From: an uncultured Oscillospiraceae bacterium
Lineage (GTDB): Bacteria; Bacillota; Clostridia; Oscillospirales; Oscillospiraceae
Assembly: GCA_947630755.1 (NCBI GenBank)
Contig: CANRIU010000019.1
Span: forward strand, 1 to 34,295
Direction of reading: 5' to 3'
Length of the DNA stretch: 34,295 nucleotides
Position numbers and translations under genes: made by a program. The notes under the pieces are model-generated. The model made no database searches and was not told the DNA's origin. It was given only the letters and a program-made list of their open reading frames with translations. Positions within the stretch are counted from its first letter, which is position 1. Each line of letters opens with the position of its first letter. Below are positions 1 to 34,295 of the stretch, piece by piece.

Positions 1-1
1 C

Positions 2-361
2 CAGTGCTTCCGCGTTGCCTGCTCCGACGGTCACATGGCCGCCGTGTTCGCGTCCTTCGCCAAAAAGCCCACCGTGGAGGAGATCAAGTCCCGCTGGGCC
101 TCCTTCTCCGCCCTTCCCCAGGAGCTTAAGCTCCCCTCCGCCCCGAAGCAGTTCATCCACTACTTTGAGGAGGACAACCGTCCCCAGACAAAGCTTGACC
201 GGAATCTGGAGGGCGGCATGGCGGTGAGCGTCGGCCGTCTCCGGGAGGACACCCAGTACGACTACAAGTTCGTATGCCTCTCCCATAACACTCTTCGCGG
301 CGCCGCGGGAGGCGGAATACTCCTGGCGGAGCTGCTGTGCGCCCAGGGGTATATGGACTGA
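2..361 (+). CDS. asd: Aspartate-semialdehyde dehydrogenase, C-terminal part (cut by window edge)
   Basis: This is the last ~119 codons of a gene that starts before the window. The enzyme makes L-aspartate-4-semialdehyde from aspartyl phosphate with NADPH, at the branch to lysine/diaminopimelate and threonine/methionine. The reading frame opens with an RVACSDGHMA-like segment, and the end carries GGMAVSVGRLRED and a HNTLRGAAGGGILLAELL-type tail typical of the C-terminal dimerisation domain of Asd. The catalytic Cys and the NADP-binding N-terminus lie outside the window. dapA follows on the same strand about 30 bases later, so the two are probably one DAP/lysine operon. The identity is well supported; only the length is unknown. 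Confidence 0.92.
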   Translation, partial: QCFRVACSDGHMAAVFASFAKKPTVEEIKSRWASFSALPQELKLPSAPKQFIHYFEEDNRPQTKLDRNLEGGMAVSVGRLREDTQYDYKFVCLSHNTLRGAAGGGILLAELLCAQGYMD

Positions 362-392
362 TCTGCCTATCCCTCTGAAAGGACCGATCAAA

Positions 393-1274
393 ATAAAGAC
401 CCCGGTATTTACGGGCGTCTCCACCGCAGTCGTCACCCCGTTCAAGGACGGGAGGGTCGACTATGAGGCGCTCGACACGATAATCAAAATACAAAAGCTC
501 GCCGGTATTGCCGCTCTCACAGTCTGCGGCACCACCGGCGAGTCCGCTTCTTTGACCCGGGAGGAACGATGTGACATCATCGGCTTCTGCGCCGCCCGCT
601 CCGGTCCCATGAAAATAATCGCCGGAGCCGGGACAAATGACACCTCCGGCACCGTCCTTCAGGCCCAGGAGGCTCAGGAGGCCGGAGCGGACGCGGTGCT
701 CGTCGTCACCCCCTACTACAACCGCCCCACAAAGGCGGGGCTCATAGACCACTTCGCCTGTGTCGCGGACAACGTGGACATCCCGGTGATACTCTACAAC
801 ATCCCCTCCCGCACGGGCACCGCCCTCACGGCGGACACCGCGGGAGAGCTGGCCCTCCACCCGAATATAAACGGCGTGAAGGAGGCGGGCCCCGGCACCG
901 CGTTCACAAGCGGCATTATGTCCTCCTGCCCCGATGAGCTCTTCATCTGGTCCGGGAACGACTCCGAGACCCTCCCCCTTATGGCCCTTGGAGCAAGGGG
1001 TGTCATATCCGTGGCCTCCAACCTCATCCCAAAGGAGATGGCGGAGCTCACAAGGCTCTGCCTTCTGGGCGAATACTTTCTCGCCTCCCGTCTCCACGCA
1101 AAGTACTACCCCCTTATGACCTCCCTCTTTATGGAGACGAACCCCATACCCGTCAAGACCGCCCTCTCCCTCATGGGCCTGTGCCATGACGAGTTCCGTC
1201 TGCCGATGTGCAAGCTCCGGGAGGAATCGAAGGATAAGCTCCTCCAGGTAATGCATAAATTCACGCTTATATGA
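393..1274 (+). CDS. dapA: 4-hydroxy-tetrahydrodipicolinate synthase, apparent AUA start
   Basis: DapA condenses pyruvate with aspartate semialdehyde, the first committed step of diaminopimelate/lysine synthesis. From 393 the frame gives 293 residues, the usual family length. It begins with K-T-P-V-F-T-G-V and T-A-V-V-T-P-F, then has the GTTGES pyruvate loop (about residues 46-51), the YYNRPT tyrosine motif (~108-113), YNIPSRTG (~135-142) and the Schiff-base lysine in NGVKEA (about Lys163). No ATG, GTG or TTG lies in this frame between 228 and 552, and 552 would remove the conserved N-terminus including GTTGES. The best fit to the family and to the AAAGGA ribosome site at 378-383 (9 bases upstream) is ATA at 393. 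CTG at 363 or 375 is an alternative. The function is certain; the start is odd. Confidence 0.9.
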   Translation: MKTPVFTGVSTAVVTPFKDGRVDYEALDTIIKIQKLAGIAALTVCGTTGESASLTREERCDIIGFCAARSGPMKIIAGAGTNDTSGTVLQAQEAQEAGADAVLVVTPYYNRPTKAGLIDHFACVADNVDIPVILYNIPSRTGTALTADTAGELALHPNINGVKEAGPGTAFTSGIMSSCPDELFIWSGNDSETLPLMALGARGVISVASNLIPKEMAELTRLCLLGEYFLASRLHAKYYPLMTSLFMETNPIPVKTALSLMGLCHDEFRLPMCKLREESKDKLLQVMHKFTLI

Positions 1275-1282
1275 TTTATACT

Positions 1283-1308
1283 GGAGCCTGCGCGAACGCG
1301 CAGGCTCC
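1283..1308. terminator. Terminator-like hairpin after dapA
   Basis: A perfect inverted repeat, GGAGCCTGCGCG / CGCGCAGGCTCC with an AA loop, lies 9 bases after the dapA stop. It sits between convergent genes (dapA + and the amylase -), so it may work in either direction. The T-run that follows is weak. Confidence 0.6.
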
Positions 1309-1340
1309 TTCAGGATTGTACCTTTTTCAAAGCAGGTCAA

Positions 1341-1381
1341 ACTGAGGGCCGCGGAATGCGGCCCTCAGTTTGTCAGTTTTT
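1341..1381 (+). terminator. Rho-independent terminator between dapA and the amylase
   Basis: The stem ACTGAGGGCCGC / GCGGCCCTCAGT has a short GAAT loop and is followed by TTTGTCAGTTTTTTT on the plus strand, a good U-tract for ending the asd-dapA transcript. The stem also sits just past the 3' end of the minus-strand amylase gene. Confidence 0.75.
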
Positions 1382-1386
1382 TTGCC

Positions 1387-2688
1387 TCACGGCGTGGTCC
1401 TCCAGAAGCTCACGGAATACGGCGCAAGCTCGCTCCCCCCGCCGAAGTCGTGGGTCTCCCCCGTTATAAGGTCAGTTCCCAGCCCCGCCCCGGCGTCAAA
1501 GTGCGCCCACTGTGTCTCCGGCGAGGCGTTCACAGCCACAATGACCCTCTCGCCCATGTGGGCGCGCTCAAAGACAAGGTACTTATTTTGTATCTGCAAA
1601 TTTCTGTATGTACCGTACTTAAGCGCCCCGCTTGACGCCCTGGCCCGGGCGAGACCTGCAATGCGCTCGGTAAGGCCGTTCCACTCCGGCGTCGGTATCT
1701 CCGGTCTGAGGGCGGCGTCGCCGTCGGATTTTCTGCCCTCCAGCCCCCACTCGCTGCCGTAATACACGCAGGGCACCCCCGGCATACCAAAGAGCAGCCC
1801 CCAGGCTGGATAGAGGGCGTTTTTGTCCCGCAGCTTCGAGGCTATGCGCTCCACGTCGTGGTTGTCAAGGAAGCTGAGCATATACCGCCCCTTGTACAGG
1901 GTCCAGGGCTCCGGTCCAAACTGCCGGGCAAGGGAGTGGCCTATTTCAAAGAGGTTCATATCGTTAAAGCTCGACCACAGGCCCTTGTAGCACTCGTAAT
2001 TTGTGACGGAGTGGCACATATTATCCCCCATCCACCTGTTGTAGTCCCCGTGGAGCGTCTCCCCCATGAGCACAAAGTCCGGCTTCAACGTGTCAGCAAA
2101 TGCCTTGAGTCTCCTTAAATACTCCTGTGGCAGACAGTATGCCACGTCCAGTCTCAGCCCGTCTATCCCGAAGGCGTCCACCCAGTATCTTATGGCGTCA
2201 AACTGGTGGCGCACCACATCCTCGTTCCAGATATTGAGCTCCACCAGCTCCTGATGGCCCTCCCAGCCCTGATACCAGAAGCCGTCGTTGTAGCCCGTGT
2301 TCCCGTCGAAGCTCACCTTGAACCATTCTTTGTATGGACTGTCCCACCTGCGTTCCCGGAGGTCCTGAAACGCCCAAAAGCCCCTGCCCACATGGTTGAG
2401 CACCGCGTCCAGCATCACCCGTATGCCGTTTTGGTGTAAAGCCTCGCACACACGGGCAAAGTCCTCATTTGTCCCCAGGCGCCTGTCTATCTTGAAATAG
2501 TCCCGGGTGTCGTACCCATGGAAGTCCGAGTCAAATACGGGGTTGAAGAGCACCGCCGTCACACCAAGTCGCTTTAGGTGCCCGACCCAGTCAAGGACCC
2601 TGAGTATTTTGTGCTCTCCGCCCTCCTCCATGGCCCCGCACATCCCCAGGGGATAGATCTGATATATAAAAGCCTCGTCAAACCACAT
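1387..2688 (-). CDS. GH13 alpha-amylase family glycosidase
   Basis: This is a 433-residue GH13 (beta/alpha)8 enzyme that acts on alpha-1,4-linked glucans. The four conserved regions are visible: DAVLNH (~94-99), DGLRLDVA with the nucleophile Asp181, MGETL with the acid/base Glu210, and FLDNHD with Asp278 as transition-state stabiliser. VYYGSEWG is the usual late strand. There is no signal peptide and no N-terminal starch-binding or cyclomaltodextrinase-type domain, so it is probably a cytoplasmic maltodextrin-degrading enzyme. The exact subfamily cannot be read from the motifs alone. A GGAGG site lies 9 bases before the ATG, and a near-perfect sigma-A promoter lies at 2730-2758. It appears to be a single-gene transcript. 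Confidence 0.88.
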   Translation of the reverse strand: MWFDEAFIYQIYPLGMCGAMEEGGEHKILRVLDWVGHLKRLGVTAVLFNPVFDSDFHGYDTRDYFKIDRRLGTNEDFARVCEALHQNGIRVMLDAVLNHVGRGFWAFQDLRERRWDSPYKEWFKVSFDGNTGYNDGFWYQGWEGHQELVELNIWNEDVVRHQFDAIRYWVDAFGIDGLRLDVAYCLPQEYLRRLKAFADTLKPDFVLMGETLHGDYNRWMGDNMCHSVTNYECYKGLWSSFNDMNLFEIGHSLARQFGPEPWTLYKGRYMLSFLDNHDVERIASKLRDKNALYPAWGLLFGMPGVPCVYYGSEWGLEGRKSDGDAALRPEIPTPEWNGLTERIAGLARARASSGALKYGTYRNLQIQNKYLVFERAHMGERVIVAVNASPETQWAHFDAGAGLGTDLITGETHDFGGGSELAPYSVSFWRTTP

Positions 2689-2729
2689 TTTTATATGCCT
2701 CCAATGGTCAATAGAGTATCCGCCGCACC

Positions 2730-2758
2730 ATTATACACGCTTTTCCCCAAAATGTCAA
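2730..2758 (-). promoter_or_regulatory. Sigma-A promoter of the GH13 gene
   Basis: On the minus strand TTGACA (2753-2758) and TATAAT (2730-2735) are separated by exactly 17 bases, matching the housekeeping consensus at all 12 positions. The start point would be near 2723, about 35 bases before the ATG. The -35 box overlaps the first two bases of the palindrome that begins at 2757. Confidence 0.85.
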
Positions 2759-2786
2759 AACCGCCCGGTATTTTACCGAGCGGTTA
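2755..2786. repeat. Palindromic repeat, copy 1 (imperfect)
   Basis: A 31-base segment here recurs at 2895-2925 with one difference (A in place of G at 2779). It forms the stem AACCGCCCGGTA / TACCGAGCGGTT with one mismatch. Unlike copy 2, it abuts the -35 element of the GH13 promoter and lacks a flanking T-run on the plus strand. It could be a decayed terminator, or it could influence the neighbouring promoter. Confidence 0.75.
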
Positions 2787-2894
2787 AAGCCGACGCACAT
2801 GTCGCCGGATTTTGCATTGAATTTTCTTGCGCTGTGACCGAAGGGAATCCCCTTGCAGGACGGGCGCTGATTTTAAGCGAAGCTTTGTCAGCAC

Positions 2895-2927
2895 TCAAAA
2901 CCGCCCGGTATTTTACCGGGCGGTTTT
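2895..2927. terminator. Palindromic repeat, copy 2: terminator of the EF-G-like gene
   Basis: A perfect 14-base-pair stem, AAAACCGCCCGGTA / TACCGGGCGGTTTT with a TTT loop, lies about 37 bases past the stop of the minus-strand EF-G-like gene. The stem has T-runs on both sides, so it can terminate either strand. It is a direct repeat of copy 1, offset by 140 bases. Confidence 0.8.
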
Positions 2928-2963
2928 ATCGCTTTATGAGTTATTTTTGTAAATCAGTTTAAA

Positions 2964-4991
2964 TCATTCCGCGTCGCCGGCGGCCTTGGCCTCCTCAATG
3001 ACCTTCTGCTGGACATTCAGAGGCGCCTCGTCATAGCGGACGAACTCAAAGGTGAAGGACCCGCGGCCCTGAGTCATTGAGCGAAGGTCGATGGCATAGG
3101 AGCCCATCTCAGCCATGGGGACCTCGGCCTCAACGACCTGCATTCCGTCCACCACGCTCATGCCCATGGGGCTGCCGCGGCGCTTGGAGAGGTCGGACAT
3201 GATGTCGCCCATGTTGGAGTCGGGAATGGTGACCTTCAGAAGGCCGATGGGCTCCAGAAGGGCGGGGCTGGCGTTGACAAGCTCCTTGAAGGCCAGGTTC
3301 GCGGCCGTCTTAAAGGCCATTTCGGAGGAGTCAACGGGGTGATAGGACCCATCGTAAAGCGTGGCCTTGAGGTAGACCATGGGGTATCCGGCGAGAACGC
3401 CGCGGCCCACGGATTCACGGAGGCCCTTCTCAACCGCGGGGAAGAAGTTTTTCGGGACGGAGCCGCCGAAAACCTCCTCGGCGAAGATGAGGTCCTCGCT
3501 CTCATCCTGGGGCTCGAAGCGAATCCACACGTCGCCGAACTGCCCGTGTCCGCCGGACTGCTTCTTGTGGCGGCCGTGTGCCTCGATCTTTTTGCGTATC
3601 TTCTCCCTGTAGGGGACCTTTGCCGGGTAGAGCTCCACCTCCACGCCGAACTTGTTCTTAAGCTTGGAGCACAGCACGTCAAGCTGCATATCACCCGCGC
3701 CGGAGATGACCATCTGGCGTGTCTCGGCGTTGTTGGAGACGGTGAAGGTCACGTCCTCCTCGCGAAGCCTCGTCAGGCCCTGGGCCACCTTGTCCTCCTG
3801 GCCCTTGGTCTTGGGACGGATGGCCATGGAGTAGCAGGGCGCGTTGAACTCAATGCCGGGCACCGCCTCAACGGCCTTGGGGTCGCAAAGCGTGTCGCCG
3901 GTCTTGGTATCACTGAGCTTGGACACGGCGCCGATGTCGCCGGGGCAGAGCTCCGTCACCTCGATATTCTGCTTGCCGCGCATGGTGTAGATGTGCCCCA
4001 GCTTCTCCTGGGACCCGCTGCGGGCATTGGTGAGGGTCATGTCGGCGCTGACCCTGCCGGACACGACCTTGAAAAGGCTGAATTTTCCGAACTGGTCGGA
4101 GATGGTCTTGTAGACGATGAGCTTGGTGGGGGCGCTGCCGTCGATGGCCTTTCCGCCCTCCCGGGGCGCCGGGAAGAGGTTGATTATATTGTCAAGAAGC
4201 ACCTCGGTGCCAAGGCCCGTGGCGGCGCTGCCGAAAAACACGGGGCAGATCTCCGCCTCGGCGATGCCGATGCCCAGCGCGTCGTAGAGCTCCTTCTCGG
4301 AGAGGTCGCCCTCCTCGAAGTACTTCTCCATCAGCTCCTCGCTTGTTCCCGCGGCGTTCTCCACGAGCTCGGCGTAGTGCTCCTCCACCTTGCCCTCCAG
4401 CTCCGCGGGCATGGGGATCTCCTGGCGCTTGCCGGAGACGAACTTGTACGCCTTCTTCTTGAGCACGTCCACGATGCCAACGACCTTCTCGCCCTCCATG
4501 ACGGGCTCGGTCAGCGCGCAGACGGAGGAGCCGAAGGTGTTGCGCAGGGTGTCAAAGGTCTTCTCGAAGCTTGCGTGCTCCTCATCGACCTTGGAGACAT
4601 AGACCGCCCTCGGGAGATTCCTCTCGTTGACGTATTTCCAGGATTTCTCCGCGCCGACGTTCATCTGGTCCTTGGCGGAAACGCAGATAACGGCTGTGTC
4701 GGCGACTCTCAGCGCCTCAAACACCTCGCCCACGAAGTCAAAGTAACCCGGGGTGTCGATGATATTGATTTTGTGGTTCTTGAACTCGGCGAACATGGTA
4801 GTCGCGGATATACTGGTCTGGCGCTTTATCTCCTCCGCGTCGTAGTCGGAGACGGTGTTGCCGCCGCCCACAGTGCCCTGACGTGTGGTGGCGCCGCAGA
4901 CGAAGAGCATACTCTCCGCCAGAGTGGTCTTGCCGCTCCCGCCGTGACCGAGGAGCGCGATGTTGCGAATGTTTTCAGCAGCGTAGCCCAT
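2964..4991 (-). CDS. Elongation factor G-like GTPase (FusA2-type paralogue)
   Basis: The product is a ~675-residue translation-factor GTPase with the EF-G domain order. It has the P-loop GHGGSGKTTL near the N-terminus, G3 as DTPGYFDF, a G4-like SKVDEE, a beta-barrel domain II, and C-terminal domains III-V ending in the RSMTQGRGSFTFEF region. Canonical EF-G has AHIDAGKTTT, DTPGHVDF and NKMD, so this is the EF-G-like paralogue group rather than the essential FusA. Its precise role on the ribosome is not established. I chose the ATG at 4991 because GAGAGGA (5003-5009) precedes it by 11 bases. The longer frame to 5054 would run into the promoter's -10 box. ATG at 5000 is also possible but sits too close to that ribosome site. 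Confidence 0.88.
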   Translation of the reverse strand: MGYAAENIRNIALLGHGGSGKTTLAESMLFVCGATTRQGTVGGGNTVSDYDAEEIKRQTSISATTMFAEFKNHKINIIDTPGYFDFVGEVFEALRVADTAVICVSAKDQMNVGAEKSWKYVNERNLPRAVYVSKVDEEHASFEKTFDTLRNTFGSSVCALTEPVMEGEKVVGIVDVLKKKAYKFVSGKRQEIPMPAELEGKVEEHYAELVENAAGTSEELMEKYFEEGDLSEKELYDALGIGIAEAEICPVFFGSAATGLGTEVLLDNIINLFPAPREGGKAIDGSAPTKLIVYKTISDQFGKFSLFKVVSGRVSADMTLTNARSGSQEKLGHIYTMRGKQNIEVTELCPGDIGAVSKLSDTKTGDTLCDPKAVEAVPGIEFNAPCYSMAIRPKTKGQEDKVAQGLTRLREEDVTFTVSNNAETRQMVISGAGDMQLDVLCSKLKNKFGVEVELYPAKVPYREKIRKKIEAHGRHKKQSGGHGQFGDVWIRFEPQDESEDLIFAEEVFGGSVPKNFFPAVEKGLRESVGRGVLAGYPMVYLKATLYDGSYHPVDSSEMAFKTAANLAFKELVNASPALLEPIGLLKVTIPDSNMGDIMSDLSKRRGSPMGMSVVDGMQVVEAEVPMAEMGSYAIDLRSMTQGRGSFTFEFVRYDEAPLNVQQKVIEEAKAAGDAE

Positions 4992-5053
4992 AATAATCAT
5001 GATCCTCTCATTAGTTACTTGTTTGGCCTTCACAAAGCCCATGCCAATAAACA

Positions 5054-5082
5054 ATTATAATACGTTTTTCACAAAAACACAA
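5054..5082 (-). promoter_or_regulatory. Sigma-A promoter of the EF-G-like gene
   Basis: On the minus strand TTGTGT (5077-5082) is followed after 17 bases by a perfect TATAAT (5054-5059). A start near 5047 gives a leader of roughly 56 bases. The gene is therefore transcribed separately from the large membrane protein upstream. Confidence 0.7.
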
Positions 5083-5126
5083 TATTTTTTTGCGCCCGGA
5101 TTGGGGATTTTTTCACATTTTTCCTG

Positions 5127-7748
5127 TCACTTTATCCGGCGCTTCACGCCGCGGCTCATTATGTAAACCGCAAGGCCCACCACGGACATGAAAATGAATA
5201 TATTGTCCACCGTGGCGGCGGCAAACGCCCCGGTCCAGCACAGGAAGAACATGACCGCCATGCCTATCGCCGTGCCTATGGCTGTGACCCAGGTGTTGAG
5301 CTCGGTTATGAGCTTCAGCAGCCTTCCCCGGGTTATGACCTCCGCAAAGGGCCCGAGGCCGCCCCGGCAGAGCACCGCCGACACCCCGACTCCGGGGCTC
5401 AGCGTATTCTGGCTCAGCTCATATGCCGTATCCACAGGCAGGTACTCCACGCCGTCCATTGAGACCTTGAATTTCTGCTTTACGGTGTTGGGCGTCACAT
5501 TGAAGTCCCGGACAGCCATAAGCAGATTCGTCCTCGTCCCCAGCAGCGACACCAGCGCCGACTGTACGGAGTTTGCCGGGATGTAATTTAATGAGAACGC
5601 CCCCGCCAGCTCCCCGTTAATGGCTGTAAAGAAGGTATTCACGGTGTTGAGCTTCTCCGGGACCCGTATGCCCATCAGGTTCATAAACGCCCCGGTGCCC
5701 ACAAGCACCCGCTCGCCGTCGATAATGCCGCCGATCCCCCCGCCGTCGTAGCAGGCGAACTCATCCACCCGCCGCCGTGTCAGGTTGTAGGACCTCTGGA
5801 GCTCCTCAAAAACCTTCCTCAGCCCCGAATCCGAGCTTATGATAAGCGACGCCGTGTCAGCCATGACCTTCGTGCCGTTCATGCCCTCGATTATCGAAAG
5901 CCCGCTCAGCGTCACGGAGCCCGTGGGAAAGAGATCCAGGTCCGTTATGAGCGCCCCGTCGGTGTAGAATATATCCCTCGCGCCCTCGCTTCCGGCGACG
6001 GCCCCGCCGGACTTCTTGAGGATGGACGCCGCGAACTTGAATGGCAGCGCGAAAAGCACCGTCGCCGGGAACGCCGCGGCAACTGCCGTGAGCAGCGAGA
6101 AGCTGTGGGCGAAGTCCCCCGCCCGTCCCTTTCCGACGGTGGACAAAAAGGCCAGCACAAAGGAGACTATGACAAGCAGCGGCGCGATCTCATCATAAAA
6201 CCGCTCCCCCGGGTCCGGGGCAACCAGCTTATGATAAAACCCGTCGGAGGTCCCGGTGACCTTCTTGAGGATGTGCCGCCCCTCCATGCTCTCGTAGTCC
6301 GCCGTGACGCCGTAGGTGGTGGAGGCGGCCTTTGACGCCCGGAGGGAGTCGCATAATGCCATATAATAGGACTTTCTCGCGCTCATCGCGCCGATGAGGG
6401 ATATGACGGAAATAAGCGCCATAGGCAGGCCGTTTGAGAAGCGCCCGGTGAGCAGCATATTGAACCCGTCCAGTACGCTGGCGGCGCAGGATATGAACAC
6501 CAGCGTCTCCGCTCCCGGCATAAAGCCCAGCATATCCTCAAAGCCCCTGATAAGTACATCTATTCCCAGGGCCATGACCGCAAGCTCCATTATCATCAGC
6601 ACCCCGGTGCACACGGCGGCGCTTGTGCCTATGCCGAAGGGCGCGGACCCGCCGGATATGAACCTGTGGGAGATGAACGCCATCACTATCGCAACGATCG
6701 CCGCCCCGAGGATGCGAAATCTCAGGGAAGGCACTCTCGCGGCGAAGCGCTGGGACTCCTTTTTGAAGTCCGGCTCCGGCTCCACGTCGTAGTAGTCGTC
6801 ATCGTCTATATACTCCGGCTCGTCCTCATATTCCTCGTCGTCGTAGTCGTCCTCGTCGTCGTACTCCTCGTCGTCGTCATATTCCCCGTCTTTGTCCCGG
6901 CGGGAGAACAGCCCGAAAAGCCCTCGGCGCCGCCGGGAGCTGTCGGCCTCCTCCTCTTCCTCCCCCTGCTCGACTGTCTCCTCCGCCTCGGCGGCGTGGT
7001 CTCTCAGTGAGCTTCTCCCGGAGTACTCCCGCACATCGCTGTCGTCGTCAAGATTCGTGACGAATTTCTCGCTCCTCACGGAATCGTAAAAGCTCTCCAT
7101 GTCGTCCCGGGGCTTTTCGTCCTCGGGCTCGTCGAACACCGAGGTGTCTATCTCCGGCTTTTCGTCGTATGCGGGCTGGGGATACTCCTCCTGCGGCTCC
7201 TCCCTCCTGCGGGCGTCACGGCGGGATGCGCCCCTGCGGCGGTCGTCATAGTCGTCCTCGTCGTCGTAGTCCTCGTCGTCGTAGTCCTCGTCCTCATCCT
7301 CATCATCGTAGTCGTCATAGTCCTCGTCCCTGCCGCCACGGTGAAAGAGGCGTGAGAAAAATCCCGGCTTTTTGGGCTTCTCATCCTCGTAATCGTCGTC
7401 CTCGTCGTAATCCTCGTCGTCGTAGTCGTCCTCCGGCTCCGGCGCCCCTGCGCGGCTGCGCCTGTCCGGCTCCGGCGCGCGTTCCGGCTTCCGGTCCTTC
7501 GGTCTCTCCGGCTCCCGGTCCGCGCCCCTGTCCTCCTGACGCCCGGCATCGGATCCGCCCATCGCCTCCCGGATTATCTCATCCGTCCTGCGCTGGAGCT
7601 CCTGCGGCGGGGTGGGCCTGTCCCCGTCCATAAACGCGCTCCCCTTGTACTCGGCAAGGATAGACTCAAGAGAGAAGTCCCCTCCCCCCTCGTAATCTCC
7701 GCTCAGGTCAAGGTCAAGGTCCTCAAGAAAGTTTTTGTCGTTAGCCAT
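5127..7748 (-). CDS. Large membrane protein: Asp/Tyr-rich N-terminus plus degenerate P1B-type ATPase-like core
   Basis: The 873-residue product has two halves. Residues ~1-335 are soluble and low-complexity, with D/E/Y tracts at ~106-123, 141-170 and 292-325 and two short basic-aromatic motifs (GFFSRLFHR and GLFGLFSRR), each just before an acidic tract. Residues ~343-873 carry about eight hydrophobic helices and read like a P1B heavy-metal ATPase. AAFPATVLFALP (~558-569) aligns with the CPC helix (ACPCALVLATP). FYTDGALIT (~594-602) aligns with FDKTGTLT. GGGIGGIIDGERVLVG (~669-684) aligns with the nucleotide-binding GxG region, followed by AINGELAGAFSLN. The metal-binding CPC, the phosphorylated Asp, the HP dipeptide and the GDGxND motif are all absent, so pumping activity is unlikely. 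The start at 7748 follows GGAGGGC by about 7-8 bases. Function is unknown; the homology is inferred from motif order only. Confidence 0.72.
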   Translation of the reverse strand: MANDKNFLEDLDLDLSGDYEGGGDFSLESILAEYKGSAFMDGDRPTPPQELQRRTDEIIREAMGGSDAGRQEDRGADREPERPKDRKPERAPEPDRRSRAGAPEPEDDYDDEDYDEDDDYEDEKPKKPGFFSRLFHRGGRDEDYDDYDDEDEDEDYDDEDYDDEDDYDDRRRGASRRDARRREEPQEEYPQPAYDEKPEIDTSVFDEPEDEKPRDDMESFYDSVRSEKFVTNLDDDSDVREYSGRSSLRDHAAEAEETVEQGEEEEEADSSRRRRGLFGLFSRRDKDGEYDDDEEYDDEDDYDDEEYEDEPEYIDDDDYYDVEPEPDFKKESQRFAARVPSLRFRILGAAIVAIVMAFISHRFISGGSAPFGIGTSAAVCTGVLMIMELAVMALGIDVLIRGFEDMLGFMPGAETLVFISCAASVLDGFNMLLTGRFSNGLPMALISVISLIGAMSARKSYYMALCDSLRASKAASTTYGVTADYESMEGRHILKKVTGTSDGFYHKLVAPDPGERFYDEIAPLLVIVSFVLAFLSTVGKGRAGDFAHSFSLLTAVAAAFPATVLFALPFKFAASILKKSGGAVAGSEGARDIFYTDGALITDLDLFPTGSVTLSGLSIIEGMNGTKVMADTASLIISSDSGLRKVFEELQRSYNLTRRRVDEFACYDGGGIGGIIDGERVLVGTGAFMNLMGIRVPEKLNTVNTFFTAINGELAGAFSLNYIPANSVQSALVSLLGTRTNLLMAVRDFNVTPNTVKQKFKVSMDGVEYLPVDTAYELSQNTLSPGVGVSAVLCRGGLGPFAEVITRGRLLKLITELNTWVTAIGTAIGMAVMFFLCWTGAFAAATVDNIFIFMSVVGLAVYIMSRGVKRRIK

Positions 7749-7843
7749 AAGCCAGCCCTCCAACTTTACGGCGGATGAAAAACAGTGTCAAATATGGTCA
7801 CATCCGCTTCGTAGGCCCGCGGCTTCCCGCCGCGGAGGAAAAA

Positions 7844-8728
7844 TTACTGCCTCGCAGTTCTCTGTCTCAGTACCTCATACAGCACTATCGCCGCACTCGC
7901 CGAGGCATTAAGCGAGGAGATGTGCCCCTTCATCGGTATGGAGACGGTGAAATCGCAGCTCTCCGCCACGAGCCTCCCCATCCCCTCGCCCTCGGAGCCG
8001 ATCACCAGCGCCATGGGCCCGGTGAGGTCGGTGTCCCAAAGCTCCTTCGGGGCGTCCGCCGCCGTGCCGTATATCCACACCCCGGCGTCCTTGAGCTCCC
8101 GTATGGCCAGTGCCAGATTCGGCACCCTCGCCACGGGCATATACTCCACCGCCCCGGCGGAGGTCTTTGCCACCACCGCGGTGAGGCTCGCGCTGCGGCG
8201 TTTTGGGATTATGATGCCGTGGGCGCCCACGCACTCCGCGGTCCTTATTATCGCCCCAAGGTTGTGCCCGTCGGACACCTCGTCGCATATGACCACAAGG
8301 GGCGGCTCGCCCCGGGCTTCGGCGGCGTCAAGAATGTCCTTTACCGAGCAGTACTCCTTCACCGCCGCCACGGCGACGATGCCCTGGTGGGCCCCGGTCG
8401 CGCTCATCTGGTCCAGCTTCCGCCTGTCGGTCTCCACCACTACCGCCCCGGCGTCCCGGGCCATGGCGGCAAGCCGCCTCAGTCCCGCGTCGGTGTCGCC
8501 GGAGGCCACGAACACCTTATTAAGCGTTCTCCCGGCCTTCAGAGCCTCGGTGACGGCGTTGCGCCCCTCGATGAGGCTCTCGTCCGGCTCCCGGTTCTCC
8601 TCACGCCTGTCCTCCCGGCGGTCGCGGGACCCGGCGCTGTTGCGCCTGTCCGCGCCTCTCTCCCCGGAGATTGGCCTGCGTCTGTCATTATTTTTGGAGT
8701 TATTATTGGAAAAATTATTATTTCGCAT
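7844..8728 (-). CDS. rlmB: SpoU-family 23S rRNA 2'-O-ribose methyltransferase (RlmB-like)
   Basis: This TrmH/SpoU methyltransferase uses SAM to methylate a ribose 2'-OH, in RlmB the G2251 of 23S rRNA. The substrate-binding N-domain starts at [12 protein letters not shown]. The knotted SPOUT domain shows [17 protein letters not shown] (motif 1), [11 protein letters not shown] (motif 2) and [20 protein letters not shown] (motif 3). Before these comes a ~50-residue Asn- then Arg/Glu-rich extension that is not part of the usual fold. I chose the ATG at 8728, which overlaps the 3' end of metK by 11 bases and suggests translational coupling. Pairing with metK puts the SAM producer and a SAM user in one operon. 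Whether the exact target is G2251 is inferred from the family. Confidence 0.87.
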
Positions 8729-9881
8729 GATCTTTAAGTATCTCCACCATGTCAAGGTGCTCCCAGGGCAGGTCCACGTCAGTCCTGCCGAAGTGCCCGT
8801 AGGCGGCAGTCTGCAAATAAATGGGCGCCAGAAGTCCCAGATGCTCGATTATCTTCGCGGGCCTCAGATCAAAGCACTCCCGGACCATCTCCGCCAGCCT
8901 CTCGTCGCTGACGGTCCCCGTGCCCATCGTGTCCACATGGACCGACACCGGGCGTGCCACCCCTATGGCGTAGGCTATCTCTATCTGGCACCTTCTCGCA
9001 AGCCCCGCGCCCACGATGTTCTTCGCGATGTACCTTGCCATATACGCGCCGGACCTGTCCACCTTGCTGGGGTCCTTCCCGGAGAAGCACCCGCCGCCGT
9101 GGCCGCCAACGCCGCCGTAGGTGTCCACGATTATCTTCCGGCCCGTAAGGCCGGAATCCCCCACAGGCCCGCCGACCACGAACCGCCCGGTGGGATTTAC
9201 ATATATCTTCGTCTCCCGGGTGATGAACTTCTCCGGTATCGTCGGCTTTATAACCGTATCCACAATGGCCTCCCGGAGCTTTTCAACGGAAATGTCGGGA
9301 GAGTGCTGGGAGGACACCACAATGGCCGGGCAGCACTCCACATGACCGCTGCCGTCGTACCTCACCGTCACCTGAGTTTTTCCGTCCGGGCGCAAAAAGG
9401 GAAGCTCCCCGGTCTTTCTCACCGCGGCAAGTCTCCTTGACAGCCTGTGGGCCAGTGATATGGGCGCGGGCATGAGCTCCGGCGTCTCGTCGCAGGCGAA
9501 GCCGAACATCATCCCCTGGTCCCCCGCCCCCTCGTCGTCGGCGTCGTCATAGGCGGAGTCAACGCCCATGGCTATGTCCGGGGACTGCTCGTCAATGCTT
9601 GTAAGCACGGCGCAGGAATTGCCGTCAAAGCCGTTCTCGGGCCTGTCGTAACCGATCCTCTTTATAGTCTCTCTCGCAATGGCGGGTATATCCGCGTAAC
9701 ACTCGGTAGTTATCTCCCCCATCACCAGCACCATTCCCGTGGTGCACACCGTCTCGCAGGCCACCCGGGCGAGCTTGTCCTCCGAGAGGATAAAGTCCAG
9801 CACCGCGTCGGAGATCTGGTCGCAAATTTTGTCCGGATGTCCCTCAGTCACGGACTCTGAAGTGAAAATTCTGCTTGCCAT
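8718..9881 (-). CDS. metK: S-adenosylmethionine synthetase
   Basis: MetK makes SAM from methionine and ATP in the cytoplasm. The 387-residue product has the family hallmarks: [20 protein letters not shown] at the N-terminus, [16 protein letters not shown] in the middle, a glycine-rich [17 protein letters not shown] loop, and YGHFGR near the end. It starts at ATG 9881, with GGAGGA 5-6 bases upstream. An in-frame upstream extension to 9929 lacks a ribosome site. The leader is short, and I see no SAM riboswitch before it. The gene is followed directly by the overlapping rlmB. Confidence 0.96.
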
Positions 9882-10009
9882 ATGCTTCCTCCAAAAAGGG
9901 ATATAAAAAGATACAGTATATTGTAGCACATAATGTCGAAAAACGCCATATATATTTTTGATGTTTTCCTAATATTTCACCTGTTTTTAAAAATTTAACC
10001 GGAATAATA

Positions 10010-10038
10010 TGGACATTTTAAAAAAACCGGGTTATAAT
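10010..10038 (+). promoter_or_regulatory. Sigma-A promoter of the rhomboid-like gene
   Basis: TGGACA (10010-10015) and TATAAT (10033-10038) are 17 bases apart. Transcription would start near 10045, giving a leader of only about 14 bases that holds the GAGGTG ribosome site. Confidence 0.75.
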
Positions 10039-10058
10039 CATGGGAAGAGGTGAAAAAA

Positions 10059-10958
10059 ATGAAAGCAATAGACCGTGCTGTGACACGATTTTGCTATAAA
10101 CATCCGAATTTCGGCATACGAAATCTCATGCTCTACATCGTCGCCGCCGGCGGCGTCGTCTCCATCGTGTACCTGATGGACACCACCGGGACGCTGCTTC
10201 TCTACCTCCATTTTGACCCCAGCCTCATACTCCGGGGCCAGGTATGGCGCCTTGTCACCTTCCTTTTCATACCCCTGAGCATCCACGACGGGCAGAGCTT
10301 CATCGTCCAGCTTCTGTCACTTTACTTCTACTACTTTATCGGCTCCACGCTGGAGCGCCAGTGGGGCACCGCCCGGTTCAACATCTATTACTTCTCCGGC
10401 GTCCTTCTGAACATCATCTTCGGCTTTGCCGCCTACTACATCCCCCTGGCAGTGAATCCCGCTCTGGCGCCCCTCTCCCAGATAAGCGCAATGCTCATGA
10501 CAAGCGAATACCTGAATCTCTCGTTATTTTTCGCCTTCGCCTCCATCTGGCCCGAGCACCGGGTGCTGCTCTTCTTCTTCATACCCGTTAAGATGAAGTG
10601 GCTCGCCTGGATCGACGCCGCGTTTTTCGCGTACAGTATTCTCTCCCGCATGTACTTTTTCCCCATGAACCTCCTGCCCCTTGTCGCCATTCTCAACTTC
10701 TTCCTCTTCTGCTGGGGCAACATCAGGTTCAACTTCCGCCGGGACAGGAGCTACTCCAAGCGGCGCGGGGAATTCCGCTCTGCCATACACCAGGCCCGGG
10801 ACGAGGAGCGGGTCCAGGGCTACCGCCACAAGTGCTCCGTCTGCGGGCGCACTGACGTCACAAATCCGGAGCTTGAGTTCCGCTACTGCTCCAAGTGCCA
10901 GGGCTACCACTGCTTCTGCCAGGACCACATTAATAACCACATCCATTTTAAAGAATAG
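10059..10958 (+). CDS. Rhomboid-like multi-pass membrane protein with C-terminal Cys/His zinc module
   Basis: The product has 299 residues and about six hydrophobic segments. The topology and the segments RGQVWRLVTFLFIP, LERQWGTARFNIYYFSGV and WPEHRVLLFFFIPVKMKWLAW recall the rhomboid/DER-like superfamily. The rhomboid protease GxSG serine motif is not visible, so it is probably a non-proteolytic member. After the last helix comes a basic cytosolic stretch and a metal-binding tail, CSVCG...CSKCQGYHCFCQDH, probably one or two zinc sites. ATG 10059 is preferred over the in-frame GTG at 10050, which falls within the GAGGTG ribosome site. It is a single-gene transcript bounded by its own promoter and terminator. 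Function is unknown. Confidence 0.75.
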   Translation: MKAIDRAVTRFCYKHPNFGIRNLMLYIVAAGGVVSIVYLMDTTGTLLLYLHFDPSLILRGQVWRLVTFLFIPLSIHDGQSFIVQLLSLYFYYFIGSTLERQWGTARFNIYYFSGVLLNIIFGFAAYYIPLAVNPALAPLSQISAMLMTSEYLNLSLFFAFASIWPEHRVLLFFFIPVKMKWLAWIDAAFFAYSILSRMYFFPMNLLPLVAILNFFLFCWGNIRFNFRRDRSYSKRRGEFRSAIHQARDEERVQGYRHKCSVCGRTDVTNPELEFRYCSKCQGYHCFCQDHINNHIHFKE

Positions 10959-11008
10959 CCCAATTAAGGAAAGCATATAAAAGCATATTTAAGGCATAAA
11001 AACAGCAT

Positions 11009-11047
11009 AAAAAATCGGGCATGGTTTTCCATGCCCGATTTTTTATA
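11009..11047. terminator. Bidirectional terminator between convergent genes
   Basis: The stem AAAAATCGGGCATGG / CCATGCCCGATTTTT with a TTTT loop has A/T tracts on both sides. It serves the plus-strand rhomboid-like gene and the minus-strand GH5 gene, which ends only a few bases away at 11050. Confidence 0.9.
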
Positions 11048-11049
11048 TT

Positions 11050-12831
11050 TTACCCGAAGCTCACGATAAATCCAATGTCCCGGACGGAGCCCCGCGCCGG
11101 GATGACGCTGTTGTAGTCCGCCGGGGTCACATTGATTTTATTTCCCGACACCTCAAAGACGCCGTTCCAGAAGCTCTCCAGCGCAAACTCTCCGCCCATG
11201 TCAGGCTCCGCGCTCCAGGTCGAAAGCTCCCGGTCCGTCTCGTTTACCACCGTGAGGGCGTACTGGCAGTACCGCCTGCCGCCGCTCTCCCAGGAGTTTA
11301 CCGCCTCCAGCACCCAGGACACCTCCCCGTCGCCGCCGGATGGCTCGTCAAAGGACGGTCCCGGTATCCCGGGCAGGACCTCCGGCCCCGAGGGATCCGT
11401 TGGGGTCTCCGGCTTCCGGGGCTCCTGAGTCTCCGGCGCGGAGGGCTCGCCGTTGAGGGCTTTAAGAAGCCACCTTCCGGCCTGTGACAGGTCGTCCTGC
11501 GTAAATCCGGAGGTCTTTTGGCAGGAGCTTGAGATTATTGACGCGCTCTCCGCCTTGTTGGAGAGGCTCCACATAACAGCGCTCACGGTGTTGAGGTCCA
11601 GCTCCTCCATCCACTTGTCCGCCTCGGCCTCGTCAATTCTCCCGTTTCCGCTGGCGTCGCAAATTCCAAACTCCGAGACGAAAACGGGAAGCCCGGCGTC
11701 AAGGGCGTCAAGCATCGTCTTCCGAAGGGAGTCGGTGTGGGTCGCGGCGTAGAAGTGAAGGGTGTACATTATGTTGCCGTACTCCGTGATGGGGTCCTTC
11801 ACCGCCTCGTCAAGGTACTGGCACCAGTTCGGCGTGCCCACAAGTATCACCGCGTCCGGGTCGTTCTCCCGTATGGCGGCTATGACCTCAAGGGCATAGG
11901 ATCTCACCGACGCCCAGGTGACGCCGCCGTTGGGCTCGTTGCATATCTCGTAAAGCACGTTGCCGCTGTCCTTAAGCTCCCGGGATACGGTCCTGAAAAA
12001 GTCCAGCGCCTCGCTCCTGTGGGTGTTCGGGTCGCCGTCGGAGAGGATGTGCCAGTCCACAATGGCGTACATATCGCTCTCCGAGGCATATCTCACCCCG
12101 TCATATATAAGCTTTAAAAGCGCCTCCCTGTCCCCGCCGGAGCACCAGCCGCCGTACTCCTGGGTGTAGAGGGCGAGGCGCACCGCGCTGCACCCCCAGT
12201 CCTCCGAAAGCTCCCTGAAGAGCTGCCCGTTCACATACTGCGGATACCAGGCAAGTCCGTGGGTGCTGACTCCCCGAAGCTGCACCGCTCTCCCGTCCTG
12301 AGAGACGAGGTACCTCCCATTCACCGCAAGCTTCCCCGCGCTGGAGGGGCGCGCCCCGGGAAGCCGCCCGGAGGGTATGTCCGGTTTTTCCCCGCCGCCC
12401 TTCTCCGGAATATCCACAGTCCCCGGGGCGTCCGCCGGGTTCACCGTGTCGGGAATATCGGGCACATCCCCGGCCTTTTGACCGCCGTCCTCCGGAAGGG
12501 GCTTATTCTCCGTGCCGGGAGCGCCCTCATCCTCCGGCGGATTTGGCGTATCTGAATCATCCGGCGGGCTGGCAGTGTCAGAGTCATCCGGCAAGCCGGG
12601 AGCTTCCGGACTTTCCGGTATGTCCAAATCGTCCTTCTCCGGGGAGGTCTGCCCGTCTCCTGCCTCCGGGCCGCTCTTGTCCGTCGGTGCGCCGGACTGC
12701 CCGCCGGGGAGGGCGGGCGCCTCCGGCGCCCCGGCATCCCCGTCCTCAGGAGCAATCGGGGTCGCGGTCCCTCCGGCGCACCCTGCGAGGACCAGCAAAA
12801 GGGCCAGCGCCGCCGCAATCAGCCGTCTCAC
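11050..12831 (-). CDS. GH5 endo-beta-1,4-glucanase lipoprotein with C-terminal cellulose-binding-like domain
   Basis: The 593-residue product is exported and cleaves beta-1,4-glucan. It opens with a lipoprotein signal (LVLAGC, lipid-anchored Cys18). A Pro/Asp/Glu-rich linker follows to about residue 165 and includes repeated DDSDT-PP units. The GH5 domain (~167-460) shows LRGVSTHGLAW, the acid/base Glu in EICNEPNG and the nucleophile Glu in VSEFG, followed by DASGNGRIDEAEA as in subfamily GH5_2 cellulases. A second Pro-rich linker leads to a beta-rich domain (~500-593) with WNG and IGF-like positions resembling CBM2-type cellulose-binding modules. The GTG start overlaps the upstream stop (GTGA), so it is coupled to the Nudix fusion gene. 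The start has an AGGAGA site 4 bases upstream. Confidence 0.87.
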   Translation of the reverse strand: MRRLIAAALALLLVLAGCAGGTATPIAPEDGDAGAPEAPALPGGQSGAPTDKSGPEAGDGQTSPEKDDLDIPESPEAPGLPDDSDTASPPDDSDTPNPPEDEGAPGTENKPLPEDGGQKAGDVPDIPDTVNPADAPGTVDIPEKGGGEKPDIPSGRLPGARPSSAGKLAVNGRYLVSQDGRAVQLRGVSTHGLAWYPQYVNGQLFRELSEDWGCSAVRLALYTQEYGGWCSGGDREALLKLIYDGVRYASESDMYAIVDWHILSDGDPNTHRSEALDFFRTVSRELKDSGNVLYEICNEPNGGVTWASVRSYALEVIAAIRENDPDAVILVGTPNWCQYLDEAVKDPITEYGNIMYTLHFYAATHTDSLRKTMLDALDAGLPVFVSEFGICDASGNGRIDEAEADKWMEELDLNTVSAVMWSLSNKAESASIISSSCQKTSGFTQDDLSQAGRWLLKALNGEPSAPETQEPRKPETPTDPSGPEVLPGIPGPSFDEPSGGDGEVSWVLEAVNSWESGGRRYCQYALTVVNETDRELSTWSAEPDMGGEFALESFWNGVFEVSGNKINVTPADYNSVIPARGSVRDIGFIVSFG

Positions 12832-13706
12832 CCGTTCTCCTTTCCTGTCAGGCTCTCTATTCTGAGCTCCAGCATCGCCATACCGTCAAATTCCGCGTCA
12901 ATATACCTGTCCCTGTGCTCCCTTGAGTCCCCGGGGAAATATTTCTCCGCCAGAAGCTCTATCGCCCGGCGTCTCTCGCTCTCCCCGGTCATCTCCCGGA
13001 TCCTTCCGAAGGCAATGACGCTGCGGTAGTGCGTTGTATACTGCTCCGGGACCGGGTCGTCCCGGACAACCGCGCAGAAGGACGCCTTATCGCAGCGCCT
13101 CGCCGCGTCCAGCTTGTGGCCCGCATTCGCGCCGTGGAAGAAGATGCTCCCGTCGTAATAGACGAAGCTCGTCGGCACGCCGTAGGGGTATCCCCCCTGC
13201 CCCAGCAGTGAGAGCACGCCCGAGGACGCCGCCTTAAGTGTCTCAAGGGCCCTTGCCGGGTCCATCTCCCTCTTTTTCCGGCGCATTGGCCGGAAGGCCG
13301 ACGGGTCATTTAAAAATTTTTCCGCAGCCTCAAGGGTCTGCCTGTCGGAGTCGTGGGTGAGCTCCGCCGCCGCCCGCTCAAAGGGAAGCCAAAGGACCTC
13401 CGACACCTCCTCCGGCTGGACACGCACATCCGTCCCCTCCGCCCGGGCGAGGAAGAACACCACGTCCTTCATGCACCCGTCATAGGGGGAGTAGGTTATG
13501 GTCCGGCGAAAGCCCTCCACAAATTCCACCTTCAGGGCGGTCTCCTCGAATATCTCCCGCCTTGCGGTGTCGTGCTCCGTCTCAAAGGCCTCGACGTGCC
13601 CCTTGCATATGGAGGTGTGGCCCTTTCTCATCCTCTCCAAAAGGTACAGCCGCTCCCCGTCCTTATCTGTAAAAACAACCGCGCCGCAGCTTTTCTCATT
13701 TATCAT
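12828..13706 (-). CDS. Nudix hydrolase fused to a PPOX/NimA-like flavin-binding domain
   Basis: The product has 292 residues in two domains. Residues ~1-135 are a Nudix hydrolase, with a Nudix box reading GHVEAFE then REIFEETAL (the usual late Gly is Ala), closest in style to Ap4A/NTP pyrophosphatases. From about residue 145, MRRKKREM begins a sequence like stand-alone NimA-type pyridoxamine-phosphate-oxidase-fold proteins, with GVPTSFVYYDGSIFFHGA and GHKLDAA. Those bind flavin and in some cases confer nitroimidazole resistance. The combination in one chain is unusual. ATG 13706 is preferred, with GAGAGG about 10 bases upstream. It overlaps the preceding gene by 11 bases and the next by 4, so the three are co-translated. 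The cofactor and substrate are not determinable here. Confidence 0.83.
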   Translation of the reverse strand: MINEKSCGAVVFTDKDGERLYLLERMRKGHTSICKGHVEAFETEHDTARREIFEETALKVEFVEGFRRTITYSPYDGCMKDVVFFLARAEGTDVRVQPEEVSEVLWLPFERAAAELTHDSDRQTLEAAEKFLNDPSAFRPMRRKKREMDPARALETLKAASSGVLSLLGQGGYPYGVPTSFVYYDGSIFFHGANAGHKLDAARRCDKASFCAVVRDDPVPEQYTTHYRSVIAFGRIREMTGESERRRAIELLAEKYFPGDSREHRDRYIDAEFDGMAMLELRIESLTGKENG

Positions 13707-14190
13707 TTTTCCCGAACCTCTCAAGTATTTTTACGCACTCCTCAAGCCCCTCCCGGTCGGCGTCTCCGAAGTGCCCGGGCTCCACGCTGTCCATGTCCAG
13801 CACGCCCCACATGGCGCCGTTTTCGTCCCTCAGGGGGATAACTATCTCGGAGTGGGTGTTGCAGTCGCAGGCGATGTGCCCGGAGAAGCACTCCACGTCC
13901 TCCACCACCTGCGCCCTGTCCTCCCGCCAGGCTGTCCCGCACACCCCCGCGCCGTAAGCTATCCTTGTCACGGCGGGGCGGCCCTGGAAGGGCCCCAGTA
14001 CGAGTTCCCCGCCCTTTATGAGGTAAAAGCCCGTCCAGTTTGCCCTCGGGAAGGCTATGGCGAGGACCGAGGAGAAATTCGCAAGGGCCGCCGTCATGTC
14101 CTCCTCCCCGCCGGAGTAGAGCCGCAGCTCTCCATTAAGCACCTTGTAAAACTCCGCCCTTTCGGCGGGGTATTCCACATCTATATACAT
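13696..14190 (-). CDS. msrC: GAF-domain free methionine-R-sulfoxide reductase
   Basis: The 164-residue protein belongs to the fRMsr (YebR/MsrC) GAF family, which reduces free methionine-(R)-sulfoxide with thioredoxin. Visible hallmarks are WTGFYLI, LGPFQG, GAGVCGTAW with a resolving Cys, FSGHIACD with the catalytic Cys, SEIVIPL and GVLDMDS. The family position usually occupied by a third Cys after GPFQG is Val here (RPAV). It heads an overlapping operon with the Nudix/PPOX fusion and the GH5 lipoprotein, suggesting an oxidative-damage theme for the first two genes. Confidence 0.88.
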   Translation of the reverse strand: MYIDVEYPAERAEFYKVLNGELRLYSGGEEDMTAALANFSSVLAIAFPRANWTGFYLIKGGELVLGPFQGRPAVTRIAYGAGVCGTAWREDRAQVVEDVECFSGHIACDCNTHSEIVIPLRDENGAMWGVLDMDSVEPGHFGDADREGLEECVKILERFGKNDK

Positions 14191-14202
14191 ATCTCCGCTC
14201 CT

Positions 14203-14240
14203 TTAAAAACGGCGCATGGCCTTCTGGTCATGCGCCGCGG
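14203..14240 (-). terminator. Terminator of the zinc-ribbon gene at 14249
   Basis: The stem GGCGCATG / CATGCGCC (14211-14218 with 14229-14236) is followed on the minus strand by GTTTTT. It separates the two-gene zinc-ribbon operon from the fRMsr operon. Confidence 0.75.
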
Positions 14241-14248
14241 TTTTTGAT

Positions 14249-14935
14249 TTACCAGCCTAAAAACCCGCCGAGGGAGCCGCCCAGGGCGTTGAGCACGGAG
14301 TAACCCATGCTGCCCAGATTGATAACGTCTATGTACCAGGAGCCGCCCACCTTTATGACGGGCACCTCGATGGGCGTGCCCAACTCCACCTTTTCCCCGC
14401 GGTACTTGAGGGTCACCTCCACCTCAACGGTCCTGGCGTCCTTGACCTTAACGTCCGCGTCCTCGTAGGAGTCTATGATGTCCTCGGTCTCCCTTTTGGA
14501 GTAGTCGTCGGTGCCTGTGGCCTTTGCGGTGACCTTCACGTCGTCCATCATCTCGGATATGGCGTCAAACTGGTCCTCAAAGCTCTCCTCAAACTGGTCC
14601 TTGACCCTGCTGACCTTGACATCCATCTCCCTGGCGTACTGCTTGAAGTAGGAGTCGGGTATGAGGTCCACGATCTCCTCCCCGTCGCCGTCAAATACGG
14701 CCTCAATAAACTTCACTCCGGTAGCCTTGGCGCTCCGCCCGGAGAACAGCGCCACCAGCAGCACTACCACCAGCACGACGACGACCGCGACGGCGATCAT
14801 GCCCACCATGGCGTAGTTATTTTTCCTGCGGCGGGACCTTTTTCCCGATGTGGCAACAGGCGTCAGCGTCGCGCCGCAGCCGGAGCAGAGCGTGGCATCG
14901 TCAGGGTTCTGCTTTCCGCAGTTTCCGCAAAACAT
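14249..14935 (-). CDS. Zinc-ribbon membrane protein with extracytoplasmic domain
   Basis: The 228-residue product begins with a four-Cys zinc ribbon (CGNCG...CSGCG, residues ~3-20). A basic stretch follows, then one transmembrane helix (~43-65, very Val-rich), and an outward-facing Asp/Glu/Lys-rich domain of ~160 residues that ends in a small Gly-rich tail. The outer part resembles the DUF4878/lumazine-binding-like domains common in Firmicute envelope proteins, but no catalytic motif is visible. It lies 17 bases behind another zinc-ribbon gene and is probably co-transcribed with it. Confidence 0.78.
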   Translation of the reverse strand: MFCGNCGKQNPDDATLCSGCGATLTPVATSGKRSRRRKNNYAMVGMIAVAVVVVLVVVLLVALFSGRSAKATGVKFIEAVFDGDGEEIVDLIPDSYFKQYAREMDVKVSRVKDQFEESFEDQFDAISEMMDDVKVTAKATGTDDYSKRETEDIIDSYEDADVKVKDARTVEVEVTLKYRGEKVELGTPIEVPVIKVGGSWYIDVINLGSMGYSVLNALGGSLGGFLGW

Positions 14936-14952
14936 GGCGTCTCTCCCCTCTC

Positions 14953-15426
14953 TTAACCGTCTATCTTCGTGCCGCAGGAGGTGCAGAATTTATTTCCCGC
15001 GGGCACTGGACGCTGGCAGTTCGGGCACAGCCTCGGCTGAGCCTCGGGCGCGGGGGCAGGCTGGGACGCCTGACGCGGGGCGGGAGCTCCGCAGGAGCTG
15101 CAAAATCCGGCGTTCAGGGGGATGTCCGCGCCGCATCTCTCACACTTCGTCACACCCTTGATGGTCTTAATCTCATCCTCGGCGGCGGCGATCTCATCGT
15201 AAAGGCGGCCTATGGAGAATACCTGCTGACCAAATTCCCCGTCCACGTCGCCCTTGTGTGCGTTGTAGTATGCCTCGCCAAGGGCGGTAAAGGCAGCGGT
15301 GATCTGCTTCTTCTTGTCGTTGATCGCGCTGTTGAGCTTCGCGACGTCCGCCATATTCTTCGTCTGCTGGCTGATGCCCTGTCCGGCATCGGTGAGCTTC
15401 TTCCCGAGATTTTCAAAAAATGCCAT
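14953..15426 (-). CDS. Coiled-coil protein with two C-terminal zinc ribbons
   Basis: The 157-residue cytoplasmic protein has an amphipathic helical N-terminal half (~1-90), likely coiled coil. Two zinc ribbons follow, CERCG...CSSCG (~94-112) and CPNCQ...CTSCG (~133-151), separated by a Pro/Ala-rich linker. Such proteins are frequent beside other zinc-ribbon membrane proteins in Firmicutes, but no molecular role is established. The promoter at 15504-15532 drives it, and it is the first gene of the pair. Confidence 0.8.
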   Translation of the reverse strand: MAFFENLGKKLTDAGQGISQQTKNMADVAKLNSAINDKKKQITAAFTALGEAYYNAHKGDVDGEFGQQVFSIGRLYDEIAAAEDEIKTIKGVTKCERCGADIPLNAGFCSSCGAPAPRQASQPAPAPEAQPRLCPNCQRPVPAGNKFCTSCGTKIDG

Positions 15427-15503
15427 TGTTACCCCTCCATCAAATTGAGCCTTTAGATCTTCTCCGACAAAAATGTTGAAAAAAGGGAGAAAACCTTAAC
15501 TTT

Positions 15504-15532
15504 ACTTTATCACAACAGTGGATTTTTTTCAA
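15504..15532 (-). promoter_or_regulatory. Sigma-A promoter of the zinc-ribbon operon
   Basis: On the minus strand TTGAAA (15527-15532) and TAAAGT (15504-15509) are 17 bases apart. A start near 15497 leaves a ~70-base leader before the ATG at 15426. Confidence 0.6.
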
Positions 15533-15576
15533 TAGTCAGGGCGATTTTTTCCCAAATCGGAGGAATTTTCCGTTCC

Positions 15577-17901
15577 TCACGCCCCGGCGGTGAAGGGCTC
15601 CGTCAGCGCGCCATAGACCTCCGGGCGAAGATTCAAAAGCTCCAGCGCGGCGAGGGCCCTCGGCAGGCTCTCCTCGTGGCTCATTATGCCGTAGATGGTC
15701 ATCTTGAGGTCGTTTCCTATCTGCGCGTGGGTGAGAATGTCGAAAAGCTCCGCAAGCGGTTCGGGCTTTTTGAGCCTGCCCGGGAAGGACAGCTCAAAGC
15801 CGCCGCGCCCGGCCTCAACCAGGGCAGCGACAGCGCCGGAGTCCTTATCCGCGCTCCAGCCGCTCCCCTCCGGTGTCTCCACGCCGATGAGCGTCACCCG
15901 GTAACGCCTTGTCTCCGGGATGCACCCGGCGTCCCCAGTGACCGCTGCCCGGAGAAGCGCCCTCTCGCCCCACTTAAGCTCAAAGTGCGTCACCGCGGGC
16001 TCCGCGCCGAACACGCCGGAGTCCTCGTACATATCAAAGCTCCCGTCCGCGCCGGGGTAAACGCGGAGCTCTATAAGCTCCGGGTTTGCGCAGCCGTTGG
16101 AGGTCTCGTCCGCGTCCAGGGGTATTATTCCGCCCGCGGGCACAAGCACGGGTATGGCGTCCAGGGTCCGGTAGAGGCGGATCCTCCTGCCGCCCGTGTA
16201 GCGTCTTCCGTTGAAGAAGTCGTAATACTCCCCCTTCGGCAGCCATCCGTCGAAGGGCGCCATGAGCGTCTCCCGGTCTACGGGCTTCGTTATGGGGCAG
16301 GCGATCATCTGTGTGCCGAAATGGTACTCGTTCGGCGCGCCGTATGCGTCCCAGCCGTCGTCGTCGTAATACATGGGCCGCACAAGCGGCAGCCCCCTGA
16401 GGTGCGTAAGGTAGTTCATTGAGTACAGGTATGGTATCAGGGCGCGGCGAAGGCGCATGAATTTCACCATCGCCCGCTCCGCCTCCGCGCCGTACTTCCA
16501 GGGCTCCTTGCCCGTAAAGTCGTTGGAGGTGCTGTGAAGGCGCATTATCGGCGAAAACACCCCGAGCTCCACCCATCTGGCGGTGAGCTCGTCGTCCCGC
16601 CGTCCGCCCATGTGCCCGCCGATGTCGTGGCTCCACCAGGTGTAGCCCACGTTTGACGCCGTGGCGGTGAAGTAAGGCTGGAAATCAAGCGACTCCCAGC
16701 TTACGCAGGTGTCCCCGGAAAAGCCTATGGGGTAGCGGTGGCTCCCCACTCCGGCGTAGCGGGAGAAGGTCAGGGGCCAGCGCCCGTCCCTCCCGCTGTC
16801 CAGATAGTGCAGGTGGTTCAGCACCCACAGCGGGTCTATGCCCCGGACGGCGGAGCGCTCGCCCTGCTGCCAGTCCACCCACCAGAAGTCCACGCCCTCA
16901 TTCTCCAGCGGGTGGTGGAGGTACTTGAAGTAAGCGTCCATGTACTCCCGGTCCGTGGCCTCAAAGGGTATGCGCTGACCGCCCTCCGGGTCGATGCCCA
17001 GCGCCTCCGCCATGTCCCGGTAGGCCCTCTCGTGGGCGCCCACGCCCTCCGCCGGGTGGACGTTCAGCGTCACCTTAAGGCCCATATCGTGAAGCCGCCT
17101 CAAAAACCGCTCCGGGTCCGGGAACAGCTCCCTGTTCCATGTGTACCCCGTCCAGCCGCTGCCGCAGTTGGGGGGCAGCTTCGTGAGGTGCCAGTCCATG
17201 TCCACCACCGCGACGCTCAGAGGTATGCCCCTGGCGGCGAAGTCGTCCATGAGCTTTAAATATGTATCCTCCGTGTACACATGGTAGCGGCTCCACCAGT
17301 TGCCCAGGGTGAATCTGGGCAGAAGCGGCACCTCGCCTGAGAGGCGGTAGAAGTCCCTCAGCGCCCCCATGTAGTCGTGCCCGTAGGCAAAGAAGTACAT
17401 ATCCACCGCTCCGCCCTCTCTGGGGGACGCCCAGAGGTCCCCGCCCAGAAGCGCCGTGGTGCTGTCGTCGTATACCGTGAAGCCGTCGGAGGACATAATG
17501 CCGCTCTCCAGCTTTACTGCGCCGTCGGCTCCGTCCAGGGTCCTCGCCGTGCCCCCCAGGTCCCGGGGCCTGTCGCCGTAGCGCCAGCAGGAGGCGAAGG
17601 CGTGGATGGGCTCCTTAAGCTCTATCCGCAGCCCCTCCGGCGAAAACTCCCCGCCGTCATAAAAGAGGCGCAGCTTCGCCGTGCTTATCTCCGTCACGCC
17701 CCCGCGCTCCGTCACGGTAAACTCCGGGACCGGAAAGCGCCGGCAGATGACAGCCAGGGTGGCGCTGTCATTGAAGCGCCCGGTCTTGTCATACTCCATG
17801 CGGATAAGCCTGTCGGTCAGGACAGTGAATCTCCACTTGTCCCCCCGCACCACCGCCGCAGGGTCCGCCACGGGCGTAAGCTCAAAGGTGTAGTCGCTCA
17901 T
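15577..17901 (-). CDS. GH31 alpha-glucosidase-type glycosidase
   Basis: The 774-residue enzyme belongs to GH31, a retaining alpha-glycosidase family (alpha-glucosidase, alpha-xylosidase and relatives). An N-terminal beta-sandwich (~1-190) leads into the barrel at PRFTLGNWWSRYHVYTED. The nucleophile region is FWWVDWQQGE, the acid/base region is IGFSGDT, and WWSHDIGGH and SPIMRLHS are typical. C-terminal beta domains follow (PVLVPAGGIIPL...). No signal peptide is present, so it is probably intracellular. I chose ATG 17901, which has AGAGG 7 bases upstream; the longer frames overlap the GNAT gene. It sits 14 bases behind the GNAT gene and shares its promoter. The exact sugar specificity is not readable from the motifs. 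Confidence 0.9.
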   Translation of the reverse strand: MSDYTFELTPVADPAAVVRGDKWRFTVLTDRLIRMEYDKTGRFNDSATLAVICRRFPVPEFTVTERGGVTEISTAKLRLFYDGGEFSPEGLRIELKEPIHAFASCWRYGDRPRDLGGTARTLDGADGAVKLESGIMSSDGFTVYDDSTTALLGGDLWASPREGGAVDMYFFAYGHDYMGALRDFYRLSGEVPLLPRFTLGNWWSRYHVYTEDTYLKLMDDFAARGIPLSVAVVDMDWHLTKLPPNCGSGWTGYTWNRELFPDPERFLRRLHDMGLKVTLNVHPAEGVGAHERAYRDMAEALGIDPEGGQRIPFEATDREYMDAYFKYLHHPLENEGVDFWWVDWQQGERSAVRGIDPLWVLNHLHYLDSGRDGRWPLTFSRYAGVGSHRYPIGFSGDTCVSWESLDFQPYFTATASNVGYTWWSHDIGGHMGGRRDDELTARWVELGVFSPIMRLHSTSNDFTGKEPWKYGAEAERAMVKFMRLRRALIPYLYSMNYLTHLRGLPLVRPMYYDDDGWDAYGAPNEYHFGTQMIACPITKPVDRETLMAPFDGWLPKGEYYDFFNGRRYTGGRRIRLYRTLDAIPVLVPAGGIIPLDADETSNGCANPELIELRVYPGADGSFDMYEDSGVFGAEPAVTHFELKWGERALLRAAVTGDAGCIPETRRYRVTLIGVETPEGSGWSADKDSGAVAALVEAGRGGFELSFPGRLKKPEPLAELFDILTHAQIGNDLKMTIYGIMSHEESLPRALAALELLNLRPEVYGALTEPFTAGA

Positions 17902-17915
17902 ATCCATGCCTCTTT

Positions 17916-18422
17916 TCAAAGTATTTTCTCGTATGCCGCTCTCTCCGCCCCGTCGGCGAGGAGTATCGTCCCCCGCAGGACATACCCGTTTTTCTCCAGC
18001 GTCCTGCGCATGGGGGTGTTGCCGTAGTGGGTGTCGCACCGAAGGGACCGGACCTTAGCCGCGAGGGATATTTCGGCGCAGTAGTCCATTATCGCCGACG
18101 CCGCTCCCCGCCGCCTGAGGTCCGGGGCGACGGCTATGCGGTGGATGATGCCGTACCGGGGCTCGCAAAGCGCCCAGCCTCCGCCGTAGATAACATCGTA
18201 TGTGGGCTCATGCCCCACATATACCGCCGCCGCGGCTAATATGACGCCGTTCTCCGTGAGGACCCTTAAAATGCCGTTTTTCATGTCCGCGGCGGCGGTG
18301 TCCCTGTTGGGAGTGCCCTGCTGCCACTGGTCGATGCCAAGGGCCCGCATTGACTTCCGGGCTTCATCGTACAGGGCGGCAATTTTATCAAGGTCCCCTT
18401 CTGCCCCATCCCTTATCGTCAC
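17916..18422 (-). CDS. GNAT-family N-acetyltransferase
   Basis: The ~168-residue product has a GNAT acetyl-CoA fold. It starts TIRDGAEGDLDKIAALYDEA, and the acetyl-CoA pyrophosphate loop is HRIAVAPDLRRRGAASAIMD. The substrate is unknown. The GTG at 18422 is preferred because the strong promoter at 18451-18479 would start the transcript near 18444. That lies inside the longer frames to 18455 or 18479. GGAGGTG (18432-18438) is also 9 bases before this GTG. The GH31 gene follows in the same operon. Confidence 0.82.
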   Translation of the reverse strand: MTIRDGAEGDLDKIAALYDEARKSMRALGIDQWQQGTPNRDTAAADMKNGILRVLTENGVILAAAAVYVGHEPTYDVIYGGGWALCEPRYGIIHRIAVAPDLRRRGAASAIMDYCAEISLAAKVRSLRCDTHYGNTPMRRTLEKNGYVLRGTILLADGAERAAYEKIL

Positions 18423-18450
18423 GGCGCTCACCACCTCCCGTTCTGTGTAT

Positions 18451-18479
18451 TTCATACTCCTCAGGCGTGATTTTGTCAA
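18451..18479 (-). promoter_or_regulatory. Sigma-A promoter of the GNAT-GH31 operon
   Basis: On the minus strand a perfect TTGACA (18474-18479) and TATGAA (18451-18456) are 17 bases apart. It fixes the GNAT start downstream of about 18444. Confidence 0.72.
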
Positions 18480-18525
18480 GAGGTTAATCGATAAAACCAG
18501 CCGATTTTGACATTGATTCGCACAG

Positions 18526-18561
18526 AAAAAGCTCAGGGCGGGTCACTGACCCGCCCTGAGC
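18526..18561 (-). terminator. Terminator of the gene at 18585
   Basis: A long perfect stem, GCTCAGGGCGGG / CCCGCCCTGAGC, is followed on the minus strand by TTTTTCTG. It ends transcription from the small membrane-protein gene at 18585-19031. Confidence 0.88.
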
Positions 18562-18584
18562 CTGTCTTATTTCCTGCGCGGCAC

Positions 18585-19031
18585 TCACTCGCCGTTGCCG
18601 ATGGCGTTATTGAACTCCGTCATGCGAAGGTAGCCGTTTTGGTCGGTGTAGTCCTCCGAAAGGCAGGAGAGTATATCCATAAGCTCCGCCATATGGGCCT
18701 GCACCCTCTCCGGGGAGAGGACCATGAAGCCGTAGAGCCTGTTCATCTCCAGGTAATTTACGTCGGAGCTGCCGTCAAGGGAGGCAAGATAGGACTGCAT
18801 GAAGGACCGAAAGTCCGCGACGCCGTAGCGGTAGTCGCTTTCCTCGCCGCTTTTGGAGTAGTCTTCAAGGTGCTGTGCGGCGGATGCGATCCCGGCGCGG
18901 CTGAGCTCCGTAAGCTTTGCCCGCTCCCTGTCGGCCCTGCCCCATAATACCACGCAGCAAACCGCCAGAAGTACGGCCGCCACAATGGCGGCTATGCTGA
19001 CTGGCAGCCCGATCGGGTTCTTTTTTCCCAT
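18585..19031 (-). CDS. Small membrane-anchored hypothetical protein
   Basis: I do not recognise a family. The 148-residue product has a short basic N-terminus and one hydrophobic helix (~9-30, signal-anchor like). An extracytoplasmic, helical, mainly charged domain of ~115 residues follows. An AAGGA site lies about 9 bases before the ATG. It is separated from the SPFH gene upstream by a GC-rich terminator and has its own terminator, so it may be independently transcribed. No promoter is clear. Confidence 0.65.
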   Translation of the reverse strand: MGKKNPIGLPVSIAAIVAAVLLAVCCVVLWGRADRERAKLTELSRAGIASAAQHLEDYSKSGEESDYRYGVADFRSFMQSYLASLDGSSDVNYLEMNRLYGFMVLSPERVQAHMAELMDILSCLSEDYTDQNGYLRMTEFNNAIGNGE

Positions 19032-19045
19032 ATGACCATTTCCTT

Positions 19046-19075
19046 AAAGCCCCGGGGGGCCTGCGCCCCCCGGAG
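19046..19075 (-). terminator. Terminator of the NfeD-SPFH operon
   Basis: The stem CCGGGGGGC / GCCCCCCGG lies 9 bases after the SPFH stop. It is followed by CTTTAAGG on the minus strand, a short T-run. Confidence 0.7.
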
Positions 19076-19083
19076 TGATGTCA

Positions 19084-19977
19084 TTATTTCTTTACGCTCT
19101 CCACTATCCCCTCGGCAAGGCCCGCAAGGCCCTGTATCTCGGAGGGAATGATTATCTTCGTCGCCTGACCGTTGGCGGCGGCGGCAAAGGCCTCCAGCGC
19201 CCGGATCTTGATGACGGCGTCGGTGGGGCTGGCATCATTGAGGAGCTTCAGTCCCTCGGCAGTGGCCTGCTGGACCTTGATAATTGCCTCGGCGCGGCCC
19301 TCGGCCTCCAGAATGGCGGCCTGCTTCTTGGCGTCGGCCCGGAGGATGGCGGACTCCTTCTCGCCCTCGGCGGAGAGGATGGCGGCGCGCTTCTCGCCCT
19401 CGGCCTTCAGGATAGCCTCACGGCGCTCACGCTCGGCCTTCATCTGCTTCTCCATGGCGTTCTGGATCTCCTTGGGAGGCAGTATGTTCTTGAGCTCAAC
19501 GCGGTTGACCTTGATGCCCCAGGGGTCCGTTGCCACATCGAGGATGGAGCGCATCTTGGAGTTTATTATGTCGCGGGAGGTGAGGCACTGGTCAAGCTCC
19601 AGATCGCCTATGATGTTACGAAGGGTGGTTGCGGAGAGGTTCTCGATCGCGGTCATGGGGTTCTCGATGCCGTAGGTGTAGAGCTTGGGGTCGGTGATCT
19701 CAAAGTACACCACGGTGTCTATCTGCATGGTGACGTTGTCCTTGGTGATAACGGGCTGGGGCGGGAAGTCCGCCACCTGCTCCTTGAGGGAGACTATCTT
19801 CGCCACCCTCTCGATAAAGGGGATCTTGAAGTGGAGGCCCACACTCCAGGTGGTGCTGTAAGCGCCCAGGCGCTCAATGACATACGCCTTCGCCTGCTGT
19901 ACCACCCGGATGTTCCGGGCGATAATGATGATGAGGATAAGCACAATGAAAATCAATACGAATTCAAGCGGTCCCAT
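19084..19977 (-). CDS. SPFH/band-7 (stomatin-like) membrane protein
   Basis: The 297-residue protein has one N-terminal hydrophobic segment (~4-22). The SPFH domain follows (RVVQQAKAYVIERLGAYSTTW, then LHFKIPFIERV and the VTMQIDTVVYFEITDP region). A long Ala/Glu/Lys-rich coiled coil (EGEKRAAILSAEGEKESAIL-like repeats, ~185-245) and a short tail complete it. Such proteins (QmcA/stomatin type) oligomerise at the membrane and organise microdomains or protease complexes. The NfeD-like gene 52 bases upstream is the usual operon partner. The start is supported by GGAGG 7 bases before ATG 19977. Confidence 0.92.
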   Translation of the reverse strand: MGPLEFVLIFIVLILIIIIARNIRVVQQAKAYVIERLGAYSTTWSVGLHFKIPFIERVAKIVSLKEQVADFPPQPVITKDNVTMQIDTVVYFEITDPKLYTYGIENPMTAIENLSATTLRNIIGDLELDQCLTSRDIINSKMRSILDVATDPWGIKVNRVELKNILPPKEIQNAMEKQMKAERERREAILKAEGEKRAAILSAEGEKESAILRADAKKQAAILEAEGRAEAIIKVQQATAEGLKLLNDASPTDAVIKIRALEAFAAAANGQATKIIIPSEIQGLAGLAEGIVESVKK

Positions 19978-20029
19978 TTTTATACCTCCATTTTAGTTAA
20001 AAATTTATTTTGTCCGCCCATCGCGGGAT

Positions 20030-20470
20030 TTAACGCTCCACCTGGGCGGGCTTTGCCTCCTCCACAATGAGCTTTACGCCCTGAATTGAGAGTATCTTCA
20101 CCAGCGCTCCCTCCGCCACGTTGCCGCCGGAGGCGCTTCTCGCGGTCCAGGTCTTGCCGGAGACGACTACGGCGCCCGTACCTGCGATATTGTCTATTGT
20201 CTCCGTCACAGGGGCTATCATGCCTATGACCCTGTCGGCGTTGGTGGGCTTGCGGCGGGAATTTAAGTATTTTCTCGCCACCGGGCGGAGCACAGCCAGC
20301 ACCAGGCCGGAGACGCCGAGAAATACCACCACCTGCACCCAGAAGTCCAGCTTCAGCGCGCAGGCGATCAGGGCCGCCACGCCCCCCACGGCGAACCAGA
20401 TGCACACCAGTCCCACCGTCGCAGCCTCAAGGGCCAGGAAGCCAACAATAACGATTATCCAAAAAATCAT
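20030..20470 (-). CDS. NfeD-like membrane protein
   Basis: The 146-residue protein has two or three N-terminal hydrophobic helices (~1-65). A short C-terminal OB-fold-like domain (~80-146) follows, with G-x-G-V-V-x-G-K-T-W-like residues and the ending GALVKILSIQGVKLIVEE, as in NfeD C-terminal domains. It pairs with the SPFH protein and probably forms a membrane microdomain complex. This is the short NfeD form without a ClpP-like protease domain. AAGGAG lies 11 bases before the ATG. Confidence 0.87.
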   Translation of the reverse strand: MIFWIIVIVGFLALEAATVGLVCIWFAVGGVAALIACALKLDFWVQVVVFLGVSGLVLAVLRPVARKYLNSRRKPTNADRVIGMIAPVTETIDNIAGTGAVVVSGKTWTARSASGGNVAEGALVKILSIQGVKLIVEEAKPAQVER

Positions 20471-20581
20471 CCCTTCGGCACTCCTTTCTTAAGATATTAA
20501 GATTATATCACACCTTCGCCGGATTTGGTAGATGATAAATTTAAATTTTTTTACAATTTAACTCACTTCCCCGGCCCGTCC

Positions 20582-20615
20582 TTCGACACCCTTTGCATCA
20601 ATAGGCTCGTATAAT
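20582..20615 (+). promoter_or_regulatory. Spo0A-type promoter of spoIIGA-sigE
   Basis: TTCGACA (20582-20588) is an exact 0A box, the reverse complement of TGTCGAA. A perfect TATAAT lies at 20610-20615, 21 bases later. In Bacillus subtilis the spoIIG promoter is known for an over-long (22-base) spacer with a Spo0A box over the -35 region, and this layout is very similar. The start would be near 20622, just before the GGGGTG ribosome site. Confidence 0.68.
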
Positions 20616-20646
20616 TGTAATCGGCAGGAAGCGGGGTGTATGGGAA

Positions 20647-21486
20647 GTGTATGTTCTTTATGTTGACGAGCTTTTTGTCCAAAATCTGCTCATAGACTAC
20701 CTTCTGCTTCTGGCGACGGCGAAGGTCGCGGGGCTTCCCGCGAAAAGGTCGAGGCTCGCCCTGGCGGCGGTACTGGGCGGGCTTTACGCGGCCTTTGCCG
20801 CCCTCGCCGGGTCCTCGCCCCTGTCGTCCCCGGCGCTGAAGGTGACGGTTGGTCTTTTGATGGTCCTGATCGTCTTTGGCGCTGCGGAGAGGCTTTTGCG
20901 CACGGCGCTTATTTTTCTCGGAGTGTCGGCGGCCTTCGCCGGGGCGGTGATGGCGGCGACACTCGTCCGGGGGGAGGACACGGGGCTTTTGTACCCCGGT
21001 GGCGTGAGCTTTTCGTCGCTCATACTCTCCTTCGCCGGATTTTATGTCCTCTTCTCCGCAGCCTTCCGCTTCACCGCAAGGCGCCGCCTTCGCGGAGAGG
21101 TGGGCCGTCTCACCGTGACCTTCGGCGGAAGGTCCGTCACCGTCAGCGCCCTCGCCGACACGGGCAACGGCCTTCGCGAGCCCGGCACGGGGCTTCCCGT
21201 GGCGGTGTGCTCCCTTGAGTCCCTGTCGCCGCTTTTTGAGAAGGATGTCCTGCGGGTGCTCACGGAACACCCGGACCCCGCCGAGGCTCTTGAGGAGCTG
21301 GGGAGGCTCCAGGTGTACAGCTTCTTCCTCGTGCCCTGCCGCACAGTGGGAAAAAGCGCCGGGATGCTCCTGGCATTTCGCCCCCAGGGGCTTCGCCACG
21401 GCTCCCGGGAGCTCACGGCGCTGGTGGCAATAGACCCCGAGGGGTTAAACGACGCCGCCGGATACTCCGCCATAGTGGGCGTTTAG
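20647..21486 (+). CDS. spoIIGA: Sigma-E processing peptidase SpoIIGA
   Basis: SpoIIGA is a membrane aspartic protease that removes the pro-sequence of sigma-E in the mother cell after a forespore signal. The 279-residue protein has about five transmembrane helices in residues ~8-142. A soluble C-terminal protease domain carries the catalytic Asp171 in [12 protein letters not shown], the usual D-T/S-G motif. The GTG start has GGGGTG about 8 bases upstream. Its substrate gene sigE follows 14 bases later, the standard sporulation pair. Confidence 0.93.
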
Positions 21487-21500
21487 GAGAAAGGAGAGGC

Positions 21501-22217
21501 ATGAAAAGGCTTTTATTCAGATTAATGTCCGCGCTCCGGCTGATCCTCGGTCGGCTCTTCCCGCCGGAGGGCACATATTATCTCGGTGGCGGGGACACCC
21601 TCCCCCCTCCCCTGACAAGGGACGAGGAGCAGGCGATGCTCGCGGAGCTCGCCGATGGCTCGGAGCGGGCAAGGCGCATACTCATAGAGCACAATCTGCG
21701 CCTTGTAGTCTACATCGCAAGGCGCTTTGAGAACACCGGAGTGAATCTGGAGGACCTGACAGGCATCGGCTCCATCGGCCTTATAAAGGCCATAAGCACC
21801 TTTGACGCGGGAAAGAACATCAAGCTTGCCACCTACGCCAGCCGCTGCATCGAAAACGAGATACTTATGTATCTGCGCAAGGTCGCCCAGCAGAAGTCCG
21901 AGGTCTCCCTCTCGGAGCCTCTGAACACCGACTGGGACGGCAACGAGCTCCTGCTGTCGGACATCCTGGGCACCGACAACGACATGGTCATGCGCCCTCT
22001 GGAGGACGACGTGGACAGGCAGCTACTGCGGGAGGCGCTCCTCACTCTCTCGGAGCGGGAAAAAACCATCATATCCCTGCGCTTCGGCCTTGGCGGAAGC
22101 CGCGAGCTCACTCAAAAGGAGGTGGCTGACAGGCTCGGCATATCCCAATCCTACATATCGCGCCTTGAAAAGCGCATAATATCAAGGCTCCGCAGGGATA
22201 TGATCAGGAAAATGTAA
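21501..22217 (+). CDS. sigE: Sporulation sigma factor SigE (pro-sigma-E)
   Basis: The 238-residue product is the mother-cell sigma factor. The first ~20 residues are a hydrophobic-basic pro-sequence ([20 protein letters not shown]) that SpoIIGA would cleave. Region 2 ([40 protein letters not shown]) and region 4 (SLRFGLGG...[24 protein letters not shown]) are clear. AGGAGAAAGGAGAGG precedes the ATG. In Bacillus and many clostridia sigG follows, but here the next gene is a SleB-type hydrolase. Confidence 0.95.
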
Positions 22218-22238
22218 GTTTTATGAAAGGGTGATTTT

Positions 22239-23081
22239 ATGAGTATAATTTCCATTGCCTCTCTCGCCGCCGCGGCGTCCCTCTGCCTTGCCCCGGTGAG
22301 CGGGGCCGGGACCTGGGAGGCGCCGGAGGAGGACGCCACTGAGCTCTATATAAGCGGCGAGCTCACCGAGACCTTCGGGCTCATCCGCGAGGAAAACGGC
22401 AGGCTTCTGGTCCCCCTCCGGGCAGTGTCCGATGCCCTCGGCGCATATGAGGTCCGCTGGGACCCGGAGGACGACTCCGCCACGGTGCTGTCAAACCATC
22501 TTGAGCTATATGTGCCCTTCGGGGGTACATACCTCACGGCGAACGGGCGGTGCCTCTACACCTGGGAGCCCATCGGCCTTGAGGAGGACAGGTGCATGGT
22601 CCCGCTGGACGAGCTCCTTCTGGCCTTCGGCGGGGAGTATGAGTACGACCCGGACCTTCGCCGCGTGGACGTAACCCCCACCCACTGCGCCATTGAGCCC
22701 GGGGAGAGCTTCTACGACGAGGAGGACCTTTACTGGCTTGCCAGAATAATCCACGCCGAGGCCGGAGGCGAGCCCTTCGCCGGGAAGATAGCCGTGGGAA
22801 ACGTGGTCCTCAACCGCGCCGCGGACAGCGGCTTTCCCGACACGGTGAAGGAGGTCATATTCGACAGGCGCTACGGCGTGCAGTTCACCCCCGCCTACTC
22901 CGGCTCCATCAACAACACACCATCGGCAGATGACATCGCCGCTGCGAAAATCGCCCTCGAGGGGGTGATGGTTGTGGAGGGCGGGCTCTACTTCACCCCG
23001 GTCCGCGCCGCCGGGCACTGCTGGGCCTCCCGCCACTGTCAGGTTCTGGCAGAAATAGGCGGCCACGTCTTCTTCGGCTGA
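22239..23081 (+). CDS. Exported SleB-type cell-wall hydrolase with copper-amine-oxidase-like N-domain
   Basis: The 280-residue product has a signal peptide (~1-23). A copper-amine-oxidase-N-like repeat follows (~30-148, LLVPLRAVSDALGA...VRWDPEDDSATV...MVPLDELLLAFGG), commonly used for wall or surface association. A SleB/Hydrolase_2 catalytic domain ends it (~160-280, LARIIHAEAGGEPFAGKIAVGNVVLNR with the proposed catalytic Glu). SleB proteins degrade spore cortex peptidoglycan; vegetative relatives trim the wall. Lying 21 bases after sigE, it may be co-transcribed and used in sporulation. Confidence 0.9.
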   Translation: MSIISIASLAAAASLCLAPVSGAGTWEAPEEDATELYISGELTETFGLIREENGRLLVPLRAVSDALGAYEVRWDPEDDSATVLSNHLELYVPFGGTYLTANGRCLYTWEPIGLEEDRCMVPLDELLLAFGGEYEYDPDLRRVDVTPTHCAIEPGESFYDEEDLYWLARIIHAEAGGEPFAGKIAVGNVVLNRAADSGFPDTVKEVIFDRRYGVQFTPAYSGSINNTPSADDIAAAKIALEGVMVVEGGLYFTPVRAAGHCWASRHCQVLAEIGGHVFFG

Positions 23082-23124
23082 CAGGGAGTCTGAAAAAACC
23101 GCAAAATTTACGAAAAAAGCGCAG

Positions 23125-23165
23125 AAAAAGCCGGAATTTTCTTAGAAAATTCCGGCTTTTTTTCG
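23125..23165 (+). terminator. Terminator of the spoIIGA-sigE-hydrolase block
   Basis: The stem AAAAGCCGGAATTTT / AAAATTCCGGCTTTT with a CTTAG loop is followed by a T-run. It lies 44 bases after the hydrolase stop and faces the convergent phosphoesterase gene. Confidence 0.9.
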
Positions 23166-23207
23166 CAAATAACCATTAATTTTTTTATATTTTTTCGCTC
23201 TTCCGCC

Positions 23208-23669
23208 TCATACCTCCCGGCGCTGGTAGCTCATCCTCCCGGCCTCTATGGTCAGCACGCCGTAGGTCCTGTATCCCATGCCCACGGTGCCGGGGTTTAT
23301 GACCAGCATCCCCTGGACCTCGGAGTAATACGGAAGGTGCGTGTGCCCGAAAAGAGCCACATCCGCCCCGGCCACAAGGGCCGTGTTTATCAGCTTGTCA
23401 ACCCCCAGCTTTACGCCGTAAAAGTGCCCGTGGGTGATGAAGAATTTCTTCCCTCCCAGGGTGAATACCCGGTTGCGCTCACATGCGGTGAAGTAGTCGC
23501 AGTTTCCGGCTATGGACGCCACGGGTATTTTCGGGAAGAAACGCCGCAGGTCGTCGGCGTCTCTCTCCATATCCCCAAGATGTATGATGTGGTCCGGCTT
23601 CTCCTCGAGGACAGCCGTCTCCATGGGCGGCAGGTTCCCGTGGGAGTCCGAAAAAATAAGTATTTTCAT
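23208..23669 (-). CDS. YfcE/MJ0936-type metallophosphoesterase
   Basis: The 153-residue calcineurin-like phosphoesterase has the full two-metal motif set: FSDSHGN, HLGDMERD, GNCD, THGH and GHTHLP. Relatives hydrolyse phosphodiesters in vitro; the physiological substrate is unknown. ATG 23669 follows GGAGG by about 7 bases. The frame stays open far upstream only because of GC-rich antisense sequence. It is divergent from the three-gene cluster that follows. Confidence 0.9.
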   Translation of the reverse strand: MKILIFSDSHGNLPPMETAVLEEKPDHIIHLGDMERDADDLRRFFPKIPVASIAGNCDYFTACERNRVFTLGGKKFFITHGHFYGVKLGVDKLINTALVAGADVALFGHTHLPYYSEVQGMLVINPGTVGMGYRTYGVLTIEAGRMSYQRREV

Positions 23670-23723
23670 GTGTCGCCTCCGGCAGCTTTGGAATATAATG
23701 GCGTGATAATGAAATTGGGGGGT

Positions 23724-23994
23724 GTGAAAAACGGGAAACGATATTGAGGGCGCGGCCCGCAGGTTCCTTGACAGCGAGGACGGTCGGCGTATCGCCGGGA
23801 AAAAGGCGGAGCTTGAGCGCATAGCCTCCTCAAAGGACGGGGAGAACGTGAAGGAGCTGCTGGAAAAGAGCGGCTTTGAGGACGCCATCCGGCGCGGTGA
23901 CACCGGGGCCCTCCGGGACGCGGTGGCAAGCGTGCTTAAGACCGGGTCCGGGGCGCGGCTCGCCGAAAGTCTCCGGGAAATGATGAAGAAGTGA
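23724..23994 (+). pseudogene. Small helical protein gene with an apparent +1 frameshift or non-standard start
   Basis: A clear ~84-codon coding frame (body in frame from about 23728, stop 23992-23994) encodes a charged helical protein with RRFLDSEDGRRIAGKK...KELLEKSGFEDAIRRGD...LAESLREMMKK. An in-frame TGA at 23725 blocks it, and no ATG, GTG or TTG lies near its beginning. Removing one A from the AAA at 23736-23738 joins it to GTG 23724 (or ATG 23709) as M-K-N-G-N-D-I-E-G. The start would then have a G-rich ribosome site. It could be a real frameshift, a base error, or initiation at ATT 23743. Ten bases separate it from the next gene. I do not recognise the function. Confidence 0.6.
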
Positions 23995-24003
23995 GGCCGT
24001 GAA

Positions 24004-24369
24004 ATGGACGGTTTTGAGGATATGCTGAACTCCATCCTCTCCTCACCGGAGCAGATGGAGAAGATTATGGGCATGGCCCGGTCCCTCTCCGGCTCCGCCC
24101 CGCAGCCGGAGGAGAAAAAGGACCCGCCCCAGGGGCCGGGGGACATACTCTCCGGCATCGACCCCGGGATGCTGGCGAAGCTTGCGGGGATACTGGGGCA
24201 CCTGCGCTCCGGGGACCCGGAGAAGGAGGCGCTTGTGGCATCCATGAAGCCGTATCTTCGTCCCGAGCGCCGGGAGGCGCTGGACAAGGCGCTGAAGATA
24301 GCAAATATCGCCCACGTCGCCCGCGACGCCATAGGCGAGCTGGGAGGGGATCTCAATATCGGGCTATAA
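24004..24369 (+). CDS. Small hypothetical protein (121 residues)
   Basis: I do not recognise a family. The product is soluble and helical, with a Met-rich amphipathic N-terminus (FEDMLNSILSSPEQMEKIMG), a Pro/Lys-rich middle and a leucine-rich C-terminal half. It contains LAKLAGILGHLRSGDPEKEALVASMKPYL-type repeats that suggest protein-protein contacts. It lies between two other small genes at 8-10 base spacing, so it is part of a compact three-gene operon. Confidence 0.7.
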   Translation: MDGFEDMLNSILSSPEQMEKIMGMARSLSGSAPQPEEKKDPPQGPGDILSGIDPGMLAKLAGILGHLRSGDPEKEALVASMKPYLRPERREALDKALKIANIAHVARDAIGELGGDLNIGL

Positions 24370-24376
24370 CGCTTAT

Positions 24377-24706
24377 ATGGGTCCGGAGTGGATGCGCCGG
24401 GCGTCCGGCGCCCCGGCGGGCGGGCGGAGCACCTCCGGCGCGGGACGCACCGCGGCAAATACCCCGGGGCCTTCGGCCGCGCCGCCAGGGTCTCCCTCGG
24501 GGGACAAGGGCCGCTCAGGCGGCTTTCAGGCAGTCCCCCGCCCACAGGAGGCGTGTCCGCCCCTTCCCCGGGGCATGGACATGGGGGATCTCTTCCTCGC
24601 GGCGATGCTGCTGTTTCTCTACTCCGAGAGCGGGGACGCGGATTTTCTCCTGATCCTCGCCGTGGTGGGCTTTTCAATATTCAAAAATGACGGAGCGCCG
24701 CGTTAA
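24377..24706 (+). CDS. Small Pro/Gly-rich protein with C-terminal membrane segment
   Basis: The 109-residue product has a low-complexity Gly/Pro/Ser-rich N-terminal two-thirds. A conserved-looking hydrophobic tail follows (MDMGDLFLAAMLLFLY, then DFLLILAVVGFSIF), probably one or two membrane helices. No ribosome site is obvious before ATG 24377, 7 bases after the previous stop, so translation may be coupled. Function is unknown. The stop codon lies in the loop of a terminator hairpin. Confidence 0.6.
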   Translation: MGPEWMRRASGAPAGGRSTSGAGRTAANTPGPSAAPPGSPSGDKGRSGGFQAVPRPQEACPPLPRGMDMGDLFLAAMLLFLYSESGDADFLLILAVVGFSIFKNDGAPR

Positions 24707-24751
24707 GCGGCGCTTTAGACTGTCAAAAAAGCCCTTTCGGCCTTTTTGACA
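24693..24751. terminator. Two consecutive hairpins at the end of the small-gene cluster
   Basis: AGCGCCGC / GCGGCGCT (around 24694-24714) spans the stop codon of the previous gene and is followed by TTTAG. A second stem, GTCAAAAAAGGC-like / GCCTTTTTGAC, follows at 24721-24750. The convergent tagO-like gene ends at 24839, so the pair probably works in both directions. Confidence 0.6.
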
Positions 24752-24838
24752 AGGGATGTGTGCGGTATTTTTCCGACGCGCATGCCGGAAAAATGTCGAA
24801 TTTGAGTTTTCTGACAGACGGGGGCGCGGCGCCGGACT

Positions 24839-25966
24839 TTAATCGTCCCCGTCGGTCTTTTCCGTCTCCCGCTCCCCGGAGGACTCCTTTTCGGCGGCCT
24901 TCCCGGCCTCCTCCCGCTCAAAGACCTGCACATCGTGGCTGCGCAAAAGGGCGATGCCGATGATTATCGCGATGCAGAAGGCAAAGACCATTATCAACGC
25001 CTTCACCGCGCCGCTTGTCGCGATAAGCACCGCCGACAGCCCCAGCACAGCGGATATGGCGTACAGCACCGCCACGGCCTGCTTTTGGGACAGGCCCATG
25101 TCTATGAGACGATGGTGGAAGTGCCCCCGGTCCGGGCTCATGGGGTTCTGCCCCTTGAGAAGGCGGCGGATTATGGCAAAGCATGTGTCGAATATCGGAA
25201 GCGCCAGGGCCAGAAGCGGCACCGTGAAGGAGATAATCGTGTAAAACTTAAGAAGCCCCGTCACCGCCACCGTGGAGAGCACATACCCCAGCAGCAGCGC
25301 CCCGGTGTCGCCCATGAAAATCTTCGCGGGGTTATAGTTATATGGCATGAATCCAAGGCACGCGCCGAGGAGCGCCGCCAGTATCACGGCGATATTGAGA
25401 TGCCCCAGCACAAGAGAAATCACAAGTATCGCAAGAGACGATATGGCGGACACACCGCAGGCAAGCCCGTCCAGCCCGTCAATGAGATTTATGGAGTTTG
25501 TTATTCCTATTATCCAGAATATGGTGATTGGTATGCTCCACGCCCCGAAGCTTATATACTGCTCCGAGCTCCAGAATATGGGGTTCACTATCATCTCTAT
25601 CCGCACGCCGAAGGCCACGGCAACTCCCGCCGCGGCTATCTGTATGACGAATTTCAAAAGCGCGGGGAGGGGCACAATATCGTCTATTGCGCCCACGGTG
25701 ACGATGATCACCGACCCCAGAAGTATGCCCTGCACCTGTCGGTCAAGGTCCGCGAAGAGCACCACCGCCACCAGAAAGCCGATGAATATGGCGAGTCCCC
25801 CCTGGCGGGGTATGGGGTGGTCGTGCATACGCCTCCCGTCCTTGGGGACATCCACCGCCCCCACCTTTACGGCGAAGGAGCGCACCAGCGGCGTCATTGC
25901 AAAGCACGCCAGAAACGACGCCCCGAGAGCCAGGGCGATGGTCAGCAGGTCTTTTAGTTCGATCAT
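24839..25966 (-). CDS. tagO: WecA/TagO-type undecaprenyl-phosphate GlcNAc-1-phosphate transferase
   Basis: The 375-residue polytopic enzyme moves GlcNAc-1-P from UDP-GlcNAc to undecaprenyl phosphate, the first step of wall teichoic acid and other surface glycans. Motifs of the MraY/WecA superfamily are visible: DGRRMHDHPIPRQGG near the N-terminus, AIDDI, NSINLIDGLDGLACG, the FMGDTGALLLGY loop and the His-rich SPDRGHFHHRLIDMG. About eleven helices span residues ~8-345. The tail is charged (Glu/Lys). It is last in the aminotransferase-trpS operon. MraY is less likely because the His motif and length fit WecA/TagO better. Confidence 0.9.
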   Translation of the reverse strand: MIELKDLLTIALALGASFLACFAMTPLVRSFAVKVGAVDVPKDGRRMHDHPIPRQGGLAIFIGFLVAVVLFADLDRQVQGILLGSVIIVTVGAIDDIVPLPALLKFVIQIAAAGVAVAFGVRIEMIVNPIFWSSEQYISFGAWSIPITIFWIIGITNSINLIDGLDGLACGVSAISSLAILVISLVLGHLNIAVILAALLGACLGFMPYNYNPAKIFMGDTGALLLGYVLSTVAVTGLLKFYTIISFTVPLLALALPIFDTCFAIIRRLLKGQNPMSPDRGHFHHRLIDMGLSQKQAVAVLYAISAVLGLSAVLIATSGAVKALIMVFAFCIAIIIGIALLRSHDVQVFEREEAGKAAEKESSGERETEKTDGDD

Positions 25967-26015
25967 ATATCTCTATCCTCAAAATGGAATAATTGGGGTA
26001 ATATCCCCTCCGGGG

Positions 26016-27029
26016 TCACCTCTGGACAAAGCCGATTTTTCTGTACACCCTGCGGAGCGTCCTCTCCGCCACGCGGGATGCCTTTTCCGCGCCGGAGCGA
26101 TAGACATCCTCAAGGTACGCCTTGTCCTTCAAAAGCCTCTCCGTCTCCTCCCGTATGGGGCGCAATGTCTCAATGACCGCCTCGCCCACGGCGGGCTTGA
26201 AGGCGCCGTAGCCGCAGCCGTCAAACTCCCGCTCGATCTCGTCATAGCTCTTTCCCGTGACGGCGGAGTAGATGGTCATGAGGTTGGACACCCCCGGCTT
26301 GGTCTCCGGGTCATAGTGTACGCACCTCTCGGTATCGGAGTCCGTGACGGCGCGCTTGAATTTCCGGCGTATGTCCTCCGGTCTCTCCATGAGGAACACA
26401 CACCCCTCGGGCAGGGATTTGCTCATCTTCGTCTCCGGAGAGTTGAGGCTCATCACCCTCGCCCCGGCTTTGGGGATGAAGGGCTCCGGCATCTTGAACA
26501 CCTCGCCGTATATCCCGTTGAAGCGCTGGACTATGTTCCGGCAGAGCTCAACATGCTGCTTCTGGTCCTCCCCCACAGGGACAAAATCAGGCTGATACAG
26601 CAGAATATCCGCCGCCATAAGGCTGGGGTAGGTGAAAAGCCCGCCGTTGACGTTCTCGGCGTGCTTTGCGGCCTTGTCCTTAAACTGGGTCATGCGGGAG
26701 AGCTCCCCGAACATGGCGTAGCAGTTGAGCACCCATCCCAGCTCCGCGTGCTGGTGGACATGGGACTGGATAAAAAGCGTGTTCATTGTGGGGTCCAGCC
26801 CGCAGGCGATGTACTGGGCGAGCTGCTCAACGGTCCTGCGTCTCAGGTCCGCCGGGTTCTGCCTGACGGTTATGGTGTGCATATCCGCCATGAAGTAGAA
26901 GCAGTCGTACTGCTGTGCCCTCTCCGCCCAGTTTTTTATGGCCCCCAGGTAGTTTCCCAGGTGCAGGTCGCCGCTGGGCTGTATTCCGGAGAGCATAACC
27001 TTTTTCGGCGTGTTTTCAATATTTTCCAT
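26016..27029 (-). CDS. trpS: Tryptophanyl-tRNA synthetase
   Basis: This 337-residue class I synthetase charges tRNA-Trp. The HIGH-type motif is SGDLHLGNY, the KMSKS loop is SPETKMSKS, and the characteristic GGLFTYPSLMAADILLY and VGEDQKQHVEL stretches are present. Length is normal for the bacterial enzyme. It is 13 bases behind the aminotransferase gene. I see no T-box leader; the gene is driven from the promoter upstream of the aminotransferase. Confidence 0.97.
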   Translation of the reverse strand: MENIENTPKKVMLSGIQPSGDLHLGNYLGAIKNWAERAQQYDCFYFMADMHTITVRQNPADLRRRTVEQLAQYIACGLDPTMNTLFIQSHVHQHAELGWVLNCYAMFGELSRMTQFKDKAAKHAENVNGGLFTYPSLMAADILLYQPDFVPVGEDQKQHVELCRNIVQRFNGIYGEVFKMPEPFIPKAGARVMSLNSPETKMSKSLPEGCVFLMERPEDIRRKFKRAVTDSDTERCVHYDPETKPGVSNLMTIYSAVTGKSYDEIEREFDGCGYGAFKPAVGEAVIETLRPIREETERLLKDKAYLEDVYRSGAEKASRVAERTLRRVYRKIGFVQR

Positions 27030-27042
27030 AGCGATTTCCTCT

Positions 27043-28233
27043 TTATTTCTTTAGACCGTACTCCTCCGCAAGGCTCCTGAAGGCCGGGAGGGACCTCATT
27101 ATCATGTCATGGCTTACGCAGTAGGCGATGCGCACATACCCCGGGCAGGCGAAGCTCCTCCCCGGAACCACAAGGATGTTGTGGGCCTTTGCCCTGTCGG
27201 TAAACTCCCCGTCCTCCCCCGGCGTTTTCACCCAGAGGTAGAACGCCCCGGAGGGGTACACGCACTCAAAGCCGCAGTCGGTGAGCCCCTCATAAAGCGC
27301 CCGGCGGTTTTTGTCGTAGGCGGCGATGTCCGTGCTCTCCTCAAGGCACTCCGCCGCCAGCCGCTGCTGGAGGGATGGGGCGTTGACAAAGCCAAGTATC
27401 CTGTTTGCAATGACGGCGGCATCGAAGATGAGCTGCGCGTCGTCGCACTCCGACGGTATCACCACATACCCGATGCGCTCCCCGGGAAGGGAAAGAGACT
27501 TTGACCAGGAGTAGCCCACAAGCGTATTGCGGTAGTAATTGGGAAGCCAGGGCACCTCGGCCCCGTCGTAGACAAGCTCCCTGTATGGCTCGTCGGAGAT
27601 AAGGTATATCGGCGCTCCGAGCCTCCTCTGGGCCTCCTCCAGCACCCCGGCGACAGCGCGGATGGACTCCCCTGTGTAAACCACCCCCGTGGGGTTATTC
27701 GGGTTATTTATTATGACCGCCTTCGTCCTCGGCGTTATGGCGGCGCGAAGCGCCTCCTGGTCTGGCTGGAAGGAGCCGGGCGCGGCCGGAACGGCCTTCA
27801 AAACGCCGTCAAAGTTTGAGACGTAGTTTCCGTACTCCAGAAAATACGGCGCGAACGCCAGCACCTCGTCCCCGGGGTCAAGGAGCGTCTTTAAAAGGAC
27901 ATTGAGCCCCCCCGCGGCGCCCACCGTCATTATAATGTTGCCCTCGCCGTAATCGGTCCCGAAGCGTCGGTTGAGGGACGCGGCGACTCTCGCCCGGACC
28001 TGGGGATAGCCGGAGTTTGACATATACCCGTGAAGCTCCATGGGGTCCGTCTCAGAGGCTATGCGGATGATCTCGCTTCTCACCCGCTCCGGCGAGGGGA
28101 TGTTCGGGTTGCCAAGGGAGAAGTCAAAGACGTTCTCCCGCCCGTAGAGCGCGGCAAGGCGCGCTCCCTCCTCGAACATGGCGCGGATAGCGCTCCCGTT
28201 TTTCGTCATTTGAAGCATTTTTCCGGAAATCAT
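27043..28233 (-). CDS. PLP-dependent class I/II aminotransferase
   Basis: The 396-residue fold-type I aminotransferase is of the aspartate/aromatic type. FSLGNPNIPSP, INNPNNPTGVVYTGE and ISDEPYRELVYDG bracket the cofactor site. YSWSKSLSLPGERIGY holds the PLP-binding lysine, and CPGYVRIAYCVS has the substrate-carboxylate Arg. The exact amino-acid substrate cannot be read from the motifs. GGAGG precedes ATG 28233 by 7 bases. It opens the operon with trpS and tagO. Confidence 0.9.
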   Translation of the reverse strand: MISGKMLQMTKNGSAIRAMFEEGARLAALYGRENVFDFSLGNPNIPSPERVRSEIIRIASETDPMELHGYMSNSGYPQVRARVAASLNRRFGTDYGEGNIIMTVGAAGGLNVLLKTLLDPGDEVLAFAPYFLEYGNYVSNFDGVLKAVPAAPGSFQPDQEALRAAITPRTKAVIINNPNNPTGVVYTGESIRAVAGVLEEAQRRLGAPIYLISDEPYRELVYDGAEVPWLPNYYRNTLVGYSWSKSLSLPGERIGYVVIPSECDDAQLIFDAAVIANRILGFVNAPSLQQRLAAECLEESTDIAAYDKNRRALYEGLTDCGFECVYPSGAFYLWVKTPGEDGEFTDRAKAHNILVVPGRSFACPGYVRIAYCVSHDMIMRSLPAFRSLAEEYGLKK

Positions 28234-28265
28234 CTCTCCGCCTCCAAATCAACACAATTACGGGT

Positions 28266-28294
28266 ATTATATCACGGTGCAGAGGATAATTCAA
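28266..28294 (-). promoter_or_regulatory. Sigma-A promoter of the aminotransferase-trpS-tagO operon
   Basis: On the minus strand TTGAAT (28289-28294) and a perfect TATAAT (28266-28271) are 17 bases apart. The start is near 28259, about 25 bases before the ATG. Confidence 0.8.
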
Positions 28295-28367
28295 TAAAAA
28301 CTCAAAAAATTCCGCACCCGTCACATTTTCCGGCGGATAAGGGCTTAATCTTTCATTTTTTCCCATG

Positions 28368-28394
28368 TGTACAGGGGCCGCGCCTGCATATAAT
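28368..28394 (+). promoter_or_regulatory. Candidate promoter for a structured RNA
   Basis: TGTACA (28368-28373) and a perfect TATAAT (28389-28394) are separated by 15 bases, shorter than ideal. A start near 28400 would coincide with the first base of the RNA's closing stem. Confidence 0.5.
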
Positions 28395-28399
28395 ACCTC

Positions 28400-28532
28400 A
28401 AGACGCGGCGGTCCTCAATAAGACCGGTGCCGAGAGGCGAATGGTCAAGGACCCGAAGGGAGGACCCTCTTCTGGTGAGAGGGCATCTCCCAAAGCGTCT
28501 TTAAATAAACGGGGGGCCGCAGGGCCCCCCGT
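28400..28532 (+). ncRNA. Candidate structured non-coding RNA with its own terminator
   Basis: A ~100-base segment is closed by AAGACGC (28400-28406) pairing with GCGTCTT (28495-28501). Inside are GGTC/GACC (28410-28413 with 28422-28425), a GNRA-capped GCC-GAGA-GGC hairpin (28429-28438), and a two-part helix GGGAG + CCCTCT / AGAGGG + CTCCC (28458-28491). A GC-rich hairpin ACGGGGGGCC / GGCCCCCCGT (28509-28532) follows with a broken U-tract, as a terminator. There is a TATAAT box just before and no convincing protein frame. It could be a free small RNA or, if read through, a leader of the regulator gene 150 bases on. It matched no RNA family I can recall. It is the main content of the 28234-28681 gap. 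Confidence 0.5.
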
Positions 28533-28681
28533 TTCAGCTTTCTTTGTTTTTTCCCTGCTTTGTGCCCGCTGATACCGAAATGATGCCGAAAGTTTATCGT
28601 TTCTTAATTTATTCTCCCCTTTTATATTAAGAGAAAAAAATGTATAATAGGGCTACTCACAAAGGCAAAGGCGGTGTTTTG

Positions 28682-29377
28682 ATGTACAACATACTTATCT
28701 GCGATGACGACCGGGACATAGTCTCGGCGCTGAGGATATATCTCTCCGGGGAGGGCTACGGCATACTTGAGGCCCACACCGGGCAGGAGGCGCTGGACTT
28801 AGTCCGGGACAACGAGGTGCACCTCATACTTATGGACATAATGATGCCGGAGATGGACGGTATTTCCGCAACGTCAAAGCTCCGGGAGGAGTACAACATA
28901 CCAATCATCCTCCTGACAGCCAAGGGCGAGGACACGGACAAGGTCCTGGGGCTGGGCGTGGGCGCGGACGACTATGTGACGAAGCCCTTCAACCCCGTGG
29001 AGGTCATCGCCCGGGTCAAAAGCCAGCTTCGCCGCTACACGATGCTGGGCGGCATGGAGCGCAAGCCCGACCACATCGTCCTCGGGGGCATTGACCTTGA
29101 CGACGCGGGAAAGAGCGTCACAGTGGACGGCGAGCCCGTGAGCCTCACGCCAACGGAGTTTTCCATACTGAGGCTGCTGATGCAAAACCCGGGGAAGGTT
29201 TTCTCCTCCTCAGCGATATACTCCCATGTCTCCGGCGGGATGGCCCTCTCGGCGGAGAGCTCCGTGGCGGTGCACATAAGGCATCTTCGCGAGAAGATAG
29301 AGATCGTCCCCTCTGAGCCCAGATACATAAAGGTCGTCTGGGGGCAGGGGTACAAATTTGAGGGTGAACTGAAATGA
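28682..29377 (+). CDS. OmpR/PhoB-family response regulator
   Basis: The 231-residue regulator has a receiver domain (CDDDRD acidic pocket, phospho-acceptor Asp52 in LILMDIMMPEMDG, Lys in YVTKPF). A winged-helix DNA-binding domain ends ...HIRHLREKIE...YIKVVWGQGYKFEG. In organisation it resembles VanR-type regulators. The ATG at 28682 has GGCGGTG 5 bases upstream. A TATAAT box at 28643-28648 precedes it, without a clear -35. It overlaps the kinase gene by four bases (ATGA), so the two form a cognate two-component system. The signal is unknown. Confidence 0.93.
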   Translation: MYNILICDDDRDIVSALRIYLSGEGYGILEAHTGQEALDLVRDNEVHLILMDIMMPEMDGISATSKLREEYNIPIILLTAKGEDTDKVLGLGVGADDYVTKPFNPVEVIARVKSQLRRYTMLGGMERKPDHIVLGGIDLDDAGKSVTVDGEPVSLTPTEFSILRLLMQNPGKVFSSSAIYSHVSGGMALSAESSVAVHIRHLREKIEIVPSEPRYIKVVWGQGYKFEGELK

Positions 29378-31035
29378 AAAAGCTCACATACTGCTTCCCG
29401 GTAAAGCTCGCCGCGGTGTTCCTGCTGGTATTCTCCGCCCTGGGCACCGGAGTCTTTGCCATGGCGATTATAGTGGACTACGCCCTGGGCTTCTACCGCG
29501 TCTCCGTCTACGCCACGCTGGAGAGCGCCATTGAGTACCTTGGGGATAACGGCATAGGGCACCTGGGGTCAGGCGAGATATACCTCATCCGGGACAACTA
29601 TATGCTGTTCAACACACTCATTGAGATAAGGTACGCCGCCATTGCCCTCTCCATAGTATTTCTCATAGTATCCATTCTTCTCTTCATCTACCTCATGTGC
29701 GCCGCCGGGCGCAGGCCGGGGAGCGATACGATAGCACTCAGTATGTTCGACAGGATCCCCTTCGACCTCACGCTGTGCCTTGCGGGCTTTGTACTGTTTA
29801 TATTATTCCAGATGGCCTACGAGATGGGCTACGTCTGGATCCGGGACGACCCGGTGATATACTTTATCTTTGTCGCCGTCATCGGTGTTGTGATGCTCCT
29901 TGTGGCGCTGTGGGTGTTCTACACCTTTGCCGCCCGGGCCAAGGCGGGGAAATGGTGGCGCAACACGGTGATCTTCTTTGTGCTGAGCAGGGTCTTTAAA
30001 TGGCTGCGTTCCTTTTTCCGGTTCATGGTCAGGATGTATCACGCCGTACGCCTGGAGTGGCGCGTCGCCATTGCCGTCGTGGGCATGGCCTTTCTCAGCC
30101 TCATCTCCCTCCTGTTTGCCGACAGCAACAGGGACGAGGCGTCGGCAGCGATTTTCTTTCTCCAGTACGGCGCGGCCTTTGCCGTGCTCGTATTCAGCGC
30201 CTACCAGTTCCGCCTCCTCCGCTCCGCCGGGGAGAAGCTTGCCGCCGGGGAGCTGGAGTACAAGGTGGATACCTCTAAAATGTACTTTGACTTCCGCCTG
30301 CACGGGGAGGACCTCAATTCTATCGGCGAGGGCATGAGCGCCGCTGTGGAACAGCGTATGCGTTCCGAGCGTCTTAAGACCGAGCTCATAACGAATGTCT
30401 CCCATGACATAAAGACCCCTCTCACCTCCATTGTCAACTATGTGGACCTTCTCCGCAAGGACCACTCTCCCGAGGAGGAGGCGCAGTATCTGGATGTCTT
30501 AAAGCGCCAGTCCGACAAGCTTCGCAGGCTCACCGTGGACCTGGTGGAGGCCAGCAAGGCCAGCACCGGGAACCTGCCCACGGAGCTCGTCCCCACAAAC
30601 ACGCTGGAGCTCATAAATCAGGCAGTGGCGGAGTACGCCGACAGGTTCGAGCAGGGGCAGCTTGAGCCCGTGATAACCTCCCCGGAAAAGCCCGTGACGG
30701 TCCTCGCCGACGGGCGGCACCTGTGGCGGGTGCTGGATAACCTCTTCAACAACGCCATAAAATACGCCCAGCCCGGCACCCGCGTCTACATCGACGTGCG
30801 GCGGCTTGACGGCGGGGCGCTCATATCGGTAAAAAACATATCCCGCGAGAGGCTCAATGTCTCCTCCGACGAGCTCATGGAGCGCTTCGTCCGTGGGGAC
30901 GAGAGCCGGCACACCGAGGGCTCGGGCCTTGGACTGAGCATAGCCAGGAGCCTCACGGAGCTCATGGGCGGGTCCTTCGACATCGTAATCGACGGGGACC
31001 TGTTCAAGGCGGAAATACGGCTGAAGCTTGTCTGA
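29374..31035 (+). CDS. Membrane sensor histidine kinase
   Basis: The 553-residue kinase has about six transmembrane helices in residues ~10-300, including a small extracytoplasmic part after the first helix (~35-85). A linker follows, then the HisKA domain with the phosphorylated His in NVSHDIKTPLTSI and the ATPase domain with NLFNNAIKYA (N box) and GSGLGLSIARSL (G box). Multi-helix sensing regions of this kind are typical of kinases that respond to envelope stress or peptide antibiotics. It is encoded with the response regulator before it and a C39-like peptidase after it. Confidence 0.93.
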   Translation: MKKLTYCFPVKLAAVFLLVFSALGTGVFAMAIIVDYALGFYRVSVYATLESAIEYLGDNGIGHLGSGEIYLIRDNYMLFNTLIEIRYAAIALSIVFLIVSILLFIYLMCAAGRRPGSDTIALSMFDRIPFDLTLCLAGFVLFILFQMAYEMGYVWIRDDPVIYFIFVAVIGVVMLLVALWVFYTFAARAKAGKWWRNTVIFFVLSRVFKWLRSFFRFMVRMYHAVRLEWRVAIAVVGMAFLSLISLLFADSNRDEASAAIFFLQYGAAFAVLVFSAYQFRLLRSAGEKLAAGELEYKVDTSKMYFDFRLHGEDLNSIGEGMSAAVEQRMRSERLKTELITNVSHDIKTPLTSIVNYVDLLRKDHSPEEEAQYLDVLKRQSDKLRRLTVDLVEASKASTGNLPTELVPTNTLELINQAVAEYADRFEQGQLEPVITSPEKPVTVLADGRHLWRVLDNLFNNAIKYAQPGTRVYIDVRRLDGGALISVKNISRERLNVSSDELMERFVRGDESRHTEGSGLGLSIARSLTELMGGSFDIVIDGDLFKAEIRLKLV

Positions 31036-31072
31036 CGGCCCGGAGGACAGCGCTCTACTAAAGGTGGTTTTC

Positions 31073-31840
31073 ATGGAAACAAAGCAGAAAAAACATATTG
31101 GGCTTATAATATTACTCCTGTTCCTGGCGTTGGCGCTCCTCGCCTTCTCCCTATTCGGAGGATTTGAGAGCCTCAAAAAGCTCTACCGCCAGCTTAAGTC
31201 CTTCGACTACATCGACGACGAGGAGCTCCGGGAGGCCTTTGAGGAGATGTCCAAAAATAACCCGGATGCGGAGGCGTTCTGCGACAACTTCAAAGGCATC
31301 ACGGATTACGACCTGACATTGGATGTCAGCGAGGACGATGCCTTCCGCGCCGGAGACCCCGTCCCCTACTTCACCCAGTGGGACGCCAGGTGGGGCTACT
31401 GCAAATACAGCTCCGGCCTTATCGGCTGGACGGGCTGCGGCCCCACGGCTCTGAGCATGGTGGCTATGGGCCTTACAGGCGACGGTACTCTGACCCCGGC
31501 GTACATGGCGGACCTCTCCTCCCGGGAGGGCTACTGCGTCAAGGGCTCCGGCACGAGCTGGACCTTCTTCACCGAGGGCGCGGCGCCTGTGGGCCTCACC
31601 GCCAGGGAGCTGCCGCTGTGGGAGGCGACAATGCGCAGTGAACTCGAGGCGGGACACCCCATCATCTGCGTCATGGGTCCGGGCTACTTCACCACAACGG
31701 GACACTACATAGTCCTCACCGGCTGTGACGAGGAGGGCTTCTTCGTCCTCGACCCCTTCCGCCCCTCCAACAACAGGACATACAGCTACGATGAGCTGTC
31801 GCCGGAGATAAAAAATCTCTGGTCCTACTCCCTTAAGTGA
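31073..31840 (+). CDS. Membrane-anchored C39-like cysteine peptidase
   Basis: The 255-residue product has an N-terminal membrane anchor (~8-29) and a charged helical spacer to ~95. The Peptidase_C39_2-type domain has the catalytic Cys in GWTGCGPTALSM, the His in TTGHYIVLTG and the Asp in FVLDPF. Such domains cleave peptides or act on the cell surface; the target is unknown. I chose ATG 31073, which has AAAGGTGG 5-6 bases upstream. The longer frame from 31028 overlaps the kinase and has no better site. It lies close behind the kinase, so it is probably part of the same response system. Confidence 0.82.
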   Translation: METKQKKHIGLIILLLFLALALLAFSLFGGFESLKKLYRQLKSFDYIDDEELREAFEEMSKNNPDAEAFCDNFKGITDYDLTLDVSEDDAFRAGDPVPYFTQWDARWGYCKYSSGLIGWTGCGPTALSMVAMGLTGDGTLTPAYMADLSSREGYCVKGSGTSWTFFTEGAAPVGLTARELPLWEATMRSELEAGHPIICVMGPGYFTTTGHYIVLTGCDEEGFFVLDPFRPSNNRTYSYDELSPEIKNLWSYSLK

Positions 31841-31853
31841 GAGAAAAAGGCGC

Positions 31854-31896
31854 TGTTGAATTTTGTCGAATTAAGTCTAAACCACAATATGTTGAA
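31854..31896 (+). promoter_or_regulatory. Cluster of three 0A-like boxes
   Basis: TGTTGAA (31854-31860), an exact TGTCGAA 0A box (31864-31870) and TGTTGAA (31890-31896) lie upstream of the spo0A-like gene. The first two are spaced by one helical turn (10 bases), as in tandem Spo0A sites. The two TGTTGAA sites each have one mismatch. Confidence 0.5.
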
Positions 31897-31965
31897 TAAT
31901 CTTTAAAAAAGGCCACAAAAGTTCAAAAATTATTTATTCCGATTTCCTGTTTTTTCTTGCATTCC

Positions 31966-31996
31966 TTGACGGATTGTGGTATTTTCTGTCTATAAA
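31966..31996 (+). promoter_or_regulatory. Candidate promoter of the spo0A-like gene
   Basis: TTGACG (31966-31971) is followed by TCTATAAAT. The -10 is either TCTATA (17-base spacer) or TATAAA at 31991-31996 (19-base spacer). It lies ~70 bases downstream of the third 0A-like box and just before the ribosome site. Confidence 0.5.
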
Positions 31997-32021
31997 TCAA
32001 TGTTTTCAGGGGTGAATCGGA

Positions 32022-32774
32022 ATGAAAAAGTTCTTTAGCGTATTACTGGCTGAGGGAGACGCTGAGTTACGTCAGACGCTTGCGGAGCTTATCGGCGGGG
32101 AAGACGATTTGAACGTTCCTGCCTGTGTCGGCTCCGGCGCCGAGGCACTCCGTCTCATTGACGAGCTGCGTCCCGACATTCTTGTCACAGGTCTGTACCT
32201 CACGGACATGGACGGGCTGGGGCTTCTGGAGAGGACGGCGTCACTCCCGGAGGCCGCAAGGCCGATAATGCTCATGGTCTCGCCTGTCTCAACTCCGCTG
32301 ACCCTCCGCGCGGTTTCGGTGCTTGGGGCATCCTATTATGTGATGGACCCCCTCTCCGCACCCGGGCTGGTGTCCCGCCTGAGGCTCCTCGCGGGGATGG
32401 TGTCAGCGGGCCACGAGGATGAGGAGATCCTTCTGATGATAGATGAGCTTCTCTATGAGCTTTGCGTACCCGCGAACCTGTCGGGCTGCAAGTACCTCCG
32501 GGAGGGCATAGCCGTGGCCTACTTTCGCCCGTCGTCCCTTGACGCGGTGACGAAGCTCCTTTACCCCGAGATCGCCCGGCGCACAGGCTCCACGCCCGAG
32601 AGGGTGGAGCGGTCCATCCGCTGCGCCGTGGACGCGGTGTGGAAGCGCGGCGGCTCCGAGCCGATAAGAAAGCTCATAGGCCCCTACCTGCGTGGAAGAC
32701 CGACCAACGGAGAGCTTATAGCGGCAGCGGCCCGCGAGCTTCGCCGGAGGGTGTCCAGAAACAGCGCAATTTGA
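32022..32774 (+). CDS. Spo0A-family regulator with degenerate receiver domain
   Basis: The 250-residue product has both Spo0A domains. The DNA-binding C-domain (~135-245) is clear: LLYELCVPANLSGCKYLREGI, TKLLYPEIARR, PERVERSIRCAVDAVWKRG and RPTNGELIA parallel B. subtilis Spo0A. The N-terminal receiver aligns without gaps over its first ~65 residues, but the acidic pair is Glu11-Gly12 and the phospho-Asp position is Gly57 (LVTGLYLTDMDG). The signalling Thr is Met85 and the Lys is Asp109. It should not accept phosphate by the normal mechanism. Spo0A is the master switch for sporulation. This may be a paralogue or a phosphorylation-independent version. Upstream 0A-like boxes suggest it is under Spo0A-type control. 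Confidence 0.85.
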   Translation: MKKFFSVLLAEGDAELRQTLAELIGGEDDLNVPACVGSGAEALRLIDELRPDILVTGLYLTDMDGLGLLERTASLPEAARPIMLMVSPVSTPLTLRAVSVLGASYYVMDPLSAPGLVSRLRLLAGMVSAGHEDEEILLMIDELLYELCVPANLSGCKYLREGIAVAYFRPSSLDAVTKLLYPEIARRTGSTPERVERSIRCAVDAVWKRGGSEPIRKLIGPYLRGRPTNGELIAAAARELRRRVSRNSAI

Positions 32775-32784
32775 TTTAATACTA

Positions 32785-32936
32785 TTCCCAGATAAAAATT
32801 GATATTTTTATCTGGGAAGGCTGTGCTACGCACAGCCCATTTAAGCGCTGAAAGCGCTTAAATGACGTCTCATACAAAACCTGACGCGCCTTCGGCGCTA
32901 TAAAAAGTGCTTTGCACTTTTTAACAGGTTTTAGTA
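32785..32936. repeat. Cluster of consecutive hairpins
   Basis: Five tight palindromes follow one another. They are TTCCCAGATAAAAAT / its complement (32785-32818), GGCTGTGC-TAC-GCACAGCC (32819-32837), ATTTAAGCGCT-GAA-AGCGCTTAAAT (32839-32863), GCGCC-TTC-GGCGC (~32886-32898) and AAAAAGTGC-TTT-GCACTTTTT (32902-32922). AAAACCTG / CAGGTTTT (about 32877-32884 with 32925-32932), extended by ATAC / GTAT, encloses the last two, giving a multi-branched element. The first hairpin can end the spo0A-like transcript. The rest is not explained by a gene. With the following ~200 bases, which show no convincing gene, this fills 32775-33144. Confidence 0.8.
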
Positions 32937-33056
32937 TAAAAACCGCGTTGAAAACCACACAAAAAAGCAGGCCCGCCTTAATGACGGGTGCCCGTAAGAA
33001 AGTTTTGAGGCCAAAATTATAATTACGGCATCTGTCCAGGCTGGATTGGGACAAGC

Positions 33057-33104
33057 AAAAAGCGCGGAGTATCAGGGAATCCCCCGGTACTCCGTGCTTT
33101 ACTT
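33057..33104 (-). terminator. Terminator of the TIR/NDT-like gene
   Basis: The stem AAAGCGCGGAGTA / TACTCCGTGCTTT has one non-Watson-Crick pair and is followed on the minus strand by TTTTTGCTT. It lies ~45 bases beyond the stop of the minus-strand gene at 33145. Confidence 0.65.
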
Positions 33105-33144
33105 TGTAATGAATCGAACTATCACACGATCTTGAATGTAGTGA

Positions 33145-34194
33145 TTAACCTATTATGGCTTTTATCCATTCAGACAGCTTTTTTGTAAGATCATTATGGT
33201 CATCCCAAACAAGTGTCTGCTTTTGTGCAACATCAAAATGCGGCTTTAAGTATTTTGCGTAAGGGCTAACTTCTTTGGCGGTATAATCTTTTGTAAAAAC
33301 TTCCTTGCTACAAGAGATAATAACTTCTTTCCCAAGCCCAAGCGCATAGCCTGCTTCATAATAGGCACCGTAATTGGGGTCAGTTATATCAAGAATCAAG
33401 AAACGACTTTCACGGATGAGGCGAAGCATTTCGGGTACAATTTGATGATTATGAATGATTTCGTCGATAAATTCCGGGGAATAGCCTGCTTCAACAATTC
33501 CTGCTCTTATAGCTTCTCTTGTTGCATCTGTTCCGGGATTAAATGCCATTGAAACGAAAACTTTTTTGTTATTGTCATCACTACGCTGTAAGTCATCTAT
33601 CCGTTTCCAGCCCTCTGCCAAAAGTGTTATACGAACATCCGTATTCCCAAATCCGAAAGTTGCATAGTCATTTCTTTTTAGATATTCTGTTACAGCCGCT
33701 ATTTGTTGGTGCATCTGTTCTTCATTCATTTGCTCTCCATTTTTGCCTATACGTTTAATGAACATCGCACTTATTAACTCGTTTTTGGTGAGGTTAATTG
33801 CATTTCCCCAAAAACCAGCGAGTGTAGCAAACCCTAACAATATTTTAGAAATACGCTCAGCAAATGTATGAGGATAAAACGCACGGATTTCTTCTTCACT
33901 TATATACCTTACCGAATGATGCTGCGCATAGTGATTATCATAGTACGATTTATCGCCCATAAAGCTCATATAGCCGTCAAACTTTTCGTGAAATGCTTCA
34001 TTACCGGCATAGAACAAGAAGGATGCCGTTTCATCCTTCAAATTATCCATTGCGTTAGTTGGATAAACTTTTTGCACATAATGTCCACAAGTTGAACATT
34101 CGCAAATATGATACACATAATCCTTGCTTGGCTGAACATTCATTTCAGAACCACAAAATGGGCATATAATTTTCTTTGTTTCCAAGTAAAACAC
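33145..34194 (-). CDS. Zinc-ribbon, winged-helix-like, TIR/nucleoside-deoxyribosyltransferase-like protein (putative defence)
   Basis: The 349-residue protein starts with a zinc ribbon (CPFCG...CSTCG, ~11-37). A helical middle follows, ending in a winged-helix-like stretch (RITLLAEGWKRIDDL, ~188-202). The C-terminal domain (~211-300) resembles the TIR/NDT superfamily: VFVSMAFNPGTD, the Ser/Arg-rich LIRESRFLILDITD strand and NYGAYYEAGYALGLGKEV, with a candidate catalytic Glu280. Related domains cleave nucleosides or NAD, and this architecture is frequent near defence genes. That role is inferred. The gene is far more AT-rich than its neighbours and probably transferred. The start is GTG 34194, or TTG 34185, which has AGGTAGGTG upstream. 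Confidence 0.75.
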   Translation of the reverse strand: MFYLETKKIICPFCGSEMNVQPSKDYVYHICECSTCGHYVQKVYPTNAMDNLKDETASFLFYAGNEAFHEKFDGYMSFMGDKSYYDNHYAQHHSVRYISEEEIRAFYPHTFAERISKILLGFATLAGFWGNAINLTKNELISAMFIKRIGKNGEQMNEEQMHQQIAAVTEYLKRNDYATFGFGNTDVRITLLAEGWKRIDDLQRSDDNNKKVFVSMAFNPGTDATREAIRAGIVEAGYSPEFIDEIIHNHQIVPEMLRLIRESRFLILDITDPNYGAYYEAGYALGLGKEVIISCSKEVFTKDYTAKEVSPYAKYLKPHFDVAQKQTLVWDDHNDLTKKLSEWIKAIIG

Positions 34195-34209
34195 CTACCT
34201 TTCCTGTCA

Positions 34210-34295
34210 CTAAGCATTCCGCAAGCTCTTATAAATCTCCTCTGTGAAAATCCCCAGCACCTGCTTCTTAACATCATCGTTGCTGAGCAGCATGG
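34210..34295 (-). CDS. C-terminal end of an unidentified gene (cut by window edge)
   Basis: Only the last ~28 codons are present (...SNDDVKKQVLGIFTEEIYKSLRNA, ending TAG). It runs on the same strand 15 bases before the TIR/NDT-like gene, so the two are probably one operon. The helical, charged tail is not diagnostic. I considered a restriction-enzyme subunit or helicase, but nothing visible proves it. Confidence 0.6.
   Translation of the reverse strand, partial: MLLSNDDVKKQVLGIFTEEIYKSLRNA

Follow-up and report, generated by a model that had tools for sequence, protein, structure and literature searches.

In bacilli and clostridia, sporulation starts with the phosphorylation of a conserved aspartate of Spo0A, as sections of PMC3533761 and PMC11210211 describe. 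Pseudo-receivers are nevertheless common among receiver domains, and glutamate is the commonest substitute for the aspartate, according to passages of PMC4395418 and PMC12632262; an Asp-to-Glu exchange alone is often insufficient to activate, with Spo0A among the examples named in PMC4395418. By the definitions given in excerpts of PMC12632262, a pseudo-receiver lacks at least one of the five phosphorylation residues and an aspartate-less receiver (ALR) lacks the phospho-Asp itself, while the same excerpts accept either acid at the first site of the acidic pair and serine at the threonine site as normal. ChxR and RitR are ALR/pseudo-receiver regulators of this sort. In addition, the Spo0A homologues carried by phages are effector domains without a receiver, as reported in part of PMC10294663.

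The window analysed here, the whole stretch of 34,295 nucleotides, belongs to a genome of 2.19 Mb in 98 contigs (89% complete) and carries on its + strand an accessory Spo0A paralogue that we call spo0A2 (32022-32774). Its frame of 250 residues is intact and shares with the Spo0A of B. subtilis and Clostridia the order of a receiver followed by Spo0A_C. Both Pfam matches lie above their cut-offs (Response_reg, E 2.8e-9; Spo0A_C, E 3.5e-26), whereas the score of 152.3 bits against NCBIfam spore_0_A falls below the equivalog cut-off of 200 bits. The pseudo-receiver domain was placed at 32040-32381 (+ strand) by the Pfam match and alignments. Since it aligns to B. subtilis Spo0A (PDB 9phz) throughout residues 6 to 127, a frameshift in the receiver, which the preliminary description had named as one way in which its reading could fail, is unlikely.

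In the alignment with B. subtilis Spo0A, D10 corresponds to Glu11, D11 to Gly12, D56 to Gly57 (codon GGT, 32190-32192), T86 to Ser87 and K108 to Asp109, so that the five sites read EGGSD in spo0A2 and DDDTK in B. subtilis. The preliminary description had called spo0A2 a Spo0A homologue without the phospho-Asp, with Glu-Gly as its acidic pair, Gly57 and Asp109, and our alignment and domain matches agree on each of these points. It had also placed Met85 at the threonine site, where the pairwise alignment to PDB 9phz and the multiple alignment both put Ser87, and had taken every phosphorylation residue to be replaced. Because Glu11 and Ser87 rank as normal residues in the excerpts of PMC12632262, only three of the five are lost, namely the second acid (Gly12), the phospho-Asp (Gly57) and the lysine (Asp109). 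The protein has no phosphorylatable Spo0A site and fits both the pseudo-receiver and the ALR definitions, and at the level of sequence its receiver is without the residues needed for phosphoryl uptake. Like ChxR and RitR, spo0A2 thus lacks the phospho-Asp and, if active, would work without Asp phosphorylation. Its DNA-binding domain would likewise be freed from phosphorylation control, as in the phage-borne homologues that part of PMC10294663 describes; unlike them, it keeps a degenerate receiver and is not effector-only.

The Spo0A_C DNA-binding domain of spo0A2 (32439-32741, + strand) keeps 31 and has lost 21 of the 52 near-invariant columns, which we defined by at least 95% conservation across 210 main Spo0As. 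The stretch RVERSIRCAVDAVW is largely kept, and within the features shared with Spo0A stands R-V-E-R-x-I-R; we take RVER.IR and RVERSIRCAVDAVW to be the recognition helix that reads 0A boxes. Three residues are deleted at B. subtilis FGYTVSMTKAKP, and the loop FGYTVS..KGKP of main Spo0As is shortened and reads IGPYLR---GRP, with IGPYLR in place of FGYTVS. The earlier statement that the whole DNA-binding domain is retained therefore holds for part of the domain, including RVER.IR, and fails at the deletion and the loop. The altered C-terminal loop presumably falls in the region of the sigma-A activating surface known from work on B. subtilis; our literature search found no paper on the sigma-A contact surface of Spo0A. 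The domain would be expected to bind 0A-like boxes, but this binding may be altered or lost, since only 31 of the 52 near-invariant columns remain.

These features bear on the reading of spo0A2 as a constitutive activator, whose degenerate receiver would no longer inhibit the DNA-binding domain and would leave part of the regulon on whenever the gene is expressed. A receiver without its chemistry next to a conserved RVER.IR would suit such a protein, as would the phage homologues, whose effector domain alone is proposed in part of PMC10294663 to need none of the usual host signals. However, the receiver domain of spo0A2 can still be recognised (Pfam E 2.8e-9), and the change in FGYTV..KGKP runs contrary to normal activation. 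We regard a constitutive activator as rather unlikely.

We then compared spo0A2 with its relatives. Spo0A_C matches occur in 33 of the 34 genomes of the window's genus, at one to six per genome. Among the full-length relatives read, the nearest is L040 of genome G018 (40% identity, residues GASSR), and the two pair within a loose accessory set at an SH-aLRT value of 86, which is not strong. The phospho-Asp site of L040 is serine, while the main Spo0A of the same genome has aspartate; orthologues with the normal aspartate, which the preliminary description had listed as contrary evidence, are thus not represented by the nearest relative. A scan of named genomes gave relatives with no more than 33% identity along most of the length. 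The neighbours of the two genes differ, the G018 gene adjoining a RadC-like gene. Contig C44 of G018 (L329, 1-1140 and 4876-6492) carries two pairs of a Spo0A-like gene and a following RadC-like gene, one found by scan and the other by eye, and the edge of contig C41 holds a third, closely similar Spo0A_C end.

Among the 29 full-length accessory copies read in the order (more exist), 14 are without the phospho-Asp and four have all five residues. In genus g2 (G034 and G115), the main copy carries Glu56 (L206 and L203, respectively) and a divergent accessory copy (L319, L320) has an intact site, a pattern compatible with a possible swap of main and accessory roles. Genes with Spo0A_C and without a receiver were found in relatives as well (L042, L044). 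A further receiver-less example, L047 (G014:C16), continues in frame into a recombinase-like C-terminal region, as judged by eye, and has apparently been interrupted by a mobile element. On contig C3 of G015 (L336), a Spo0A-like gene (L049, residues DRTGK) stands between fusA-like and amylase-like genes; the window has homologues of both flanks (EF-G-like, 2964-5054; amylase-like, 1387-2688), with a gap of 275 bp between them.

A phage or plasmid origin of spo0A2 found no support: the 13 phage and seven plasmid records that matched were all below 60% identity, and viral contigs scanned with short exact patterns contained no relative of spo0A2. One of the 13 phage records was examined (H1 = L382, MT836771.1, labelled 'Bacteriophage sp.'). 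Its Spo0A shares 99% identity with the main copy of genome G127; the scaffold is therefore probably of bacterial origin, which calls for caution over claims of a full-length phage Spo0A.

A decaying duplicate without present function would account for the long branch of spo0A2 (1.3 changes per column), for the 21 lost DNA-binding columns and for the many and varied accessory forms across the genus. Yet the frame of 250 residues is intact with both domains recognisable, and a similar relative persists in G018, apparently in several copies. On this balance we consider decay improbable, the least probable of the readings of spo0A2 that we weighed.

We next turn to the sequence 5' of the gene, where the preliminary description had placed three 0A boxes, two of them a helical turn apart. 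Three 0A-box-like sites are indeed present on the + strand: an exact box TGTCGAA (31864-31870), about 150 bp 5' of the start codon, and two copies of TGTTGAA with one mismatch each, at 31854-31860, which starts 10 bp before the exact box, and at 31890-31896 in the same intergenic stretch. In dinucleotide shuffles of this 181-bp stretch, at least one exact box has a p of 0.03 and three sites at up to one mismatch a p of 0.038. Exact boxes are, however, in excess over the whole window (nine on both strands against 3.2 expected; three of 100 shuffles reach nine), so the boxes upstream of spo0A2 are suggestive only. Single exact boxes also occur 5' of spoIIGA (20582-20588, - strand; p 0.016 for the 176 bp 5' of that gene) and within 300 bp 5' of the main spo0A (p 0.037). 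L040 has no exact 0A box within 500 bp 5', and a promoter scan of the + strand 5' of spo0A2 gave no match. Because 0A-box-like sites precede the gene, spo0A2 is probably regulated by Spo0A-family proteins, and a feedback loop of the family on spo0A2 is plausible.

Elsewhere in the window, the + strand carries spoIIGA (20647-21486; NCBIfam TIGR02854, E 2.2e-39, 135.6 bits, below the 209.55-bit cut-off) and the sporulation sigma factor gene sigE (21501-22217; PRK08301 and TIGR02835, above cut-offs), and a SleB-like gene is also present with a match below the curated cut-off. Directly 3' of the spo0A2 stop codon, at 32785-32923, lies a row of short perfect hairpins, with arms of 15, 8, 12 and 10 nt at 32785-32818, 32819-32837, 32838-32864 and 32901-32923, respectively; Rfam gave no match in 28000-34295. 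Close to the contig end (33000-34295), GC drops from about 52-64% to about 38-40%, and this low-GC end, which holds a 349-residue gene with weak deoxyribosyltransferase-like and Lar-like matches, is possibly recently acquired DNA.

Left of spo0A2, at 28640-31840, are genes for an OmpR-type regulator, a histidine kinase and a C39-like peptidase, none of them phage-like. These neighbours, together with the divergent DNA-binding domain, are what one would expect if spo0A2 had taken on a new function outside sporulation, reading a changed DNA site and sensing a ligand or partner through its pseudo-receiver; a tie to the adjacent two-component system and C39-like gene would be one example. Pseudo-receiver regulators in other bacteria can work without phosphorylation, as passages of PMC12632262 and PMC4395418 describe. 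Against this reading, 181 bp with 0A-box-like sites of their own lie between spo0A2 and the C39 gene, and no OmpR-type regulator, histidine kinase or C39-like neighbour was found around L040 in the 12 kb of G018:C44 searched. We consider a new function of this kind unlikely.

By a narrow balance of probability, we instead favour spo0A2 as an accessory Spo0A controlled by its amount, acting as a competitor or modulator in an order whose phosphorylation site is eroded. Given a receiver without phosphoryl-accepting residues, its activity would depend on the level of the protein and on its contacts with other proteins instead of on a kinase. It would occupy some 0A boxes or pair with the main Spo0A, as a competitor or modulator in a feedback loop. 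The background is an order in which the five-residue site of the main Spo0A is partly eroded in most genomes read, whereas the DNA-binding domain is kept, as is much of the sporulation programme. That the net effect is antagonistic has somewhat less than an even chance; beyond constitutive activation, the remainder falls to other effects or to a decaying gene.

The preliminary description had supposed that, if spo0A2 were the only Spo0A of the genome, sporulation would be controlled without the phosphorelay, and had suggested looking for a second, canonical spo0A. Two Spo0A_C genes are in fact present, on contigs C70 (157.5 bits) and C19 (spo0A2, 94.1 bits), and the better conserved copy on C70 excludes spo0A2 as the sole Spo0A. 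This main Spo0A is not canonical either: its five sites read DAESK, with glutamate for the phospho-Asp and alanine for the second acid. Neither Spo0A found would thus be activatable through the aspartate, since the main copy has glutamate and spo0A2 glycine. This assembly, 89% complete, yielded no phosphorylatable Spo0A, and a third copy may lie in the part that is missing. The idea of sporulation controlled without Spo0A phosphorylation consequently survives on the glutamate of the main copy, although the reason first given for it, a single Spo0A, was wrong. The genome also contains SpoIVA, a SASP and a SpoIIE-family gene.

To place this main copy, we read the main Spo0As of 182 genomes of the window's order and of 68 genomes from other parts of its phylum. 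Counted against the genomes that had a match, these are 32 of the 33 from the genus, 101 of 108 further family members sampled and 49 of 51 sampled from the order's other families, and outside the order 68 of 69. Many of the assemblies are fragmented drafts and probably MAGs. Uncounted were G028, G159, G181 and G245 (partial at a contig edge or short in frame) and G142, as well as G040, G066, G114, G117, G126 and G133, which had no high-scoring Spo0A copy. The phospho-site in the order is Asp in 139, Glu in 30, Asn in eight, Ser in one and Gly in one, and three receivers are wholly degenerate, so that 43 of 182 main Spo0As have either another residue at this site or a degenerate receiver. In contrast, outside the order 66 of 67 readable main Spo0As have Asp. 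All five residues are intact in just 14 of 180 readable copies in the order, compared with 62 of 66 outside (two rows gapped at a focal site omitted from each set). The residue most often lost is the second acid (155 of 180), a direct metal ligand according to part of PMC12632262, and the lysine is kept in 165 of 179 (the three degenerate receivers omitted). Forms without the aspartate occur in 11 of 21 families and, among the 76 genera of the window's family, in 11; G003-G005 are members of the window's own genus.

On an IQ-TREE tree, inferred from 204 rows with the five focal columns removed and seven long-branch or degenerate rows omitted, we counted 21 changes between Asp and non-Asp states; shuffling the labels 200 times gave a mean of 36.9 and a minimum of 31. 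A FastTree tree of all 211 rows likewise gave 21. With fewer changes than in any shuffle, the state of the site is partly inherited and partly recurrent. Change counts alone cannot separate gain from loss; every outside row with a letter at the phospho-site on the IQ-TREE tree has Asp. By the same tree, glutamate arises four times within the window's genus, at modest support values, and G000 (Glu) pairs with G018 (Asp) at a support of 84. Two plasmid-labelled records come from named species. The Spo0A of Subdoligranulum variabile reads ELDGK and is nearest to the order's families f21 and f8, which would suit Oscillospirales as the probable identity of the order. The spo0A of Monoglobus pectinilyticus (L381, NZ_OY725742.1, annotated beside spoIVB) reads DFDSK; this species stands in a separate order in the NCBI taxonomy, outside Oscillospiraceae, and since it has lost the second acid, erosion of the site may reach beyond the window's order.

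The two domains of the main Spo0As differ sharply in conservation. Within the order (125 rows, a single one for each genus in the family plus all rows from other families), mean pairwise identity is 31% for the receiver and 74% for the DNA-binding domain, compared with 51% and 65% outside (68 rows). At a matched DNA-binding identity of 75-85%, receiver identity is 35.0% within the order, compared with 55.5% outside. Judged from these alignments, constraint in the order is displaced from the receiver to the DNA-binding domain. In the extreme, the copies of G003-G005 have a receiver almost without signature residues, and the copy in G005 keeps 51 of the 52 near-invariant DNA-binding columns.

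In Bacillus, the small phosphatase Spo0E inactivates Spo0A, and in C. difficile Spo0E represses sporulation, as described in part of PMC11115286. In a chosen subset of genomes, the Spo0E Pfam family was found in none of 54 from the order, with Asp and non-Asp forms alike, and in 22 of 26 outside; the family model has 42 positions, and divergence past detection is possible. Four of the 26 outside genomes have an intact site and also lack Spo0E, so its absence is no proof of lost phosphorylation. In keeping with this, passages of PMC3533761 note that some clostridia with phosphorylated Spo0A have no clear Spo0E orthologue.

Phosphorylation may persist in much of the order, since 139 of 182 main Spo0As have the Asp and 165 of 179 have the Lys. 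At its strongest, this becomes the reading that phosphorylation runs without the second acid and that the Glu56 forms are merely locked on, which is compatible with any of the readings of spo0A2. The loss of that direct metal ligand in 155 of 180 copies speaks against it, as do the poor conservation of receivers at matched DNA-binding divergence and the missing Spo0E in all 54 order genomes. We find it doubtful, though of appreciable probability.

Sporulation markers were checked in 80 genomes, 43 without and 37 with the phospho-Asp in the main Spo0A. SpoIVA was matched in 41 of 43 and 36 of 37, respectively; for the SpoIIE family the counts are 41 of 43 and 37 of 37. Every SpoIIE-family match is below the curated cut-off, some being weak and some spanning just the phosphatase end. 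SASP was matched in 33 of the 43 genomes that lack the aspartate, compared with 36 of the 37 that have it (Fisher p 0.009, with shared descent ignored), and all three markers together in 31 of 43 and 35 of 37. Judged by gene content, genomes without the aspartate mostly still appear to sporulate, and some may be losing sporulation; the scarcer SASP weakens the notion that all of them are spore-competent. The cleanest case of sporulation genes beside a non-Asp Spo0A appears to be G033 (97% complete), in which a single Spo0A was found, with Glu56, and SpoIVA, SASP and the SpoIIE family were all matched.

Taken together, we tentatively propose, at a little short of even probability, that Spo0A has repeatedly been uncoupled from Asp phosphorylation across the order. 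The main copy would then be a pseudo-receiver protein set by its amount, partners or ligands, with glutamate recurrent and Spo0E gone, and accessory ALR Spo0As, spo0A2 among them, would make up a new regulatory layer acting at the same boxes. The main Spo0As of the order share the loss pattern of the ALR class, with the second acid lost most and Glu commonest, as passages of PMC4395418 and PMC12632262 describe. They differ in that the output is Spo0A_C and that the main developmental master regulator is included across most of the order. Pseudo-receivers and receiver-less phage Spo0A are already known. A search of open-licence texts, in which absence is unprovable, found no report of phosphorylation-site loss in Spo0A across a clade, nor of such a loss in the main copy throughout an order, and PMC12632262 contains no word beginning with Spo0.

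If strains without the aspartate do sporulate, another input must start sporulation. The question of the trigger would then become directly testable on one protein, as in G033 with the single Spo0A found there, and spo0A2 would offer a natural, receiver-dead possible competitor to test.
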